From: Geothrix edaphica | GTDB taxonomy: Bacteria; Acidobacteriota; Holophagae; Holophagales; Holophagaceae | NCBI RefSeq assembly: GCF_030268045.1 | Contig: NZ_BSDC01000003.1 | Coordinates: 1 to 64,000 of the forward strand | Direction of reading: 5' to 3' | Length of the DNA: 64,000 nucleotides | Shown: positions 1 to 64,000 of the stretch, piece after piece | How the letters are laid out: the number at the start of each line of letters is the position of its first letter | Position numbering within the stretch: position 1 is the stretch's first letter | Notes under the pieces: model-generated | Told to the model about the DNA's origin: nothing | Database searches by the model: none | What the model saw: the letters and a program-made list of their open reading frames with translations, nothing else | Translations under genes and position numbers: made by a program

Positions 1-342
1 CCCCCTCGGGCCAATGTTCTGGTCGAAAAATTGTTCTGAATCCCATGCACCGTCCTTAGACGACACACGGAACCCTCAAAGGCTTCCTATCTTCTATCCG
101 GTTTTCAAAGACGCCCACCACGCTTCCGCATGGTCCGAAGTTGCCTTCCGGCACCCTCCAGCACCTCGCAGCCTCAACTGCGCAGGAAATTCAGACTACC
201 ACCGCGCAGCCCGCATGCAAGGGAAAATTTCAGGGGATGTCCGGAAACAGAATGGTCCAGCCCGTCCGGAGCCCTGCCGGGGTCTCGAACCCCGAGGGTC
301 CCAGGAGGCCCTGACGTAGAATCAACCTCTCGGGGAGGATGC
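1..342. other. Left-edge stretch with no recognised gene
   Basis: These 342 bases precede trmFO. An open frame runs through part of it on the plus strand, but its product has no recognisable motif and no convincing ribosome-binding site, so it is probably chance. A small hairpin lies at 278-294 and a short one just before the trmFO start. The stretch presumably holds the trmFO promoter and perhaps the end of an upstream unit outside the window. Confidence 0.5.
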
Positions 343-1689
343 GTGATCCACATCATCGGGGCGGGTCTCGCCGGCTCGGAAGCCGCATGGCAGTTGGCCT
401 CGCGGGGCCACGAAGTCCGGATCTCAGAGATGCGGCCGACCTGGACGACCCCGGCCCACACCACGGCGCGGGCCGCGGAGATGGTCTGCTCCAACTCCTT
501 CAAGAGCGACGACCCGGATTCCGCGACCGGAATCCTCAAGGCCGAGATGCGCCGAATGGACTCCCTGATCCTGCGCTGTGCCGAGGCCGCCCGGGTACCC
601 GCCGGGAACAGTCTCGCTGTGGACCGCGACGCCTTTTCAGAGGCCGTCACCTCCACCCTGAAGGGGCACCCGCGGATCCACTGGGATGTCACCCGCATCG
701 AATCACCGGAACCCGGGATCCCGACCATCCTCGCCACGGGCCCGCTCACCGCCGAGCCACTGGCGGAGTGGCTTGCCGACATCACGGGCAGCGATCGGCT
801 CCACTTCTACGATGCCATCGCCCCGATCGTGGAGCGCGACAGCGTGGACATGGACATCGCCTGGATGGCCGCGCGTTACGACAAAGGTGGCGCCGACTTC
901 ATCAACTGCCCCATGGACCAGCCGCAGTACGAGCGGTTCCTGGACGCGCTGCTCACGGCAGAGCGCGTACCCCTCCACGAGGTGGACACGCCCTACTTCG
1001 AGGCCTGCCTGCCCATCGAGGTGATGGCGGACCGCGGCCGCGAGACCCTCCGCCACGGGCCCATGAAGCCCATGGGTCTGGACAACCCGCGCACCGGACG
1101 ATGGGCCCACGCGGTGGTCCAGCTTCGCCAGGACACACTCGCGGGCGACCTCTTCAACCTGGTGGGCTTCCAGACCCGCCTGAAGTGGGGAGCCCAGAAG
1201 GAGGTCTTCCGCCTGATCCCCGGCCTGGAAAAGGCCGAATTCGCCCGCCTCGGCAGCATCCACCGGAACACATACATCCAGGCGCCGAAGGTGCTCGATG
1301 CGACACTCGCTGTCAAATCCGTTCCGGGGCTCTGGATCGCGGGACAGCTCTCAGGCGTGGAGGGCTACCTCGAATCCGCCGCAGGAGGCCTGGCCGCGGG
1401 CTTCGCCGTGGATCGCGCCATGCGGAGCCTCGCGCCGCTGCCCTTCCCGGCGGACACGGTGCTGGGCAGCCTCCTTCACTATCTGGCCCATGCGGCCAGC
1501 GCCGATTTCGGCCCGACCAACGCCATGCTGGGACTGCTGCCGCCCCTGCCGGAGGGTCTCCTGGACCTGCGCGGCCTCAAGCGCGCCGGGGGAACCCGGG
1601 CCGTGAAGTCCGCCAAGGGGCGTGCCCACCGGGAGAGGGCCCTCCAGTCACTGGAGGAGCACTTGAGACTCGCAGGAGACCTGCCATGA
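343..1689 (+). CDS. trmFO: Methylenetetrahydrofolate-tRNA-(uracil-5-)-methyltransferase TrmFO
   Basis: TrmFO is a flavoprotein that makes 5-methyluridine at position 54 of the tRNA T-loop, using methylenetetrahydrofolate and FADH2. The product is about 448 residues, normal for the family. It opens with the FAD-binding motif IIGAGLAGSEAAWQLA and then has the family-typical EMVCSNSFKS stretch (about residues 46-55) and a C-terminal GVEGYLESAAGG flavin-binding segment. I chose the GTG at 343 because GGGGAGG lies just upstream and the Rossmann motif then begins at residue 4. The same frame stays open to 130 but that extension has no family sequence. Its stop overlaps the next gene by ATGA. Confidence 0.95.
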   Translation: MIHIIGAGLAGSEAAWQLASRGHEVRISEMRPTWTTPAHTTARAAEMVCSNSFKSDDPDSATGILKAEMRRMDSLILRCAEAARVPAGNSLAVDRDAFSEAVTSTLKGHPRIHWDVTRIESPEPGIPTILATGPLTAEPLAEWLADITGSDRLHFYDAIAPIVERDSVDMDIAWMAARYDKGGADFINCPMDQPQYERFLDALLTAERVPLHEVDTPYFEACLPIEVMADRGRETLRHGPMKPMGLDNPRTGRWAHAVVQLRQDTLAGDLFNLVGFQTRLKWGAQKEVFRLIPGLEKAEFARLGSIHRNTYIQAPKVLDATLAVKSVPGLWIAGQLSGVEGYLESAAGGLAAGFAVDRAMRSLAPLPFPADTVLGSLLHYLAHAASADFGPTNAMLGLLPPLPEGLLDLRGLKRAGGTRAVKSAKGRAHRERALQSLEEHLRLAGDLP

Positions 1690-3029
1690 CCCGCCCCACC
1701 GCCTTCCTGGGCGTCGCTGTCCTGACCCTCGCCCTCGGATCCGGGGGCTGGTGGCTGTCCCGCCGGAACCCGGGAGCTCCTCCCCAGGAGGAGCTCCTCG
1801 AGCCCTTCCGGGCCTCGGCTTCGGGAGCGGGTCAGCTCATCGAGCTCCAGCCCCCGCCCGTGCCGCTGAGGGGGGTCCGGTGGACACTCCCGCTGCCTGG
1901 CGGCGCGGCGGTGGCCCAGATCCTGACGCAGACCGGTCGGCAGCAGGTGGTCCTCTTCCTCCAAGGCGTACCTGGCCCTGCCTTCTCCCTGCCCAAGCCC
2001 GGGGGTGTTCCCGATGCGTTCTTCCAGTTCGCGGATCTGGTGGACGCGGCTCTGGTCCCTGACGACACCCTGGTCCTGCTCTATCGGAACTCGGATGGCG
2101 CCGCCACGCCGGGACTGGTCCTGGCCTGGGATCTGCACGGCCAGCAGCTCCGCTGGTCCCACCGGGCACCTGGGGAGCATCTGGCCCTGGCCCCGGATCG
2201 GCACAGCGTGTTCCTCTTCGGCCTGGGAACGCCCGTCAGCATCCTTGATCTGGCGGATCGTTCCGGAACCCAGAAGGCCAAGACGACGACCGTGGAACTC
2301 CCCCCAGAGATCAAGGGTGGTTGCAGCCTGCTGCCGCTCGGCTCGCGTGCCTTCCTGCTGGCGCATGATTCGGGGTTGTCGACCTGGCGCAACGGCGGGT
2401 GGTCCCATGTGCAGGCCCCGCCCCCGTCGCCCCTGGGCTTCGCCCGCGGGCTCGTTCAGGTCGGCGGCCGAGCAAAGGCAGCCTGGTGGCAGCCCGAACC
2501 AGGCGTCCTGATCCCGCTCGGCCCGGATGGGAAGCCCGGCACCCCCCGCGACCTGAAGGTGCTCTTTCCCGAGGCGGACAGCCTGGATGCGAGCCTGCTC
2601 CGTCTGATCGGCGAGGAGGCGGACGGACGCCTGTGGTTCGGGCTGGCGCGGCCGACCCTGCCGGCGCCCACGCCGGCAGCGGGCCCAGCACCCGTCCCAG
2701 CAGCCGTCCCGGGGGCAACTCCGGCTCCGGAGGCCTCGGATCCCAACCTGCCGGAGGCCGCGGCCCTTCCTCCTCCCCCTGCGATCCTGCCCTCCCGGGA
2801 GGCCTGGGAAGCCCACCTCGGCAAGGGACTGGAGCGCCTCTATTGCTGGAAACCCGGCGAGGATCGCATGAAGGCGGTCTCCCTGCGGGAGGCCTGGAAG
2901 CGGCTGGCTCCGCCCCCGGGAATCCCCGGCCCTCCGGCCGAGGGGAACCTGCACCCGGAAGCTGGGGCGCTCTTCTGCGGCGGCCCGGATCGGGTGTGGT
3001 GGCTCCCCCTGAAAGCCCTTCAGCCCTGA
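1686..3029 (+). CDS. Membrane-anchored protein of unknown function
   Basis: The start codon overlaps the trmFO stop (ATGA), so the two are probably cotranscribed and translationally coupled. The product is about 447 residues. An N-terminal hydrophobic segment (about residues 6-24, ending in GGWWLSRR) would anchor it with the bulk in the periplasm. The central part has short strands and hydrophobic-aromatic repeats reminiscent of a beta-propeller, but I see no clear repeat signature. Around residues 325-375 is a long Pro/Ala-rich linker before a C-terminal globular portion. I do not recognise the family. It overlaps the convergent gene downstream by about 10 bases. Confidence 0.75.
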   Translation: MTRPTAFLGVAVLTLALGSGGWWLSRRNPGAPPQEELLEPFRASASGAGQLIELQPPPVPLRGVRWTLPLPGGAAVAQILTQTGRQQVVLFLQGVPGPAFSLPKPGGVPDAFFQFADLVDAALVPDDTLVLLYRNSDGAATPGLVLAWDLHGQQLRWSHRAPGEHLALAPDRHSVFLFGLGTPVSILDLADRSGTQKAKTTTVELPPEIKGGCSLLPLGSRAFLLAHDSGLSTWRNGGWSHVQAPPPSPLGFARGLVQVGGRAKAAWWQPEPGVLIPLGPDGKPGTPRDLKVLFPEADSLDASLLRLIGEEADGRLWFGLARPTLPAPTPAAGPAPVPAAVPGATPAPEASDPNLPEAAALPPPPAILPSREAWEAHLGKGLERLYCWKPGEDRMKAVSLREAWKRLAPPPGIPGPPAEGNLHPEAGALFCGGPDRVWWLPLKALQP

Positions 3030-3280
3030 TCGTCCTGCCGATCAGTCTTCGACAGGTATTCGCGGATCACGCCTTCAGCGACCGCCCCTTCGTCGGGATG
3101 GTAGGTGCCGGCCTCCAGCTGGCGCTTGAGGGCCTTGAGCTTCTCGGTCCGGATGTCGGGTGTTTCGGCCAGCACCTCGTGCGCCACGGCCACGAGATGG
3201 TCGGCCGCGGACTCTTTCAACGCCATGGCCTTCCTGAGGTCACCACCACTGTGTGATTTGCCGCCGCCACTCATCTCCAC
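3020..3280 (-). CDS. flgM: FlgM-like anti-sigma-28 factor
   Basis: This small protein (84-86 residues) ends in a segment RTEKLKALKRQLEAGTYHPD followed by AVAEGVIREYL. That matches the sigma-28-binding C-terminal helices of FlgM (R-x-E-K-x-x-x-x-K-x-x-x-x-x-G-x-Y then a short helix). FlgM holds back FliA until the flagellar hook is complete. The N-terminal half is Gly/Ser-rich and probably disordered, also typical. The start is uncertain: GTG at 3280 or ATG at 3274, both inside a GAGGTGG stretch. No other flagellar gene is in the window, so it is an orphan here. It overlaps the preceding convergent gene by 10 bases. Confidence 0.65.
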   Translation of the reverse strand: MEMSGGGKSHSGGDLRKAMALKESAADHLVAVAHEVLAETPDIRTEKLKALKRQLEAGTYHPDEGAVAEGVIREYLSKTDRQDDQG

Positions 3281-3382
3281 CTCGACAACACCCTATCGGC
3301 AGTCCCCCGGGAACTCTCAAGCCCCAGGGGGCCACATTTTCACCAGGGCCCTGGGGGGACGGATCCGCCCGCTGCCGACGAC

Positions 3383-4213
3383 TCAGGCCAGAGCCACGAG
3401 GATTCGATCGTGGCCCGCAAAATCCTGATGCACCATGGCCTTCCCCCAGCCCGCCCCGTGGGCCCGGCGACACAGCTCGCCCCCCTGGCCGGCCCCGATC
3501 TCCAACAGACAGGCCGGCGCCCGGCGCGCCTTGGCGGAGGTCAGCAGCTCCGCCGACAGGGCCAGTCCCCGGTCGGGAGCGAAGAGGGCCGAAGCCGGCT
3601 CGAAGGCCAGTTCCCTCTGCAGCCCCGGCTCGTCCGCGGGGTCGACATAGGGCAGGTTGGCCACCACCAGGCCCAGGGGATCCGGGACAGAATCCAGCAA
3701 GTGCCCCTCGAAAAAGGCCACCCTGGCGCCCAGGGCCCTGGCGTTCTCTCTGGCGACGGCCAGGGCACCCGGGCTCAGGTCCGTGGCCGATACCTGCCAG
3801 TCCGTCTCCAGCGCCAGGCTCGTGGCGATGATGCCGCTGCCCGTGCCCACATCCACACAGCGATCCACGCCCAACCGCCCCCCCACCTCCAGGGCCGCCT
3901 CCACCAGAAGATCCGTTTCCGGACGGGGGATCAGCGTATCGACCGTGACCCGGAAGCGGCGGTCGCGGAACAGGCTCCAACCCAGGATGTAGGCCCAGGG
4001 CTCGCCCGTCTTCCTCCGGCGCGTCCAGGCTCCTACCTGCCGCCGGACGGATTCCGGGGCCAGGTCACCCCCGTGGGCCGCCATCCAGCTGCGCGACAGG
4101 TCGAGTCCCTCCTCGAACCAGCGGACACTCTCCGCGTGGGCCTCGGAGGGATCGAGGAACCCGGCAAGGGCCGCGCCCAGATCGAGGCGGAGCTGTCGGT
4201 ACGTCTGGACCAT
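3383..4213 (-). CDS. prmC: Peptide chain release factor N5-glutamine methyltransferase PrmC
   Basis: PrmC (HemK) methylates the glutamine of the GGQ motif of release factors RF1/RF2 using S-adenosylmethionine. The 276-residue product has the N-terminal helical domain, the segment TGEPWAYILGWSLFRDRRF, the IPRPETDLLVE motif, the SAM-binding VDVGTGSGIIA loop (about residues 117-127) and the substrate motif in the form NLPYVDP. The usual PrmC motif is NPPY; the leucine is a variant. Context gives little help, since neighbours are a FlgM-like gene and fumarase genes. RsmA also has NLPY, but the N-terminal domain and IPRPETD identify this one as PrmC. Confidence 0.9.
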   Translation of the reverse strand: MVQTYRQLRLDLGAALAGFLDPSEAHAESVRWFEEGLDLSRSWMAAHGGDLAPESVRRQVGAWTRRRKTGEPWAYILGWSLFRDRRFRVTVDTLIPRPETDLLVEAALEVGGRLGVDRCVDVGTGSGIIATSLALETDWQVSATDLSPGALAVARENARALGARVAFFEGHLLDSVPDPLGLVVANLPYVDPADEPGLQRELAFEPASALFAPDRGLALSAELLTSAKARRAPACLLEIGAGQGGELCRRAHGAGWGKAMVHQDFAGHDRILVALA

Positions 4214-4259
4214 CTCTCCAGCCTAGCAAGGGAGGGCCGATTCCAGAACGCCGGGCGGC

Positions 4260-4838
4260 TCAGGCCATCAGGGCCTTGGCGCGCTCCTGGCTTTGCTGGG
4301 CGACGATCTCGTGGAGGCTGCCGCCGTGGCTGTCCATGGTGACGACCAGGGGGAAATCCTCCACCTCGATGATCCAGAAGGCCTCGGGGCTGCCGAACTC
4401 CTCCAGCATCTTGACGTCCACCACGCGCTTGCAGCGCTCGGCCAGCAGGCTGCCGGCGCCGCCCGTGGCGTGGAGGTAGACGGCCCCGGTCTTCTGGAGG
4501 CCCTCGCTGGTCTTCTTGCCCATGCCGCCCTTGCCGATGACGCCGCGAACCTTGTAGGTCTCGATGACATCGGCCTGATAGGGCTCCTCGCGGATGGAGG
4601 TGGTGGGGCCCGCGGCCACGAAGCTGTAGTGGCCGTCCTCGTGCTTCTTCACGACTGGGCCGCAGTGGTAGATGACCATGTTCTCGAGGATGGGCTTCAG
4701 CCACTCGGGCTTCTGCTCTTTCATGTACTTGTGGCCCATGTCACGGCTGAGGACGACGCGGCCGTTGAGCAGCACTTCGTCGCCGACCTTGAGCTGGCGG
4801 ATCTGGTCTTCGGTGATGGGGGTGGTGAGACGGATCAT
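4260..4838 (-). CDS. Fumarate hydratase class I, beta (C-terminal) subunit
   Basis: This is the small subunit of the oxygen-sensitive iron-sulfur fumarase, which interconverts fumarate and malate in the citric acid cycle. The 192 residues contain the domain's typical segments: GRVVLSRDMGHKYM, a GPTTSIRE loop and VIGKGGMGKKT. It starts 21 bases after the alpha subunit, with GAGG upstream of its ATG, so the two form an operon (alpha first). The fused, single-chain form is common in other bacteria; here the subunits are separate. The related two-subunit L-tartrate dehydratase is an alternative that the sequence alone does not fully exclude. Confidence 0.88.
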   Translation of the reverse strand: MIRLTTPITEDQIRQLKVGDEVLLNGRVVLSRDMGHKYMKEQKPEWLKPILENMVIYHCGPVVKKHEDGHYSFVAAGPTTSIREEPYQADVIETYKVRGVIGKGGMGKKTSEGLQKTGAVYLHATGGAGSLLAERCKRVVDVKMLEEFGSPEAFWIIEVEDFPLVVTMDSHGGSLHEIVAQQSQERAKALMA

Positions 4839-4859
4839 GTTGAGCCTCGTCGTCGCGGA

Positions 4860-5840
4860 TCAGTCGAAGGACACTTCGCCGTTGGTCTTGAGCGTGATCG
4901 AGCCCCGGCGGCTGCTCCAGCACATGTAGCTGATGGAGACATAGAAGCTGGCGGGGTGGCGATACATCTCCTCCGCCATGACGCCCAGCACGGTGGTGTT
5001 GCCGCCGTAGCCCATGGGGCCGATGCCCAGGGTGTTGAGATCGTTCGTGATCTCCTTCTCGAAGGCGTCCATCTTCGGGTCGGGGTTCGGGGTGCCGAGC
5101 TTGCGGAGGATCAGCTCCTTGCTCTTCTCGTAGCTGGAGACGCGATCCCCGCCGATGGCCACGCCGAGGATGCCCGGGCTGCAGCCCTGGCCCTGGGCCT
5201 TCACGACGGCGTCGATGATGCACTTGCGCACCCCCTTGATGTCACGGCCCGCACCGATGGCGGCGTCCGGCAGGCGGTACTGGGCCCCCACGTTCTCACA
5301 GCCCCCGCCTTTCTGCATGACGGCGATCTCGACTTCCGGCTTGTCCCACTCCTCGAAGTGGACGGCCGGGTGACCCTCATGGAAGGGATCCATGTTGGTG
5401 CCCGTGTTCTTGCCGCTGAGGGCCTCGACGCAGTTGGGGCGCAGCCAGGACCGCTTGGTGGCCTCGGCCACCGCCGCCCGGATCTGCTGCTTGGCGGCGC
5501 GCTGGCTCAGCCCGAAGGGATGGCGCACCCAGACGATGATGGTGCCCGTGTCCTGGCAGAGGGGCGAGACGTTGCCATCCGCGAGGATGATGTTCCGCAC
5601 CATGTCGTTGAGCGTGTTGAAGGCCCGGCTGCCTTCCTCCTCGGCGTCGCGGCCCTTCACCAGGGCGTCGATCACATCCTGGGGCAGGCGGCTGGTGGAC
5701 CGGCGTAGCAGCTCCAGCATGGGCAGGGTGAGGTCCAGGGACTTGAGGTCCTTGAGATTGGGTTTCCATCCGGCGGGCAACACGGACTTGGACGCCACCA
5801 CCTCATTGGAGGTCAGGGTGGGAATGACGCACTCAGACAT
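4860..5840 (-). CDS. Fumarate hydratase class I, alpha (N-terminal) subunit
   Basis: This large subunit carries the [4Fe-4S] cluster of class I fumarase. The 326-residue protein has three candidate cluster cysteines in the expected contexts: PLCQDTGT, KGGGCENVG and GCSPGILGVAIGG. The GPMGYGGNTT segment and the SYMCWSSRRG end are also family-typical. A strong GGAGG precedes the ATG. It is the first gene of a two-gene unit with the beta subunit. The product acts in the cytoplasm. L-tartrate dehydratase alpha is the alternative, but with no transporter or regulator nearby a citric-acid-cycle role is more likely. Confidence 0.9.
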   Translation of the reverse strand: MSECVIPTLTSNEVVASKSVLPAGWKPNLKDLKSLDLTLPMLELLRRSTSRLPQDVIDALVKGRDAEEEGSRAFNTLNDMVRNIILADGNVSPLCQDTGTIIVWVRHPFGLSQRAAKQQIRAAVAEATKRSWLRPNCVEALSGKNTGTNMDPFHEGHPAVHFEEWDKPEVEIAVMQKGGGCENVGAQYRLPDAAIGAGRDIKGVRKCIIDAVVKAQGQGCSPGILGVAIGGDRVSSYEKSKELILRKLGTPNPDPKMDAFEKEITNDLNTLGIGPMGYGGNTTVLGVMAEEMYRHPASFYVSISYMCWSSRRGSITLKTNGEVSFD

Positions 5841-6062
5841 GGGCCCTCCGGAATCCAGACCCCCATCATCCGCCCGCCGAAGCTCACGCTCAAGTGATCA
5901 ATGCCCGCTTCTGCTGCCATCGGCCTGGAACACGCGCCAAGCCAGCCTGGAGGTTCTTCAGCGAGGCTTCCGTCAGTCCCATCCTGGAGAGCCTGCGGGC
6001 CGAATGGGAGGCCACCGGCCGCCTGGGGGAGGTGGTGAAGGCCGCGCAGGTGATCAGGGAAT
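5841..6062. other. Divergence-free gap between fumarase alpha start and holA end
   Basis: About 220 bases lie between the fumarase alpha start and the end of holA, both on the minus strand. The fumarase promoter is expected here. Short open frames exist on both strands but lack ribosome-binding sites or recognisable motifs. I see no strong hairpin. Confidence 0.4.
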
Positions 6063-7085
6063 CTACCGCCCCCAGGCCCGGCAAAGCGAAAGCGTGAGAT
6101 CCAGCAGGGGCGCCTCGCTGCGGGACAGGGCCATGCCCTTGAGGTCCCGTTCGCACTGGTTCAGGCGCCCCAGGAGGCCCTTCACGCCCTTCGGCTTCAG
6201 CTTCTCGTAGGCATTGCGGTAGCCGTCCAGCAGGAAGGCCTGCTTGGGGGACAGGCCCAGGGCGGACGTCAGCTCAGCCCCTTTCAGTCCGGCCGCCTGG
6301 GCTTCGGCGTAGCGCAGGAGCCGGTCCACCTCACGGCGGGCCTGGCCGAGCATCATCAGAGGCTCGTCACCATCTTCCAGGGCCCCGCGAAGGGCCTTGA
6401 GGGCGCTCGCGGCATCCCCCTTCTGCCAGGCCCCGGACCAGGCAAAGGCCTTCTGCTCCGCCAGCCGGAAGGTCACCTGGTCCACCATGTCCTCGGTGAC
6501 ACGCCGATCCTCCGCCAGCAGGTCCAGCACCTCCAGAGCCCGCTTGAGCAGCCCGGGGTTCCCGCCCTGCCGCTGGGCCAGCAGGGTGCTGGCGGCGCCC
6601 TGGAGCGACAGCCCGAGCCGCCGGGCTTCGGCCTCGATGAATCCGGGGATCTCGAGGGCCTCCAAGGCCCCCACCTTGAGAATCCGGCCGGCCTTGGTCC
6701 AGTCTGTCCAGGGCTTGGCGCCCAGGGCCTTCCCCGGTGCCGCCGGCAGCGTGTTCCAGGCCACCAGCAGCAGGTTCACGCCCTGGGGCGGCTTCTCCAG
6801 CAGCGCCTTCACGGCGCCCGGCAGTTCCTTGGCGCGGGTGAACAGGTTGTCCGCCACGGGCACGATCACCGTGCGGGCCTCGGCGCCCAAGGGTGCCGCT
6901 TCCTGCAGGGCGGCCATCACCTCGGGCCAGGGACAACCCTCCGCGCAGACGGTCAGGCTGAAGTCCGCCCATTCCGGATCCACATGGCGCCGAGTCCATT
7001 CCGCCACGGCCTTCCGGCGGCCATCGCCGTCTTCGCCGTGGACCAGTGCGAAGGTATGGTCCAGCCAGACCTGGGCTGCGGCCAT
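6063..7085 (-). CDS. holA: DNA polymerase III delta subunit HolA
   Basis: HolA is the subunit of the clamp loader that opens the beta sliding clamp. The 340-residue product has the domain order of the family: an N-terminal AAA-like domain with a HGEDGDGRRKAV stretch in place of a true Walker A, a middle lid domain with QGGNPGLLKRALEVLDLLA, and a C-terminal helical collar (LGLSPKQAFLLDGYRNA). Its ATG overlaps the lptE stop by one base (TGATG). The lptE-holA pairing is a conserved neighbourhood in many bacteria, which supports both calls. Confidence 0.88.
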   Translation of the reverse strand: MAAAQVWLDHTFALVHGEDGDGRRKAVAEWTRRHVDPEWADFSLTVCAEGCPWPEVMAALQEAAPLGAEARTVIVPVADNLFTRAKELPGAVKALLEKPPQGVNLLLVAWNTLPAAPGKALGAKPWTDWTKAGRILKVGALEALEIPGFIEAEARRLGLSLQGAASTLLAQRQGGNPGLLKRALEVLDLLAEDRRVTEDMVDQVTFRLAEQKAFAWSGAWQKGDAASALKALRGALEDGDEPLMMLGQARREVDRLLRYAEAQAAGLKGAELTSALGLSPKQAFLLDGYRNAYEKLKPKGVKGLLGRLNQCERDLKGMALSRSEAPLLDLTLSLCRAWGR

Positions 7086-7642
7086 CAGTCCGTGCCTTCC
7101 AGCAGCTGGGTGAGGAAGCTTTCCGCGAAATCATCCGCGAGGCTCTCCAGCACCTGGAGCTCCCGGCTGTCAAAGCTGGCGAAGTTCTGGTCCACCCGGT
7201 ACTGGTTGGAGAAGGTCAGACCCCGCCGGGACAGCACCACGGCGCCGGTCTGCCCATCCAGCAACTCCACGCTGGCCACCACGGCCACCTCGACCCGGGA
7301 GGCGGATCCGGCGCTGGCCTTCAGCCGGTCGTTGCCCAGGGACAACCCCAGGGGACGGGAGGTGTAGCCCTCCAGCGTGCCCTGGAGCACCCAGCGGGAG
7401 GGCTCGCCCGTCCCCACCAGGCGCCAGGGGCTGGCCGCGACGATGCGGTTCTCGAGGGCCTTGGTGAAGCGGTCCTCCAGCCCCAGCCGGGGGGTCAGGT
7501 TGCGGAACCGTGCCAGGCGGATCGTCTCGCCCTGCTTGGCCCACGCCGCCGACCGCGGCTGCCGGTCCAGGCGGTGGTACCCGCAGCCGGCACAGACCGC
7601 AACCATGATGGCGACAAGGGACAAGCGCAGGGCAGCAGGCAC
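7085..7642 (-). CDS. lptE: LPS assembly lipoprotein LptE
   Basis: LptE plugs the LptD barrel that inserts lipopolysaccharide into the outer membrane. The product carries a lipoprotein signal with lipobox CAGC (cysteine near residue 20), followed by GYHRLDRQ and the LptE-type segments IRLARFRNLTPRLGLEDRFTKAL and VEVAVVASVELLD. I chose GTG at 7642 because AGGATC lies just upstream, it gives a clean signal peptide, and it clears the hpt stop. An upstream ATG at 7672 would overlap hpt. Its presence implies a Gram-negative envelope with LPS. It sits in an hpt-lptE-holA operon. Confidence 0.85.
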   Translation of the reverse strand: MPAALRLSLVAIMVAVCAGCGYHRLDRQPRSAAWAKQGETIRLARFRNLTPRLGLEDRFTKALENRIVAASPWRLVGTGEPSRWVLQGTLEGYTSRPLGLSLGNDRLKASAGSASRVEVAVVASVELLDGQTGAVVLSRRGLTFSNQYRVDQNFASFDSRELQVLESLADDFAESFLTQLLEGTD

Positions 7643-7649
7643 GAAGATC

Positions 7650-8171
7650 CTACGGATGATAAACACCGACATAAGGCAGGTTGCGGAGCTTGCCGTCGAA
7701 GTCGAGGCCGTAGCCCACCACGAAGTGGTCCTCAATGGTGAAGCCGATGTAGTCCACGGACACCTCCACCTTGCGGCGGCTGGGCTTGTCCAGCAGGGTG
7801 CAGATCTTCAGGCTCAGGGGCTCCCGGTCCTGGAGCAGGTTGCGGACCTTGAACAGGGTGAGCCCGGTGTCCACGATGTCCTCGACCACCAGGGCGTGCC
7901 TCCCCTGGATGGAGCGGTCGAGGTCCTTGAGGATGTGCACTTCCCCCGTGCTTTCGGTGCCTGCGCCGTAACTGGAGACCTGCATGAAGCTCACGTCGAT
8001 GTCCAGGTCCATGGCCCGCACCAGATCCGCGAAGAAGGGGAACACGCCGTTCAGGAGGCCGATCACCACCACGTCCTGCCCCGCATAGTCCCGGGTCAGC
8101 TGGGCGCCCAGCTCCTGGACCCGGGTCCGGATCTGGGCCTCCGTGAGCAGCGGGGTGATGCGGTCGCGCAT
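7650..8171 (-). CDS. hpt: Hypoxanthine phosphoribosyltransferase
   Basis: This purine-salvage enzyme converts hypoxanthine (and usually guanine) plus PRPP to the nucleotide. The 173-residue product has the family motifs: LLNGVFPFFADL, the catalytic flexible loop SFMQVSSYG, the PRPP-binding VVEDIVDTGLTL and the C-terminal DFVVGYGLD-like segment (FVVGYGLDFDGK-RNLPYVG). The ATG at 8171 has AGGAG six bases upstream. A longer reading from 8216 adds 15 residues with no family similarity. It is the first gene of a unit with lptE and holA, and is divergent from the sigma-factor operon. Confidence 0.93.
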   Translation of the reverse strand: MRDRITPLLTEAQIRTRVQELGAQLTRDYAGQDVVVIGLLNGVFPFFADLVRAMDLDIDVSFMQVSSYGAGTESTGEVHILKDLDRSIQGRHALVVEDIVDTGLTLFKVRNLLQDREPLSLKICTLLDKPSRRKVEVSVDYIGFTIEDHFVVGYGLDFDGKLRNLPYVGVYHP

Positions 8172-8292
8172 GGAAACTCCTGAGGGCTGAAGACTGAGGA
8201 CTTGCACCATTTCCATTCAACCCCAGAAGGGCTTCCCGGGTCCATCCATGGACGGCGTTTCTCCTCCACTGTCCCCGGCGCCGGAGCCTAAC

Positions 8293-8940
8293 ATGATGGC
8301 GGAAGCCACCTTGAACGAACCCCTGATGCCCCAGACGGCGCTCCGCGCCTCCGATCGGATCCCCGATCCGGCTTCGCCGTACCACACGCCCGAAGTGCTG
8401 GGATGGGTCGAGTCTGCCCAGGAAGGCGACCAGGCGGCCTTTGCCAACCTGGTCCGCCTGTTCTCCCGGGACGTCTACGGCAAGGCCTATTCCATCGTCA
8501 GGAACCATCAGGACGCCGACGATGTGGTACAGGAGACCTTCATCCGCGTCTTCCGGGCCCTGCCCGGCTTCCGCTTCGAGTCCTCCTTCCGCACCTGGCT
8601 GATCACCATCGCCACCCGCCAGGCTTTGAATTTCCGCGAGCGCATGGCCCGGGAACACGAGAGCCTCGAAGGACCGGAGGGCACGCTGGAGCATCCGGCC
8701 CTGCGGGTGGAGGAGACCCAGGTGTCCTCCTTGTTGGATCAGGAGGCCAGGCGGCTCCTGCATGAGGCGCTCCCGAAGCTGCCCCGCCGCCAGAAGGAAG
8801 CCCTCACCCTGAAGCTGCAGCACGACTGGAAATACGAGCAGATCGCCCAGCAGATGGGCACCTCCGTGGGCAGCGTGAAGGCCCACATCTTCCACGCCAT
8901 CCAGAACCTCACCCGCCACGTCAAAGGAGGCCGCCCATGA
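8293..8940 (+). CDS. ECF-family RNA polymerase sigma factor
   Basis: The 215-residue protein has sigma region 2 (DADDVVQETFIRVFRALPGF, then SSFRTWLITIATRQALNFRE) and region 4 (LPRRQKEALTLKLQHDWKYE, then IAQQMGTSVGSVKAHIFHAI), with no region 3, as in extracytoplasmic-function sigma factors. The ATG at 8293 has GGAG six bases upstream and is preferred to the one at 8248. Its stop overlaps the start of a putative zinc-binding anti-sigma factor (ATGA), so it is probably held inactive at the membrane and released by envelope stress. The target regulon is not visible. Confidence 0.9.
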   Translation: MMAEATLNEPLMPQTALRASDRIPDPASPYHTPEVLGWVESAQEGDQAAFANLVRLFSRDVYGKAYSIVRNHQDADDVVQETFIRVFRALPGFRFESSFRTWLITIATRQALNFRERMAREHESLEGPEGTLEHPALRVEETQVSSLLDQEARRLLHEALPKLPRRQKEALTLKLQHDWKYEQIAQQMGTSVGSVKAHIFHAIQNLTRHVKGGRP

Positions 8941-9443
8941 ACCCCGGGCCCCTTCCCCTCCCAGCAGCCTGTGCCGCCGCCCTTGCGGACATCGAGACCG
9001 ATCCCCTGGATCCCGGTCCCGCCGCCGAGGCCCACCTGAAGGTCTGCACCGCCTGTTCCGAGGCCCGGGTGGTCTTCCTGGCCCAGGAGGACAGCCCGGA
9101 CGCGCTGGCGCCGGTGGGCTATTTCGACCACCTCCCGGGCCGGATCCTCCGGAAGCTGCCTGCCCGCCCCACCCTGCGCCGCCACCTGGGTCCCCTGGGC
9201 TGGGCCGCCGCGGCGGTGGTGCTCATGGCCGTGGGCACCGGCGCCTTCCTGGCCGGCCGCGCGAACCGGACGCCCTACGTGGAGGCCACCCTGCCGCGAC
9301 AGCCCGACATTCTCGAGGTATCCACCTCCGACACCCCCTTCCACAACCGCGAGGAGGAGGCCGCCCAGATCCAGGCCCTCAGCCCCGAGGAAATGAAGGC
9401 ACTCTTGAAGCGCCTGGATGCGGCTCCGGCCCCGACGAGGTGA
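8937..9443 (+). CDS. Putative membrane anti-sigma factor with zinc-binding motif
   Basis: This 168-residue protein overlaps the sigma-factor stop. Near its start it has H-x3-C-x2-C (H33, C37, C40), the zinc-binding signature of ZAS-type anti-sigma factors. One transmembrane segment follows at about residues 87-107, and then a short periplasmic tail. Gene order, overlap and motif together support an anti-sigma role, with the sigma factor bound by the N-terminal cytoplasmic domain. Direct sequence similarity beyond the motif is weak. Its stop overlaps the ribosome-binding region of the next gene. Confidence 0.78.
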   Translation: MNPGPLPLPAACAAALADIETDPLDPGPAAEAHLKVCTACSEARVVFLAQEDSPDALAPVGYFDHLPGRILRKLPARPTLRRHLGPLGWAAAAVVLMAVGTGAFLAGRANRTPYVEATLPRQPDILEVSTSDTPFHNREEEAAQIQALSPEEMKALLKRLDAAPAPTR

Positions 9444-9448
9444 TCCCC

Positions 9449-9955
9449 ATGTTCCGCCACCCCCTGATGATGTCTCTCCTCCTGCTGCTCGTCGGCTTGC
9501 CGGTCCGCGCCCAGATGGAAGACGAACGCCCCCTGGTCCGATTCCGCATGGAGCAGCTCCAGCAGACGGTGGGCCTGCCCGAGGACCAGGCCCGCACGGT
9601 GGTGGAGCGCTGGTCGCGCTATGACCGGGAACAGTTCGAAAAGACCCGGCAGATCCAGCAAATCCGGCGCCGCTTCAACGACATCCTGATGGGTCCGGGC
9701 TCGGAGGAGGAGAAGAACGCCAAGGTCCGCCCCCTGCTGGAGCAGTTCGTGGAGCTGCGCCGCCAGCAGGCGGAGCTCAAGTTCAAGTTCGAGGAGGACA
9801 TCCGCGCCCGGCTGAGTCCCGCCCAGCAGGTGCGCCTCATCACCCATGTCGAGGAAATGCAGCGGCGCATGGTGGAGGCCATCCGGCAAGGCCTTGGCAA
9901 TCGGGCCGAACCCGGCCTTCGTCCCGGAGCAGCCATCCGTCGCGGCCGTCGATAA
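9449..9955 (+). CDS. Exported Spy/CpxP-like helical protein
   Basis: The 168-residue product begins with a signal peptide (about residues 1-22, ending VRAQ) and is otherwise charged, helical and rich in Glu, Gln and Arg. The pattern of LSPAQQVRLITHVEEMQRRM near the end resembles Spy/CpxP and heavy-metal-sensor periplasmic proteins, whose helices carry LTxxQ motifs. The ATG at 9449 follows AGGTGA. As third gene after a sigma and anti-sigma factor, it is a plausible periplasmic stress sensor or chaperone of that pathway. The family call is by architecture and one motif only. Confidence 0.65.
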   Translation: MFRHPLMMSLLLLLVGLPVRAQMEDERPLVRFRMEQLQQTVGLPEDQARTVVERWSRYDREQFEKTRQIQQIRRRFNDILMGPGSEEEKNAKVRPLLEQFVELRRQQAELKFKFEEDIRARLSPAQQVRLITHVEEMQRRMVEAIRQGLGNRAEPGLRPGAAIRRGRR

Positions 9956-9958
9956 CCG

Positions 9959-11674
9959 CTAGGACTGGGGCGCCTCCAGGATCACCGGAATGACCAGGGG
10001 ACGGGTCTGGGTGGTCTTGCGGATGACCCGCCGCAGGGCCAGGCGCAGGGTGTCCCGCAGGGCCTCGCCATCCTTGCGGACCGACGGCGGTGCCTCGTCG
10101 TAGGTCTTGCGGGCCACGCCTGCCAGCAGCTCGGCGTAGGCCTCGTCATCGGACAGCACCACGAATCCTCGGCTGAGGATGGTGGGCTCCGCCGCGAGCT
10201 CGCCGGTCTGCGGATCCACCAGCAGCGTGGCGAACACCACGCCATCTTCCTGGAGGATGAGGCGATCCTTCACCACGCGGGCATCCACCATGTGGTCCAC
10301 GCCCTCGCTCACGAAGCACTTGCCCACGGGCACCGCGCCCGGCATGTCCACCCGGCCGTCCAGGAACAGGCGCAGGCAGAGCCCGCCATCCAGCAGGGAG
10401 ATGCGCTCCGGCGTCCAGCCCAGCGACGCGGCCAGCTTGCCGTGGGCCCGCAGGTTCCGATAGGTCCCGTGTACGGGCACCATCTGGGCCGGCCGCACCG
10501 CCCGGATGAGGTCTGCCAGTTCATCGCGGCTGCCGTGGCCCGAAGCGTGGACGGGCCCCAACCCCTCCAGCGAGGTCTCCGCGCCCAGGCGCTCGGCCTC
10601 ATCCAGCATCCGCGAGATGGCCACCTCATTGCCGGGAATGGAGCGCGCGCTCACCACCAGGCGATCGCCCGGTTCGATGCGGAGGCCCTTCACCTCCCGG
10701 CGCAGCAGTCGCGCCAGGCCGCTCATGGGCTCTCCCTGGCTGCCGGTGCAGAGGATGAGCAGATCCTCGGGATCGAAGAGCTGCGCGTCTTTGACATCGA
10801 TGAGGATGTCGTCGGGCAGCGACAGCCGCTTCAGAGACCGGGCCAGTGTGAGGTTGCGGTCGAGGCTCCGCCCCAGGAGCACCACGCGACGGCGGAACTC
10901 GTAGGCCAGGTCGATCAAGGTCTGGAGGCGGTGGATGTTGGAGCTGAAGGTGGTGACGAAGAGCCGCCCCTTGGTCTGCTCGAAGGCGGCCTCCAGTCCC
11001 TCGCGGCAGGCTGATTCCGAAGGGGACCGGCCCGGGCGGCCCACGTTGGTGGAGTCTGCCATGAGCAGCCGGACGCCGGCATCGCCCAGGGCCGTCAGTC
11101 GCTCCATGCCCGTGAGCCGACCGTCCAGGGGCTCGGGATCGATCTTGAAGTCGCCGGAATGCACCAGCACACCCTGCGGGGTGTGGAGCGCCAACGCACA
11201 GGCGTCCGGAAGGCTGTGGGTGACCGGGATCCACTCGGCCTCGATCTCCCCGTCACCCACCTTCACGCGGCCGTAGTCCCGCACCACATGGAGCAGGCCC
11301 GGATCCAGGCCGTGCTCACGCAGCTTGCCTTCCACCAGGCCCAAGGTGAAGGCCGTGCCATAGACGGGCACCGGCCAGCGGCGCAGGAAATAAGGCAGCG
11401 CGCCGATGTGGTCCTCGTGGCCGTGCGTGAGCAGCACGGCTTGGAGGCGGTCTGCGAAGGGCTCCAGGTAGGCGAAGTCCGGCACGATGGAATCGATGCC
11501 CGGCTGGTCATCCGAAGGGAAGAGCTGGCCGCAATCCACCAGGAAGAGACTGCGGGCGCTGTGCACCACCAGCGCGTTCATGCCGAACTCGCCGAGCCCG
11601 CCGATGGGGATCAGCCGGAGTTCACCGGCAGCGGGGACCTCCGTCCAGGTTTCAAATTCGGGAGCGACGGGCAT
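9959..11674 (-). CDS. rnj: Ribonuclease J
   Basis: Ribonuclease J is a metallo-beta-lactamase/beta-CASP nuclease with endonuclease and 5'-3' exonuclease activity in mRNA turnover and rRNA processing. The 571-residue product has IGGLGEFGMNALVV near the N-terminus, the zinc motif THGHEDHIGALPYF (H84, H86, D88, H89), SGDFKIDPEP, MADSTNVGRPG and the beta-CASP HASGHGSRDEL segment. Length and motif order are normal. Its ATG overlaps the rsmA stop (TAATG), so the pair is an operon with rsmA first. Confidence 0.94.
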   Translation of the reverse strand: MPVAPEFETWTEVPAAGELRLIPIGGLGEFGMNALVVHSARSLFLVDCGQLFPSDDQPGIDSIVPDFAYLEPFADRLQAVLLTHGHEDHIGALPYFLRRWPVPVYGTAFTLGLVEGKLREHGLDPGLLHVVRDYGRVKVGDGEIEAEWIPVTHSLPDACALALHTPQGVLVHSGDFKIDPEPLDGRLTGMERLTALGDAGVRLLMADSTNVGRPGRSPSESACREGLEAAFEQTKGRLFVTTFSSNIHRLQTLIDLAYEFRRRVVLLGRSLDRNLTLARSLKRLSLPDDILIDVKDAQLFDPEDLLILCTGSQGEPMSGLARLLRREVKGLRIEPGDRLVVSARSIPGNEVAISRMLDEAERLGAETSLEGLGPVHASGHGSRDELADLIRAVRPAQMVPVHGTYRNLRAHGKLAASLGWTPERISLLDGGLCLRLFLDGRVDMPGAVPVGKCFVSEGVDHMVDARVVKDRLILQEDGVVFATLLVDPQTGELAAEPTILSRGFVVLSDDEAYAELLAGVARKTYDEAPPSVRKDGEALRDTLRLALRRVIRKTTQTRPLVIPVILEAPQS

Positions 11675-12483
11675 TACGATGGGAACACCTCCGGGTGGTG
11701 GATCAACAAGTGGCGCGTGGCCGAGAGCCAGTCGGATGGCGTGATCACTTCGGCGCGCAGCATCGGGGCCAGCCCCGCCTCAGCCAGTGCCTCGGCCGGC
11801 AGGCAGCCCTGCCAGTTGTTGGCCAGGGTCTTGCGGCGATGAGCGAAGGAACGGTGCAGCACGCTGAGCAGCGCCCTGCGCTCGGCGAGGCTGGGCGCAT
11901 CTGGTCGGGGTTCAAACTGAACCACCGCCGAATCCACCTTGGGGGCGGGCCGGAAGGAACCGGGCCCGAGCTTCACCAGGCGGGTCAGGCGGGCGCAGAG
12001 CTGGGCCAGCACCGACAGCGGCCCATAAGCCTTGGTGCCGGGCTCACCCATGAGCTTCTGGGCCACTTCCAGCTGGAACATCAGGGCCATGCGGTTCCAG
12101 GGAATGCCTTCCGTGAGCAGCCGCGCCAGGATGGGGGTGGCGGCGTTGTAGGGCAGGTTGCCCACCACCGACCAGGGCTCGCCCTCAGGAAGGCGGATGC
12201 GCACCGCATCGCCTTCCTCCAGGTGGAAGTGGGGCGTGGTGGCGAAGCGCTCCCTTAGCAGCACACAAGCTTCGGGATCCAGGTCCACCGCCCACAGCGG
12301 GCGTCCATCCGCCAGCAGGCGCTCTGTCAGCACGCCAGGACCCGGACCGATCTCCAGAAGCCGGGGTGCCGTCGAACCCAGCGCCGCGCCCACGATGGTG
12401 GCGATGGCCCCCTCGTTCACCAGGAAGTTCTGGCCGAGCCGCTTTTTTGCCCGGAGTCTGGGAAGCTGGGCGGAATCGGACAC
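11674..12483 (-). CDS. rsmA: 16S rRNA dimethyladenosine transferase RsmA (KsgA)
   Basis: RsmA dimethylates two adjacent adenosines near the 3' end of 16S rRNA during late small-subunit assembly. The 269-residue protein has the family-specific start RAKKRLGQNFLVNE, the SAM-binding LLEIGPGPGVLTERLL (about residues 42-57), the catalytic NLPYNAATPIL and the C-terminal PAPKVDSAVV with SFAHRRKTLANN. The order and spacing are standard. It heads a two-gene unit with ribonuclease J and is divergent from the minor-pilin operon. Confidence 0.95.
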   Translation of the reverse strand: MSDSAQLPRLRAKKRLGQNFLVNEGAIATIVGAALGSTAPRLLEIGPGPGVLTERLLADGRPLWAVDLDPEACVLLRERFATTPHFHLEEGDAVRIRLPEGEPWSVVGNLPYNAATPILARLLTEGIPWNRMALMFQLEVAQKLMGEPGTKAYGPLSVLAQLCARLTRLVKLGPGSFRPAPKVDSAVVQFEPRPDAPSLAERRALLSVLHRSFAHRRKTLANNWQGCLPAEALAEAGLAPMLRAEVITPSDWLSATRHLLIHHPEVFPS

Positions 12484-12533
12484 GCTTCAGGTTAGCACGT
12501 GCATTCCCGGGCGCAGGTCTCCGTTGAAGGTGT

Positions 12534-12561
12534 GTGTATACTTTTTATACACTCTTTTTGC
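12534..12561 (+). other. Hairpin GTGTATA-N5-TATACAC followed by a T-run, upstream of the pilin operon
   Basis: Perfect 7-bp arms around a CTTTT loop lie in the 187-base gap between rsmA and the pilin genes and are followed by CTCTTTTT. It could be an attenuator or terminator ahead of the pilin operon, or an operator. The gap is clearly A/T-richer than the flanking genes. Confidence 0.4.
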
Positions 12562-12670
12562 CAGCCCGGTTTTTTCACCACAGGTCTTCTCTCTACCAAT
12601 TCATTCGATTCAACTTAAAATTTCCGCCGGCCACCGCATTCCCTTCCTACCATTTCCTACCGAGGCGCCT

Positions 12671-13366
12671 ATGGAACCCATGCCGCACGACACCTCTCCC
12701 AGTCGGGGGTACACCTTGATTGAACTGCTGGTGGTGCTGGTCATCATAGCGGTGCTCGCCGTGGTGGGAGCAAGCACTCTCCAGCCGAAATCCCCTAGAG
12801 CGACTCAGAACGGCCTCACCGAAATTCGCGGTGTCTTCATTCATGCCAGAAACTTGGCCATGAGTTCAGGCAGGACCGTGGTCATCACGGGCGACTGGTC
12901 AACGGGCCCCCTGCAATTCCGCCAAATGGCCGATGACCTCACACTTATCACCCCTCCGATGGGTCAAATGGCCTTCGAAAGCACTTGGCAGCGCTACGCC
13001 CAGATGAAAACCACCGCTGATGGAACTGGGCTGGTAACTGGTGAAATTTCGAAGCCTACCCTCGTCGCTGGAATCACGACCGTATTTAAGAGTGCTGGAT
13101 GGTCGTCACCCGTGCAGAGTGCCAATGGCAGCTATGGATTCAGCCCTTCGGGGGTCCCGCTGCTACTTGCTAACGGTGGTGCTGGAACAACGCTTACGAC
13201 CCTTACCAATGGCGCTTGGTTGGGAGTTGTAGGCAAAACCCCCAAGGACAGCGGCCCCCCTTATGGGGTCGTGATTATCACTCCCCAGGGAAACGTCCTG
13301 GCTTTCTACAAACCCGATTCGAAACTCGACACACCCGCGGAGAACCAATGGAGACGCCTCGATTGA
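12671..13366 (+). CDS. FimT/GspH-like minor pilin
   Basis: The 231-residue product has a type IV prepilin leader: a short charged lead, cleavage site at RG-YTLIELL, then the hydrophobic helix LLVVLVIIAVLAVVGAS with the conserved Glu at +5. The remainder is a beta-rich head with a C-terminal region like FimT/GspH minor pilins. GAGG lies six bases before the ATG at 12671. It is the first of five genes in the order fimT-pilV-pilW-pilX-pilY1, which build the tip complex that primes pilus assembly. It overlaps pilV by 19 bases. Codon use looks more A/T-rich than in the neighbouring housekeeping genes. Confidence 0.82.
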   Translation: MEPMPHDTSPSRGYTLIELLVVLVIIAVLAVVGASTLQPKSPRATQNGLTEIRGVFIHARNLAMSSGRTVVITGDWSTGPLQFRQMADDLTLITPPMGQMAFESTWQRYAQMKTTADGTGLVTGEISKPTLVAGITTVFKSAGWSSPVQSANGSYGFSPSGVPLLLANGGAGTTLTTLTNGAWLGVVGKTPKDSGPPYGVVIITPQGNVLAFYKPDSKLDTPAENQWRRLD

Positions 13367-13881
13367 AGCTCACAAGACGACCATCGCCCATTCAAGGTGG
13401 CTTCAGCATGATCGAGTTGCTGATAGCAGCCTTCATCCTGTCCATAGGCTTACTTGGCCTGCTTTCACTTCAACTTGCGGCCACCGCCCAATCTGGCAAT
13501 AGTCGCGAGCGTGGAACCGCGGTTTTGCTGGCCCACAATCTGCTGGATCGAATTGCCGCTGAAGGTGCTTTGAGTGCGGGAGAGCGGATGGATAGCTCGA
13601 CCGGAACGGTAACTTCCAGCGGGTTCACTTACATTGATCCAGATTTGTCAGAAAAATCTGATGGCAGCAATCTCTACTTCGACATTGGTGGAATTCCCGT
13701 CATCGCCACTGCTCCCAACAAAATCTTCACCGTGGGTTGGATCCGAAAGCAGGGGTCACTAGCCGGACCGTACAACGCAACGGCAGAATTCATTGTAAAT
13801 ATCCAATGGGACGAATCGGTCTCAAAGACGAACGTAAAACAAACAAGGTATTTCTCGGTAAGCCGCAATGTCCGACTCTAA
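13348..13881 (+). CDS. pilV: PilV-like minor pilin
   Basis: This 177-residue prepilin has the cleavage motif QGG-FSMIELLIAAFILSIG, with hydrophobic N-terminal helix to about residue 45. The wording LIAAFILSIGLLGLLSLQLAA and the following QSGNSRERGTAVLLAHNLLDRI is typical of PilV (AxxLAxxLxDRM). The ATG at 13348 has GGAG upstream and lies within the end of the preceding gene. The head domain is short. It is expected in the inner membrane before assembly and then at the pilus tip with PilW, PilX and PilY1. Confidence 0.82.
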   Translation: METPRLKLTRRPSPIQGGFSMIELLIAAFILSIGLLGLLSLQLAATAQSGNSRERGTAVLLAHNLLDRIAAEGALSAGERMDSSTGTVTSSGFTYIDPDLSEKSDGSNLYFDIGGIPVIATAPNKIFTVGWIRKQGSLAGPYNATAEFIVNIQWDESVSKTNVKQTRYFSVSRNVRL

Positions 13882-15082
13882 TCGCACCCTTTTATCACGT
13901 CGCTGTCGCGGCTTCTCCCTAGTCGAAATGCTGGTGGCAGTGGTGTTCACCTCCATTCTAATGGCGGGGATGTTCCGCGTCTTCGCGTCGTCCACAGCCT
14001 CTTTTGCGGCATCGACGGAAACCCTTTCTGTACAAAGGAAGGCTCGCTGGGGCCTTACCCTTCTTCAGGATGAAGTACTCGAAGCGGGGCATCTTTTTTT
14101 CAAGCGAGTCGTCGGCGAACTCATTCCCAATAGCGATACAGCTCAGCCCCCCATCCTAATGCGCACCACAGACTTCACGCCACCAGGTGGTGTCAGTCCC
14201 GTCGATGAGTTGCAATTCGTCATGGATCTTCCCTTGAATGTCCAAGGGACTCTCAGAACTGCCCCCGTGATTGGAGACTCTAAGCTGTCGGTCAATGTGC
14301 TTTATGGGGGCGACTCCTTAAAGAAGGATGACTTGATCTTCATCCAGGATTCCAACTGGGAGGTTTACCGAATAAGCGCAGATCCATCCACCTCAGGTAA
14401 TACGAATTTCGATATTGATATTGTGGGGACGCAATCCGCGCTTGTGGATCAATACGGCAACGAAACAAGCAGCATCGTTCACGCCCTTGTACAAAAAACT
14501 CACCGAGCAAAGGCACAATTTACGGCATTCAGGCCTCTTCAAGTGGTCCGATACGCTGTAGTCCCAAGGAAACTGGATCCAGCTAGCCCCACAGCAACTG
14601 TCCCCTGTTTGGTGCGACAGACCCAGCCCTTGGCCGGCAACGCGAACGTCATCTTTTCGCCTGCCCAAGCTACCGAAGTCAACGGAGAGCAGATCCTTTT
14701 GGAGAACGTCTCCGGATTCTACGTGAACTGGAGCCTCGACGGCGGAAATACGTGGCTTCGAACCAGTGCGACTGCGGGGAGTACAGAACCCCCCTGGGCC
14801 GCAAGCACCGATTGGGGAACCCTTCGTGCCGCCTTGAACGCCAAGCTTGCATCGAGTTCGAGCCCACTTACCCAGCAAGCGCTCGGGGGCACAAGCACTG
14901 AGGATCCGTTCTGGATGAACTACACCCCCGTGCTGATTCGGATCGACATCGAAACCCGTTCTGAAATCCAAAGGACGGAATTCAATGCGTCTTCTTCAGC
15001 GACCAATCCTCAACTCGCCTTCCGTAAGAGACGGGAAACCCTTTACTTGTCTCCCAGGAATTTTTCCCTGGGCCGTCCTTAG
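13868..15082 (+). CDS. pilW: PilW-like minor pilin
   Basis: The 404-residue protein has the prepilin motif RG-FSLVEMLVAVVFTSILMAG and a large head domain. PilW is the longest minor pilin in this type of operon and follows PilV, as here. It overlaps pilV by 14 bases. The head has a repeated pattern of beta strands and a C-terminal IRIDIETRSEIQR segment of the kind found near the end of PilW proteins, but the middle is divergent and I cannot assign subdomains. Adhesion or pilus-tip assembly is inferred from position. Confidence 0.78.
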   Translation: MSDSNRTLLSRRCRGFSLVEMLVAVVFTSILMAGMFRVFASSTASFAASTETLSVQRKARWGLTLLQDEVLEAGHLFFKRVVGELIPNSDTAQPPILMRTTDFTPPGGVSPVDELQFVMDLPLNVQGTLRTAPVIGDSKLSVNVLYGGDSLKKDDLIFIQDSNWEVYRISADPSTSGNTNFDIDIVGTQSALVDQYGNETSSIVHALVQKTHRAKAQFTAFRPLQVVRYAVVPRKLDPASPTATVPCLVRQTQPLAGNANVIFSPAQATEVNGEQILLENVSGFYVNWSLDGGNTWLRTSATAGSTEPPWAASTDWGTLRAALNAKLASSSSPLTQQALGGTSTEDPFWMNYTPVLIRIDIETRSEIQRTEFNASSSATNPQLAFRKRRETLYLSPRNFSLGRP

Positions 15083-15090
15083 AGAAACCT

Positions 15091-15705
15091 ATGATCCAGC
15101 ATCGAGCCAACCACCAGCGCGAATCAGGGGGCATCACCATCATCCTTGCCCTTATTTTGCTCACCACGGTCACCGTGGCGGCTTTCGGCTTAGGCCGTAC
15201 CTCCCTGCGGGAAATCATGATCACCGGCAACGAGTCCACCGGACGTAAGGCATTTGAAACGGCGGACTCCGGGCTCGACTGGGTGATCACCTGGGGCAGC
15301 CCTTACGCCACCACCACCACAGGGTCCGCTGCAGCTACCCTCCATGCCCAGATGTCTGGCCTCATCAGCGCCATTGATACCGTCGATGCACGCACTGCCA
15401 GCTACATGGATCCAGATACTGGAACCATGCGCGTTCATCTCGACTCGGCCACGATTGGCGACGCCCTTACCCCTTCCCGTGCAGATTGGCTCCAGTTCAC
15501 AAAGGGTGCCACCGAAGTTGTCCCTGCCTTCGACTTGGAAGTGCGCTACCTCGGTCCCAATGAACTTGCAAACACGGGTCGCGGGGCGCTCATCAAGAGC
15601 AATCGCAGCCTGTGGCTCGTCCGATCCACCGGGCGCGCCAACATCGGCACCACGGGGCAAAGCTTTGTTTCCCGCCGCGAAGCAATTGTCGAATACATCA
15701 ACTAA
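15091..15705 (+). CDS. pilX: PilX-like pilus assembly protein
   Basis: This 204-residue protein starts eight bases after pilW. It has an N-terminal hydrophobic helix (about residues 15-36: GGITIILALILLTTVTVAAFG) preceded by ESG, matching PilX proteins, whose cleavage motif is degenerate (no FTLxE). The following REIMITGNESTGRKAFETAD agrees with the PilX pattern of xxxxAGNxxxxxxAFxxAE. The C-terminal end VSRREAIVEYIN is also typical. Sequence similarity is modest, so the call relies on the N-terminal pattern and gene order. Confidence 0.75.
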   Translation: MIQHRANHQRESGGITIILALILLTTVTVAAFGLGRTSLREIMITGNESTGRKAFETADSGLDWVITWGSPYATTTTGSAAATLHAQMSGLISAIDTVDARTASYMDPDTGTMRVHLDSATIGDALTPSRADWLQFTKGATEVVPAFDLEVRYLGPNELANTGRGALIKSNRSLWLVRSTGRANIGTTGQSFVSRREAIVEYIN

Positions 15706-15719
15706 CTGGAGAATCCGCC

Positions 15720-18700
15720 ATGAACATGCGCTCCGCTCTCCATCGCGGCCTCCGAGGCATCTTGGTCGCCTTCCTGTTTGTCCCGTTTGCCCAGGCTCAA
15801 ATCGAGCCTCAGCTCATGACCAAGACCGATCTGCTCGATGTCTATCAGGCAGATGCCGGCCATCCCCAGTTGGTCACCGTGCTCGACTTCACCACGGGAA
15901 GCCGGGCCGTCTTCGAACCTGGGAAATACCTTACCCAACCCACCCGCACCGGTTGGTTGGGGGGGGTCCAGTCCTTTGGTGATCCCATCGGCCTAGGTGC
16001 GGCAGGCATTACGGACGGCAAGGATTACGGGTTCATTTTTGTCATGAAGTCCGGCACTCACGAGGTCTACCTCCAACGTTGGCCTAATTCGAAGCAAATT
16101 TACGGCACCACCGCGGGTGTTCCCTACGTGGGTGTTCCCTACGATTTCCGGTCCTCCTTCGTCGGGACCCCCGTCACGGACACAGATCCCGCTGTGGCCA
16201 TCCCGAAGATCACTCATGTCCGCTTCACCATTAACGGCCGCAGCGTGGACCTTCCCTGCCCAAGCCGACTGTTCGACAGCCCCTACACCTTCACCTCGAA
16301 GGATGCCTACACCCTCGGCACCTCCACCAATGTTTCGAAACACGCGAATGGCACGGTCATCTACGACAAATGGTCAGATTCCCACCCGACCCTCACGGAC
16401 GATGACCCCGCCCTGGCCCTTGCCCTTAACGGAACAGTCCTTACTGGTTACACCGCCATCGGGAATTTTTTCTACACTTACGACTACCTCAGCTGGATCT
16501 TTGGAGCAACACAGGTCCGGAATGCCGATGGCACAGGCGTGGTTAACGCCCCCACAAGTGGGGTCTACGCCTCTCCAAGGGGATATGCCGTCCCGGACAC
16601 AACTGAAAATGTCAGCTACCCGACAGGACTGGCATTGACTTATGACACAAATGGAAAAGTCGTCAGCGGCACTGTTCAGACCTCTGTTGGTAGCGCAGAA
16701 GGTTGGAAGAATGGCCTACCTGTCATGACCCGCTACCAATCGGAAAAAGTGGCGGGGATCAACGTATTCCTCAACATCGGGTCAGACAGCAATGTCGATT
16801 GGATCTACCGTTTCCTTGATCCCTATGTGGACAATGCTTTGGGTTCCGAAGAAGGCGGCTCTTCCAACTCCGCCGGCATCCCGGCCAATCCGAACCAGAG
16901 CGCCATCTGGAATGACGCGACCAGGGGCAACCGGAAATTCGTCCGCAAATTGCTGAGCGCCGACCTCGCCAGCAATGACACGGCCCTCCAGAAAATGGGG
17001 CCCAGCGGATGGTTCAGCATCGGAACAACGGTCAAGGTTAGGGGAGTAGATGTAACCACCTACGACGCCATGGACCTCTTCAACTTTGGAGGTCGCAGCA
17101 ACCCTGACCCCCGCACACCCCAGCCTTGGGCTTATGCCTTGGCCAACACTTACTACCGGGCCACCGTCGAGAAGAACAGCAGCATCTTTACTGCGGGCTC
17201 TAACGCTTGCCCTGGAAAAGCCTATGTTCTTATATTCCCGACGTTGGGGGTCACGGATTCCTACGGGACCGCGAGTGTTCCCCTCACTACGACGAATGTT
17301 AACCAAGCCGCAGCGGCGGCTTACATCACCTACACGGAGCACGGCAACAAGTATCTGATGGGCGGGTCTTACCTGGCGATGCCCACCGCCTCCTCCCTCC
17401 TCCCAGGGACGGAGTTTTTCCATCCGCAAGCCCTCGCCAGCGTCGCTGCCTACCAGGATGGTTCCGCTAACAGCGGGCCTTGGGGTGCAGCCTGGGAAGT
17501 GAACCCGGCCACCACTCGTGGGCCTTCCAATCCAGGCACACAAACGATGGTGATCAGCCTAGGCATCCCAGGGTCCTACAAGCTGAAAGCTGGAAACAAT
17601 GCCCGCAACCCTGAGGAGGCCTATTTCCGCATCGCCCAGGCCTCTGACCCTTCCAGAACGGATCTGGGTTATGGAAAATGGCAGAGTGCAAACGGCAGAC
17701 CTGATGATGCTTCCGTCCTGGACGGAGGGAAGGTCTACTACTACTACTCCACGGATCCCGCTGCCCTGGAAAAGAATTGGGATGACGTGCTCCAAAAGAT
17801 CGTGGCTGGTTCAGCTTCCCTGTCCGCCCCTGCCACCCCATCAACTGGCGCCCGTACTACCACCCAGGCTTACTTTGGGATTTTTAAAACCAGCCGCACC
17901 CCTGTCTGGTCGGGCAACCTCTATTCGGTCGGCATCAAACGCGTCATCGACCCAACGACCAAGAAGGAAGTCTTTTCCTTCTATGGAAACACGGGTGAGA
18001 GCACCATTGGTTGCGTCCCCCTATTTGACACCGACGGCAATCCAATCCTGGATGCAAGCGGCAAACCTGTGACTCAATGTGGCCTCAATAATTTTGATGA
18101 TCACCATCTCTGGTCCGCATTCGACATCTTTGGCAATTACCTGGCGACCGAACTCCCCGCAGGCACCACAGTCCATACTGAAAACGTCCTTGGATCTCCC
18201 AAACTTTGGAGCAACCGAACGATCTTCACCCTGCTGCCAGGTTCCACCCCCACCAAGGTATCGTTCGAGTCGAATTACACCAGCCCAGACAGTGATCCCT
18301 TGATCAGTGCACTCCGAACAACCTTTGCGGGCCTCTTCCCGGCTGGTACCTCGGACACGGACAAGAACACGGCCATCAATGGATTCATCGACTTCTATAG
18401 GGGCAAAAACATCACCGACCCGTCGAAGAATCGTATTGGCATCTTCGGAGACATCATCAACTCGGCACCTCTGGCGGTGGAGCTCAGTAGTGACAACCTT
18501 CCTTCCGGCGTTGCTTGGCCATCCACGGCGATCATTAATAGCAGCCCGGTCTCAACGAAAGACCCACACGTTCGCCTCCTTCTGGTGGGCACGAATGGGG
18601 GAATGCTTCATTGCTTCGTCGAGCAAGCCTATGCCCTTCCCACCGCAGACCCGACGTTCGATCAGGTCACGGCCAAAGCAAATGAATTATGGGCCTTTGT

Positions 18701-20399
18701 GCCCCCAGACATGCTCAGCACCATGTTCAGCATCTACTTGAACCGCGGTGTAAAGGACGCCTTCAAACATCGCTACTTGGTGGACGGAGATCCCTCCCTC
18801 TTCCACGAGGATAAAGCTCCCACGGGACAAATCCTGGGCGACACCCGAGTCAGCGCCAACGAGGACGCCATCGTTGTCTTCGGAATGCGGAAGGGCGCCC
18901 GGAGCTACTACGCGTTGGGATTGACGTCTTCTTCTGATAGCGCCGTCCAACCCGATGCGCCAAAAATCCTCTGGATCCTGGATCCCCAAAAGGCCTCGTC
19001 TTCGGATCAGGTCAAAAAAATGGGTATGAGTACTGCTGTCCCAACTTTCGCCTACGTCAGCACGGACGGCACGGTGGCAACCAGAAAAGCCGCTGTTTTC
19101 CTGTCTGGTGGCTATGCCAACGCCCAGGTGAACAGCGGTTACCTCGCCAGTGGCACAATCACCAATGGTGAAGGCATGGGTCGCTCCATCATTGCCCTCC
19201 AGGTAAAGGATGGCAGTGTTCTCAAGTCGTGGGACTGGTCTAGCAGCGCGTCTGTTGGTGCTATTCCTGCCGGCGTGACGCCAGTCGCCATTTTCCAGAA
19301 CTCCGATCTCATTCAGAGAATATATTTTGCTGACATGAACGGTAATGTCATGGCCCTGAATGGAGACCCAACCCAGACCAACATCGTTGCTGGAACTGGT
19401 GTCACCAACGCCACGGCCCCTGGGTTCAGGGTAGATTCCAGCGACATAACCAAGTGGCTCTCAGGAACAAATTCGCCGCGTTTCATCTACAAGAACTCCG
19501 CATTCCGCTTTACAACCCGCCCCGATGCTTTCCGGCTTAGTGGAAATTATCCCGTGCCCATCGTGGATCCGACTGGGGGGACTAATCCGACCATCAAACC
19601 AATCACTGTGATGGTTTCCATTGGATCTGGCGATTGGAACAACCCAGCTGATATGAGCGAGACCTATACTGGAAATACTACCGTCCAGCCACCCTCAACC
19701 AACCGCATGTTCGTCTTCGCTGATCGCCAGGACAGCGCCAACCTCGACGGGGGGAACCGGGATACAAACGGCATCCTAGATTCGAATCTCCAAGAAATCA
19801 CCGACAACACGAAAAACCTCCCATCTCCTCCAGGAGTAAACAACTCCACCAACTGGGTCACCACCTATAGTTCAAGCAAGGTTACGCCCGGCAGCAGCGA
19901 CTATATTTTTAAGTTAAAATCCGGTTATTACTACTCACTACTTGATGGCACGCTTCCTAAGGCCGTCGGAGGCAAAACCCACGATAAGTTGTTGGTCAGT
20001 CCGCTCACCAAGGAAGGGACCATTTTCTTCTCCCTTTTCAACATCAATGGAAATAGTGGATTTGGTTGTGCCTCCAATGCCTTCACTCGTACCTTCCGCG
20101 AGTGCGACATTCTTCGCCCCCTTGCCATTGCAACCGAAGTAAATGCGCCTTCGACGGTGAGCGACATCAGCTCTGTGGATAAGGGACAAGACAGTTGCAC
20201 CGGACTTGCCTTCTTCTTCAACTCTTTGAGCAGCCAACTGGCAGATGCAGGCGATCGGGTCGTACAGGGTGGAGCGGTCAGTTCCAAAACTGGTTCCTTC
20301 GACCAACAGACGGGTGCCAACACTCCTGATATTAAGTTCGTCAAGGACTCTGATATCAACCGCGGATTCAAATTGCGCACTTGGCGCGTCATTCGCTGA
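15720..20399 (+). CDS. pilY1: PilY1-like type IV pilus tip adhesin
   Basis: The 1559-residue secreted protein has a signal peptide (about 1-26, PFAQAQ). The C-terminal half carries the PilY1/PilC beta-propeller signatures in order: IFGDIINSAPLAVE, LLVGTNGGMLHCF, ELWAFVPPDML, HRYLVDGDPSLF, IVVFGMRKGARSYYALGL and IYFADMNGNVMALNGD. PilY1 sits at the pilus tip and controls extension, retraction and surface contact. The N-terminal half normally has a von Willebrand A domain with DxSxS; here the nearest match is VLDFTTGSRAV, so the metal site seems degenerate or lost. Length is above the usual 1100-1300 residues. It ends the operon before a strong terminator. Confidence 0.85.
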   Translation: MNMRSALHRGLRGILVAFLFVPFAQAQIEPQLMTKTDLLDVYQADAGHPQLVTVLDFTTGSRAVFEPGKYLTQPTRTGWLGGVQSFGDPIGLGAAGITDGKDYGFIFVMKSGTHEVYLQRWPNSKQIYGTTAGVPYVGVPYDFRSSFVGTPVTDTDPAVAIPKITHVRFTINGRSVDLPCPSRLFDSPYTFTSKDAYTLGTSTNVSKHANGTVIYDKWSDSHPTLTDDDPALALALNGTVLTGYTAIGNFFYTYDYLSWIFGATQVRNADGTGVVNAPTSGVYASPRGYAVPDTTENVSYPTGLALTYDTNGKVVSGTVQTSVGSAEGWKNGLPVMTRYQSEKVAGINVFLNIGSDSNVDWIYRFLDPYVDNALGSEEGGSSNSAGIPANPNQSAIWNDATRGNRKFVRKLLSADLASNDTALQKMGPSGWFSIGTTVKVRGVDVTTYDAMDLFNFGGRSNPDPRTPQPWAYALANTYYRATVEKNSSIFTAGSNACPGKAYVLIFPTLGVTDSYGTASVPLTTTNVNQAAAAAYITYTEHGNKYLMGGSYLAMPTASSLLPGTEFFHPQALASVAAYQDGSANSGPWGAAWEVNPATTRGPSNPGTQTMVISLGIPGSYKLKAGNNARNPEEAYFRIAQASDPSRTDLGYGKWQSANGRPDDASVLDGGKVYYYYSTDPAALEKNWDDVLQKIVAGSASLSAPATPSTGARTTTQAYFGIFKTSRTPVWSGNLYSVGIKRVIDPTTKKEVFSFYGNTGESTIGCVPLFDTDGNPILDASGKPVTQCGLNNFDDHHLWSAFDIFGNYLATELPAGTTVHTENVLGSPKLWSNRTIFTLLPGSTPTKVSFESNYTSPDSDPLISALRTTFAGLFPAGTSDTDKNTAINGFIDFYRGKNITDPSKNRIGIFGDIINSAPLAVELSSDNLPSGVAWPSTAIINSSPVSTKDPHVRLLLVGTNGGMLHCFVEQAYALPTADPTFDQVTAKANELWAFVPPDMLSTMFSIYLNRGVKDAFKHRYLVDGDPSLFHEDKAPTGQILGDTRVSANEDAIVVFGMRKGARSYYALGLTSSSDSAVQPDAPKILWILDPQKASSSDQVKKMGMSTAVPTFAYVSTDGTVATRKAAVFLSGGYANAQVNSGYLASGTITNGEGMGRSIIALQVKDGSVLKSWDWSSSASVGAIPAGVTPVAIFQNSDLIQRIYFADMNGNVMALNGDPTQTNIVAGTGVTNATAPGFRVDSSDITKWLSGTNSPRFIYKNSAFRFTTRPDAFRLSGNYPVPIVDPTGGTNPTIKPITVMVSIGSGDWNNPADMSETYTGNTTVQPPSTNRMFVFADRQDSANLDGGNRDTNGILDSNLQEITDNTKNLPSPPGVNNSTNWVTTYSSSKVTPGSSDYIFKLKSGYYYSLLDGTLPKAVGGKTHDKLLVSPLTKEGTIFFSLFNINGNSGFGCASNAFTRTFRECDILRPLAIATEVNAPSTVSDISSVDKGQDSCTGLAFFFNSLSSQLADAGDRVVQGGAVSSKTGSFDQQTGANTPDIKFVKDSDINRGFKLRTWRVIR

Positions 20400-20420
20400 A
20401 GCACCTGATTTGTCATAGAA

Positions 20421-20446
20421 AGGGCCCCTTCGGGGGCCCTTTTTTC
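20421..20446 (+). terminator. Rho-independent terminator after the pilin operon
   Basis: AGGGCCCC, a short loop and GGGGGCCCT are followed by a T-run. It lies 22 bases after the pilY1 stop. The convergent priA gene ends at its far edge, and the A-run on the other side lets it work for both directions. Confidence 0.9.
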
Positions 20447-22715
20447 ATCCGAACTGGATGGGGTCCCGGTCCAGGCTGATGGGACCGGCGGGAGCCAGCG
20501 GGTGGCGGGCGAGGACTTCGCCGAGGGCTCCCCGGGGTCCCTTGAGCAGCAGGTGCATGCGCCAGCGGTCCCGCACGCGGGGCACGGGCGCCTCCAGGGG
20601 ACCGAGCACCCGCAGACCCGGGACGGACAGGCGCTGCCGGAACCCCTCCAGGGCCTCCCGGGCCTCCTTCAGCGTGTCGGCCTCGGCACGGTAGAGGGTG
20701 AGGGCCGTGAACGGCGGATAGCCCAGGCCCTCGCGGAAGGGCAGCTCCGAGGCCGCGAAGCCTTCGAAGTCCTGGGCCAGGGCAAAGGTGATGGCGGGGT
20801 GCTCCGGTGAGTAGGTCTGGAGGATCACGCGACCCGGCAGCTCCGCACGCCCGGCCCGGCCCGCCACCTGGGTGAGCAGCTGGAAGGTGCGCTCCGAGGC
20901 CCGGAAATCGGCCACCTTCAGGCCCTGGTCCGCGTTGAGCACACCCACGAGGGTGAGCTTCGGGAAGGTGTGGCCCTTGGCCAGCATCTGGGTGCCCACC
21001 AGGATGTCCACTTCCCCGGCCTCGGCGGCCAGCAGGCCGGCTTCAAAGGAGCCGCGGCGACGGGTGGTGTCCCGATCCAGGCGCAGGATGCGGGCGCTGG
21101 GGAAGACCTGCTTCAAGTGCTCCTCCACTTGCTCCGTGCCTTCGCCGACCCCCCGCAGGTGCTCGGCTCCGCAGTCGGGGCAGGCTTCCGGCGGCACAGT
21201 CTCGTGGCCGCAGAGGTGGCAGCGCAGGCGGAAGTCACCCCGGTGGTAGGTGAGCGAGATGGCACAGTGCGGGCAGCCCAGCGTCTTGCCGCAGGCCCGG
21301 CACATCCAGAAGTTCTCGTAGCCCCGGCGGTTCAACAGCAGGAGCGACTGCTCCCCCTTCTCCAGCACGTCCACCAGGGCCTGCATCAGCGGCGGCGCCA
21401 GGATCACCTTCCGGCGCAACTGCCGGTAGGCGTCCCGGAGATCCACGATCTCCACAGTGGGCAGGGTGATCCCCGCGGGGCGCTGCTTCAGCTGGAGCAG
21501 CTGGTAGCGGCCGGCCTGGGCCGCCTGCCAGCTCTCCAGGCTGGGCGTCGCGCTGCCCAGGAGGATGGGGCAGCCTTCAAGCTGGGCCCGCTTGATGGCC
21601 AGGTCCCGGGCGTGGATGCGGGGATGTTCCTCGGACTTGTACGAGCCCTCGTGCTCCTCGTCCACGATGATGAGGCCGATGTCGCGCAGCGGGGCCAGCA
21701 CGGCATTCCGGACGCCCACGAAAAGATCCGCGCCATTGAAGAGCAGGCGTACGACATCACCATGCTTCTCGCCGGCGTTGAGACCCGCGTGACCCACGGC
21801 GATGCGGCCGGGGAAGCGGGCCTCCAAGCGGTCCAGGAGCCGCGCGGTGAGGCCGATTTCCGGCACCAGCCACAGCACGCGCCGCCCCTGGGCCAGCACC
21901 CGCTCCGCCAGGGCGAGGTAGACCTCCGTTTTCCCGGACCCCGTCACGCCGTGCAGCAGGTGGACACCGAAGGTCCCGAGCGCCACGGCCTCCAGGGCGG
22001 TCCGCTGCTCCTCGTTGAGGACCACCGTGCGGTCCAGGCCGGCCTCCCGCCGCTGACCCAGCAGGTCCACCCGCTTCATCCGCTCGATGAGCCCCCGCTT
22101 CTCCAGAGTGCCCAGCACCGAGGCCCCGACGCCCGCCGCCTCCAGGAGCTCCGGCTCCATCATGGCCCCGCCCCCATCCTCCAGGGCCAGCAGCACCTTG
22201 GCCTGGGAGGGTGTCACCCGGGGGGGATGGGGCGCGCCGGTGAGCCGGACCTCCGTAAAGCCGGCGCCACGAAGGAGGGGCCGGTGGAGGAGCGTGGGGA
22301 GGAGGGAGGGATCCCGGTGCCAGGCCTCGCCCAGGTCCGCGAGAACTCCCCAGGCCCCGCGCTCGCGGTGGAAGGACAGCCGCTGCCCGTCCTCGTCCGC
22401 CTCCCAGTGGGGCAGCAGGGCCTGGGGCAGGCTCAAGGGCAGCAGGTGGGCCTCCAGACAGCCGTAGTAGCGGGCCGCGAAGGCCTGCAGCTCCCGCAGC
22501 TTCGGCGGCAGCAGAGGGAAGGGATCCAGCACCGCCTCGATGGGCCGGAGCTTGGCCGCGGGCGGGGCTGGGTCGGGCCCCATGGCCAGTCCCACCGCCA
22601 GGCTGTTCCGCACCTTCACCCGCACCCGCACCCCCGCGGGCAGGCCCTCCGGCGCCAGGTAGGTGAGCGGCGGAAGCGGGCGGTTGAGCTGGATGCGGGT
22701 GGGGACGAGGCTCAT
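20445..22715 (-). CDS. priA: Primosomal protein N' (replication restart helicase PriA)
   Basis: PriA recognises stalled forks and reloads the replisome. The 756-residue product has an N-terminal DNA-binding domain, Walker A in GVTGSGKTEVYLALA, the DEEH box (IVDEEHEGSYKSEEHPR), the LGSATPSLESW motif, and a cysteine-rich zinc region (CRACGKTLGCPHC, CHLCG, CPDCG). Helicase C-terminal motifs DILVGTQMLAKGHTFP and QVAGRAGRAELPG follow. I chose ATG at 22715, which overlaps the upstream stop (ATGA); a longer reading to 22811 has no family sequence. It shares the minus strand with the unknown exported protein. Confidence 0.95.
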   Translation of the reverse strand: MSLVPTRIQLNRPLPPLTYLAPEGLPAGVRVRVKVRNSLAVGLAMGPDPAPPAAKLRPIEAVLDPFPLLPPKLRELQAFAARYYGCLEAHLLPLSLPQALLPHWEADEDGQRLSFHRERGAWGVLADLGEAWHRDPSLLPTLLHRPLLRGAGFTEVRLTGAPHPPRVTPSQAKVLLALEDGGGAMMEPELLEAAGVGASVLGTLEKRGLIERMKRVDLLGQRREAGLDRTVVLNEEQRTALEAVALGTFGVHLLHGVTGSGKTEVYLALAERVLAQGRRVLWLVPEIGLTARLLDRLEARFPGRIAVGHAGLNAGEKHGDVVRLLFNGADLFVGVRNAVLAPLRDIGLIIVDEEHEGSYKSEEHPRIHARDLAIKRAQLEGCPILLGSATPSLESWQAAQAGRYQLLQLKQRPAGITLPTVEIVDLRDAYRQLRRKVILAPPLMQALVDVLEKGEQSLLLLNRRGYENFWMCRACGKTLGCPHCAISLTYHRGDFRLRCHLCGHETVPPEACPDCGAEHLRGVGEGTEQVEEHLKQVFPSARILRLDRDTTRRRGSFEAGLLAAEAGEVDILVGTQMLAKGHTFPKLTLVGVLNADQGLKVADFRASERTFQLLTQVAGRAGRAELPGRVILQTYSPEHPAITFALAQDFEGFAASELPFREGLGYPPFTALTLYRAEADTLKEAREALEGFRQRLSVPGLRVLGPLEAPVPRVRDRWRMHLLLKGPRGALGEVLARHPLAPAGPISLDRDPIQFG

Positions 22716-23935
22716 CGGCCCTTCACGGCGAGAGCGCCCCAGCGGGCCGCGAGATCGGGGCGGTTCAGCCGCGTGGCAAGGTCCCGGGCCTTTCCCGGAA
22801 GGCCAGGCCAACCCACCACCTCAGCCGCTTCGCTCAGCATCTGATCGGCGGCCCCGATGTCTCCCTGGGAAACCTGGGCCTCCAGCAAGGGATCCAGCCA
22901 ATCCCAGGACAAGGCGTTGCTGCCCCATTCCATCTGCCCGTCCATGACGGCATCCCGGAGGCCGCTCCAACGGGGTTCCAGCACCTCCCGGACCGTCGTC
23001 CAGTCGCTCCGGGATTTCGCGTCCTTCAGGTATTCCTCGAAAATGCCCTGTGGCGGCCATAACCCCGGCGGCGTTCCGGGCAAGACTGGAATGGTCGCGA
23101 GCAGGGGCTGGAGAGGCCACCCGCCGCACTTCTGGGAGGCGGCAATCCAGAGCTGCCAGGTCGTGAAGCTCTCCGGCGACCGGCGAAGCGTCTCCTCCAG
23201 GGTCGCTTTGTGGCGCACCAGCACCGCGATCATGGACGGAGACTGCTCCGCCGCGGAACTCCGCAGCCGCGGGCTGAACAGAAATCCCAGGGACCCATCG
23301 GGAGAGCCGATGGCCTCCCGAAGGATGAGGTCCAGCTGCTGGGCCGCCGCAGCCCAGATTTTCAGGTCCACCTCGGGATCCAGCGGCTTCACGGGGGCCG
23401 GCTCGGATGGCGCCGGTTTGGATCCGGGGAGGCTCAGGGCCTTCTGCGTCCGCCGGGTTGCCACAACCAGGTATTCCCGGCACAGCGCCGCCCGCGCGTC
23501 CAGGCGGTCCGGGTTCTGCCGGAGGAAAGCCTCCAGTTCCTGCGCCCGGGAAGAGGGTCCAGCCTGCTCCACGGCCCGGCCCAGAGCCCCCGGCATGGGA
23601 GTCTCGGCCCCCTCGGCCTTCACGCGGCCCTTCGCGTCCACCAGGGCCCAGTGGGCTCCCTTCGCCCAGCCGAAGCGCTCCCGGAGGACCGGGGCCAGGG
23701 CATCGGCCTTCTTGCCCCCCGCCACCACCTTCAGCGGCAGGTTCAGCAGGATCATTGGCTCCTCGTCCAGGCCGGACCGCATGGCCGCGCCCCAGGCTGC
23801 GCCCTCGTCCTCCAGCACCAGCCAGGTGCCGAACCGGTTGCGCTTCAGTTCCCGGTTGAAGGCATCGGCGGGGGAGGCTGGTGGGCGCTGGGCCATCAGA
23901 ATGGCCGGCAGCAGCAACAGCATCAGACTGCGCAT
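22712..23935 (-). CDS. Exported protein of unknown function
   Basis: The 407-residue product begins with a signal peptide (MRSLMLLLLPAILMAQ) and is otherwise soluble. The first third reads like a short thioredoxin- or redox-like fold (MILLNLPLKVV, WALVDAKGRV) but no active-site cysteines are present. The rest is helical with W-rich segments (TWQLWIAASQKCGGWPLQPL) and could be TPR-like: the text on rows of LEAFLRQNPDRLDARAALCREYL suits a TPR helix. I do not recognise a named family. It is translationally coupled to priA and divergent from tsaD, with only 35 bases between starts. Confidence 0.7.
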   Translation of the reverse strand: MRSLMLLLLPAILMAQRPPASPADAFNRELKRNRFGTWLVLEDEGAAWGAAMRSGLDEEPMILLNLPLKVVAGGKKADALAPVLRERFGWAKGAHWALVDAKGRVKAEGAETPMPGALGRAVEQAGPSSRAQELEAFLRQNPDRLDARAALCREYLVVATRRTQKALSLPGSKPAPSEPAPVKPLDPEVDLKIWAAAAQQLDLILREAIGSPDGSLGFLFSPRLRSSAAEQSPSMIAVLVRHKATLEETLRRSPESFTTWQLWIAASQKCGGWPLQPLLATIPVLPGTPPGLWPPQGIFEEYLKDAKSRSDWTTVREVLEPRWSGLRDAVMDGQMEWGSNALSWDWLDPLLEAQVSQGDIGAADQMLSEAAEVVGWPGLPGKARDLATRLNRPDLAARWGALAVKGR

Positions 23936-23970
23936 GAGGTAGGCTCCAGGTGCCAAGTTACACTATCCGG

Positions 23971-24993
23971 ATGCTGGTCCTGGGCCTGGAATCCTCCTGC
24001 GACGACTGCTCCGCCGCCGTGGTGGAGGAAACGCCCTCTGGACCGGTGCTCAGGTCCCTGGTGCGCGAGAGCCAGGACGCCATCCACGGCCCCTTTGGAG
24101 GCGTGGTGCCCGAGCTGGCGGCCCGGGAGCACCTCCTCCAGGTGCGCTCGGTCATGGCCGGGGCCCTGGCCCAGGCCGGAGTCGGGCTGGACGAGCTCGA
24201 CCGCCTCGCCGTCACCCGCGGCCCCGGGCTGGTGGGCAGCCTGCTGGCCACCTTCAGCGCCAGCAAGGCCGTGGCTTGGCGGGAAGGCCTGCCCTGGGTG
24301 GGTGTCCACCATCTGCTCGGCCACCTGAACGCCGCCCGGTTCGCCGCGCCGGACCTGCCCTTCCCGGCCCTGGTGCTGCTGGTCTCCGGAGGACACACCC
24401 ATCTCTACCTGGCCAGGGACTGGACCTCGCTCCAGCTGCTGCAGAAGACCCGAGACGATGCGGCGGGCGAGGCCTTCGACAAGACCGCCCGCATGCTCAA
24501 CCTGGGCTACCCCGGCGGCCCGGTCGTGGACACCTGCGCCCAGGCCGCGCCCCGCGCCGCGGAGCCCTTCACGCCGCCGAAGTTCCGCGACGGCAAGGCC
24601 TCCTGGAGTTTCTCCGGCCTGAAGACCGGTGTGAAACTGCGGGTGGAGCGGAACCCCCGCCTGGCCGGGGCGGGGGCCGCGGATCCTGAGGTGCAGGCCC
24701 TCTGCCGCAGCCTGCAGGAAGCCATCTCCACCTGGCTGCTGAAACCGGTTCCGGACCTGGCCCGGGAACACGGGGCGCGAAGCCTGGTGATCAGTGGCGG
24801 CGTGGCCTGCAACTCGCGGTTGCGGAGCGACGCCGCGGCCCTGGCAGCCCGGGAGGGCCTCACCCTGGCCATCCCCGAGCCGCGCCTCTGCACCGACAAC
24901 GGCGCCATGATCGCCGCGGCGGGCGCCCTGCTGCCGACGGATGCGGAGCCCTGGATCCAGAACGCCGACGCGGACCTCAAACTCGGAGCCTGA
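23971..24993 (+). CDS. tsaD: tRNA N6-threonylcarbamoyladenosine transferase TsaD
   Basis: TsaD transfers the threonylcarbamoyl group to A37 of tRNAs that read ANN codons. The 340-residue protein has the family start MLVLGLESSCDDCSAAVV, the metal motif VHHLLGHLNAA (H114, H118), LLVSGGHTHLY, GEAFDKTARMLNLGYPGGP and SLVISGGVACNSRLR. The first residues match the family start, so I take ATG at 23971 rather than GTG at 23950. It runs into gatC after one base. Its promoter shares a very short divergent space with the unknown exported gene. Confidence 0.95.
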   Translation: MLVLGLESSCDDCSAAVVEETPSGPVLRSLVRESQDAIHGPFGGVVPELAAREHLLQVRSVMAGALAQAGVGLDELDRLAVTRGPGLVGSLLATFSASKAVAWREGLPWVGVHHLLGHLNAARFAAPDLPFPALVLLVSGGHTHLYLARDWTSLQLLQKTRDDAAGEAFDKTARMLNLGYPGGPVVDTCAQAAPRAAEPFTPPKFRDGKASWSFSGLKTGVKLRVERNPRLAGAGAADPEVQALCRSLQEAISTWLLKPVPDLAREHGARSLVISGGVACNSRLRSDAAALAAREGLTLAIPEPRLCTDNGAMIAAAGALLPTDAEPWIQNADADLKLGA

Positions 24994-24994
24994 C

Positions 24995-25279
24995 ATGGAC
25001 GTGACCCGCGAGGATGTGCTGCGTTGTGCCGCCCTGGCCCACCTGAGCCTGCGGGAGGACGAGGTCGAGCCCATGCGCCTGGCCATGGCGCGCATGCTCA
25101 CCCACGCGGCCAGCCTGGACGGACTGGCCCTGGACCAGGTGGAACCCATGCTCACGGGTCTGGATCGCCCTCTGCCCCGCCGGGAGGATGAGCCGCATGA
25201 CACCTTCACCCAGGCCCAGGCTCTGGCCAATGCGCCAGAGCAGGACCGGGGCCACTTCGTCGTCCCCAAAGTGCTATGA
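24995..25279 (+). CDS. gatC: Aspartyl/glutamyl-tRNA amidotransferase subunit C
   Basis: GatC is the small scaffold subunit of the GatCAB complex that converts misacylated Glu-tRNA(Gln) or Asp-tRNA(Asn). The 94-residue product starts MDVTREDVLRCAALAHLSLR, the typical GatC N-terminus, and has the ALDQVEPM region and the C-terminal FVVPKVL end. It begins one base after the tsaD stop with GGAG upstream. gatA and gatB are not adjacent, so the complex is encoded in separate places. Confidence 0.9.
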   Translation: MDVTREDVLRCAALAHLSLREDEVEPMRLAMARMLTHAASLDGLALDQVEPMLTGLDRPLPRREDEPHDTFTQAQALANAPEQDRGHFVVPKVL

Positions 25280-25287
25280 CCAACAGG

Positions 25288-25315
25288 GTAAGCGGCCCCT
25301 GCAGGGGCCGCTTAC
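25288..25315. terminator. Perfect 28-base palindrome between convergent gatC and TonB receptor genes
   Basis: GTAAGCGGCCCCTG is followed directly by its exact complement, giving 14-bp arms without a spacer. It sits eight bases after the gatC stop and 20 before the end of the convergent receptor gene. No long T-run follows, so it probably ends transcription from both sides by hairpin strength. Confidence 0.6.
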
Positions 25316-25334
25316 CGTTGAACCACAACTGAGG

Positions 25335-28082
25335 TCAGAAACTATAGCGAACTCCCAAGCGGACGGACCGCGGAGCCTGGAAAGAGAAGGGACTCTTGTA
25401 GTTCTCGTTCGTCTGGCCCACATCGGCTTGGGCGAAGTTGTAACGTTGGTCGATGACCGTAGCGGTCTGGGAGTCCAGCAGGTTGGTGATCTCCGCCACG
25501 AAGCGCAGGCGCTGCTTGTTCGGTAGTTGCATGGTGTAGGCCACGTTCACGTCGAGGCGCGTATTGTCGGGAGTGCGGCCTTCGGTGCCCCGAGGGACGA
25601 GGAACAGTTCATAGCGTCCGTAGCCGTCGTGGTAGCCCAGCCGGCTGATGGGGGTGCCCGTCTGGTAGGTGATGGAGGCGCCGGCGGTGAGCCCGAAATC
25701 CCATTCGTAGGAACCGTTCGCCTTGACCTGGTGGGTACGGTCGCCGCTGAGGCGGCCGTAGCTATTGGTGATGAACTCGGGCAGGTCGAAGGCGCTGTTG
25801 ATGTTGGGATCCAGCTGGCCCGTGCCGTCCACGCCGCCGATGCCCTGGTAGGCGCCCTCGTAGTTGCCCTTGAGCTGACTCCAGAGGTAGCTGAACTGCC
25901 AGGTGTAGTGGTCCGCGAGCTTACGCTGGGCCGTCAGTTCCACGCCCGTGAAGTCGCGCACGGCCTTGGGGTAGGTCACGCCCGCCGGGGAGCTGACGCC
26001 GGGGTTCATGATGAAGTAGTCCCCCAGGGGGGAGTTCACGTCCAGGCCGTCCTCGATGGCCCGGCCCAGGTAGCGGCGGATGTATTTGGCCCCCAGGACG
26101 TAGAGGTTCCGGAATGTGGACTCCGCGCCGAGGATGATCTCGTCCGTGTACGAGCCCTTGAGGTTGCCGTCCACAGGCTCGACGTAGGAACCAACGATCG
26201 ACGAGGTCGATCCGGCGGCGGCCTCAGCGGCGGGATCCGGCGCGTAGCTGGTGGGGCTGTAGTTGTAGGTGGTGGGATTCCGCTCCACGCTGAAGGAGCG
26301 GATCACCAGATCCAGGGGCAGCTGCTCGAAGTAGCGAGAGAAGCTGGCGTAGACCTTGTCCTGGCCCTTCCCTCGGAAGTCGTAGATGATCCCCAGACGC
26401 GGCGCCCACTCGTTCTTGAGCGAGATCACCTTGGCGCCGAACTGGTCCTTGATGTCCGTCTGGTCCGTGCGAACGCCCAGGTTCACGGTCAGCGTGGGCA
26501 TCACGGTCCACTTGTCCTGGATGAAAAAAGCCTGGCTCTCGTGCTTGGGCTTCGACGCGAAGACGATGCTGGGGGCATCGAAGGTCGGTGTCAGCTGACC
26601 CGCGGCGGTGGTCCACCAGTAATGGGAGTATATCTTTGACGTGGCGGTTCCCAGGCCGTCATTGAACAGGAGCGTCACCAGCTGACCCCCGGTGTAGCTG
26701 CGGTGGATGTCCGCCTTGTCGTACTGGAGGTCGAAGCCGGCCTTCACCTCGTGCGCGCCGAGGAAGCCCGTGAGGGAGCCGGCGATGTTGTCGCGGGTGA
26801 ACTTCTTGTCATCCCAGCGCCCGAAGCCACCGCTCTGGGCGCCCCCGCCCGCTTGGTCCACCAACTGCGTCTGGCTTCCGCCCAGACCGGGGAGGATGGA
26901 ACTGGTCTGCTGGTGCCGGCTCACCTGGATCTGGCCGAACCAGCGCTCGCCGGTGACCTCGTACCGCAGGCTCAGGTCCGTGCCGCCCACCTTGTTCTCG
27001 CCATCCCAGGTGCCGACGCTGCCTTGGGGCGACTTTACAGCGCCGGTGATGGTCTCGGGATCACCGACGATGGAGGCGATGAGGCTCTGGCTGTCGGTCA
27101 CGCGCCAGGTGAGCTTGGCCGCGAAGAGGTCGCGCTTGGAGTTCTGGGGGGCCTTCTGGCCGGCTTCGGGGCCGATGCGGATGCCGTAGGTCTGGTCCTC
27201 CTTGCGGCGGTCATAGGCGATGAAGTACCAGAGCCTGTCTTTGATGACCGCCCCGCCCACGTCGAAGCCCAGTTCCAGGGTCTTGTCCTCGAGGACCAGC
27301 GGCTTGGACAGGTTGCCGTCATTTTGGTGCTTGTTGCCGGTCTTGAGGAAGGCCCCTTCCGAGTAGACGAACACATCCCCGGTGAAGTCGTTGCCGCCGG
27401 ACTTCGTGATCACGTTGATGATGCCGCCCATGGCCTTGCCGTACTCGGCTTCGTAGCCGCCGGTCTTCACCTGGAATTCCTGGATGAACTCCATGGGCAC
27501 CTTCTTACCCTTGGTGCCGAACTCCACATCTGTGGCGTTGATGCCGTCCACCACGAAGTTGTTCTCCGCGCCCGTGGCGCCGTAGACCTTGAAGCCAGCG
27601 TTGTCCTGGCTGACGCCGGGGGCCAGCAGGGCGATGTTCGCGAAGTCGCGTGAAACGTTCAGCTTCGCCAGGGTGTCAGAGGTGTAGTTCGCCCCCGATG
27701 TGGTGGCCTTCATATCCATCGTTGTGGTCGCGTCGGTCACCTCCACCGTCGCCGTGGCCACGGGATTCATGGTCAGGTCCACCGAGGAGGTGCGGTCCAG
27801 GCCGATCTGGAGCTGGGACTTCGCGGTGTTGAGACCCTCCTTGGTCGCGGTGATGACGCACGGGCCCGGTGGCAGCAGGCCGAACCGGTAGGACCCGGTC
27901 TCGTCCGTGACGGCCGTGCGCCCGCCCTGCATGCCGGCGCCGCTCAGGACCACCCGGGCCCCGGCCACGGGCCGCCCCTTGGTGTCCAGGACACGCCCCT
28001 GCAGGGACCCCGTGGTCTGGGCCGACAGGATCGCCCCGGCAGCGAGAAGCAGAGTCAGATAGCGCATGCGACGGCAGGCCAT
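25335..28082 (-). CDS. TonB-dependent outer-membrane receptor with carboxypeptidase-regulatory-like domain
   Basis: The 915-residue protein has a signal peptide (MACRRMRYLTLLLAAGAILSAQ), an N-terminal CarboxypepD_reg-like domain (about residues 22-105: SLQGRVLDTKGRPVAGARVVL, GSYRFGLLPPG), a plug domain (NFVVDGINATDVEFG, GGIINVITKSGGNDFTGD) and a long barrel ending in RLGVRYSF with terminal Phe. This type, like Oar or SusC-like receptors, is expanded in acidobacteria and usually takes up oligomeric nutrients or exports matrix. The substrate is unknown and no periplasmic partner is near. Start ATG at 28082 has GGAG five bases upstream. A palindrome lies upstream. Confidence 0.9.
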   Translation of the reverse strand: MACRRMRYLTLLLAAGAILSAQTTGSLQGRVLDTKGRPVAGARVVLSGAGMQGGRTAVTDETGSYRFGLLPPGPCVITATKEGLNTAKSQLQIGLDRTSSVDLTMNPVATATVEVTDATTTMDMKATTSGANYTSDTLAKLNVSRDFANIALLAPGVSQDNAGFKVYGATGAENNFVVDGINATDVEFGTKGKKVPMEFIQEFQVKTGGYEAEYGKAMGGIINVITKSGGNDFTGDVFVYSEGAFLKTGNKHQNDGNLSKPLVLEDKTLELGFDVGGAVIKDRLWYFIAYDRRKEDQTYGIRIGPEAGQKAPQNSKRDLFAAKLTWRVTDSQSLIASIVGDPETITGAVKSPQGSVGTWDGENKVGGTDLSLRYEVTGERWFGQIQVSRHQQTSSILPGLGGSQTQLVDQAGGGAQSGGFGRWDDKKFTRDNIAGSLTGFLGAHEVKAGFDLQYDKADIHRSYTGGQLVTLLFNDGLGTATSKIYSHYWWTTAAGQLTPTFDAPSIVFASKPKHESQAFFIQDKWTVMPTLTVNLGVRTDQTDIKDQFGAKVISLKNEWAPRLGIIYDFRGKGQDKVYASFSRYFEQLPLDLVIRSFSVERNPTTYNYSPTSYAPDPAAEAAAGSTSSIVGSYVEPVDGNLKGSYTDEIILGAESTFRNLYVLGAKYIRRYLGRAIEDGLDVNSPLGDYFIMNPGVSSPAGVTYPKAVRDFTGVELTAQRKLADHYTWQFSYLWSQLKGNYEGAYQGIGGVDGTGQLDPNINSAFDLPEFITNSYGRLSGDRTHQVKANGSYEWDFGLTAGASITYQTGTPISRLGYHDGYGRYELFLVPRGTEGRTPDNTRLDVNVAYTMQLPNKQRLRFVAEITNLLDSQTATVIDQRYNFAQADVGQTNENYKSPFSFQAPRSVRLGVRYSF

Positions 28083-28145
28083 GGCCGCTCCAAATGGAAT
28101 GGCCACCACCAGATGGCCAGGATCAGAAAGAAAGTGGCTTCATAG

Positions 28146-28163
28146 TGGACATTTGAATGTCCA
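28146..28163. promoter_or_regulatory. Operator-like palindrome upstream of the TonB receptor
   Basis: TGGACATT-TG-AATGTCCA has perfect 8-bp arms and lies about 64 bases upstream of the receptor start, in a short A/T-rich patch. Its shape suits a dimeric repressor site. No matching regulator gene is nearby. Whether it belongs to the receptor is inferred from position only. Confidence 0.45.
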
Positions 28164-28288
28164 TATCAAGGAAAATCTCCAAAAGCCTCATTCACGATAC
28201 AAATGTCGCCATTTTTACGGGTAGACGTATCCTCCTGATCCAGAAAGGGATCAACAGAATCTCCTGCCGGGATTTCAGCGGCCGGAAA

Positions 28289-28876
28289 CTACCAGTCTCC
28301 GCCGGAGTCCCCGCCACCGGAATCGCCACCGCCCCAGTCCCCGCCACCGGAATCACCCCAGTCGCCGGAACCGGAACTGGATTCGCCCCAATCGCTGGAG
28401 GAGCCGTCGGAGGATCCGCCGCCCCAGCCGTCGCCGTTGTTCTGCCCATCGTGGTGATGGCCGCCGCCCATCATGCTGCCGATCATCATGCCCGTGAGCA
28501 GGCCACCCATGCCGCCGCCGGGCTGGCCGTAGCCACCCTGCTGCATGGGGACCGAGCCCTGCATCGGCGCGTCCATTCCTAGGCGCCGGCGCGCGGAGGG
28601 AGGGAGCTCCTCGTCCTTGAGGGTCTGCACGCCCACGAGGGCCCCGCAGTAACCGCAGGTCCACTTCACCGCCCGCAGGCCATCCCAGTCCTGCTTCATC
28701 TTGTCGCCCGTGGCTCCACAGGCGGGGCACTTGGGATAGGGACAGGGGAAGGTGTACGCCTCCAGCGGCCCCGTGGGCAGGGCACGGCGCGAAGCGCCCA
28801 GCTGTTCCGCGCGGTCCTTCTTCCCGCGCAGGACGAAGAAGAGCACGATGCCGACGATGAGGATGATCCAGAACAT
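28289..28876 (-). CDS. Small membrane protein with zinc ribbon and Gly/Ser/Asp/Trp-rich tail
   Basis: The 195-residue product has one N-terminal transmembrane segment (MFWIILIVGIVLFFVL), a rubredoxin-like zinc ribbon (CPYPKCPACG then CGYCG), and then a Gly/Met patch (GGGMGGLLTGMMIGSMMGGG) with HHH. The last 50 or so residues consist of short repeats built from G, S, D and W. The tail resembles low-complexity C-termini seen on some phosphate-starvation and TPM-type envelope proteins, but I do not recognise a named family. It is the only gene in its unit and is head-to-head with anmK. Confidence 0.7.
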   Translation of the reverse strand: MFWIILIVGIVLFFVLRGKKDRAEQLGASRRALPTGPLEAYTFPCPYPKCPACGATGDKMKQDWDGLRAVKWTCGYCGALVGVQTLKDEELPPSARRRLGMDAPMQGSVPMQQGGYGQPGGGMGGLLTGMMIGSMMGGGHHHDGQNNGDGWGGGSSDGSSSDWGESSSGSGDWGDSGGGDWGGGDSGGGDSGGDW

Positions 28877-28933
28877 GGGGAACCCCCGGGGGCATCCAGA
28901 GTACCCGCAATCCGGTCTCCTGCACTTGCTGGC

Positions 28934-30067
28934 ATGATCAGCAGCATGCGCTTCCGCATCCCGCTCCCGGAGGACCGTCCCTGGCGTGTGCTGGGCCTCA
29001 TGTCCGGCACCAGCGCGGATGGCGTGGATGTCGTGGCCGTGGAGGTGGACCCCACCGGGTTTCCGGATGCGCGACCCTTCCGCGCCCTACTCGGCCACCA
29101 CGCCGCGCCCTACCCCGAGGCCCTGAAGGCGGCGGTCCTGGCGGCCGCCTCGAACCGCCTGGATCCCGCGGGACTCTGTGTCCTCCAGCGGCGCCTGGGG
29201 GACCACCACGCCCACGCCGCGGCGGAACTCTGCGCAACCCTGGGGCTGCAGCCCGACCTGGCCTCCCTCCACGGCCAGACTGTCCAGCACCACCCCGCCG
29301 AGGGTGCCAGCCTCCAGCTGGCGGATCCCTACGTGCTGGCCGAGGTCCTGGGCTGCCCGGTGGTGTGGGACCTCCGCCGCCGCGACCTGGCCCTGGGCGG
29401 CCAGGGCGCGCCCCTGGTGCCCCTGCCCGAGCGCTGGCTGCGCGGAGCAGAGCCCTGGCTGGCCCTGAACCTCGGTGGCATCGCGAACCTGGCGTACTGG
29501 GATGGTTCCCGCCTGCAGGCCTGGGACACGGGCCCGGGCATGTCGCTCCTGGATCTGGCCGCCCGGCGCTGGCTGGGGCAGGCCTTCGATCCCGGCGGTG
29601 CCGCGGCCTCGGGCCGCGTCCACAGCGACCTGCTGGAACGCTGGATGCAACACCCCTACTTCCGGCAGGCGCCGCCGAAATCCACGGGCCGGGAAGTGTT
29701 CGGCGAGGCCTGGCTCGAAGCGCAGGCTGGCACGCTGGAGACCCTTGCCCTGCCGGATCGGCTGGCCGCCCTGGCGGCCTTCAGCGCCGAGGCCGTGGCC
29801 CGCGAGGCCGCCCGCCTCGATCCCCTGGCCCCGGGCACCCATGGCCTGGTGAGCGGTGGCGGGGCCCAGCACCGGCGCCTCCGTACCGAACTCGCCACGC
29901 GCCTGCCGCTCCCCCTGGAAGACGACACCGCCTTCCCGGCCGGCGCCCGGGAGGCCGTGAGCTGGGCCCTGCTCGGCGCCGCCAGCGCCCTCGGCCTGCC
30001 GGGGAACCTCCCCGAGGTGACCGGCGCCGCGCGCCCCGTGGCCCTCGGGAGCTGGGTCTGGCCGTGA
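28934..30067 (+). CDS. anmK: Anhydro-N-acetylmuramic acid kinase
   Basis: AnmK cleaves and phosphorylates 1,6-anhydro-MurNAc released by peptidoglycan recycling. The 377-residue protein has the ATP-binding start LGLMSGTSADGVDVVAVE, DLASLHGQTVQHHP, WDTGPGMSLLDLAARRW and GLVSGGGAQHRRLRTEL, which are the family landmarks. Its stop overlaps the start of the transglutaminase-like gene (GTGA). Either ATG at 28934 or 28946 could serve; the upstream ribosome-binding site is weak. No murQ or nagZ gene is next to it. Confidence 0.92.
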   Translation: MISSMRFRIPLPEDRPWRVLGLMSGTSADGVDVVAVEVDPTGFPDARPFRALLGHHAAPYPEALKAAVLAAASNRLDPAGLCVLQRRLGDHHAHAAAELCATLGLQPDLASLHGQTVQHHPAEGASLQLADPYVLAEVLGCPVVWDLRRRDLALGGQGAPLVPLPERWLRGAEPWLALNLGGIANLAYWDGSRLQAWDTGPGMSLLDLAARRWLGQAFDPGGAAASGRVHSDLLERWMQHPYFRQAPPKSTGREVFGEAWLEAQAGTLETLALPDRLAALAAFSAEAVAREAARLDPLAPGTHGLVSGGGAQHRRLRTELATRLPLPLEDDTAFPAGAREAVSWALLGAASALGLPGNLPEVTGAARPVALGSWVWP

Positions 30068-32016
30068 GGTGGGCGCGCTGGATCGACCACCTGCCCCTCT
30101 GGGTGGCCTACGGAGCGGCGATCTCCACGGGCATCTACGAGCCCGGGGAGCTGGCGATCATGGCCCTGCCCCTGGTGGGGGCCGCCATGGTGGAGGCTCT
30201 GCGCTGGGATCTGGGCCGGCATCACCGCTGGCTGGAGGTCGGCGCCCTCGCCTTCTTCCTGGCCGATCTCGCCCGGGGGCACGGCATCTTCCCCGTAGCC
30301 ATCCACACCCTCTTCCTGCTGGCGGGACTGAGGCTGGTCCTGCCCCGGGAGCTGCCCCAGCGCCGCCAGCTGGTGCTCATGGGCTTCCTGCTCTTCCTTA
30401 CCACCGCCGTGAGCACCACCGATCTGGTGTTCCTGCTCTGGGCCCTGCTCTGGCTGGGATCGGCGGCGGCGGCCCTGCTCCAGCAGAGCTGGGAGGCCTC
30501 CGCCAGCCTCCGCCGGGGCACGCCTTCCCGCCCCCCGTTCGGGCGCATCCCGGCCTGGATGGGGGCGACGCTGGTGCTGGGCGTGGGGTTCTTCCTGATC
30601 CTGCCACGCCTCAACGCCGGCTTCCGGCCCAGAGGCTTCCTGGGCACCACCGCCCTGGCCGCCCGGGCGGGCTTCGGCGACCAGATGGATCTCGCCAGCG
30701 GCGGCCCCATCGAGCCGAATCCCGAAGTGGTCCTGCGGATCGCTCCGCCCCCGGGGACGGACCCGGCGACGCTGCCCGGCCTGGACCTGCTGCGCGGCGT
30801 GGCCCTCGAGACCGTCCAGGGGATGCGCTGGAGCACCTCTGACCTGACGCCGCCCGTCCTCCGCGGCCCGCGCCAGGGTTCCGGAACTCGGCGCGCGGAA
30901 TTCCTGTTCTATCCCAGCGCCCAGGGCATCCTGACGTTGCCCTACGGAACCACGGGTGTGGAGCCGAACGCGCCCCTGCGCCGGGGCGGCGGCGGCAGCC
31001 TCCGCTGGCAGTTCCCCCGGACCCGCCCCGTCCCCCTGGAAGTGACCTGGAGCGCCGGGGGCCCTGACCCCTCGGAGCCCTGGCTGTCCCCCCGGAGGCT
31101 CGGGCATCTCCTGGAGCTGGGACCAGAGCACGAGGCGGCCCGGCGCTGGAGCCTCCGCCTGGCCCCGGGGATCCTGGCCACGCCGGAGCTGGCCCACGTG
31201 CTGGAGCGGGACTTGCGGAGGTTCCGGTACACCCTGGACAACCCCTCGGGCCGCGCGGCGAATCCCCTGGAGGACTTCCTGGAGCGCACCCAGGCCGGTC
31301 ACTGCGAGTATTTCGCCTCGGCCATGGCGCTGATGCTCCGGGCCCGCGGCGTGCCCGCCCGGGTGGTGAACGGCTTCCGCCTGGGCCCCTGGATCCCCGA
31401 GGGCGGCTACTTCCGGGTGAGCCAGGACCAGGCCCACAGCTGGGTGGAGTACTGGGACCAGGGTGGCTGGCACGTGGCGGATCCCACCCCGGCGGGCGCC
31501 GGCCAGGGCCCGCACGGAGCGCCTCTCGACCTCGGCATCCTCACCCGCTGGCTCGACAACCTGCGCTACCAGTGGGACCGCCATGTGGTGCGCTTCTCGG
31601 ACCAGGACCAGGTCGCCGGTCTCTCCTGGCTCCAGGCCCGGCTCCAGGGCTGGGAGTGGCGGTGGAAGGCGCCGCCGGCCGGCCTCTCCTGGGGACTCGC
31701 CCTGCTGGTCGCAGGCTGGATCGCCTGGCGCACCCGCGCGCTCTGGCGGCCCGTCGCGCCCGGGCCCGGGAGCATCCGCGCCCTGCGCCCCCTCCTGGCC
31801 CGGACCCGGCGGGTGGCGGCCCCGCAGGCGGGCGAGACGGCCCGGGCCTGGCTGCTGCGACTGGGCACGCTGAGGCCGGAGAGGGTGGGCGACCTGCTGC
31901 GGCTCGCGGAGGCCGTGGAGGCCGAGGCCTATGCCGGTCGAGACAGCGCAGCCTCCGCCCTGGCGAAAGCGGAGGCCGCAGTGTGGCGGGGTTGGAGGCC
32001 CCCTACTTCTCCGTGA
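30064..32016 (+). CDS. Transglutaminase-like membrane protein (DUF3488/TgpA type)
   Basis: The 650-residue product has five or so hydrophobic segments in the first 185 residues, a periplasmic region, and a transglutaminase-like domain with the triad in order: AGHCEYFASAMALMLRARG (C414), DQAHSWVEYW (H458) and WHVADPTP (D473). A last hydrophobic segment near residue 555 and a cytoplasmic tail follow. This is the TgpA/DUF3488 architecture, often encoded beside MoxR/DUF58 genes; here DUF58 is 20 kb away. GTG at 30064 overlaps the anmK stop. It overlaps the convergent stomatin-like gene by 14 bases. Confidence 0.88.
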   Translation: MRWARWIDHLPLWVAYGAAISTGIYEPGELAIMALPLVGAAMVEALRWDLGRHHRWLEVGALAFFLADLARGHGIFPVAIHTLFLLAGLRLVLPRELPQRRQLVLMGFLLFLTTAVSTTDLVFLLWALLWLGSAAAALLQQSWEASASLRRGTPSRPPFGRIPAWMGATLVLGVGFFLILPRLNAGFRPRGFLGTTALAARAGFGDQMDLASGGPIEPNPEVVLRIAPPPGTDPATLPGLDLLRGVALETVQGMRWSTSDLTPPVLRGPRQGSGTRRAEFLFYPSAQGILTLPYGTTGVEPNAPLRRGGGGSLRWQFPRTRPVPLEVTWSAGGPDPSEPWLSPRRLGHLLELGPEHEAARRWSLRLAPGILATPELAHVLERDLRRFRYTLDNPSGRAANPLEDFLERTQAGHCEYFASAMALMLRARGVPARVVNGFRLGPWIPEGGYFRVSQDQAHSWVEYWDQGGWHVADPTPAGAGQGPHGAPLDLGILTRWLDNLRYQWDRHVVRFSDQDQVAGLSWLQARLQGWEWRWKAPPAGLSWGLALLVAGWIAWRTRALWRPVAPGPGSIRALRPLLARTRRVAAPQAGETARAWLLRLGTLRPERVGDLLRLAEAVEAEAYAGRDSAASALAKAEAAVWRGWRPPTSP

Positions 32017-32776
32017 GCTTCTCGAAGGCCTTCATGATCTCCATGGGCAGCGGGAAGACGATGGTGCTGTTCTTCTCCACGGCGATCTCGGTGAGGGTCT
32101 GCAGGTAGCGCATCTGGATGGCCGTGGGGTTCTGGCTGATCTTGTTGGCGGCCTCCAGCAGCTGCTGGCTGGCCATGAGCTCGCCCTCGGCGGCGATGAT
32201 CTTGGCCCGCTTCTCGCGCTCGGCCTCGGCCTGCTTGCCCATGGCGCGCTGGATCTGCTCGGGCAGGTCCACGCTCTTCAGTTCGACGCTGCTCACTTCC
32301 ACGCCCCAGGGCTCGGTGGAACGGTCGATGATCTCCCGCAGGCGGGCGCTGAGCTTCTCGCGGTCCGCCAGCAGCTCGTCCAGACTCACTTCGCCCAGGA
32401 TGGAGCGCAGGGTGGTCTGAGCGATCTGGCTGGTGGCGTAGTAGTAGTTCTCGACGCCGATGATGGCCTGCTTGGGATCCAGCACCCGCGAGTAGACGAC
32501 GGCGCTCACCTTCAGGCTCACGTTGTCACGGGTGATCACGTCCTGGCTGGGGACTTCCAGCACCGTCGTGCGCAGGCTCACGGTGATGGCCGTCTGGAAG
32601 GGCCGCCACACGAAGCAGAGGCCCGGGCCCTTGGGCTTGTCTTCCACCTTGCCCAGGGTGAAGACCACCAGCCGCTCGTACTCGTTCACGACCTTGAGGC
32701 AGGCGAAGAGGTAGATGATCAGGAAGATCGCGATCGGGCCGAAGCAGCCGAAGGAGGAGGCGAGCAGGGTGTCCAT
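32003..32776 (-). CDS. SPFH-domain protein (stomatin/slipin)
   Basis: The 257-residue protein has an N-terminal transmembrane segment (residues about 9-26) and a full SPFH domain: VVNEYERLVVFTLGKVE, PGLCFVWRPFQ, TRDNVSLKVSAVVYSRV, LRSILGEVSLDELLADREKL, AEREKRAKIIAAEGE, and a C-terminal helix. Bacterial slipins form membrane rings and often pair with an NfeD protease; no NfeD gene is adjacent here. ATG at 32776 has GGAG seven bases before it, so the ORF reading from 32839 is not used. Function beyond membrane scaffolding is not certain. Confidence 0.9.
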   Translation of the reverse strand: MDTLLASSFGCFGPIAIFLIIYLFACLKVVNEYERLVVFTLGKVEDKPKGPGLCFVWRPFQTAITVSLRTTVLEVPSQDVITRDNVSLKVSAVVYSRVLDPKQAIIGVENYYYATSQIAQTTLRSILGEVSLDELLADREKLSARLREIIDRSTEPWGVEVSSVELKSVDLPEQIQRAMGKQAEAEREKRAKIIAAEGELMASQQLLEAANKISQNPTAIQMRYLQTLTEIAVEKNSTIVFPLPMEIMKAFEKLTEK

Positions 32777-32883
32777 GGAGGATCTCCGGAGGGTTGACCC
32801 ATCATGCCACCAGTGCCCCGGGCAACCATCGAAAAGCAACCTTCGCCTCTGCTATTCTTGGGCCGCCTTCTTCTGGAGGAACC

Positions 32884-33483
32884 ATGCGCTCCCTCGCCCT
32901 TCCCCTGCTCCTTCTGGCTGGCTCCGGCCTCCTGGCCCAGTCGCCCACCCTCAATGGCGGCCTGCAGGCCGGCCTCAACTTTCCGGTCGGTGATTTCGCC
33001 GACAAGAAGGATGGTGGCTATTACGTCGGGGCCAACGGGGGCCTGGGCGTGCACTTCGGGGGCCACCTCGACCTCAACTTCACCCAGCACCACCAGCTGC
33101 GCCTGATCCTCAACGCGAACGGCTTCGCAAGCAAGGAGCAGACGCTCTTCGGCAGCACCCAGCAGAACACCTTCAGCGTGGCCCAGCTCGGAGCCGACTA
33201 TGTGTTCAATGCGACCTCCCCGGTCCAGGGTGGGTATTTCCTCGTGGGCCTGAACGTGAACAAGGTCAAGGCCACCTATGAGCTGGCGGGCTACCCCGAT
33301 GTGGAGGCGAACCAGTCGGGGCGCCTGGGCCTGCGCGTCGGCGGCGGCTACACCTTCAACCGCATCTTCAGCCTCGAAGGCCACCTCAACAGCGTCTCGG
33401 TAGAGAAGAACGGGGCCGATGGCCTGGGCATGGATTCGCTCACCTGGCTGTCGGTGAGCGCCGTCTTCCGCTTCGGCCGCTGA
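32884..33483 (+). CDS. Outer-membrane beta-barrel protein
   Basis: The 199-residue product begins with a signal peptide (MRSLALPLLLLAGSGLLAQ) preceded by GGAGG. The rest alternates polar and hydrophobic residues with Gly/Tyr-rich hairpins (GGYYVGANGGLGVHFGGHLD, GLRVGGGYTFNRIF) and ends VSAVFRFGR, close to the terminal-aromatic barrel signature. It belongs to the broad OmpA-like/porin-family small 8-strand barrels. Substrate or partner is unknown. It stands alone, divergent from the slipin gene and convergent with the metallo-hydrolase. Confidence 0.78.
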   Translation: MRSLALPLLLLAGSGLLAQSPTLNGGLQAGLNFPVGDFADKKDGGYYVGANGGLGVHFGGHLDLNFTQHHQLRLILNANGFASKEQTLFGSTQQNTFSVAQLGADYVFNATSPVQGGYFLVGLNVNKVKATYELAGYPDVEANQSGRLGLRVGGGYTFNRIFSLEGHLNSVSVEKNGADGLGMDSLTWLSVSAVFRFGR

Positions 33484-33484
33484 C

Positions 33485-34108
33485 CTATCTCCGCACGAAC
33501 GGGTTCGTCTCCGCCTCCACCCCGAGGGTGGTGGCGGGGCCATGCCCCGGGATGACCAGGGTGGCGCCATCCAGCACGTAGAGCTCCCGCCGGATGCTCT
33601 GCTCCAGGTGTTCCCAGCTGCCGCCCCAGAGGTCCGTGCGCCCCACGCCGCCGCGGAAGAGCGTATCCCCCGCCAGCAGCACCTGGCCCTGGGCGAAGGC
33701 CCCGTGAAAGCAGCAGGAGCCCGGCGTGTGGCCCGGCGTGTGCAGTGTCGAGAGGTCCAGGTGCCGATCCCCGGCGCTCAGGCCCGTCATCTCGGGCTGG
33801 GGGATGGCGGGCATCCCGAACATCCCCGTCTGCTGCGGCAGCGCCTCGATGAGGAAGGTGTCGTCGCCGTGCAGGTGGGCTGGGCACTGCCAGAGATCCT
33901 GCAACTCCCTCGTGGCGCCCACATGGTCGAAGTGGGCGTGGGTGTGCAGCAAAGCCGCGACCTTGAACCCCAGGACTTCCACGCGCTTCCGGATCTTCGC
34001 GCCGTCCCCGCCCGGATCCACCACCACACCCATACCCGTGGCGGGGTCCCACAGCAGGGAACAGTTGCAGCCCAGCGGGCCCACGGGGAAGGTCTCGAGG
34101 TTCAGCAT
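33485..34108 (-). CDS. Metallo-beta-lactamase-fold hydrolase (glyoxalase II-like)
   Basis: The 207-residue protein starts MLNLETFPVGPLGCNCSLLW and has the zinc motifs HTHAHFDHVGATREL (about 55-69), HTPGHTPGSCCFH, AGDTLFRGGVGRTD and IPGHGPATT, as in the YcbL/glyoxalase II group that hydrolyses thioesters such as S-lactoylglutathione. The short length without the extra C-terminal helical domain of classical glyoxalase II points to the YcbL-like branch. The substrate is therefore open. It is divergent from uvrC with a repeat element in between. Confidence 0.85.
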   Translation of the reverse strand: MLNLETFPVGPLGCNCSLLWDPATGMGVVVDPGGDGAKIRKRVEVLGFKVAALLHTHAHFDHVGATRELQDLWQCPAHLHGDDTFLIEALPQQTGMFGMPAIPQPEMTGLSAGDRHLDLSTLHTPGHTPGSCCFHGAFAQGQVLLAGDTLFRGGVGRTDLWGGSWEHLEQSIRRELYVLDGATLVIPGHGPATTLGVEAETNPFVRR

Positions 34109-34137
34109 CCCCCCATTGTCCCAGATCCGCCCCCACC

Positions 34138-34193
34138 GATAGCTGACAGCCGATAGCTGATAGCTGATAGCTGATAGTCGATACCTGACAGCT
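34138..34193. repeat. GATAGCTGA-type tandem element (repeat family A)
   Basis: Short units of GATAGCTGA and variants (GACAGCCGATAGCTGA) follow one another here, between the metallo-hydrolase and uvrC starts. Related strings recur at 43908-43930, 53851-53875 and 53915-53946, so it is a dispersed low-complexity element. Its role is unknown. Confidence 0.7.
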
Positions 34194-34203
34194 ACACTGA
34201 ACC

Positions 34204-36054
34204 GTGGCCGCGATCCGGAACAACCTCGACAAGTCCCCCGCCCTCCAGCGCAAGCTGTCGGACCTGCCCCTGCGGCCAGGCTGCTACCTCTACCGGGACC
34301 CGAAGGGGAACCTGCTCTACATCGGCAAGGCCAAGGTGCTGCGGAACCGGGTGAAGTCCTACTTCCAGAACAAGCACCTGGACGCCAAGACCCGCCGCCT
34401 GGTGGCCCGCATCTGGGACCTGGAGTTCATCGTCTGCGAGACGGAGCTCGAGGCCCTGGTGCTGGAGAACAACCTCATCAACGAGCACCTGCCGCCCTTC
34501 AACATCCTGCTGCGGGACGACAAGAGCTACCCCTACGTGAAGCTCACCTGGAAGGAGGCCTTTCCCAAGGTCTTCGTCACGCGCAAGGTGCGGAAGGACG
34601 GCGGCCTCTACTACGGGCCGTTCTTCCCCGCCAGCACGGCCTACCGCACGGCGGAGCTGGTGTACCGCTTCTTCCAGATCCGCGACTGCGACATCGACAT
34701 CGACGGCAAGCGCGGCCGGGCCTGCCTGAAATACCAGCTTCACCGCTGCACGGCGCCCTGCATCGCCGCCGTGGACAAGGAAGCCTATCGGGAGCAGGCG
34801 AAGGAGGCGCGACTCTTTCTGGAAGGCAAGCGCGACGAGCTGAAGGCGCGGCTGGAGGCCGCCATGTGGAAGGCCGCCGAGGCCGCCGCCTTCGAGCAGG
34901 CCGCCCAGCACCGGGACGCCCTCCAGCAGGTGGACGCCTGGTTCACGCGGCAGAAGGCTGCCGGTCCGAACCTGGAGGACATGGATGTCTACGGCAGCGC
35001 CGTGCTGGACGGGCGCGCCTGCGTCCACCGCCTCATGCTCCGCGATGGCCGCATGATGGGGCGCCAGGAATACGTGCTGGAGGATGTGGAGGCCTTCGAC
35101 GGCGCGGTGTTGGCCGAAGTCCTTCAGCGGGTCTACAGCGCCGATCCCGTGCCCGGCCGCATCCTGGCCGAGGTCGAGCCGGAGGACCTGGAACTGCTCC
35201 GGGACTGGCTGGGCGGCATGCGCGGGTCGCGCCCCCAGGTCCAGGTGCCTCGGAAGGGCGAGAAGGTGGATCTGCTGGCCATGGCCCAGGAGAACGCGCG
35301 GCTGGCGCTGGAGCGCAAGTTCGAACCGGCGCGGCTCAACGAGGCGGTGCTGGAGGGGCTCCAGGCCTTCCTGGGCCTCAGCCACCTGCCCCGCCGACTG
35401 GAGTGCTTCGACATCAGCCACGGCCAGGGCCGGGAGGTGGTGGCCAGCTGCGTGGTGTTCAGCGACGGCGTCCCCGACAAGGCCCGCTACCGCCGCTTCA
35501 AGATGACCAACGAGCAGAACGACGACTTCGCCAACATGTTCGAGGCCGTCACGCGGCGGTACAGGCGGATGCGGGACGAAGGCCAGGAATTCCCGGATCT
35601 GGTCCTCATCGATGGCGGGTTGGGCCAGCTGCATGCCGCCGAGGCAGCCCTGAAGGAGCTGGGGCTGGAACAGCTGGAGCTGGGCAGCCTGGCCAAGAAG
35701 GAGGAGCTGGTGTTCCGCCCGGGCTCCAGCGAACCGCTGAGGATTCCGAAGACCTCACCGGTGCTGCAGCTGCTCCAGCGCATCCGCGACGAGGCCCATC
35801 GCTTCGCCATCACCTACCACCGGGCCCTGCGGGCCAAGCGCACGCTCCAGACCGAGCTGACCCAGATCCCCGGCATCGGTCCCACCACCGCCAAGAAGCT
35901 GCTCCAGGCCTTCGGCAGCGCCACCCAGGTGCGCATGGCCGAAGAGGCGGCCTTGGTCGAGGCCATCGGCAGGGCCGGCGCCAGCAAGGTGCTTGCCTGG
36001 CGGAGCGCCCCGGAACAGCAGCCGGCTACTTCCCGACAGCCTCCAGCCGGCTGA
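34204..36054 (+). CDS. uvrC: Excinuclease ABC subunit C
   Basis: UvrC makes both incisions around DNA damage in nucleotide excision repair. The 616-residue product has the GIY-YIG nuclease domain at the N-terminus (GCYLYRDPKGNLLYIGKAK, about residues 26-44), a UVR interaction region around residue 205-240, the RNase H-like nuclease domain (RRLECFDISHGQGREVVASC, VLIDGGLGQLHAA) and a C-terminal helix-hairpin-helix pair (LTQIPGIGPTTAKKLLQAFG). GTG at 34204 gives the usual length; its ribosome-binding site is weak. It overlaps the convergent Sel1 protein by 29 bases. Confidence 0.95.
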   Translation: MAAIRNNLDKSPALQRKLSDLPLRPGCYLYRDPKGNLLYIGKAKVLRNRVKSYFQNKHLDAKTRRLVARIWDLEFIVCETELEALVLENNLINEHLPPFNILLRDDKSYPYVKLTWKEAFPKVFVTRKVRKDGGLYYGPFFPASTAYRTAELVYRFFQIRDCDIDIDGKRGRACLKYQLHRCTAPCIAAVDKEAYREQAKEARLFLEGKRDELKARLEAAMWKAAEAAAFEQAAQHRDALQQVDAWFTRQKAAGPNLEDMDVYGSAVLDGRACVHRLMLRDGRMMGRQEYVLEDVEAFDGAVLAEVLQRVYSADPVPGRILAEVEPEDLELLRDWLGGMRGSRPQVQVPRKGEKVDLLAMAQENARLALERKFEPARLNEAVLEGLQAFLGLSHLPRRLECFDISHGQGREVVASCVVFSDGVPDKARYRRFKMTNEQNDDFANMFEAVTRRYRRMRDEGQEFPDLVLIDGGLGQLHAAEAALKELGLEQLELGSLAKKEELVFRPGSSEPLRIPKTSPVLQLLQRIRDEAHRFAITYHRALRAKRTLQTELTQIPGIGPTTAKKLLQAFGSATQVRMAEEAALVEAIGRAGASKVLAWRSAPEQQPATSRQPPAG

Positions 36055-36529
36055 GCTCGGTCCGGGCCACCTCGCTGCCCGCCTCAGCGGCCTTGCGATA
36101 CCAGGAGAGGCCCTTCTCGCGGTTCGGGGGGACATCCAGCCCGTAGTAGTACATCGCCCCCAACATCCGCATGGCGTTGGCATCGCCCGCCTTGGCCTGG
36201 TCCAGGTAGGCCCGCGCCGCGCTGGGAACCTCCGCCTCCGACTCCGGCGCCGCGGCCCGGGCGGCGGGCGCCTGGAGCGCGGGTCCGCGCGAAGACACGA
36301 GGAAGACCGCGCCGCCGAGCACGATGAGGCCCCCGAGGACCAGGGACAGCTTCCATCCCCGCGACCGGGAAGGCGCCGGAGGGTGGGGCGTCTGGGTCTG
36401 CCCCGCCGTCCCGGCGGGCAGGGAGATCTTCTGGGTCCGTTGCGGGGCCTCGGAGGTGAGGGGAAGGACCAGCTTCTGGGTCTGGTCCGGGGAACCTTCC
36501 TGGCCTGGCTGGGTCTCGTGGTCACGCAT
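36026..36529 (-). CDS. Membrane-anchored protein with a Sel1-like repeat
   Basis: The 167-residue product has a long acidic, Gln/Pro-rich cytoplasmic lead (residues 1-57), one transmembrane segment (about 60-78: LSLVLGGLIVLGGAVFLVS), an Ala/Glu-rich stretch, and a Sel1/TPR-like repeat at the end (DANAMRMLGAMYYYGLDVPP, then EKGLSWYRKAAEAGSEVART). Sel1 repeats mediate protein contacts in envelope signalling or assembly. No partner is visible. It overlaps the convergent uvrC by 29 bases. Confidence 0.75.
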   Translation of the reverse strand: MRDHETQPGQEGSPDQTQKLVLPLTSEAPQRTQKISLPAGTAGQTQTPHPPAPSRSRGWKLSLVLGGLIVLGGAVFLVSSRGPALQAPAARAAAPESEAEVPSAARAYLDQAKAGDANAMRMLGAMYYYGLDVPPNREKGLSWYRKAAEAGSEVARTELSRLEAVGK

Positions 36530-36580
36530 GGGGCCCCCCTGAGACGTCGAACCGCAATCCCCAGGATAATGCCAGCGGGC

Positions 36581-37054
36581 TCACGGGGCCTCCCCAGAGC
36601 GAGGTTCCAGGGCCTTCACCCAGTGCCCGAGCCGGGGCACGAGGCCCAGGAAGAGGAGTGGCGCGAGGATGATGAAGCCGAACACGTGGCGGGCCGCGTG
36701 CTTCCCCACCAGGAGCCAGTAGACCAGGCCGTAGAGGCTGCTCAGCTCGAACAGCGCGGCATAGATCAGGGTCTCCCGTTGCACCTGCGCCGGTCGGCGG
36801 GACTCGGGAGTCTGCCGGAAGGCCCTCAGCACGGTTCCCCGGCGCCAGAGGACCCAGGCGGCCGACAGCAGGACCAGGCCCGTGAAGATATGGCCGATCT
36901 GGAGATAAGTGCCCTCCGGTAGGTTGTCGCCGGGTGGCACGAAACCCAAGAGGACCAGACCGCCGATGAGGGCCGGCGTGCCCAGGCACAAGGCGAGTCC
37001 CACCAGCAGGGCCTGGCGGCAGGCGGCGCGCAGTGGTTCCGGCGCGTCGTTCAC
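36581..37054 (-). CDS. Multi-pass membrane protein of unknown function
   Basis: The 157-residue protein has about four hydrophobic segments (LLVGLALCLGTPALIGGLVLLG, IFTGLVLLSAAWVLW, LIYAALFELSSLYGLVYWLL, FGFIILAPLLFLGLV) and charged loops. I chose the GTG at 37054, which overlaps the scpA stop (GTGA), because the longer frame upstream lies inside scpA. The four-helix layout is plain; I do not recognise a family. It is cotranscribed after scpA, so it may be a passenger rather than a partner. Confidence 0.65.
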   Translation of the reverse strand: MNDAPEPLRAACRQALLVGLALCLGTPALIGGLVLLGFVPPGDNLPEGTYLQIGHIFTGLVLLSAAWVLWRRGTVLRAFRQTPESRRPAQVQRETLIYAALFELSSLYGLVYWLLVGKHAARHVFGFIILAPLLFLGLVPRLGHWVKALEPRSGEAP

Positions 37055-37860
37055 GCGGCCTCGGCGGCCTTGACGCGGATCTCCCCGAAGGTCTCGCCCT
37101 GGACCAGCGCGATGCGGCCCGTGCGGACCAGCTCCAGCAGGGCCAGGAAGGTGAGCACCAGTTCCTCGCGGCTGCGGGCCTGGCCCAGCAGGCCCTGGAA
37201 GGGCTTCCACAGGCCATCCTGGAGGTCGCGCAGCACTTCCACCACGCGCTGCTCCAGCGTCTTGGGCTGGGTCCGGACCTCCACCGGGGGAGGGGGGAGC
37301 AGGCGCTTCAGGGCGTCACGGTAGGCTCCCAGCAGGTCGAAGAGGGTCGCCCGGATGGGCTCCTCCTCCACGCGCTTGTGGTCCGCCAGGTCGAGGCCGG
37401 GCGCGAAGGCGATCTTCTGCCAGTCCGACTCGCGGTCTGACAGCACCATGGCCGCGGCCTTCACCTGCTGGTAGTCCAGCAGCCGCTGCACCAGGGCCTC
37501 GCGGGGATCCTCCTCGCCGGTCTCCTGGGGCGGGCGCGGGAGCATGAGCCGCGACTTGATCTGCAACAGCTGGGCCGCCATGGCCACGAACTCCGCCGCG
37601 ATTTCCAGGTTCAGCTCCTCCATGAGTGCGAGGTAGTCCATGTACTGCCGCGTGACATCCGCCATGGGCAGGTTCAGGATGTCGAGCTTCTGCTCGTGGA
37701 TGAGGTGCAACAGCAGGTCCAGAGGCCCGTCGAAGGCGGACAGGTGCAGGGCCAGCCCCCGGAATTTCGTTTCGAAGCCCTTGGGAGCTTCGAAGGTCCT
37801 TGGAGCCTCCGACGCAGGCGCGACCACGGATTCGGGAACTTCCTGGGGAGTGTCGGACAT
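37051..37860 (-). CDS. scpA: Segregation and condensation protein A
   Basis: ScpA is the kleisin that bridges SMC heads and holds ScpB in the chromosome condensation complex. The 269-residue product has an N-terminal extension rich in Pro/Ala/Glu (residues 1-35), the SMC-neck-binding domain (LSAFDGPLDLLLHLIHEQKL, AEFVAMAAQLLQIKSRLMLP) and the C-terminal winged-helix domain (VLTFLALLELVRTGRIALVQ). The family normally starts nearer the FDGPLDLLL motif, so the leader is extra. scpB is not next to it. Confidence 0.9.
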   Translation of the reverse strand: MSDTPQEVPESVVAPASEAPRTFEAPKGFETKFRGLALHLSAFDGPLDLLLHLIHEQKLDILNLPMADVTRQYMDYLALMEELNLEIAAEFVAMAAQLLQIKSRLMLPRPPQETGEEDPREALVQRLLDYQQVKAAAMVLSDRESDWQKIAFAPGLDLADHKRVEEEPIRATLFDLLGAYRDALKRLLPPPPVEVRTQPKTLEQRVVEVLRDLQDGLWKPFQGLLGQARSREELVLTFLALLELVRTGRIALVQGETFGEIRVKAAEAA

Positions 37861-37894
37861 GGGTTCATTCTAGCGGAAGAGATGAGGAGGAATT

Positions 37895-38023
37895 AGCCAC
37901 AGATGAACACATATAAACACTGATTAAGAACTAGATAATCCAGGTACAGCCATCCATATCCATGTTCCTCCCCCCGGCAACGCATGCCTGGCCAGGGATC
38001 TTAGGTTGTGTTTATCCGTGGCC
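37895..38023. repeat. CACAGATGAACACA-type inverted repeat (repeat family B)
   Basis: AGCCACAGATGAACACA at 37895-37911 is mirrored by GGTTGTGTTTATCCGTGGCC at 38004-38023, whose complement reads GGCCACGGATAAACACAACC. The arms differ at a few bases and lie about 90 bases apart in the scpA-lipA divergent gap. I have seen strings like this in intergenic DNA of unrelated bacteria, but cannot verify that here. Confidence 0.7.
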
Positions 38024-38045
38024 ATTCCCCCCACAATGGAAGGCT

Positions 38046-38930
38046 ATGGCCCGCCCTCCCGTCCTCCCCGGCCCCCGCCCCGACTGGCTGAAGATCCGCG
38101 TGCCGGCGCCGGAGGTGGTGGCGGAAGTCGAGGGACTGATCCGCGAGCAGCGGCTGGTCACGGTCTGCGAGGAGGCCCGCTGCCCGAACCTGCATGAGTG
38201 CTGGGGCGTCCACCGGACGGCCACCTTCATGCTCATGGGCGACATCTGCACGCGCCACTGCGGGTTCTGCAATGTGGGCAAGGGACGTCCCGGCGAGCTG
38301 GACCCCGATGAGCCCCAGCGCGTGGCCGAAGCGGTGGCCCGGCTGGGACTGAAGTTCGCCGTGGTGACCTCCGTGAACCGCGATGACCTGCCGGATGGCG
38401 GCTCGGCGCACTTCGCCGCCACCATCCAGTGGATCCGGACCCTGTCGCCCCAGTGCGGCATCGAAGTGCTCATCCCGGATTTCCGGGGCAGCGAGGCCGC
38501 CCTGCTCACGGTGCTGGAGGCCCGGCCCGACGTGCTGAACCACAACGTGGAGACGGTACCCCACCTCTACCGGCGCGTGCGGCCGGACGCCGACTACCTC
38601 CAGAGCCTCGCAGTGCTGCGCCGCACGGCGGAGTGGCGGGATGCCCACGCCCCGGGCATGCGCGTGAAGAGCGGCATCATGGTGGGCCTGGGAGAGACGC
38701 CGGAGCAGGTGCTCACCCTCATGGCCGACTGGCGCGCCTCCCGCGTGGACATCGCGACCATTGGGCAGTACCTCCCGCCTTCAGAGCTGCACCTGCCGCT
38801 GGACCGCTTCGTGGAACCCGCCGAGTTCGACATGTACCGCCGGAAGGGCCTGGACATGGGCTTCCAGCGCGTGGAATCCGCCCCTCTGGTGCGCTCCAGC
38901 TACCACGCCAAGGAGAGTTTCGAGGGCTGA
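38046..38930 (+). CDS. lipA: Lipoyl synthase LipA
   Basis: LipA is a radical-SAM enzyme that inserts two sulfurs into the octanoyl group on lipoyl-domain lysines. The 294-residue product has the auxiliary cluster cysteines C41, C46 and C52 (CEEARCPNLHEC), the radical-SAM CTRHCGFC (C68, C72, C75) and the C-terminal RSSYHA that supplies the serine ligand. GGAAGG lies upstream of ATG 38046; the frame is open further upstream, but that reads through the repeat. It is convergent with the operon that ends in a GcvH-like response regulator, 35 bases away. Confidence 0.96.
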   Translation: MARPPVLPGPRPDWLKIRVPAPEVVAEVEGLIREQRLVTVCEEARCPNLHECWGVHRTATFMLMGDICTRHCGFCNVGKGRPGELDPDEPQRVAEAVARLGLKFAVVTSVNRDDLPDGGSAHFAATIQWIRTLSPQCGIEVLIPDFRGSEAALLTVLEARPDVLNHNVETVPHLYRRVRPDADYLQSLAVLRRTAEWRDAHAPGMRVKSGIMVGLGETPEQVLTLMADWRASRVDIATIGQYLPPSELHLPLDRFVEPAEFDMYRRKGLDMGFQRVESAPLVRSSYHAKESFEG

Positions 38931-38946
38931 TCGCCCCGAAACTCTC
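38913..38946. terminator. Hairpin at the lipA end
   Basis: GAGAGTTTCG and CGAAACTCTC are perfect 10-bp arms around a 14-base loop; the left arm lies in the last codons of lipA. It is placed to end lipA transcription or to separate lipA from the convergent response-regulator gene. There is no T-run, so intrinsic termination is uncertain. Confidence 0.5.
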
Positions 38947-38965
38947 CCGTCAGGCCACCCTTCCC

Positions 38966-40087
38966 TCAGGCCTTGGCGTGATCGCCCAGGCCCAGGAACT
39001 GCTTCTCGAAGGAGGACCAGTCCACGGCACCGGTGGCCTGGGGCGCATCCGCGGTCCGGAGACGGGTGATCTCATCCTGATACCAGTCGATGACCGGCTG
39101 GCCGATCTTGAGGGCCGGCAGCTCGCCCGCGAGATCACTCGGCGTCATCAGGCAGACCCAGCCGCGGTCATAGGGGCTGTGCATGAGCTCGGCGGGATCG
39201 GAGAGCAGGCCCGCATTGTCGTGCTCGATGCGGCCGCTGAGGGGCGCAGCCACATGCACCTCGCCTGCGGCGCCCTTCAGGGTGAACAGGGTCTCGCCCT
39301 GGCGGAAGGTCTTCCCGCGCTCCGGGAGGATCACGCCCTTCACCTGGCCGAGGGCCTTGCGCACGAAGTCGTCGATGCCCACGCGGACCTGGCCTTCCGG
39401 CTCGATGCGCACCCAGGCATGGCCCGTGGACAGGAAGGCGCCGCCCGGCACGCAGAACTCGCTGGCGGACACCACCTCAGCCATTTCCGGAGCCACCACG
39501 CGGACGTTCGGGCGCCGCTGGGCCTCGATGCGCGCCTCGCGCTTGATGAGGAGCTTCTTCGCGAACTCCGCGAGCTCGTCGGCAGTGAAGGGCTTCTGGA
39601 CGTATTCGCAGGCACCGTGCTGGAGCGTCTGCACGGCGGTATCGATGCTGCCGTAGCCGGTGATCACGACCACATCGACATCCGGCCGCAGGTGCTTGGC
39701 CGCCTTCACCACCTCCACGCCATCCATATCCGGCATCTTGAGGTCGGTGAAGAGGAAGTCATAGTCGTGCCGCTGGATCAGGCCCAGGGCCTCGGGACCG
39801 TGCTCCACCGTGTCCACGCTGAAGCCCTCGAGCACGAGGATGCGACGGAAGGAGTCGAGCACCACGGCCTCATCGTCCACGGCCAGGATGCGGGCCCTGG
39901 GATTGGGGACCTCCACCCGTTTGAGGCTCTTGGCCTCGTGGGTGAAGTCGAGGTGGATGGAGGTGTTCAACACGGCTTCCCGGGCCTGCCGCTCGCGGGT
40001 TTCACGCATGCGGCGCAGGCTCGTGCGCACCAGGAAGTCGATGCCCACGAAGGCGACGAACATGAAAAGGATCAACAGGGCGGTCAT
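38966..40087 (-). CDS. Membrane-anchored response regulator with GcvH-like C-terminal domain
   Basis: The 373-residue protein has an N-terminal transmembrane helix (about 2-22), a receiver domain (about 65-185; acidic pair D71/D72, phospho-acceptor D115 in FTDLKMPDMDG, K165 in VQKPF) and, from about residue 210 to 340, a GcvH-like fold (STGHAWVRIEPEGQVRVGI, LPERGKTFRQGE, APLSGRIEHDN, DRGWVCLMTPSDL). There is no DNA-binding output. The nearest lysine, K271, is 11 residues before the AP of APLSG against 8 in GcvH, so lipoylation is uncertain. AGGAGG precedes the ATG. It is the last gene of a redox operon. Anchoring of a receiver this way is unusual. Confidence 0.85.
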   Translation of the reverse strand: MTALLILFMFVAFVGIDFLVRTSLRRMRETRERQAREAVLNTSIHLDFTHEAKSLKRVEVPNPRARILAVDDEAVVLDSFRRILVLEGFSVDTVEHGPEALGLIQRHDYDFLFTDLKMPDMDGVEVVKAAKHLRPDVDVVVITGYGSIDTAVQTLQHGACEYVQKPFTADELAEFAKKLLIKREARIEAQRRPNVRVVAPEMAEVVSASEFCVPGGAFLSTGHAWVRIEPEGQVRVGIDDFVRKALGQVKGVILPERGKTFRQGETLFTLKGAAGEVHVAAPLSGRIEHDNAGLLSDPAELMHSPYDRGWVCLMTPSDLAGELPALKIGQPVIDWYQDEITRLRTADAPQATGAVDWSSFEKQFLGLGDHAKA

Positions 40088-40096
40088 GGGAACCTC

Positions 40097-41626
40097 CTAG
40101 GTGGTGGTGGGGATGAGGGGCTGGCCGCCCCCGCCGCTTTCAGTGGATGCGGGAATGCGAAGGGTGAAACAGGTGCCCTGGCCGGGGTCGCTGCGGACCT
40201 CCAGGGCCCCGCCATGAGCTTCCACGATGCCCCAGCTCACGGCGAGTCCGAGCCCCGTGCCGTGGTTGCCCTTGGTGGTGTAGAAGGGCTCGAAGATCCG
40301 CGGCAGGTCTTCCGGCGGAATACCCCGGCCATTGTCCATGACCAGCAGCTCCACGGAACCACCCTCCCCGGTCTGCGTGGCGACGCGGATGGTGCCGCCG
40401 CCATCGCCGATGGCATCCCCCGCGTTGAGCAGCAGGTTCACGGCCACCTGCTGGATCTGGTTGCCATCCGCCGGCACCACGGGAAGCTCCGCCGCCAGGT
40501 CCAGCGACAGGTCCACCTGGTTGAGCGAAAGCTGGGTCATCACGACGGACACGGCCCGCCGCACGACCTCGTTCAGGTCCATGGGCTTCCGGGCGGGCGG
40601 TGTGGGCCGCGCGAAGTCCAGCAGGCCCCGGATGATCCCGCGGCAGCGCACCGTCTCCCGCACGATCACATCCAGGTCCTCCGCAGCCTCCGCATCATCG
40701 GCGAGACGCTTCCGCAGCAGGGAGGCGTAGCTGAGCACGCCGGTCAGCGGGTTGTTGATCTCATGGGCGACCCCCGCCGCCAACCGGCCCACTGAGGCCA
40801 GCTTGTCGGCCTGGGCCAGCTGCCGCTGGGTCTCGGCCAACCGCTGGGTCATGGTATTGAAGGCCACGGCCAGCTCACTCAGTTCATGGTTGCCGCTCAC
40901 GGGGATGGTCGTGCCGAGGTCGCCCTCGCCCACCCGCCGGGTGCCGGCCACCAGGGCCGCCACAGGCCGGACCACCAGCCGCCGGTTGAGCCACCAGAGA
41001 ATCAGGCTGCCCGCCAGGATGGCGGCGGCGGCCGAGAGCATGATCAGCATCCGGCTGCGGGCGATCTCGCGATCCACCTCCGCGAGGGAGATGTTCACAT
41101 CCAGGACGCCCAGGAGGCTCTGCTTGGCGCTGTGGGCGTGGCAGGCCGCCGTCGAACAGGAAGGCTCGTTGGGAATGGGATTGATGAGGCCCAGGACGCG
41201 GGTTCCATCCGAGGCCCGGAAGGTCCGGGCGCGGGCCTGGATGCCCAGGCGCTCCAGGGGCCGCCCCTCGGCGTGGCAGGCGTAGCAGGCCTCTCCCCGG
41301 ATATCGAGGCTGGTGCCGATTTCCTCCTCGGCGGAGGAGAACATGATGCGCCCCTCCTTGTTGAAGACCCGGACCTTCTGGATGCCCTCGCCCCGGAGGC
41401 CGCCCACGGCGCGGATCTGCCGGTGCAGGTTCTCCCGGCGGTTCTCCAGCATGTCGAAGTGGGTGGCGCTCTTGATCGTCTCACTCAGCTGATCGGCACT
41501 GCGGGTGCGCTCCGCCAGGAGCTGGGCGGTGTGCGACCGGAGGAGGGCGAAGGCCATGCCCCCGATCACCGCCGCCGTGGCGAGGCCGGCGCCGAGGATC
41601 AGACGAGTGCCGATGCGGGTCCGCAT
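40097..41626 (-). CDS. Histidine kinase with haem-binding-type periplasmic sensor
   Basis: The 509-residue protein has two transmembrane helices (about 10-30 and 192-212) flanking a periplasmic domain, then HAMP (about 212-265), the phospho-acceptor H-box (GVAHEINNPLTG, H288) and an ATP-binding domain (NLLLNAGDAI, DNGRGIPPED, GTGLGLAVSWGI). The periplasmic domain contains CYACH (114-118), a c-type haem motif, and CSTAACH (157-163), a CX4CH variant. Hence a redox or ligand sensor with bound haem is likely. It lies between the NrfD-type subunit and the response regulator in one operon, and is presumably the partner of that regulator. Confidence 0.88.
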   Translation of the reverse strand: MRTRIGTRLILGAGLATAAVIGGMAFALLRSHTAQLLAERTRSADQLSETIKSATHFDMLENRRENLHRQIRAVGGLRGEGIQKVRVFNKEGRIMFSSAEEEIGTSLDIRGEACYACHAEGRPLERLGIQARARTFRASDGTRVLGLINPIPNEPSCSTAACHAHSAKQSLLGVLDVNISLAEVDREIARSRMLIMLSAAAAILAGSLILWWLNRRLVVRPVAALVAGTRRVGEGDLGTTIPVSGNHELSELAVAFNTMTQRLAETQRQLAQADKLASVGRLAAGVAHEINNPLTGVLSYASLLRKRLADDAEAAEDLDVIVRETVRCRGIIRGLLDFARPTPPARKPMDLNEVVRRAVSVVMTQLSLNQVDLSLDLAAELPVVPADGNQIQQVAVNLLLNAGDAIGDGGGTIRVATQTGEGGSVELLVMDNGRGIPPEDLPRIFEPFYTTKGNHGTGLGLAVSWGIVEAHGGALEVRSDPGQGTCFTLRIPASTESGGGGQPLIPTTT

Positions 41627-41629
41627 GGC

Positions 41630-42796
41630 TCAGGCTCCCACTGCGGGTTCCTTGGATCGACCGGCCACCGGGCCATCCGGGAAGATCGAGAAGGTCCGCA
41701 CGGCGAAGGCGAAGACCGCCATGCCCGTGGCCACCAGGCCCAGGGAGACGATGATCTCCATGGCCGAGGGGAGATACCGCGTGCCGGAAGCCGCCTCCAT
41801 GCCCGTGATACTGACGTTCAGCCGGTTCATGACGAAGCCCAGCACCGCCAGGAAGGCACCGCCCACCAGCCAGTCCGGGTTGGTGCGCAGCCGCCGGAAG
41901 GACATCAGGACCACGGGCAGCACCACGCCGAGCAGGAACTCCACAAGGAACATCCGGCCTTCGTAGCTGCCCAGGGTCCCGAAGGCATGGTTGCGGGCGA
42001 TGCCCTGCAGGCGCATGAGGCCGTAGATGCCCAGCGCCACCACCATGCCGCGGGCCAGGGGCTCCAGGAGGTCCATCTCCAGGTGGCGGTGGAAGGCCCG
42101 CTTGCTGAGGTAGGACTCGAGGATGACCATGCCGATCCCGGCCCCGATGGCGGAAATGTAGAAGTACAGCGGGAGCATGGGCGAGTACCACAGCGGGTGC
42201 AGCTTGCTGGGGACGATGAGGTACAGCGAGCCCAGCGAGGACTGGTGCAGGGTCGAGAGGAGCACGCCGAGGATCACCAGGGGCGTGATGAGCCGGTGGA
42301 TGAGCCGCGCCGGGGCATGGAAGCCGAACCGCTCGAAGACCACCGGGGAGAACTCCACCGCCAGCACCGTGGTGTAGAGCATCACGCACCAGGCCACTTC
42401 GAACATGACGGAGTGAGTGTTCCAGTAGACGATGGCATGCCAGATGCGCCAGGGCTGCCCCAGATCCAGCAGCAGGGCCACGATCACGAAGGCGTAGCCG
42501 AGGAACCCGGTGAGGATCGTCGGGCGGACGATGGGCTCGAATCGCTTGAGGTTGAAGAGGTGCACCACGGCGGTGAGGGTGAACGCCCCAGCGGCCAGGC
42601 CCACGCCGCAGAGCAGGTCGAAGCCGATCCAGAGGCCCCAGGGGAACTGGTCGCTCAGGTTGGTGACCGCGCCCAGCCCCTTGGTGTAGCGGATGACGGT
42701 CACGGTGCAGAACGCCAGGAAGAGGACGACGAAGACCGCGGTCCAGAAGCCGGGGCGGAACCGGCGGGGCGCGGCGAGCGCAGCGAGGGTGTTCAT
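41630..42796 (-). CDS. NrfD/HybB-type integral membrane subunit
   Basis: The 388-residue protein is almost wholly membrane-embedded (about 10 helices), with the family start GFWTAVFVVLFLAFCTVTVI and the segment FPWGLWIGFDLLCGVGLAAGAF, plus YISAIGAGIGMVILES. NrfD/HybB/PsrC-type proteins exchange electrons with the quinone pool and pair with a four-cluster ferredoxin-like protein, which is encoded just upstream (ATGA overlap). A molybdopterin or hydrogenase subunit is absent from this locus, so the electron partner is unknown. The acidic and His residues of the family are not checked position by position. Confidence 0.9.
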   Translation of the reverse strand: MNTLAALAAPRRFRPGFWTAVFVVLFLAFCTVTVIRYTKGLGAVTNLSDQFPWGLWIGFDLLCGVGLAAGAFTLTAVVHLFNLKRFEPIVRPTILTGFLGYAFVIVALLLDLGQPWRIWHAIVYWNTHSVMFEVAWCVMLYTTVLAVEFSPVVFERFGFHAPARLIHRLITPLVILGVLLSTLHQSSLGSLYLIVPSKLHPLWYSPMLPLYFYISAIGAGIGMVILESYLSKRAFHRHLEMDLLEPLARGMVVALGIYGLMRLQGIARNHAFGTLGSYEGRMFLVEFLLGVVLPVVLMSFRRLRTNPDWLVGGAFLAVLGFVMNRLNVSITGMEAASGTRYLPSAMEIIVSLGLVATGMAVFAFAVRTFSIFPDGPVAGRSKEPAVGA

Positions 42797-43572
42797 GACC
42801 GGTCCTCCCGTCCATTGCCTTGTCCATTGCGGCCGTGCCCGTTGCCATTGGCCCCGACCCTGGCCACCTCCTCACGCCTCGCGGTGATCCAGTGGACCCC
42901 GTACAGGAAGACGGCCCACACCGCGACGAAATCGGGGATGTTGGACAGCACCTGCCAGGTCTTCATGGCCGGCGGCTCGCCGGGCAGGTTGGACTTGAGG
43001 CCCAGCTTCTCGAAGGGCACGTTGGAGATCATCAGCACCGAGGTGCCCCCGGCCTCCGTGAGCCCGTAGATATGGTCCACATAGGCACCCGGCTTCTGGC
43101 GGATGCGGGTCCGGGCCTCCCAGATCAGGTCCTCCTTCTTGCCGAAGATGGTGGCCTCTGCCGGGCAGGCGGCAGCGCAGGCGGTGGGCTGCCCATCCTT
43201 GACGCGGCCCGCGCACATGATGCACTTGCCGACCACAGGCACGGGCCGGTCCCACTGGTATTTCGGAATCTCGAAGGGGCAGGCCATCATGCAGTACCGG
43301 CAGCCCATGCACCGCTCGGCGTCATAGACCACTGGTCCTTCGGGCGTCTTCTTCAGCGCGCCCACAGGGCAGACGGAGGCACAGGTGGGCACCTCGCAGT
43401 GCATGCACAGCTTGCGGACGTTGAGGCCCTCCTTTTCCTGGACTGTCGTCCAGGTGTAGGCCGTCAACACCTCCTCTACCTTCCCGGGTAGCTTGTTCTG
43501 CTCCTTGCAGGCGGAGCTGCAGGCGCCGCAACCGATGCAGCGCGTGGCGTCGAAGAGAAGGCCCATGCCCAC
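42793..43572 (-). CDS. Four-cluster ferredoxin-like subunit (HybA/NrfC type)
   Basis: The protein (259 residues from GTG 43572) has the four cysteine groups of this family: CIGCGACSSAC, CMHCEVPTCASVCP, CMGCRYCMMACP and CIMCAG with CAAACPAEA, each for a [4Fe-4S] cluster. A C-terminal transmembrane helix (DFVAVWAVFLYGVHWI) resembles HybA, and the tail is Asn/Gly-rich. I chose GTG 43572 because AGGAGA lies five bases upstream; ATG at 43566, 43608 or 43635 is also possible. There is no Tat signal, unlike HybA, so the clusters probably face the cytoplasm. It starts the operon. Confidence 0.85.
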   Translation of the reverse strand: MGMGLLFDATRCIGCGACSSACKEQNKLPGKVEEVLTAYTWTTVQEKEGLNVRKLCMHCEVPTCASVCPVGALKKTPEGPVVYDAERCMGCRYCMMACPFEIPKYQWDRPVPVVGKCIMCAGRVKDGQPTACAAACPAEATIFGKKEDLIWEARTRIRQKPGAYVDHIYGLTEAGGTSVLMISNVPFEKLGLKSNLPGEPPAMKTWQVLSNIPDFVAVWAVFLYGVHWITARREEVARVGANGNGHGRNGQGNGREDRS

Positions 43573-43878
43573 GGGTTCTCCTGCTTTTTCAAAGTTCCCG
43601 GGAGACATTCCCGGGGATTCGCAAGAAGCATCCATTCGAGCGGAATCATAGTCAACCCCTTGGTAGCAATTAAAAATGACTATGTTGTCTTGTATAAGAA
43701 AAAAGCCCCGCCTCTGCGAAGCACTTCCAAGGAACTACGCGGGTTAAGCCATATCGTTCTTTCCGCTATCTGCGCATATTTTCCGCTTTTCGCGCTCAGC
43801 CCCCCTACTGGTGTTTTTTTGTCACTTCGCAACGCATTCTTGGGACCTCAAAGTCCCCTTAACCCAGCCCGAGACGAA

Positions 43879-43906
43879 GGAACGCCCCGCGACCGCGGGG
43901 CGTTCC
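43879..43906. terminator. Strong GC hairpin downstream of groEL
   Basis: GGAACGCCCCGCG and its complement form 13-bp arms with an AC spacer. It lacks a T-run. It may be a second transcriptional barrier between groEL and the NrfD operon, or the end of a small transcript from the gap. Confidence 0.55.
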
Positions 43907-43907
43907 T

Positions 43908-43930
43908 CTGACAGCTGATGGCTGACAGCT
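43908..43930. repeat. Repeat family A copy (CTGACAGCTGATGGCTGACAGCT)
   Basis: A short run of CTGACAGCT/GATGGCTGACAGCT sits next to the GC hairpin, between groEL and the NrfD operon. It matches the family seen at 34138-34193 and 53851-53946. Confidence 0.55.
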
Positions 43931-44007
43931 CTTAATACAGGTCGCGACCCACAGAGAGCGAATCACCACCGTCAGATGAGCCCCTCCAAGCGCTCCCTGC
44001 GAACATC

Positions 44008-44035
44008 AAAAAGGCCCCGCTCGCGCGGGGCCTTT
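44008..44035 (-). terminator. Rho-independent terminator of groES-groEL
   Basis: On the minus strand AAAGGCCCCGC-GCGA-GCGGGGCCTTTTT forms an 11-bp stem with a four-base loop and a T-run. It lies 23 bases after the groEL stop, as expected. Confidence 0.85.
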
Positions 44036-44058
44036 CCACGAACCGCAGTCGCGGCTGA

Positions 44059-45711
<1,653 letters not shown>

Positions 45712-45999
45712 TTAGCCGACGATCGCGAGAATCTCGTCTTCGCGCACGATCACGTGGTCGACGCCGTCGATCTTCACTTCCGTGCCGCTGTACTTGCCGA
45801 TCAGCACCTTCTCGCCGGCCTTGACGGACATCGGGTTGCGGGTGCCGTTCTCGTTGATCTTGCCTTCGCCGACGGCCACCACTTCAGCCTCCATGGGCTT
45901 CTCCTTGGCAGTGTCGGGAATGATGATGCCGCCCTTGACGGTCTCGGCGGCGTCGACGCGCTTCAGCACGACGCGGTCGGAAAGAGGCTTGATGGCCAT
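45712..45999 (-). CDS. groES: Co-chaperonin GroES
   Basis: GroES caps the GroEL ring. The 95-residue product has the family start IKPLSDRVVLKRVDAAE, the mobile-loop region KGGIIIPDTAKEKP and the end GVDHVIVREDEILAIVG. GGAGGT precedes the ATG. It is first in the groES-groEL operon; an operator at 46042-46068 overlaps the expected promoter. Confidence 0.97.
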   Translation of the reverse strand: MAIKPLSDRVVLKRVDAAETVKGGIIIPDTAKEKPMEAEVVAVGEGKINENGTRNPMSVKAGEKVLIGKYSGTEVKIDGVDHVIVREDEILAIVG

Positions 46000-46041
46000 G
46001 GGACCTCCTTGGAAAGAAGAGTAATGAAACGGATGGAGCTG

Positions 46042-46068
46042 TTAGCACTCAGCCACAGCGAGTGCCAA
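46042..46068 (-). promoter_or_regulatory. CIRCE operator for HrcA upstream of groES
   Basis: TTAGCACTC-N9-GAGTGCCAA matches the CIRCE consensus (TTAGCACTC-N9-GAGTGCTAA) with one mismatch in the right arm. It lies 43 bases upstream of the groES start. HrcA represses groESL by binding CIRCE until heat shock draws it away. In the reading direction TTGGCA (arm) and CTAACA 17 bases later could be a promoter. hrcA itself is not in the window. Confidence 0.9.
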
Positions 46069-46211
46069 GTCTGGCACCGGGGCCCCAACCGGTCAAGAAG
46101 GATCTTCGAGGGTTTCCATAAATTTTAGTGTAAATGATTCATATTTTCTTCATTTCAATGTTAAATATTCAAACCCGGGCTGAAGGCCTCTGGCGGGTGT
46201 AGCCTTCAGGT

Positions 46212-46910
46212 ATGGAACACCTTGCCATCCTGCGCGACCTGCAAGCCACTCTGGACTACCTTCGGACCATTGAGCGCGACCTGGCGGCCCTGCCCTCCGA
46301 TCTGGCGGCCCTGGACACCCGGCTCAAAACCATCGAAAAGCAGGTGGCGGAAAAGACCAAGGCGCTGGATACGGCCCGGACCCACATCCAGGTGAAATCG
46401 AAGGAACTGGTCCTGGCCCAGAAGGACGAGGATCGCGCCCGCGCCGCGGTGAAGACCACCAGCCAGAAGGTGCAGTACACCGCGGCCATCCGCGAGCTGG
46501 ACGAGAAGGAACGCCTGCGGGCCTCCACCGCCCGGCCCCTGAAGGCCCTGGAAACCGAGGCCGCCTCCCTCGAGCAGGCCCTGGCGGCCCTCGAGTCCGA
46601 GCGGGCCACCCTCAAGGCCCAGTTCGACGAACTCCACGCCATCTTCCTGGAGGAGCACGCCAACCAGGTGGAGGGGCGAAAGAAGCTGAAGGCCAAGCAG
46701 GCCCAGCTGGAAGCCAAGCTCGCTGTGCCCGAAGTGACGCGCTTCCATCGGCTCGCCGGTGCCCGTCAGGGCCGGGTGGTGGTGCCCGTGGAGAACGGCG
46801 CCTGTTCGGGGTGCCACGTGAAGCTGCGCGGTCCCTTCCTCTTCCAGCTGAAGGAAGCCAAGGACGCTGTGGCCTGCGAATCCTGCCAGCGGATCCTCTT
46901 CCTGCCGTGA
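46212..46910 (+). CDS. Coiled-coil protein with C4 zinc ribbon (DUF164/CT398-like)
   Basis: The 232-residue protein is a long coiled coil (about residues 1-170, rich in Ala, Lys, Glu, Leu) followed by a zinc ribbon with CSGCHVKL and, 26 residues later, CESCQRIL. This is the CT398/zf-RING_7 type, thought to act as an adaptor in envelope or flagellum-related complexes; the exact function is not known. The ATG at 46212 follows an A/T-rich patch and divergent groES. It is coupled to the YggS-like gene by a GTGA overlap. Confidence 0.8.
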   Translation: MEHLAILRDLQATLDYLRTIERDLAALPSDLAALDTRLKTIEKQVAEKTKALDTARTHIQVKSKELVLAQKDEDRARAAVKTTSQKVQYTAAIRELDEKERLRASTARPLKALETEAASLEQALAALESERATLKAQFDELHAIFLEEHANQVEGRKKLKAKQAQLEAKLAVPEVTRFHRLAGARQGRVVVPVENGACSGCHVKLRGPFLFQLKEAKDAVACESCQRILFLP

Positions 46911-47572
46911 GCCTGGCGGACCGCGTCGAAGGCCTGCGCGCCCGCATCGCCCGGGCCTGCGAAGCCGCGGGGCGCGATCCACAGAGCGTCGAGCTGCTGC
47001 CGGTTTCGAAGAAGCAGCCCCTGGCACTGATCCAGGAGGCGGCGGCCATTGGTTTCACGCGCTTCGGCGAGAACTACGTTCAGGAGGGCGCCGACAAGGC
47101 CGTCGCCGCACCGGGCCTGGCCTTCGTGCTCCTCGGCCCGCTGCAGCGGAACAAGGCCAAGCCGGCCCTCCAGCATTTCGCCGAGCTCCAGAGCCTGGAT
47201 CGCCCGGATCTGGCGGAACGCCTGCGTCGGCTGGCGGAGGAACTGGACGTGACACGCCCCGTCTGGATCCAGGTGGATCTCTGGGACGAGGCCACCAAGC
47301 TGGGCGGCTGCGCCGGGGCCGATCTGCCCGCGCTGATCGCGGCCCTGGGCGGCGACCCCCGCCTGCCTCTCCGGGGCCTCATGGCCATCCCGCCCCCCGA
47401 GGACGGCTCTGCCTTCGCCCAGCTGGCGGCCCTGCGCGACCGGCTCCAGCAGGACCTCGGCCAGCCGCTCCGCCTCAGCATGGGCATGAGCGCCGACCTG
47501 GAAGCCGCCGTGCGGGCCGGCAGCGATCAGATCCGCATCGGCACCGCGTTCTTCGGTGAGCGGTTGTACTGA
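46907..47572 (+). CDS. YggS-family pyridoxal phosphate homeostasis protein
   Basis: The 221-residue protein binds pyridoxal phosphate and keeps vitamin B6 and amino-acid pools in balance. It has the PLP lysine in LLPVSKKQPLALIQEA, FGENYVQEGADKA, LGPLQRNKAKPAL, and the C-terminal LSMGMSADLEAAVRAGSDQI with RIGTAFFGER, all signature segments. GTG at 46907 overlaps the previous stop. A proC/ylm cluster that often adjoins yggS is not here. Confidence 0.92.
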   Translation: MSLADRVEGLRARIARACEAAGRDPQSVELLPVSKKQPLALIQEAAAIGFTRFGENYVQEGADKAVAAPGLAFVLLGPLQRNKAKPALQHFAELQSLDRPDLAERLRRLAEELDVTRPVWIQVDLWDEATKLGGCAGADLPALIAALGGDPRLPLRGLMAIPPPEDGSAFAQLAALRDRLQQDLGQPLRLSMGMSADLEAAVRAGSDQIRIGTAFFGERLY

Positions 47573-47588
47573 CCCGAAGGAAGGGGCT

Positions 47589-47666
47589 GACTCACCACGA
47601 CGACGGGAAGACCACGAAACCCACCAAGGTTTTTCTTCGTGGCCTTCCGGTCTTCGTGGTTCAGTC
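47589..47666. repeat. CCACGAAGACC-type inverted repeat (repeat family C)
   Basis: Arms of about 30 bases (GACTCACCACGACGACGGGA and on; mirrored in TTCGTGGCCTTCCGGTCTTC and on) are nearly complementary and enclose a loop of about 17 bases. It lies between yggS and the next gene, both on the plus strand. The arms are low-complexity and carry a TTCGTGG word. Confidence 0.75.
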
Positions 47667-47687
47667 TTTAGGAAATCTGGAGTCCCC

Positions 47688-48110
47688 ATGACCACGATCA
47701 AGACCGCCACCGCCACCCTGCCTGTCTCCGCCGACGCGCTGTTCGCCTTCCTCTCGGATCTCTCGAAGCACCGGGCCTTCCTGGAGCCCGCGGCCCTGAA
47801 CTTCCAGGGTGACGCCGACAAGCACAGCTACGTCATCGAGGTCATGGGCATGAAGATGCCCCAGGAACTGGTGGTGAAGGAGCGCGTGCCCGGCCAGCGG
47901 GTGGTGCTGGTGCCCGGCGCCCGGAAGATGTTCGATCACGAGCTGCGCTTCGAGATCACCGCCGCTGGCGAGGGCAGCACCCTGCGCCTGGTGGACGAGG
48001 CCGACATCCCCATGATGATGGCCATGATGGGCGCCGAGAAGCTGCTCCAGGGCCAGCTCGACAGCGGCCTGGCGCGCATCCAGGAGCTGGCCGGAGCCGG
48101 GCAGATCTGA
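47688..48110 (+). CDS. SRPBCC-family (polyketide cyclase/START-like) protein
   Basis: This 140-residue protein starts MTTIKTATATLPVSADALFA and follows the SRPBCC pattern: two long beta strands at the start (FLSDLSKHRAFLEP), a central sheet with RVPGQRVVLVPGA, and a C-terminal helix (AEKLLQGQLDSGLARIQEL). These folds bind hydrophobic ligands. GGAG lies six bases before the ATG. There is no clue to the ligand. It is separated from neighbours by inverted repeats on both sides. Confidence 0.75.
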   Translation: MTTIKTATATLPVSADALFAFLSDLSKHRAFLEPAALNFQGDADKHSYVIEVMGMKMPQELVVKERVPGQRVVLVPGARKMFDHELRFEITAAGEGSTLRLVDEADIPMMMAMMGAEKLLQGQLDSGLARIQELAGAGQI

Positions 48111-48130
48111 AGGTTCACGGAAGAGTAATG

Positions 48131-48208
48131 AGCGGAGGAGAGCAGAGGGAAACATCCAGGTAAGGCTTCCCTTCTCCGCTCTCCTCGGTTCCTCCGCCTT
48201 CCTCCGTG
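48131..48208. repeat. GGAGGAGAGC-type inverted repeat (repeat family D)
   Basis: AGCGGAGGAGAGCAGAGGGAA is mirrored, imperfectly, in TTCCCTTCTCCGCTCTCCTC about 15 bases later, followed by further CCTCCG words. It lies in the gap before the DUF4139 gene. It is a purine/pyrimidine-rich hairpin with no coding sense. Confidence 0.65.
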
Positions 48209-48296
48209 TACTTCCTTTCCTTTCCTTTCGTGAAAGGATGTCCCCGATCCCGGCATGACCCTATATCGGGCGCCCCGCCCGTACCCTGGAGGTCCC

Positions 48297-49727
48297 ATGC
48301 GCCCCGCCCTGCTCCTCGCCGCTCTGCCCTCACTCCTGGCCGCCCAGGAGTCCGTCACCACGCTCAAGGACCAGAAGGCCCTGGCGGTAACGATCTACAA
48401 CGACAACCTGGCCCTGGTGAAGGACACCCGGGAGGTGCGGCTGCCGAGGGGCGAGTCCCGCCTGGCCTTCCAGGAGGTGTCCGCCCAGATCCGACCCGAG
48501 ACGGCCCTGCTGCGGAACCTCACCCATCCGAAGGACTTCTGGGTGGTGGAGCAGAACTTCGACTTCGACCTGCTCACGCCCCAGAAGCTGCTGGAAAAAT
48601 ACGTGGGCGAGAAGGTGACCGTGGCGCGCAGCGTGCCCAACGAATCCGGCGCAGGCGCCAGGGAGATCCGCGAGGAGGCCACGGTGCTGGCCACCAACGG
48701 CGGCACCGTCCTGCAGTTCGCCGATCGCATCGAGACCAGCGCCCCCGGCCGCCTCATCTTCCCGAAGGTGCCCGGCAACCTGCGGGCCCGCCCCACCCTG
48801 GTGATCAGCCTCAACAGCGGGGCCGACCGGGAGCAGAAGCTGGAGCTGAGCTACCTGACGGGCGGCCTGTCCTGGCGGGCGGACTATGTGGCCAACCTCG
48901 CCGCCGACGAGAAGACCCTCGACCTCAGCGGCTGGGTGACCCTCACCAACCAGAGCGGCGCCGCCTATCCCAATGCCACCCTGCAGCTGGTGGCGGGGGA
49001 CGTGAACCGGGTCCAGCAGCGCCCCGACCGAGCCTACGCGGTGGGCGCCATGATGGAAAGGGCCGCCGCGCCCGCGCCGAAAATGGCCGAGGAAAGCCTC
49101 TTCGACTATCACCTCTACACCCTGGACCGCCCCACCACCCTGGCCGTGAACCAGACCAAGCAGGTGGCCCTGCTCAGCGCGAGCGCGGTGCCCGTGCGCA
49201 AGGAGTACCTGCTCCAGGGCCAGTCCTACTACTACTCCGGCAGCTACGGCGATCTGGGCGACAAGCAGAAGGTGGGCGTGTTCGTCGAGTTCGACAACAA
49301 GGAATCCAGCCGCCTGGGCATGCCGCTACCCAAGGGCATCATCCGCGTCTACAAGCGCGACAGCGAGGGCCGCGCCCAGTTCGTAGGCGAGGACAGCGTG
49401 GACCATACGCCGAAGAACGAGCTGGTCCGCCTGAAGCTGGGCGACGCGTTCGATGTCACGGCCCGGCGGAAGCAGACCGACTACAAGAGCCTGGGCCGGC
49501 AGGGGAAATTCGGCTTCGTCCACGAATCCGCCTTCGAGATCGAGCTGAAGAACGCCAAGAAGGAGCCCGTCACCGTCACCGTGCTGGAGCCCCTGCCCGG
49601 CGACTGGGAGGTGCTCCAGAGCAGCCACCCCTGCACCAAGGCCGCCGCCGGCACTGGCAAGTTCCAGGTGACCGTCCCGGCCGAAGGCAAAGCCACGCTG
49701 ACCTATCGGGTGCGGGTGCGGTGGTAG
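48297..49727 (+). CDS. Exported DUF4139-domain protein
   Basis: The 476-residue product has a signal peptide (MRPALLLAALPSLLAAQ) and the DUF4139 pattern: TIYNDNLALVKDTREVRLPRG near the start, LSYLTGGLSWRADYVANL (about 190), GWVTLTNQSG and NAKKEPVTVTVLEPLPGDWEV near the end. Related eukaryotic and bacterial proteins are linked to envelope or mucoid traits but the biochemistry is not known. GGAGG precedes the ATG. It lies 50 bases before the DUF58 gene and might belong to the same unit. Confidence 0.82.
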   Translation: MRPALLLAALPSLLAAQESVTTLKDQKALAVTIYNDNLALVKDTREVRLPRGESRLAFQEVSAQIRPETALLRNLTHPKDFWVVEQNFDFDLLTPQKLLEKYVGEKVTVARSVPNESGAGAREIREEATVLATNGGTVLQFADRIETSAPGRLIFPKVPGNLRARPTLVISLNSGADREQKLELSYLTGGLSWRADYVANLAADEKTLDLSGWVTLTNQSGAAYPNATLQLVAGDVNRVQQRPDRAYAVGAMMERAAAPAPKMAEESLFDYHLYTLDRPTTLAVNQTKQVALLSASAVPVRKEYLLQGQSYYYSGSYGDLGDKQKVGVFVEFDNKESSRLGMPLPKGIIRVYKRDSEGRAQFVGEDSVDHTPKNELVRLKLGDAFDVTARRKQTDYKSLGRQGKFGFVHESAFEIELKNAKKEPVTVTVLEPLPGDWEVLQSSHPCTKAAAGTGKFQVTVPAEGKATLTYRVRVRW

Positions 49728-49777
49728 AACGAAGAGGGGCATGAAGGCGGTGCGGACCTAGGCCATACTGAACCCCC

Positions 49778-50542
49778 ATGCCCCTCCCCGCCCGCTTCCT
49801 TGCCCGTCTGCGACGCCTGCCCCTGCGCCTGCGCGGACGCCTGGGCGGGGGGACCGAGGGCCTGCATCCCTCCAAGCTCAAGGGCTCCGGCCTCACCTTC
49901 GTGGAGAACCGGCCCTACGTGCCGGGGGATGATCCCCGCTTCATCAACTGGCCCCTGACCGCCCGGACGGGCGAGCCGATCATGAAGCGCTTCGAGAGCA
50001 GCCGCGACCTGGTGCTGTGGCTGGTGGTGGATCCCTCGCCCTCCATGTTCCTGGGCGACCCGGTCTCACCGCTGCGCTGGGCCATGGAACTCTGCGGCGC
50101 GGCCTTCGCCACGCTCCAGGCCACCGGCGACCGGCTGGGGCTCATCGTCCCCGGAGACGGCCGCACGCCCGCCCTGCGCATCGCACCCAAGCGAGGCCGC
50201 ATCCATGGCCTGCGCATCCTGGAGACCCTCGCCGAGCGGGGGCCGGCCCTCCCCACGGAAGCCGCCTGGCGCGAGGCCCTGGGCCACTGGGGCGAACACG
50301 GGAAAGGCCATCGCCTCTGGCTCTTCAGCAATGGCGCGGGACTGCAGGGCCTGGCTCCCCTGCTGAAGCCCCTGGCCACGCGGCACCGGCTCGTCTGGTT
50401 CCAGCCGGAGACTCCGGAGGGGCCCAGGGCCCCGGCCTGGCCCGATCCGGGCTTCTCCCCCGCCATCGAGCGGCAACGCTGGGACCTCCTGGAGGACCCC
50501 ATCGTGAAGCTGAACGCCTGGCTGCGGGCCGGAGGGGCGTGA
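49778..50542 (+). CDS. DUF58-domain protein (Bat-type operon)
   Basis: The 254-residue protein has the DUF58 start GLHPSKLKGSGLTFVENRPYVPGDDPRFINW and a VWA-like core with VVDPSPSMF (MIDAS-like D-x-S-x-S). It has no obvious transmembrane helix. DUF58 proteins are encoded beside MoxR ATPases and VWA proteins in operons for envelope or enzyme maturation; the neighbours here are Bat-type VWA proteins, but no MoxR ATPase is in sight. It overlaps the next gene by the GTGA at 50539 or is followed by ATG 50545. Confidence 0.88.
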   Translation: MPLPARFLARLRRLPLRLRGRLGGGTEGLHPSKLKGSGLTFVENRPYVPGDDPRFINWPLTARTGEPIMKRFESSRDLVLWLVVDPSPSMFLGDPVSPLRWAMELCGAAFATLQATGDRLGLIVPGDGRTPALRIAPKRGRIHGLRILETLAERGPALPTEAAWREALGHWGEHGKGHRLWLFSNGAGLQGLAPLLKPLATRHRLVWFQPETPEGPRAPAWPDPGFSPAIERQRWDLLEDPIVKLNAWLRAGGA

Positions 50543-50544
50543 GC

Positions 50545-51375
50545 ATGGCAGGTTCCCCCGAGCGCCTGTCCTGGCCCGGAATCCGCGTGCGGATTCCGAG
50601 ATATCAACAAATCGCATGCTTGATGGCGGTGGGCCTCTGGGCCGGGGCCGCGCCCGCATGGAAGGCACCGGCCCAGCTGGGCCTCGGTGAGCTGCAGGTG
50701 CTGGAGCTGCGGGAGGCGGATCCCGCCAGGCCCGGCCTTCCGCGGCCCACGGTGGAGGACCGCCTGGGACCCCTGCGCCTGCGTTCCCTGGAGCCCCTGC
50801 CGGACGGGCGCGGCTGGCGTTTCCAGGTGCAGGCCCTGGAACCCGGACTCGCGGTGATCCCCGCCCTGGATCTGGGCAACGGGCAGCGGAGTCCCGAGCT
50901 GCGCCTCGACGTGCCCCGCACCATCCCCTTCGGCGGTCCCTGGGTGGGCTTCGGCGGCGGGAACGAGGACCTCCTGCCCGCCATCCCATTCCCCTGGGCC
51001 TCGGCCAGCCTGTGGTTGCTGCCCCCCCTGGGGCTGGCCGCCTGGGCCGTCCGCCGGTGGCGGAAGGGCTCGGCCAAGCGGCATCTGCATCACGTGGCCC
51101 ATACCTTCCGCCGGCATTGGCCGCCAGCCGGGCGGGATCGCGCCGCCCTTGATGCAGCCCATGCCCTGGGCCGCGACCTGCTGGCGGCCCGCTTCGGAGA
51201 CGCCGCCCGCGCCTGGGGTCCGGCCGAGTTCCAGGCCCGCGACCTCGACCCCTGGGACCAGTGGGTCAAGAGCCTCGATGCCGCCCGCTTCGGCCGCACC
51301 GAGCCACCCTTCCCGGCCCCGGAGCCGCTGGTGGCTGCGCTGGACGCCCGCGGGAACCGGAAGGGGAACGCATGA
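50545..51375 (+). CDS. Membrane protein of the Bat-type operon (DUF4381-like position)
   Basis: The 276-residue protein has a possible signal/anchor near residues 21-38, a periplasmic beta-rich part (LRLRSLEPLPDGRGWRFQVQ), one transmembrane segment (ASLWLLPPLGLAAWAV, about 153-168) and a cytoplasmic helical tail. The layout and position between DUF58 and BatA match the DUF4381 or BatD-like members of Bat operons, but I see no firm motif. GGAGG lies nine bases before ATG 50545. Its stop overlaps BatA (ATGA). Confidence 0.65.
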   Translation: MAGSPERLSWPGIRVRIPRYQQIACLMAVGLWAGAAPAWKAPAQLGLGELQVLELREADPARPGLPRPTVEDRLGPLRLRSLEPLPDGRGWRFQVQALEPGLAVIPALDLGNGQRSPELRLDVPRTIPFGGPWVGFGGGNEDLLPAIPFPWASASLWLLPPLGLAAWAVRRWRKGSAKRHLHHVAHTFRRHWPPAGRDRAALDAAHALGRDLLAARFGDAARAWGPAEFQARDLDPWDQWVKSLDAARFGRTEPPFPAPEPLVAALDARGNRKGNA

Positions 51376-52328
51376 TCGCCCTGCGCCATCCCCTGCTGCT
51401 GCTGCTGGCTGTGCCCCTGCTCATCTGGGCCTGGCGGGTCGTCTACCGCTGGGGCATCCCCTCCTCGCGGCCCTCGAGCGCCCTGGCGCGCGTCAGCTCC
51501 CACTGGCTGCCCCCCCTCCTGGCCCTGGCGCTGGGCTTGGCCGCGGCGGGCCCAGAATGGCGCCGGCCCGTGCGGGGCGAGGCCCCCGTGGTCGACTTCG
51601 CCGTGGTGCTGGACGGCAGCAGCAGCATGCAGATCCTCGACCGACCGGAGGAGGATCGTTGGCATGCGGCCCGCCGCACTCTGGCTCAGTTCGTCCAGCG
51701 CCGCCCCGATGACCGCTTCGCCCTCATCCTGTTCAGCGCCCACCCCGTGACGCTCAGCCCCCTCACCGCCGATCACACGCGCCTGCTCCGCATGCTTGCC
51801 CGGCTCGATCTGGACAGCCGGGACGACGGCACGGCCATCGGCTCGGCCCTCATGACGGCGGTGCGGCGGCTGGAAGAGAGCCCCGCCCGCAGCCGCGTCA
51901 TCCTGCTCATCACGGACGGCGTGCAGAACCGGGGCCGCGTCACGCCCCAGGAGGCCGCCGAGGAGGCCCGCCGCAACGGCATCCGCATCCACGCCGTGGC
52001 CCTCGGAACCGACGGCGAGAGCCTGGTGCCCCTGGAGGGCGGCGGCTTCGCCCGCCTGCGGGTGGAGGTGGACCACGCCACGCTACAGCAGGTGGCCCAC
52101 CTCACCGGCGGCGAGTCCTTCAGCGCGGAGGATCCCGTCGGCCTGGCCCGCAGCCTCGCCTCGGTGGATCAGCTGGAGAAGACGCTCCTGCCGGTGGACC
52201 AGCCCACCGAAGGCCAGCCCCTGGCCCGCTGGTGCCTCCTGGTGGCCGCCCTGCTGGCCCTGCCCCTCGCCGCCGACCTCGCCTTCAAGCGCGGCAGGCC
52301 CCGGCCCGCCTGGGTGGAGGCTCCATGA
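51372..52328 (+). CDS. batA: BatA-like von Willebrand A membrane protein
   Basis: The 318-residue protein has two N-terminal hydrophobic stretches (LLLLLAVPLLIWAWRVVY; LPPLLALALGLAAAGP), a VWA domain with intact MIDAS (VVLDGSSSM, then TDGVQNRG) and a C-terminal transmembrane segment (WCLLVAALLALPLAADLA). This is the BatA layout. Bat proteins were first linked to oxygen tolerance in Bacteroides; the mechanism is open. ATGA overlaps link it to both neighbours in one operon. Confidence 0.88.
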   Translation: MIALRHPLLLLLAVPLLIWAWRVVYRWGIPSSRPSSALARVSSHWLPPLLALALGLAAAGPEWRRPVRGEAPVVDFAVVLDGSSSMQILDRPEEDRWHAARRTLAQFVQRRPDDRFALILFSAHPVTLSPLTADHTRLLRMLARLDLDSRDDGTAIGSALMTAVRRLEESPARSRVILLITDGVQNRGRVTPQEAAEEARRNGIRIHAVALGTDGESLVPLEGGGFARLRVEVDHATLQQVAHLTGGESFSAEDPVGLARSLASVDQLEKTLLPVDQPTEGQPLARWCLLVAALLALPLAADLAFKRGRPRPAWVEAP

Positions 52329-53848
52329 ACCTGCCCTTCACCCATCCCTGGCTGCTCGCCCCCTTCGGCGGAGCGATCCTGGTGGCCCTGGCCTTGGCTC
52401 TGCGGGCCCACCTGCGGCCGGGCCTCGGCGTGCAGGTGGTGGGCCAGCGTCCGCTCTGGCAGGGCTTGGGCATGGCGCTCATGCTGGCGGGCCTGGGGCT
52501 CGGCCTGGCGGAACCCCGCTGGGGCCTGCCGGAATTCCCGAGGCTGACGGTCCACGTGGTGGTGGATGCCAGCCGCTCCATGGCCGTGCCCGACGCCGCC
52601 GGGCGCTCCCGGTGGGACGCCGCAGTGGGGGCCCTGGACCGCATCTGGTCCCAGCCCCAGGCCGGCCTCCGGTGGAGCCTGGACCTGCTCACGGGCGACG
52701 CCATCCCTGTGCAGCCTCCCGGCGAGGATCGCACCCTGCTGCGCGAAGCACTCCGGGCCGTCGCACCGGGCGAAGTGGGTTCCCCGGGCACGAGCCTGGG
52801 TCGTGATCTGCCCCAGGTGGCCGCCCAGGTGGACCGGGGCACCCCTGCCGTGATCCTGCTGCTCAGCGACGGTGAGGAGACCTGGGAGGCCCCTGAGGCC
52901 GCCCTGGACCGGGCCGTCGCGGCACTGAAGCTGGCCAAGCTGCCCGTCTGCGTGCTGGCCTTCGGAGACGGCCAGCCCCACCCGGTGCCAGCCAGGCCCA
53001 GCCCCGGAGGCCAGATCCCGGCCCAACCCGCCTCGGCGGAGCCCACCGTCAGCACCGCCCACCCGGAGTTCCTGGCGCGCCTGGCCGAGGCCACCGGAGG
53101 CCAGGTGTTCACCAACGGCGAGACCGCCGCCGCCGGCCTCCAGGCCCTGGCCGCCGGCAGGCTCCCGCTCCCGGCCCAGCGCTCCCTTCAGCCGGCCCAC
53201 CCCGAGGCGGGCGCCTGGCTGGCCCTGGTGGGACTGGCTCTCTGGCTGTTCTTCGCCGGCAAGCCCATGGCCCGCTGGCGACCCGCCCTGCTCCTGCTGC
53301 TGGCTCTGGCCGCCCCCCTCCGCGCCCAGGCGGGGAAGGTGTGGGCCCCCCCCAGCGTGAAGGCCTGGCTCGCGCAGCGGGCAATGGAGAATGGCGACCT
53401 GCCCGGGGCCCGCCGCTGGCGCCCCGGGGATGCCAAGCCCTCCCACGTGCTTCTGGCCGCGCAGATCGACCTGCGGACCAACCTCCCCGAGGAGGCCCTG
53501 AAGGCGCTATCCCCCCTGGTGGGCCAGGGCGCCCCGCGGCCCCTGCCCGCCTGGCGCGCCCCGGCCCTGCTCCTCGCCGCGCGGGCCCACTTGGAGGCCA
53601 AGCGTCCCGACGAGGCCCGGGCCCTGCTGGAGCGCCTGCTGCTGGAGCAACCCGGCCAGCGCGACGCCATCCATGACCTGCAGACCCTGGTGAAGGATGC
53701 GACACCGCCGCCTCCGCCCAACCCCAAGAAACCGCCCCCGCCACCGCCCCCCCGCCCCAGCATGGGGGCCCAGCAGGACGAGCTGGAAGGCCTCAAGCAG
53801 CGCCTGCCCAAGCCGCCGAAGACACCGGCGGGCGTGAAGGACCTTTAG
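52325..53848 (+). CDS. batB: BatB-like VWA protein fused to a C-terminal repeat region
   Basis: The 507-residue protein has the BatB pattern (two N-terminal membrane segments, VWA with VVDASRSM, and LLSDGEETW), a membrane segment near residue 295-310, another hydrophobic segment near 323-337, and then a helical TPR-like region (PEEALKALSPLVGQG, PDEARALLERLLLEQPGQRD) before a Pro-rich end (PPPPPNPKKPPPPPPPRP). It looks like a BatB joined to a BatC/TPR module. BatA and BatB pair at the membrane. It ends before a hairpin and repeat element. Confidence 0.82.
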   Translation: MNLPFTHPWLLAPFGGAILVALALALRAHLRPGLGVQVVGQRPLWQGLGMALMLAGLGLGLAEPRWGLPEFPRLTVHVVVDASRSMAVPDAAGRSRWDAAVGALDRIWSQPQAGLRWSLDLLTGDAIPVQPPGEDRTLLREALRAVAPGEVGSPGTSLGRDLPQVAAQVDRGTPAVILLLSDGEETWEAPEAALDRAVAALKLAKLPVCVLAFGDGQPHPVPARPSPGGQIPAQPASAEPTVSTAHPEFLARLAEATGGQVFTNGETAAAGLQALAAGRLPLPAQRSLQPAHPEAGAWLALVGLALWLFFAGKPMARWRPALLLLLALAAPLRAQAGKVWAPPSVKAWLAQRAMENGDLPGARRWRPGDAKPSHVLLAAQIDLRTNLPEEALKALSPLVGQGAPRPLPAWRAPALLLAARAHLEAKRPDEARALLERLLLEQPGQRDAIHDLQTLVKDATPPPPPNPKKPPPPPPPRPSMGAQQDELEGLKQRLPKPPKTPAGVKDL

Positions 53849-53850
53849 AA

Positions 53851-53946
53851 GCTGTCAGCCATCAGCTGTCAGCTTTCCGCTAAAGAAACGGCGGCCCGCA
53901 GGCCGCCGTGCTTTGACTGACAGCCGATAGCTGATAGCCGAAAGCT
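53851..53946. repeat. Inverted repeat family A element around a terminator hairpin
   Basis: GCTGTCAGCCATCAGCTGTC at 53851-53870 is mirrored by GACTGACAGCCGATAGCTGA at 53915-53934, with further related units to 53946. A strong GC hairpin lies in the middle. It separates the convergent batB and thioredoxin-like genes. Confidence 0.7.
53888..53909. terminator. GC hairpin between convergent batB and thioredoxin-like genes
   Basis: ACGGCGGCC-CGCA-GGCCGCCGT has a 9-bp stem, with TTTCTTTA on the minus-strand side and GCTTTG on the plus side. It probably ends transcription from both sides. Confidence 0.65.
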
Positions 53947-54352
53947 ATTTCGCCCCCAGCCAGGCCGCAAACTCGGCGCCGGTGCGGAAGGCGCCCACCT
54001 GGCGGCGCAGTTCCTTGCCGTCGGCATCGAGGACCACCATGGTCGGGTAGGCATCGAGGCCGAACTTGTCGGCCAGCTTCTTCCCCTCGGGCAGGGGAGT
54101 GCGATCGCGCTTCTCGACCAGGGCGGAGAAGGGCACCACCTTGGCCAGGGCGGCCTGGCCCTCGGGGCTGGGGAAGACGTTCTTCTGCAGGTACTGGCAG
54201 GGCGGGCACCACTCGGTCCAGAGGTCCATGAAGATGACCTTCTTTTCGGCCTTGGCGCGCTTGAGGGCGGCCTGGTAGTCGTGCTCCCACTTCACGGGTC
54301 CCTGGGCCACCAGGGGCGCGGCGATGAGCAGGAGGGCGGCGAGGGCTTTCAT
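53945..54352 (-). CDS. Exported thioredoxin-like protein
   Basis: The 135-residue product has a signal peptide (MKALAALLLIAAPLVAQ), then a thioredoxin fold with active site WCPPC (C49, C52) in FMDLWTEWCPPCQYL and the cis-Pro segment DAYPTMVVLDADGKE. This suits a DsbD-like or soluble periplasmic thioredoxin, perhaps for cytochrome c cysteines, but no Ccm genes are nearby. It stands alone between a terminator and the following divergent gene. Confidence 0.88.
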   Translation of the reverse strand: MKALAALLLIAAPLVAQGPVKWEHDYQAALKRAKAEKKVIFMDLWTEWCPPCQYLQKNVFPSPEGQAALAKVVPFSALVEKRDRTPLPEGKKLADKFGLDAYPTMVVLDADGKELRRQVGAFRTGAEFAAWLGAK

Positions 54353-54522
54353 GCTGGGACTCCGGGAAGAGGGCGGACGGGCCGCCTATGGACTTGGATG
54401 GAGCCAGGTGGGCTTCCGTTCCATCGTCCTTCCAGGATACCCGGGCTAACCTGCCAGACCGGCGGTCCGTAATATCATTCGACCCGGCGAGTGCCGACCC
54501 ATTCCTTCCAAGGAGGCCGCCC

Positions 54523-54873
54523 ATGCGCGCCATCATGATCCCGCTGGCCCTGGCGGCCAGCCTCAGCCTTCCTCTGGCCGCGCAGAACGCGCGGTTCATC
54601 AAGGTCGACATCGTCTCCAAGACCATGATGCAGCACCACCACAAGCAGAAGGGCGTGGATGGGCCCACGGAAGTCCACGTCCGCATGCCCATCAGCCTGG
54701 CCAACGGCATCCTCGACATGGCCGGCGAAGGCGAGATCAAGATCAACGGCGAAACCAAGAAGGGCATGAAGCCCGAACAGCTCCAGAAGCTCCTGGCCAG
54801 CTCCAAGCCGGGCGACCTGCTGCTGGAAGTCACCACGGACAAGGGCGATCACATCCGCGTCACCGTCGAGTAG
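54523..54873 (+). CDS. Small exported protein of unknown function
   Basis: The 116-residue protein has a signal peptide (MRAIMIPLALAASLSLPLAAQ) and a short helical/beta domain with an HHH patch (MMQHHHKQKG) and the end TTDKGDHIRVTVE. AGGAGG lies before the ATG. I do not recognise a family. The His cluster and Met content could bind a metal, but that is a guess. It is followed by a hairpin. Confidence 0.7.
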   Translation: MRAIMIPLALAASLSLPLAAQNARFIKVDIVSKTMMQHHHKQKGVDGPTEVHVRMPISLANGILDMAGEGEIKINGETKKGMKPEQLQKLLASSKPGDLLLEVTTDKGDHIRVTVE

Positions 54874-54898
54874 CCGGGAGCCCGGTCCGCCGCAGCCC

Positions 54899-54920
54899 AA
54901 GCCCCGCTCCGGCGGGGCTT
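54899..54920 (+). terminator. Hairpin after the small exported protein
   Basis: AAGCCCCGC-TCCG-GCGGGGCTT gives a 9-bp stem, 25 bases after the preceding stop, ending just before the ybgC-like duplication. A short T-containing tail follows. Confidence 0.7.
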
Positions 54921-54939
54921 CTCGTTGTACGCTGGAGGC

Positions 54940-55083
54940 ATGGAATCCCTGACCGAACTTCGAGTGCGCTATGCCGAAACGGATGCCATGGGCATCGTCC
55001 ACCACGGGGCCCCATCCGCGATCGCAAGCGCAGCGCCGCGGGAGCGGGAGGACAGCGCCGGGCGCTGTCCGATATGGGGGTAG
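54940..55083 (+). pseudogene. Truncated 5' duplicate of the YbgC-like thioesterase gene
   Basis: From ATG 54940 a frame begins with the same 22 codons as the intact gene at 55107, then diverges after VHH and stops at TAG 55081-55083 (47 residues). The DNA repeats exactly for 67 bases: 54940-55006 equals 55107-55173, with a period of 167. A good GGAGG lies upstream of this copy and not of the intact one. It looks like the original start, displaced by a duplication plus about 100 bases of new sequence containing GACAGCGCC-G-GGCGCTGTC. Confidence 0.85.
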
Positions 55084-55106
55084 TCAGAGTGGTGGATAAT
55101 CCAACC

Positions 55107-55499
55107 ATGGAATCCCTGACCGAACTTCGAGTGCGCTATGCCGAAACGGATGCCATGGGCATCGTCCACCACGCCACCTATCCCGTGTGGATGGAACTGG
55201 GCCGCAGCGACTTCCTGCGCGAGCTGGGCCAGAGCTATGCGGACTGGGAGGCCCGGGGCGTGCGCCTGGTGGTGAACGAGATCCGCGTGCGCTTCCGCGC
55301 CCCGGCGCGTTATGACGAGCTGGTGCAGGTGAGGACCTTCCTGCGGGAGTCCGGCCGCCGCCGCATCGTGTTCGGCTATCGCATCGAGCGGGATGGCCTG
55401 CTGCTGGCCGAGGGCGAGAGCGTCCATCTGGTGGCCGGGTCCGACAATCGCGCGAGGGTGCTGCCCGAGGATCTCCTGGCCCTGGTTCAGGGGCGCTGA
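55107..55499 (+). CDS. YbgC-like acyl-CoA thioesterase (hot-dog fold)
   Basis: The 130-residue product has the family motif LRVRYAETDAMGIVHHATYP and YPVWMELGRSDFLRELG, where the Asp (D in ETDAMG) is catalytic, and ends LLAEGESVHLVAG. It hydrolyses acyl-CoA thioesters and in many Gram-negatives works beside Tol-Pal, but no tol gene is here. ATG at 55107 lacks a good ribosome-binding site; the GGAGG of the truncated upstream copy is 150 bases away, so expression may depend on reinitiation from that copy. It overlaps the convergent GAF protein by 13 bases. Confidence 0.85.
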   Translation: MESLTELRVRYAETDAMGIVHHATYPVWMELGRSDFLRELGQSYADWEARGVRLVVNEIRVRFRAPARYDELVQVRTFLRESGRRRIVFGYRIERDGLLLAEGESVHLVAGSDNRARVLPEDLLALVQGR

Positions 55500-56131
55500 A
55501 GGGTCTCCTGCGGGCTCATGCAGTTGGACATGAGCGCCGCCAGGGCATCCATCACCCGCCGCCGGCTTTCGCTGAAGGCGTCGGTCTGGAAACTCTGGAA
55601 GCTCACGAGTCCGGTCGGCCGGGGCCCCATTCCCAGCGGAACGCCGTACCAGGAATGGGGGATGAGCCCGGTGGCCTGCTCGGCGGCGGTCAGCAGGCTG
55701 CCGGAGGCCTGCCCCTCCTCCATGGTCCGGATGTAGATCGCCCGGCGGTTGGAGAGGACCCGCTCGGACAGGCCGGCCCGGTCGGAGAGCCGCCGGGAGG
55801 GGTGCTGCCGGACCCGCCCCCCCTCGTGATACAGCACGAACTCCAGCTGATCGCGGTCCCAGTCCGCCAGAGCCACATAGAAGCAGGCGAGGCCAAGGGG
55901 CTTGAAACAGACCTCCATGAGGGCCTGCCCCAGCTCCCGAGGCGACAGCCCTGGGCGGAGGCGCTCGACGGCCCCCAGGAGCAGGTCGCGGTCCTGGTCC
56001 AGGTGCCGCACCAGTTCCCGGGTTTCCTCCAGGCGGCTCTTCAGGGCCCGGTTCTCCTCCTCGACCTGGACCAGACGCTCATCCCGCCCGGGGGGGGCCT
56101 GGTTCCTGGATTTCCCGCCGAAGAGACCCAT
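55487..56131 (-). CDS. Coiled-coil plus GAF-like domain protein
   Basis: The 214-residue protein has a charged N-terminal coiled coil (about 17-60: LVQVEEENRALKSRLEETRE) and a GAF-like domain (about 60-205: ACFYVALADWDRDQLEFVLYHEGGR, RAIYIRTMEEG, GLIPHSWYGVPLGMGPRPTG). GAF domains bind small ligands or chromophores; there is no output domain, so it may be a stand-alone sensor that meets a partner through the coiled coil. The gene is convergent with ybgC-like and divergent from cysS. Confidence 0.75.
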   Translation of the reverse strand: MGLFGGKSRNQAPPGRDERLVQVEEENRALKSRLEETRELVRHLDQDRDLLLGAVERLRPGLSPRELGQALMEVCFKPLGLACFYVALADWDRDQLEFVLYHEGGRVRQHPSRRLSDRAGLSERVLSNRRAIYIRTMEEGQASGSLLTAAEQATGLIPHSWYGVPLGMGPRPTGLVSFQSFQTDAFSESRRRVMDALAALMSNCMSPQETLQRP

Positions 56132-56182
56132 GAGGACACACGAAGCCTTCAGAAGAAGCGATAAAGATGGTTACCTAGTGCC

Positions 56183-57631
56183 ATGAAGATGCAGCGGCAG
56201 ATCTCCCTTTTCAACACCCTGACCCGAAAGATCGAGCCCGTGGCGCCGGTGGTGCCCGGGAGGGTCTCTTTGTACACCTGCGGGCCCACCGTCTACAACT
56301 ACGCACACATCGGAAATTTACGGACCTTCCTTTTCCAGGATCTCCTCAAGCGGACCTTCCAGGCCGCTGGCCATGAGGTCCGCCACTGCATGAACATCAC
56401 CGACGTCGAGGACAAGATCATCCGCGACTCCCAGGGTGCCCTGCCTGCGGACGCCTCCAACGGGGCCCGCCACGAGGCCATGAAGGCCCTCACCGAGCGC
56501 TTCACCACCATCTTCCTGGAGGACCTGGAGACGCTAGGCGTCCAGCGGGCGGACTTCCTCCCCCGGGCCACGGCCTACATCCCCCAGATGATCCACCTCG
56601 TGCAGGAGCTCGAGGCGAAGGGCCTGGCGTATGTCCGCGAGGGCAGCGTCTACTACCGCATCGCCGGGCTGCCCCAGTACGGCTGCCTGGCCCACCTGGA
56701 TCGCGAGGGCATGCAGGCGGGCGCCTCGGTGGACGCCGACGAATACGAACGCGACTCCGTCACGGACTTTGTGCTGTGGAAGGCCGCCAAGCCCGGCGAG
56801 CCCTGGTGGGACAGCCCCTGGGGCCCCGGCCGCCCCGGCTGGCACATCGAGTGCTCGGCCATGGGCATGGAGCTGCTGGGCGAGCGGGTGGACATCCACA
56901 GCGGTGGCGTGGACCTGATCTTCCCCCACCACGAGAACGAGATCGCCCAGAGCGAGGGCTGCCTGGGCCACCGCTGGGTGAACCACTGGGTGCACGGCGA
57001 GTTCCTCATGGTCGAGGGCCAGAAGATGGCCAAGAGCCTGGGGAACTTCTTCACCCTCCGCGACCTGGTGGCCAAGGGGGTGGATCCCATCGCCCTCCGT
57101 TACGCCATCCAGAGCAACCACTACCGCAAGGTGCTGAACTTCAGCTTCGAGGGCCTGCGGGCCGCCGAGAACTCGCTGAAGCGCATCCGGGCCTTCCGCA
57201 AGCGCATGGAGGGCGAGGGCCAGGCCGGGGGCGGCCCCTGGTCGGAGGCCATCGATCCCATGGCCCGGCTGAACCAGGCCCGCGAGGCGTTCTGGGCCGC
57301 CATGGCCGACGACCTGAACACCCCTGAGGCCCTGGCCGCCATCTTCACCCTCATCAGCGATCTCAACGCCCAGGACGACCACGTGGCCCTCACCCGGGAG
57401 GAGCGGGATGCCGCGCTGGCCTTCCTGGACGAGACCGACGCCATCTTCGCCGCCTGGCCCCACGAGGGGGAGAGCCTCGACGCCGAGGTGGCGGCCCTCA
57501 TCGAGGCCCGCCGCGCCGCCAAGGCGGCGAAGAACTGGCCCGAGGCCGACCGCGTCCGCGATCAGCTCAAGACCATGGGCATCGTGCTGGAAGATCGCAA
57601 GGACGGCACGGTCGGCTGGCGCAGAGGATAG
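56183..57631 (+). CDS. cysS: Cysteinyl-tRNA synthetase
   Basis: CysRS charges tRNA-Cys. The 482-residue product has the zinc cysteine in YTCGPTVYN, the HIGH-like HIGNLRTFLFQDLLKR, GWHIECSAMGMELLG, the KMSKS-like KMAKSLGNF, and a C-terminal DALR-like tail. The length is typical. ATG 56183 (or 56189, MQRQISLF) starts the family sequence; the upstream site is weak. Divergent from the GAF protein with 51 bases between. Confidence 0.96.
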   Translation: MKMQRQISLFNTLTRKIEPVAPVVPGRVSLYTCGPTVYNYAHIGNLRTFLFQDLLKRTFQAAGHEVRHCMNITDVEDKIIRDSQGALPADASNGARHEAMKALTERFTTIFLEDLETLGVQRADFLPRATAYIPQMIHLVQELEAKGLAYVREGSVYYRIAGLPQYGCLAHLDREGMQAGASVDADEYERDSVTDFVLWKAAKPGEPWWDSPWGPGRPGWHIECSAMGMELLGERVDIHSGGVDLIFPHHENEIAQSEGCLGHRWVNHWVHGEFLMVEGQKMAKSLGNFFTLRDLVAKGVDPIALRYAIQSNHYRKVLNFSFEGLRAAENSLKRIRAFRKRMEGEGQAGGGPWSEAIDPMARLNQAREAFWAAMADDLNTPEALAAIFTLISDLNAQDDHVALTREERDAALAFLDETDAIFAAWPHEGESLDAEVAALIEARRAAKAAKNWPEADRVRDQLKTMGIVLEDRKDGTVGWRRG

Positions 57632-57648
57632 CTTTTTTCGCGTGGCCC

Positions 57649-58644
57649 TCAGCGGCTCAGACGGCGGCGGGCGATGGTGAGGAATTCCGGGGGACCAGGC
57701 AGGAGGCCCGAATCGGCCACGGCATCCTGGCCCTCCTTCGACAGCAGGTACATGGCCACCTCCTGGATCGCGTCGGGCAGCGGCTCTCCGGGCGTGCGGT
57801 TCAGGTAGATGTAGAAGAGCCGCGGCATGGGATAGCGGCTGGTGGTCACATTCTCCTGGGTGGGCATGCGTGCGTCCGTCGCGCGGTGGGGCACCACGGG
57901 GATCACCTTGGTGGAGAAGTACCAGGAGGCCATGCTCCCGAACGCGATGCCGGCCGGGTCGTTCGTGACCGCCTCCGCCAGGGCGGCCGGATTCTCGCAC
58001 GAGATGATGCCGTCGCGGTACTCGCCCTTAAGCATGGCCTGGGCGGCGAAGGTCGTGCGGGTCGTGGTCCCCTCGGCGCGTGCGTAGGCGTGGATGGGCT
58101 GCTTGGCCCAGGAGCCGCGGAGGCCGAGGTCCCCCCAGGTCAGGGCGGCGGCTTTGGCCCCGCCCAACCGGTTCTTCGAGTAGATCGCGTCCAGCTTCTC
58201 CATGGTGATCTCTGTCATGGGGTTGGACTTGTGGACGAAGACGATGTTCGCGTCCAGGCAGACCGGGATTCGCATGGGCTGGTAGCCGTGCTTGCCCTGG
58301 AAGGCGGCGTTCTCCTCCGGCGTCAGTTCCCGGGCCGACAGGATCAGGAGCTGGCCGCCCGCGATGAAGTCCTTCACGGCGTCCTTGGAGAGCCGGGCGC
58401 GGTAGGTGAGGTTGGCCTCCGGATGCAGGGTTCGGAAGCCCCGGGACCACTCCTCGCCCAGGTCCAAAAGCTCGTCGGCACCCTGGATCTCGATGGGGCC
58501 CTTGACCACGCGCTGCGCTTGGTAGGGCGGAACCGAGTCAGGAACCTTGGCCCGCCTCTGGGCCGATTGAGCGGATAGAGAGCCCACGACCTGGGCAAGG
58601 ACCAGCAGCTGAGTCGCGACGGAGATTCGGAGGGAATAGCTCAT
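57649..58644 (-). CDS. PstS-like periplasmic substrate-binding protein
   Basis: The 331-residue product has a signal peptide (about 1-25, GSLSAQ) and the PBP-like-domain segments: IEIQGADELLDLGEEWSRGF, LILSARELTPEENAAF, IVFVHKSNPMTEITMEKLDAIYS, GDLGL, RAEGTTTRTTFAAQAML, DPAGIAFGSM and LPDAIQEVAMYLLSKEGQDAV. This is the phosphate-ABC-transporter binding-protein family, but no pstCAB genes are adjacent, and the ligand residues are not clearly those of PstS. It might bind another oxyanion. It is divergent from the cytochrome cluster. Confidence 0.8.
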   Translation of the reverse strand: MSYSLRISVATQLLVLAQVVGSLSAQSAQRRAKVPDSVPPYQAQRVVKGPIEIQGADELLDLGEEWSRGFRTLHPEANLTYRARLSKDAVKDFIAGGQLLILSARELTPEENAAFQGKHGYQPMRIPVCLDANIVFVHKSNPMTEITMEKLDAIYSKNRLGGAKAAALTWGDLGLRGSWAKQPIHAYARAEGTTTRTTFAAQAMLKGEYRDGIISCENPAALAEAVTNDPAGIAFGSMASWYFSTKVIPVVPHRATDARMPTQENVTTSRYPMPRLFYIYLNRTPGEPLPDAIQEVAMYLLSKEGQDAVADSGLLPGPPEFLTIARRRLSR

Positions 58645-58844
58645 GAACAGGTCCTATGGGCACGGTTCAGGGGAGGGCGGCATCCCGGTCGCCCCAGGGA
58701 AGCAAAGGCTGGAGCAGGCGGCTGGGAGACCGGGATATAGATTCCCTCAGCGTCATGATCCCACGATTCCTCATCCACGGGCTTCCGGTATCTCGAGAAG
58801 GCGGCTCTCATCTAGTCTGATATTCGGCAAGAAAGGAACGCCCC
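58645..58844. other. Divergent promoter region before the cytochrome cluster
   Basis: The 200 bases between the PstS-like gene and the tetrahaem cytochrome gene should contain promoters for both directions. I see no clear operator palindrome or hairpin, only a good ribosome-binding site (AAGAAAGGAACG) before the cytochrome start. Confidence 0.5.
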
Positions 58845-59201
58845 ATGACATTTCGCTGGTCGGTACCCCTGGGTCTTCTCGTGGCGCTCGGAGGCTGCGT
58901 GCTGACAGCCCAGCCCGGCCCGACCCGGAAGCTCCCGGCCCCGCACATCAAGGCGGGTGTGCACTGCTACGACTGCCACCATGAGGAGAATCCCACGAAG
59001 AAGGCCGTGGCCGCGGAATCCTGCATGGTCTGCCACGGGGACTACCCCGCCATGAAGGCCGTCACCCGGAATGTGAAGCCGAATCCCCACGATTCCCACC
59101 TGGGCGAGGTCTCCTGCACGGAATGCCACCGGCAGCATCAGCCCCCGGTTGTGAAATGCCTGGAGTGCCACGAGGGCAAGTTCAAGTTCAACGCGAAGTA
59201 G
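58845..59201 (+). CDS. Small tetrahaem cytochrome c
   Basis: The 118-residue product has a signal sequence with a possible lipobox (GGCV near residue 18) and four CXXCH motifs: CYDCH, CMVCH, CTECH and CLECH. Spacing resembles the tetrahaem domain of Shewanella small tetrahaem cytochrome and flavocytochrome c N-termini. It would shuttle electrons in the periplasm. It is first of the plus-strand cytochrome unit, 173 bases before the 42-haem gene. Confidence 0.88.
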   Translation: MTFRWSVPLGLLVALGGCVLTAQPGPTRKLPAPHIKAGVHCYDCHHEENPTKKAVAAESCMVCHGDYPAMKAVTRNVKPNPHDSHLGEVSCTECHRQHQPPVVKCLECHEGKFKFNAK

Positions 59202-59374
59202 CTCCAGCTGCACCCGCCCTCGCCAGGCGCGACATCCGTCACAGTTCCCGGCCAGTGGACACCGGCGCCTGGATCTTGCTCACCTCAAGGTCCACAATTC
59301 AAAGTGCCCCGAGGCGCCGCCTCGGCCCCTCACCACCCCGGCGTCCCGCGCCCTTCCCCCCCTCCCCCGAGTCC
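59202..59374. other. Gap between tetrahaem and 42-haem cytochrome genes
   Basis: These 173 bases are C-rich toward the 3' end and hold no gene that I can support. The 42-haem start (ATG 59375) has only a weak purine stretch upstream, so either the real start differs or expression is coupled from the previous transcript. Confidence 0.4.
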
Positions 59375-62300
59375 ATGCGGCTTCCGTCTCGGATCTTGCT
59401 CCTGGCGGCCTTCCTGGCCGGGGCGGGCGTCTCCCTGCACGCCCAGGGCCCCAAGCCGGCCTGCGCCGCCTGCCACGAACCGGCCGCCAGGCTGAGCGCC
59501 TCGCCCACCGCCCACAAGCCCCTCCGGGAGGGTCACTGCAAGTGGTGCCACCTGGAGCACGGGAAGGCCAATACCAACGTCCTGCATGCCTCCGGCGGCC
59601 GGGACCTGTGCCAGATCTGCCACCCGGCGTTCAAGCCCGCCGTGGGGGAGCGAGCCGCCCACCAGTTCGCCGGGAAGCGCGAATGCCTGGCCTGCCACGC
59701 AGCCCACGACAGCGGGCGCAAGGGCCTGCTCCCGAAGCCCGCTCAGGAGCTCTGCCTCTCCTGCCACGAGGCCGTCAGGGCGCGGCTCGGCCAGGCCCAT
59801 GCCCACAGCGCCGCCAAGGACGACTGCCTCGCCTGCCACCAGCCCCACCCATCCTCGACCAGCTTCCTGCTCAAGGAGAAGCCGGCGGAGCTGTGCGCGA
59901 CCTGCCACGACCTCGAGGCTCTGAAGGCGCCACACACGGGCATATCCCTGAAACCCTCAGGCTGCCTCTCCTGCCACGATCCCCATGGCTCGGCCGAGAA
60001 GGGCATGCTCCGGGACCGGCAGCACGCCCCCTTCTCCACCCGTGACTGCTCGAACTGCCACCAGGCCACCAAGGGCGGGAGTGCGCCCCTGGTCGAGCCG
60101 CCGCCAGCCCTCTGCCTGACCTGCCACGAGGCTCTCCCCGCCACCGACCATCCCCATGCCCCGGTGAAGGCCGGCAGCTGTCTCGACTGCCACGCCGCGC
60201 ACGCCTCGAACACCAAGGGCCTGCTCCAGAAGCCGGTCCCGGGCCTCTGCTCCGACTGCCACGCGAACCCCGCCAAGGAAGGTGACTCCCTCCATCCACC
60301 CTTCGAGGGGGGAACCTGCGGCGACTGCCACAAGCCTCACAGCTCGAAGGAGCAGAACCTCCTGACGGCGCCCCCGAAGCAGCTCTGCCTGACCTGCCAC
60401 GACGGTCTGCTCAAGGCCGCAGTCACCCACGCCCCCGCGAAAGCAGGCGACTGCCTGGCCTGCCACGGTGCCCACCTGGCCCCCAATGAGCATGTGCTGA
60501 AGGATACCCCCGAGAAGCTCTGCCAAGCTTGCCACCAGGACAAGGCGGCGACGCGGGTCCCCCATTTCCCCGTCAAAGAAGGCCGGTGCGGTGCCTGCCA
60601 TGCCCCCCATGCCGCCGACCGGCCGGGCTTGCTGAGGAAGGGCGAATTCGAGCTCTGCGGGGCCTGCCACAGAACCATCGTGGAACGGACGGTACTGCAC
60701 GCACCCGTGAAACAGGGTCAGTGCAGCGCCTGCCACCTGCCCCATGGCGGCCCCGATCCCCGGCTGCTGAAACAAGAGACGGAGAAGCTCTGCGCCAGCT
60801 GCCACGGCGAGCTCACCGGCAAAGGGCACGACCACCAGGCCCTAAAGAACAAGGCCTCCTGCCTCGCCTGCCACGACCCGCACGGTGGTAGCGTTCCCAA
60901 GCTGCTGACCCTGGCCCAGCCTGACCTCTGCTACCGGTGCCATGAGCGGAAGGACACCTTCCAGGTCGGACACGCCCCGGTGGAATCGGGTGCCTGCTCC
61001 ACCTGCCACGGCCCACACTCAGAGAAGGGCCCGTCCCTGCTGCGGACCCCCACCGCATCGGAAACCTGCCTCACCTGCCATGAGCTGGGCGGCAAGGCCT
61101 TCACGGAAAAGCACAAGGGCGCCACGCTGGCCGGCGCAAACTGCGTCGGCTGCCACGAATCCCACGCCTCGATGCAGAAGGGCCTCATCCTTCCCAACAT
61201 CCATCCCCCCTTCCTGGATGGCTGCGATTCCTGCCACACCACGCCGAACCAGCGCGGCGGCCTGGACCTGAGCGAACCGGTCCCGGGACTATGCCTCAAC
61301 TGCCACGAGGGCGCCAAGCCCAAGGAAGGTCTGACCGCGCACAACCCCTTCCGGGAAGGCCAGTGCCTAGCCTGCCATGGGCCCCACGCCTCGCGGTCCG
61401 AAGCGCTCCTGAACCGGCCCCAGAGTGGGACCTGCCTCACCTGCCACCCGACCCCGGAAGTCCCCAAGGGCGGCTGGGGGCACAAGCCCGTCCTCGAGAA
61501 CGCCTGCCGGACCTGCCACGCTCCCCACCAGTCCGAAGAGAAGGCCCTGCTCAGCGCCAAGCCAGCGGCCCTGTGCGTGACCTGCCACACCTCCATCGAG
61601 GAGAAGCTCAAGGCCAAACACCCCCATGCCCCTGCCGCCTCGGGGGACTGCCTGAGCTGCCACACGGCCCACACGGGCAAATTCGACCACGGGCTCGTCT
61701 CCCCGGTGGAGGAGCTGTGCGTGGGCTGTCATGTTGAGGCGGACCTGCAGCCCAAGCACAAGGGCTACGCGGTGGGCGCGAAGCAGTGCATCACCTGCCA
61801 CGATCCCCACGGCTCCGACAGTGGCGGCATGCTGAAGGGCAAGGGCCACCCCCCGGTGGCCGAAGGGGCCTGCGACACCTGCCATGCCGGACCCACGCCC
61901 GACAAGCCCTTCGGCCTGAACACTCCCCTGCCCGACCTCTGCTTCATGTGCCACGACAAAGTCGCCGCCGCCGCCAAGATGGCCTTCCCGCACCCCCCGG
62001 TGGTCAACGGGGAGTGTATGACCTGCCACGCACCCCACGCCTCCCAGTTGCCCTCGCTGCTGGCCGGCAATCCCAAGGACCTCTGCCTCCAGTGCCATGA
62101 CGGCCTGCAGAAGCAGGCCGAGCAGGCCGCCTCGCGGCACCAGCCCGTGATGGCGGGCCAGTGCGCCACCTGCCACACTTCCCACGGCGGCGAGTCCAAG
62201 GGTTTCCCCAAGGGCGACATCCAGAAGACCTGCCTCAGCTGCCACAAGGACAAGAGCGGGAATCATCCCCAGGCCAACCACCCCACGGGCGGCGTCACCA

Positions 62301-62401
62301 ACCCCTCCACTGGCAAGCCCCTGACCTGCCTCTCCTGCCACCAGCCACATTTCTCCAATGAACCCAACCTGCTCTACGTGGGCTGCACCAACTGCCACTA
62401 A
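59375..62401 (+). CDS. Secreted 42-haem cytochrome c
   Basis: The 1008-residue product has a signal peptide (MRLPSRILLLAAFLAGAGVSLHAQ) and 42 CXXCH motifs by my count, about one haem per 24 residues. They come in pairs (CxxCH ... LL ... CxxCH; typical CLTCHEAL, CLACHxPH) of the paired-CXXCH type, repeated with His-rich spacers (HAPVKAGxC), which supply distal ligands. There is no membrane anchor after the signal peptide. This suits a long electron-conducting cytochrome in the periplasm or outside the cell. It stands between a small tetrahaem cytochrome and an NrfJ-like lipoprotein. The exact partners and final acceptor are not shown. Confidence 0.93.
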   Translation: MRLPSRILLLAAFLAGAGVSLHAQGPKPACAACHEPAARLSASPTAHKPLREGHCKWCHLEHGKANTNVLHASGGRDLCQICHPAFKPAVGERAAHQFAGKRECLACHAAHDSGRKGLLPKPAQELCLSCHEAVRARLGQAHAHSAAKDDCLACHQPHPSSTSFLLKEKPAELCATCHDLEALKAPHTGISLKPSGCLSCHDPHGSAEKGMLRDRQHAPFSTRDCSNCHQATKGGSAPLVEPPPALCLTCHEALPATDHPHAPVKAGSCLDCHAAHASNTKGLLQKPVPGLCSDCHANPAKEGDSLHPPFEGGTCGDCHKPHSSKEQNLLTAPPKQLCLTCHDGLLKAAVTHAPAKAGDCLACHGAHLAPNEHVLKDTPEKLCQACHQDKAATRVPHFPVKEGRCGACHAPHAADRPGLLRKGEFELCGACHRTIVERTVLHAPVKQGQCSACHLPHGGPDPRLLKQETEKLCASCHGELTGKGHDHQALKNKASCLACHDPHGGSVPKLLTLAQPDLCYRCHERKDTFQVGHAPVESGACSTCHGPHSEKGPSLLRTPTASETCLTCHELGGKAFTEKHKGATLAGANCVGCHESHASMQKGLILPNIHPPFLDGCDSCHTTPNQRGGLDLSEPVPGLCLNCHEGAKPKEGLTAHNPFREGQCLACHGPHASRSEALLNRPQSGTCLTCHPTPEVPKGGWGHKPVLENACRTCHAPHQSEEKALLSAKPAALCVTCHTSIEEKLKAKHPHAPAASGDCLSCHTAHTGKFDHGLVSPVEELCVGCHVEADLQPKHKGYAVGAKQCITCHDPHGSDSGGMLKGKGHPPVAEGACDTCHAGPTPDKPFGLNTPLPDLCFMCHDKVAAAAKMAFPHPPVVNGECMTCHAPHASQLPSLLAGNPKDLCLQCHDGLQKQAEQAASRHQPVMAGQCATCHTSHGGESKGFPKGDIQKTCLSCHKDKSGNHPQANHPTGGVTNPSTGKPLTCLSCHQPHFSNEPNLLYVGCTNCH

Positions 62402-62469
62402 CACGCCGGAGCGGGGCCCATCCCAGGCTCCGCTCCCTCCCCACAAACCCTGAACCCATGAGGTCCCAC

Positions 62470-62847
62470 ATGAACCGAACCCTGATCCTCCTGTCCTTGC
62501 CCCTGACGCTGGGCATCCTCGCCTGCCGCCGCGACGTTGCCCCTCAGGCGACGGAAGCTGCCCCCCAGGCCTCCGCTCAGGCCGCTCAGGCTGTCGGCTC
62601 CACCGCATCCGGGGTCGTGCTCGAGACGATGGACGCCAGCAATTACACTTATGTCCGCTTCAAGGTTCCCAGCGGCGAGCTGTGGGCGGCAGGCCCGCAG
62701 ACCCAGGTGGCGGTCGGCGACAAGATCGAGGTATCGCTGGAGATGCCCATGGCGCAGTTCCACAGCGCCACGCTGAACCGGACCTTCCCCGCCATCTACT
62801 TCACTTCCCGCATCGTCAAGCAGCCTGCCACACCCGCAGCCCACTGA
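62470..62847 (+). CDS. NrfJ-like lipoprotein
   Basis: The 125-residue product has a lipoprotein signal (lipobox LGILAC, cysteine about 19), an Ala/Gln-rich linker and a small beta domain: GVVLETMDASNYTYVRFKVPSG, AVGDKIEVSLEMPMAQFHSATLNRTF, IYFTSRI. The pattern (ETMDASNYTY, GMPMxxFHSxTLNRTF) matches NrfJ-type proteins found beside multihaem cytochromes and nitrite reductase genes. Its role is not established. GAGGT lies seven bases before ATG 62470. It follows the 42-haem gene by 68 bases. Confidence 0.8.
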   Translation: MNRTLILLSLPLTLGILACRRDVAPQATEAAPQASAQAAQAVGSTASGVVLETMDASNYTYVRFKVPSGELWAAGPQTQVAVGDKIEVSLEMPMAQFHSATLNRTFPAIYFTSRIVKQPATPAAH

Positions 62848-62875
62848 TCCTGCGGAACCGTTCCCGGTTTCGACG

Positions 62876-62906
62876 CCGCCCGCCCCGATCCATGAGGGGC
62901 GGGCGG
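62876..62906. terminator. Terminator between convergent NrfJ-like and cytochrome genes
   Basis: CCGCCCGCCCC-GATCCATGA-GGGGCGGGCGG has an 11-bp stem, followed by TTCTTA on the plus strand. It lies between two convergent genes and likely serves both. Confidence 0.75.
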
Positions 62907-62909
62907 TTC

Positions 62910-63719
62910 TTACATGAGGTGGCAGCTCAGGCAGAGCGCGGAACCCTGCGTGGTGACCCTGAGGAAAGGCGCCGTGCCGCCGGCGCTCCCGTAGTTGTGG
63001 GGGTCATGGCAGGAACCGCACTGGACCTTGCCCCCGGAGACGTTGGACGGATAGAGGCGCACGCCGACGAGTTCGGTGGGATGCCGCAGGGACTTGTTCA
63101 GGTCGTCGCGGTAGGTCATGGAGATGGGATGGACGCCTGTCAGGTCGTGCCCGATCGTGTTCGCCCCCTGCATCAGGCCCGTGCCGGGGTTCACGCCCCC
63201 GCCCTGAGCCTGCGAGTAGTCCCCATTCCCTCCGCCGGGAGGGGCCTCGTGGAGGGCTCCCATGGCCAGGGTCCCGTCGTGGCAGGAGAGACAGGCCAGG
63301 CTCGGCCCGAGGGGCTGTGGGTCCACAACCCCCTTCATGGTGGCGTTGGAGTACATCAGGAACTGCGTGGTGGTGGTCTCGTGGTTCCAGATGGGGATGG
63401 CTTGGTTGATGCCCGAGACGGCCTGGTGCGGGGTATGGCAGAAGGTGCAGGTCTCGGTGCTGTGGGTGACCTTGTAGGGCCCCGTGGCGCTGAGGTCGTG
63501 GGCCGTGCCGACCAGCCCGCGGACCGGGATCGCTCCCGCAGCGAGGGTGGGTTCCTGGAGGGCCGACACGGCCATCACCGCCAGCCTCGCCACCAGGGTG
63601 AGCGCCGCCATGCACGCCGTCGACCAGATGAGCTTCCGCTCGTTCGGGTCGTACCACCGCCGCCCCCGCCAGCGCAGCGAGAACTTTCGGCGGGTATAGG
63701 CTGGATGGCTCTTTCTCAT
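62910..63719 (-). CDS. Membrane-anchored tetrahaem cytochrome c
   Basis: The 269-residue product starts with a basic stretch and a membrane segment (about 33-52: LIWSTACMAALTLVARLAVM), and four haem motifs follow: CTFCH, CLSCH, CGSCH and CLSCH. The TAHDLSATGPYKVTHSTETC and GHDLTGVHPISMTYRDD segments are typical of doubled-CXXCH cytochromes. It is probably anchored in the inner membrane, with haems in the periplasm, passing electrons from quinol to the soluble cytochromes. GAGG lies eight bases before ATG 63719; the open frame beyond is discarded. Confidence 0.88.
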   Translation of the reverse strand: MRKSHPAYTRRKFSLRWRGRRWYDPNERKLIWSTACMAALTLVARLAVMAVSALQEPTLAAGAIPVRGLVGTAHDLSATGPYKVTHSTETCTFCHTPHQAVSGINQAIPIWNHETTTTQFLMYSNATMKGVVDPQPLGPSLACLSCHDGTLAMGALHEAPPGGGNGDYSQAQGGGVNPGTGLMQGANTIGHDLTGVHPISMTYRDDLNKSLRHPTELVGVRLYPSNVSGGKVQCGSCHDPHNYGSAGGTAPFLRVTTQGSALCLSCHLM

Positions 63720-63892
63720 GGCGTTCGCCTCGGGGCCGATTGCCGTTCTTACGGCCACCAGAGGCGCAGGCTTGAGCCTGAACCGCGCGGGCCCGGCGGC
63801 CGGTCCGCGCACTCCCGGAGGATGGGCAGACTCTCCCCAAGGATCCAGCGTGAACCGGCAGATTTCGCCGCGCTCTGCCTGCAGGCGCCCGC

Positions 63893-64000
63893 TCAGTCCA
63901 GCAGGATCTCGGGAGGCGCGGCCAGGGTCTTCCGGGACTTCAGCTTGGTGGCGGCGCCATGGGCCTCCATGGGGCACCAGTCGTCCGTGTACCCCTCGCC
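63893..64000 (-). CDS. C-terminal fragment of a protein cut by the window edge
   Basis: A frame reads in from the right edge and ends at 63893-63895. Only 35 residues are visible (ending TLAAPPEILLD). They include a YTDDWCP segment, with one cysteine. I cannot name it. The stop lies 174 bases upstream of the tetrahaem cytochrome start, on the same strand, so it may be part of the same unit. Confidence 0.55.
   Translation of the reverse strand, partial: GEGYTDDWCPMEAHGAATKLKSRKTLAAPPEILLD

Follow-up and report, generated by a model that had tools for sequence, protein, structure and literature searches.

A membrane-anchored response regulator with a GcvH-like domain lacking the lipoyl lysine, encoded with NrfD and 4Fe-4S proteins and a predicted diheme histidine kinase in Geothrix edaphica

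The window analyzed here, the whole stretch of 64,000 nucleotides at the start of a Geothrix edaphica contig, encodes a response regulator in which an N-terminal transmembrane helix and an intact receiver are joined to a domain with a GcvH-like fold. Genes for a 4Fe-4S protein, an NrfD protein and a histidine kinase lie upstream on the same strand and complete an operon (Table 1), and it is this operon, with its diheme kinase, NrfD protein and 4Fe-4S protein, that carries the regulator's meaning. The architecture of the regulator and its association with the operon are well supported; sequence comparison further shows the loss of the lipoyl site, the conservation of the operon and the co-inheritance of kinase and regulator. 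We propose, giving the idea about an even chance, that a heme-sensing system has here lost its transcription factor and that a receiver fused onto a GcvH-like adaptor gates electron transfer through NrfD and 4Fe-4S proteins at the membrane. The phosphorylated regulator would probably control the membrane redox complex directly. This complex is the simplest target because the regulator has no DNA-binding domain and is held at the membrane, and because GcvH-like domains of this kind occur beside NrfD and 4Fe-4S proteins and fused to an HdrC-like domain.

Table 1. Features of the operon and its convergent neighbor, numbered from the first nucleotide of the window
Feature	Coordinates	Strand	Basis
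lipA, convergent neighbor, probably outside the system	37962..38930	+	profile match
TM-receiver-GcvH response regulator, 373 aa	38966..40087	-	ORF call, Pfam, conservation, model, Foldseek
C-terminal helix and W-x2-F-x3-FL tail, residues 330-364	38996..39100	-	model/alignment
GcvH-like domain, residues 210-320, GxDDF signature	39128..39460	-	Pfam, phmmer vs PDB sequences, Foldseek
Hairpin matching the lipoyl arm, residues 266-280; K271 in strand, A274 at lipoyl column	39248..39292	-	alignment, model
Receiver domain, residues 64-180, D71 D72 D115 T143 K165	39548..39898	-	Pfam; invariant 32/32
N-terminal transmembrane helix, residues 1-22, then basic stretch	40022..40087	-	mean hydropathy 2.45 (residues 1-19); model helix 2-42
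Histidine kinase, 509 aa: periplasmic Cache-like sensor, HAMP, HisKA, HATPase_c	40097..41626	-	Pfam, model, Foldseek
Second heme motif Cx4CH, kinase residues 157-163	41138..41158	-	sequence motif, alignments
CxxCH heme motif, kinase residues 114-118	41273..41287	-	sequence motif, alignments
NrfD-type integral membrane protein (HybB/HmcC-like), 388 aa	41630..42796	-	Pfam NrfD 4e-27; NCBIfam HmcC 352.4 bits, cut-off 550
4Fe-4S protein (HybA/HmcB-like), 280 aa, C-terminal hydrophobic helix, no Tat signal seen	42793..43635	-	profile searches

Pfam analysis of the regulator up to E 1 identifies Response_reg (residues 67-174, E 1.3e-27, above the curated cut-off) and GCV_H (residues 222-320, E 1.2e-14, 54.7 bits against a cut-off of 22.2) only, and no DNA-binding domain of the AAA+ or HTH type. 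The first-pass annotation, made from the sequence alone, had described a complete receiver, a GcvH-like output and an N-terminal membrane anchor, and had argued that such a protein cannot act as a classical transcription factor; the receiver, the fold and the anchor are upheld, as is, by Pfam, the lack of a DNA-binding domain. The five receiver residues D71, D72, D115, T143 and K165 are all present and are invariant in the 32 aligned full-length fusions, and the first residues have the hydropathy of a membrane helix (Table 1). An AlphaFold2 model built from 32 sequences (mean pLDDT 84.9, pTM 0.52) runs from helix 2-42, of which the first ∼20 residues are hydrophobic, through the receiver, a linking helix (residues 169-191) and the GcvH fold to a helical tail; with this pTM, the relative placement of the domains is tentative. 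Foldseek against the PDB matches the GcvH part to the Thermus thermophilus H-protein (PDB ID: 1onl, rmsd 1.3, TM-score 0.93 by target) and the receiver part to CheY-like domains (PDB ID: 3crn, 0.93), and the NCBIfam GcvH profile scores the regulator at 59.7 bits, under its cut-off of 117. These comparisons confirm the reading of the gene as a response regulator with a membrane anchor, an intact receiver and a predicted GcvH fold. A loose W-x2-F-x3-FL-like pattern recovers the tail in 52 of 67 distinct fused GcvH-like domains and in 59 of 76 distinct separate ones. In the six most distant members, identity to the G. edaphica regulator is 64-71% over the receiver as against 34-43% over the GcvH part.

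The same annotation had considered a lipoyl-type, redox-active arm as the output, which comparison with a canonical GcvH does not support. G. edaphica encodes a canonical GcvH as a separate gene (C1:1124605, 138.8 bits), whose lipoyl lysine aligns to A274 of the regulator; K271 lies three columns earlier, the very offset that had been noted. In the model, K271 is indeed near the tip of the hairpin but is part of a strand (residues 266-272), and A274 holds the turn between this strand and the next (residues 275-280). Residue 271 is Lys in 21 of 32 fusions and Arg, Gln, Glu, His or Ile in the rest. We aligned the window's regulator and the canonical GcvH with 156 GcvH-like ORFs from the fetched loci, duplicates being kept. 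Of these 158 rows, 3 of 78 with a receiver and 4 of 80 without have Lys at the lipoyl column, where the window's regulator is labeled among the 80 and two of the four are canonical GcvH. This near-absence of Lys therefore marks a lipoate-free GcvH-like family, and it supports the loss of the lipoyl site in the regulator, which the annotation had raised as a possibility.

What of lipA itself? Its end and the stop codon of the regulator (position 38,966) are 35 bases apart, so that its reported position holds, but not the meaning attached to it: among 49 distinct loci labeled Holophagaceae-type (by locus number, L033-L043 and L053-L102 minus L094 and L098, and not from a tree), 34 have lipA no more than 400 bp away, as against 0 of 13 other fused loci. 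We therefore rejected lipA as a functional partner, its adjacency being local to the Holophagaceae-type loci. A lipoylated, or formerly lipoylated, redox arm under receiver control and linked to lipA could draw on the GcvH fold, the neighboring lipA and the place of K271 near the hairpin tip; with Ala at the lipoyl column, an unconserved K271 and a lipA adjacency that is local, we rejected it on the alignment and consider it very improbable.

The histidine kinase encoded directly upstream of the regulator has a model (pLDDT 83.4, pTM 0.74) with a Cache fold in its sensor, for which the best Foldseek matches are the sensors of WalK, DctB and CitA. Its CxxCH motif sits in a short helix between strands of this fold. 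Both CxxCH and Cx4CH are present in 59 of 59 distinct kinase fragments (named loci, >200 bits) and in all 20 rows aligned across phyla, and are invariant across the 40 rows used for the model. The sensor is predicted to bind two c-hemes. A Pfam match to Mcp40H-20_sensor falls below threshold, and PF11845 is absent among the matches at E 0.01.

The NrfD and 4Fe-4S subunits were identified by Pfam PF03916 and Fer4_11; the first-pass annotation had made no mention of their operon. The gene order HybA-HybB-kinase-fusion is found in the window and in 9 of 11 loci of the family, the remaining two being short contigs. Among 62 distinct fused loci we counted HybB in 52, HybA in 49, a histidine kinase in 56 and a diheme kinase in 54, some contigs being too short to judge. 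HybA has a Tat signal in L105, L106 and L108 and, judged by eye, in others, and none is seen in the window, L103 or L110. This inconsistency counts against direct control of the redox complex: the membrane side of HybA may vary, and a fixed contact between HybA and the GcvH-like domain is therefore unlikely, which makes HybB the better candidate. We do not claim the transmembrane helix of the regulator as an equivalent of HmcD, since the N-terminus in the window has no HmcD match; such matches were obtained for 3 of 10 N-termini tested, all from Bacteroidales, with E values of 9.6e-5 to 0.0072.

Several other genes were noted in these surroundings. About 15 kb from the operon, the window encodes a very large multiheme cytochrome of 1092 aa with 22 Paired_CXXCH stretches (59123-62401, +), and in the KSB1 locus L103 a Glu/Leu/Phe/Val dehydrogenase-type gene (4044-5306) lies between the NrfD and kinase genes. 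Another NrfD/HybA-like locus of G. edaphica (C1:412-415 kb, L153), which has its own sigma-54 activator, was considered as a missing partner and rejected; no GcvH-like gene was found there, and its larger ORFs carry no CxxCH.

Of the 46 other genomes in the genus, 44 encode a close match to the GcvH part, with E values of at most 1e-71 and reading frames of 310-489 aa; an orthologue is present in G. fermentans (L073). Elsewhere in the family, 8 of 14 genomes have a match with an E value of at most 1e-44, one of which (G052) is cut by a contig end that leaves its N-terminus unseen. All loci fetched from this set are fusions, except the contig-cut one. Given these matches, and fusions in other phyla, the regulator is not a chance ORF. 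From a scan of GTDB species genomes with two peptide patterns, the best 80 of 94 hits were kept as named loci, so that counts of distribution are lower bounds. TM-receiver-GcvH proteins were found in Holophagaceae, other Acidobacteriota, KSB1 (L103, L105), an unplaced bacterium (L104), Melioribacteraceae (L106) and Spirochaetota (L107, L108). A receiver-GcvH protein without a transmembrane helix is encoded directly upstream of the membrane-anchored fusion in L104, L106, L107, L108 and L136, and one fused locus (L047) has neither the transmembrane helix nor a diheme kinase. Two loci have an extra receiver directly upstream of the TM-receiver-GcvH gene, at the end of a 621-aa frame (L094:7512-9374) or as a 130-aa frame (L098:1-390), in the place that the soluble receiver-GcvH protein occupies in other loci.

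A tree of 107 GcvH-like domains places the 25 membrane-anchored fusions in a single clade (SH-aLRT 95) and the 6 soluble receiver-GcvH proteins in a separate one (SH-aLRT 88), and the fusion label requires 2 changes against 27 in shuffles; the tree omits 17 named loci (duplicates, truncated or canonical) and domains under 60 bits, and keeps 13 of the 50 loci L053-L102. The best reading is that the receiver-GcvH fusion arose twice, the soluble form separately, although this is not proven because the alignment has few columns and the deep forks are open. The receivers of the membrane-anchored fusions likewise form one clade of 22 (SH-aLRT 100) in a tree thinned similarly, from which receivers with <95 aligned residues were dropped. 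In the kinase tree, thinned likewise and limited to kinases >120 bits with both heme motifs, the 21 kinases from fused loci share a single clade (99) that excludes the 20 from separate loci. Both clades match the fused loci, and kinase and regulator have therefore been inherited together.

These patterns bear on a reading in which the receiver is a phosphate sink or a tuning element of the kinase, and the GcvH part a structural relic of the complex. Receivers that act as phosphate sinks exist, and the GcvH part holds no known catalytic residue. A mere relic sits poorly, however, with a fusion that seems to have arisen twice and with a G-x-D-[DE]-[FLVC] signature that is retained in 60 of 67 distinct fused domains, and most fused loci hold no second receiver regulator; we judge this reading improbable.

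Outside the fused loci, GcvH-like proteins are encoded as separate genes, often in pairs, in Acidobacteriota outside this family, Poribacteria, Bacteroidales and sulfate-reducing lineages. In many of these loci one paralog has an N-terminal transmembrane helix and a W-x2-F-x3-FL-type tail and the other is soluble. In some loci the soluble paralog has an N-terminal Cys motif, C[IL]WM..G....K.C...Y.C..C (L112:11657-12499, L120:6622-7500, L145:9285-10085, L147:8574-9323 and L149:6836-7702), which may possibly be a metal or Fe-S site; Pfam gave no significant family for the four Cys-rich N-termini tested (L110, L112, L120, L147). A protein of ∼560 aa with a GcvH-like C-terminus (L113:8861-10546) has homologues in Bacteroidales, and its N-terminal part matches PBP_like_2 weakly and below threshold.

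After duplicate contigs were merged, the set comprised 62 distinct fused and 44 distinct separate loci (73 and 47 before); L100, counted as separate, ends at a Holophagaceae contig end and may be a truncated fusion. HybA is present in 24 and HybB in 23 of the 44 separate loci. Sequence searches of the distinct loci found sigma-54 activators in 33 of 44 separate loci, with a REC-AAA-Fis architecture by Pfam in L113 and L127, as against 2 of 62 fused loci, and an M54 protein in 27 of 44 as against none of 62. The archaemetzincin-like M54 of L110 (16364-16942) scores above the cut-offs of Pfam (104.2 bits) and NCBIfam (174.7), similar ORFs were seen in L113, L115, L117, L122, L123 and L127-L129, and M54 adjoins the sigma-54 regulator in many separate loci; no M54 was found in the whole G. 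edaphica genome. Of the two exceptions among the fused loci, one encodes, 6.5 kb from the fusion, a sigma-54 activator in which no receiver was detected (L106:1528-2868), and the other has an activator fragment at a contig end (L105).

Promoters follow the same division. Strong sigma-54 sites, defined as a score of at least 14 of 15.8 with weights set from general knowledge, were found ahead of operon genes in 17 of the 44 separate loci but in none of 55 fused ones (Fisher p 1.2e-7, uncorrected for relatedness, the fused set being mostly one family); L045 and L122 here represent the same locus twice. The background in the separate set is ∼1% in shuffled upstream DNA and 3% at random places. 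In 16 of the 17 the site lies before a GcvH-like gene; Desulfosarcina cetonica (L129) reaches the full score of 15.8, and Draconibacterium orientale (L115) only 12.2. No strong site was found in the 13 fused members outside the main family, and 27 of the 44 separate loci have none either, some of them with NtrC (L110, L113). Lowering the threshold to 13 gives 21 of 45 separate and 3 of 55 fused loci. By these comparisons, fusion coincides with a lack of M54, of REC-AAA regulators and of strong sigma-54 sites.

Five separate loci of Desulfobacca/Desulfosarcina type (L117, L123, L127, L128, L129) encode GcvH-like proteins with a kinase and a regulator, and HybAB is absent from the stretch examined. 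In one of them (L123:9920-11014, by Pfam) a single protein joins a GcvH-like domain to an HdrC-like Fe-S domain, and HdrA- and HdrB-like genes lie next to it, which ties the GcvH-like fold to redox complexes elsewhere too; a GcvH-HdrC-like fusion in the same setting was noted, by resemblance, at L127:7806-8894.

We propose that two c-hemes in the periplasmic Cache domain of the kinase read a redox or gas signal, and that the kinase transfers a phosphate to D115 of the receiver, which the N-terminal helix keeps at the membrane. The lipoate-free GcvH fold would serve as an adaptor that docks on the NrfD/4Fe-4S (HybB/HybA-like) membrane electron-transfer complex, whose genes share its operon. Phosphorylation would shift the seating of the GcvH-like domain, or of the W-x2-F-x3-FL tail, on this complex, and the shifted seating would gate or re-route quinone-linked electron flow. 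Ancestrally, GcvH-like proteins would have been separate and their genes switched on by an NtrC-type regulator from sigma-54 promoters, a transcriptional step that the receiver-GcvH fusion would have replaced. The steps that we infer are heme binding by the sensor, phosphotransfer to the receiver, docking on the redox complex, post-translational control, and an evolutionary course from separate to fused genes. The full proposal is tentative, and we rate it somewhat below an even chance: receivers that became fused, on two independent occasions, to lipoate-free GcvH adaptors, in one case with a membrane tether, would have taken the place of a sigma-54 regulator, and the diheme sensor in the periplasm would thereby throttle quinone-linked electron transfer fast and without gene expression.

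Some of the loci described above speak against parts of this scheme. The loss of the transcriptional step has to contend with the sigma-54 activators of the two fused loci L105 and L106 and with the 27 separate loci that show no strong sigma-54 site. Against direct redox control stand the five loci that have GcvH-like proteins, kinase and regulator but no HybAB in the stretch examined, and the G. edaphica genome has 11 strong sigma-54 activators elsewhere that could receive the signal of the kinase. The GcvH-like domain might instead be a sensor or scaffold, which keeps the kinase and the receiver membrane-bound or signals the condition of the complex, with output passing to distant NtrC-type regulators by cross-talk. 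The 11 activators and the one in the L106 locus would suit this reading, as would the retention of kinase, receiver regulator and M54-like ORF beside GcvH-like proteins in loci where HybAB is absent from the stretch examined (L117, L123, L127). Sigma-54 activators, M54 and strong sites are, however, rare or absent in the fused loci, and the unusually conserved receiver looks as if it were tied to fixed partners. We consider cross-talk of this kind unlikely, but a serious alternative to direct control of the redox complex by the regulator.

Were direct control to hold, one signaling module would exist in a transcriptional and an apparently non-transcriptional form among related loci, and the switch between them would therefore be open to study by comparison. 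The literature searched yielded no description of a GcvH-like domain as a response-regulator output domain. Among the literature matches listed, which cover few subscription journals, receiver-GcvH regulators are undescribed, though domain databases may list the architecture, and GcvH-like proteins with NrfD and a two-component system are likewise without description. The wider family is a large one, lipoate-free and found beside redox complexes and signaling systems in several phyla, for which we found no assigned function.

Set beside known systems, the regulator shares with GcvH the fold (that of 1onl at rmsd 1.3) and a Pfam GCV_H match above cut-off, but it has no lipoyl lysine, has a GxDDF signature, and is fused to a receiver and a transmembrane helix. 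Of the studied cases in which a redox complex has recruited a GcvH-type protein, the nearest that we met in the literature searched is LbpA of Hdr-like sulfur oxidation (PMC6067878), and GcvH-like proteins of the regulator's family also occur beside Hdr-like genes (L123, and L127 by resemblance). According to the available part of that report, LbpA retains a strictly conserved lysine and works through lipoate, whereas in the regulator this lysine is gone. Complexes of the Hmc, HybAB and NrfD type have HmcB- and HmcC-like subunits in common with the operon; unlike Hmc, the four-gene operon of the window has no visible catalytic subunit or multiheme HmcA, and its scores lie under the Hmc cut-offs.

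On the sensory side, the kinase shares with the sCache_heme sensors (DUF3365/Tll0287), as far as the accessible text of a recent preprint describes them (PMC12889525), a Cache fold and a CXXCH motif in a short helix between strands; it differs in its additional Cx4CH motif and in having no PF11845 match. The same text reports that heme-bearing Cache domains bind NO, and an additional heme motif is reported in some Anaeromyxobacter (A. dehalogenans) and Geobacter sensors, according to the part of PMC3831638 available. NtrC-type systems (REC-AAA-Fis) are carried by most of the separate-GcvH loci, whereas the regulator of the window has neither AAA+ nor HTH and carries a GcvH-like domain as its output. 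Taken together, the operon suggests a sensor that acts on respiration directly and not through genes. A two-component protein that acts on a membrane complex beyond transcription has a precedent in KdpD, which, in the portion of PMC11018627 available, is described as controlling KdpFABC post-translationally too; there it is the kinase itself that acts on the complex, whereas here it would be the regulator.
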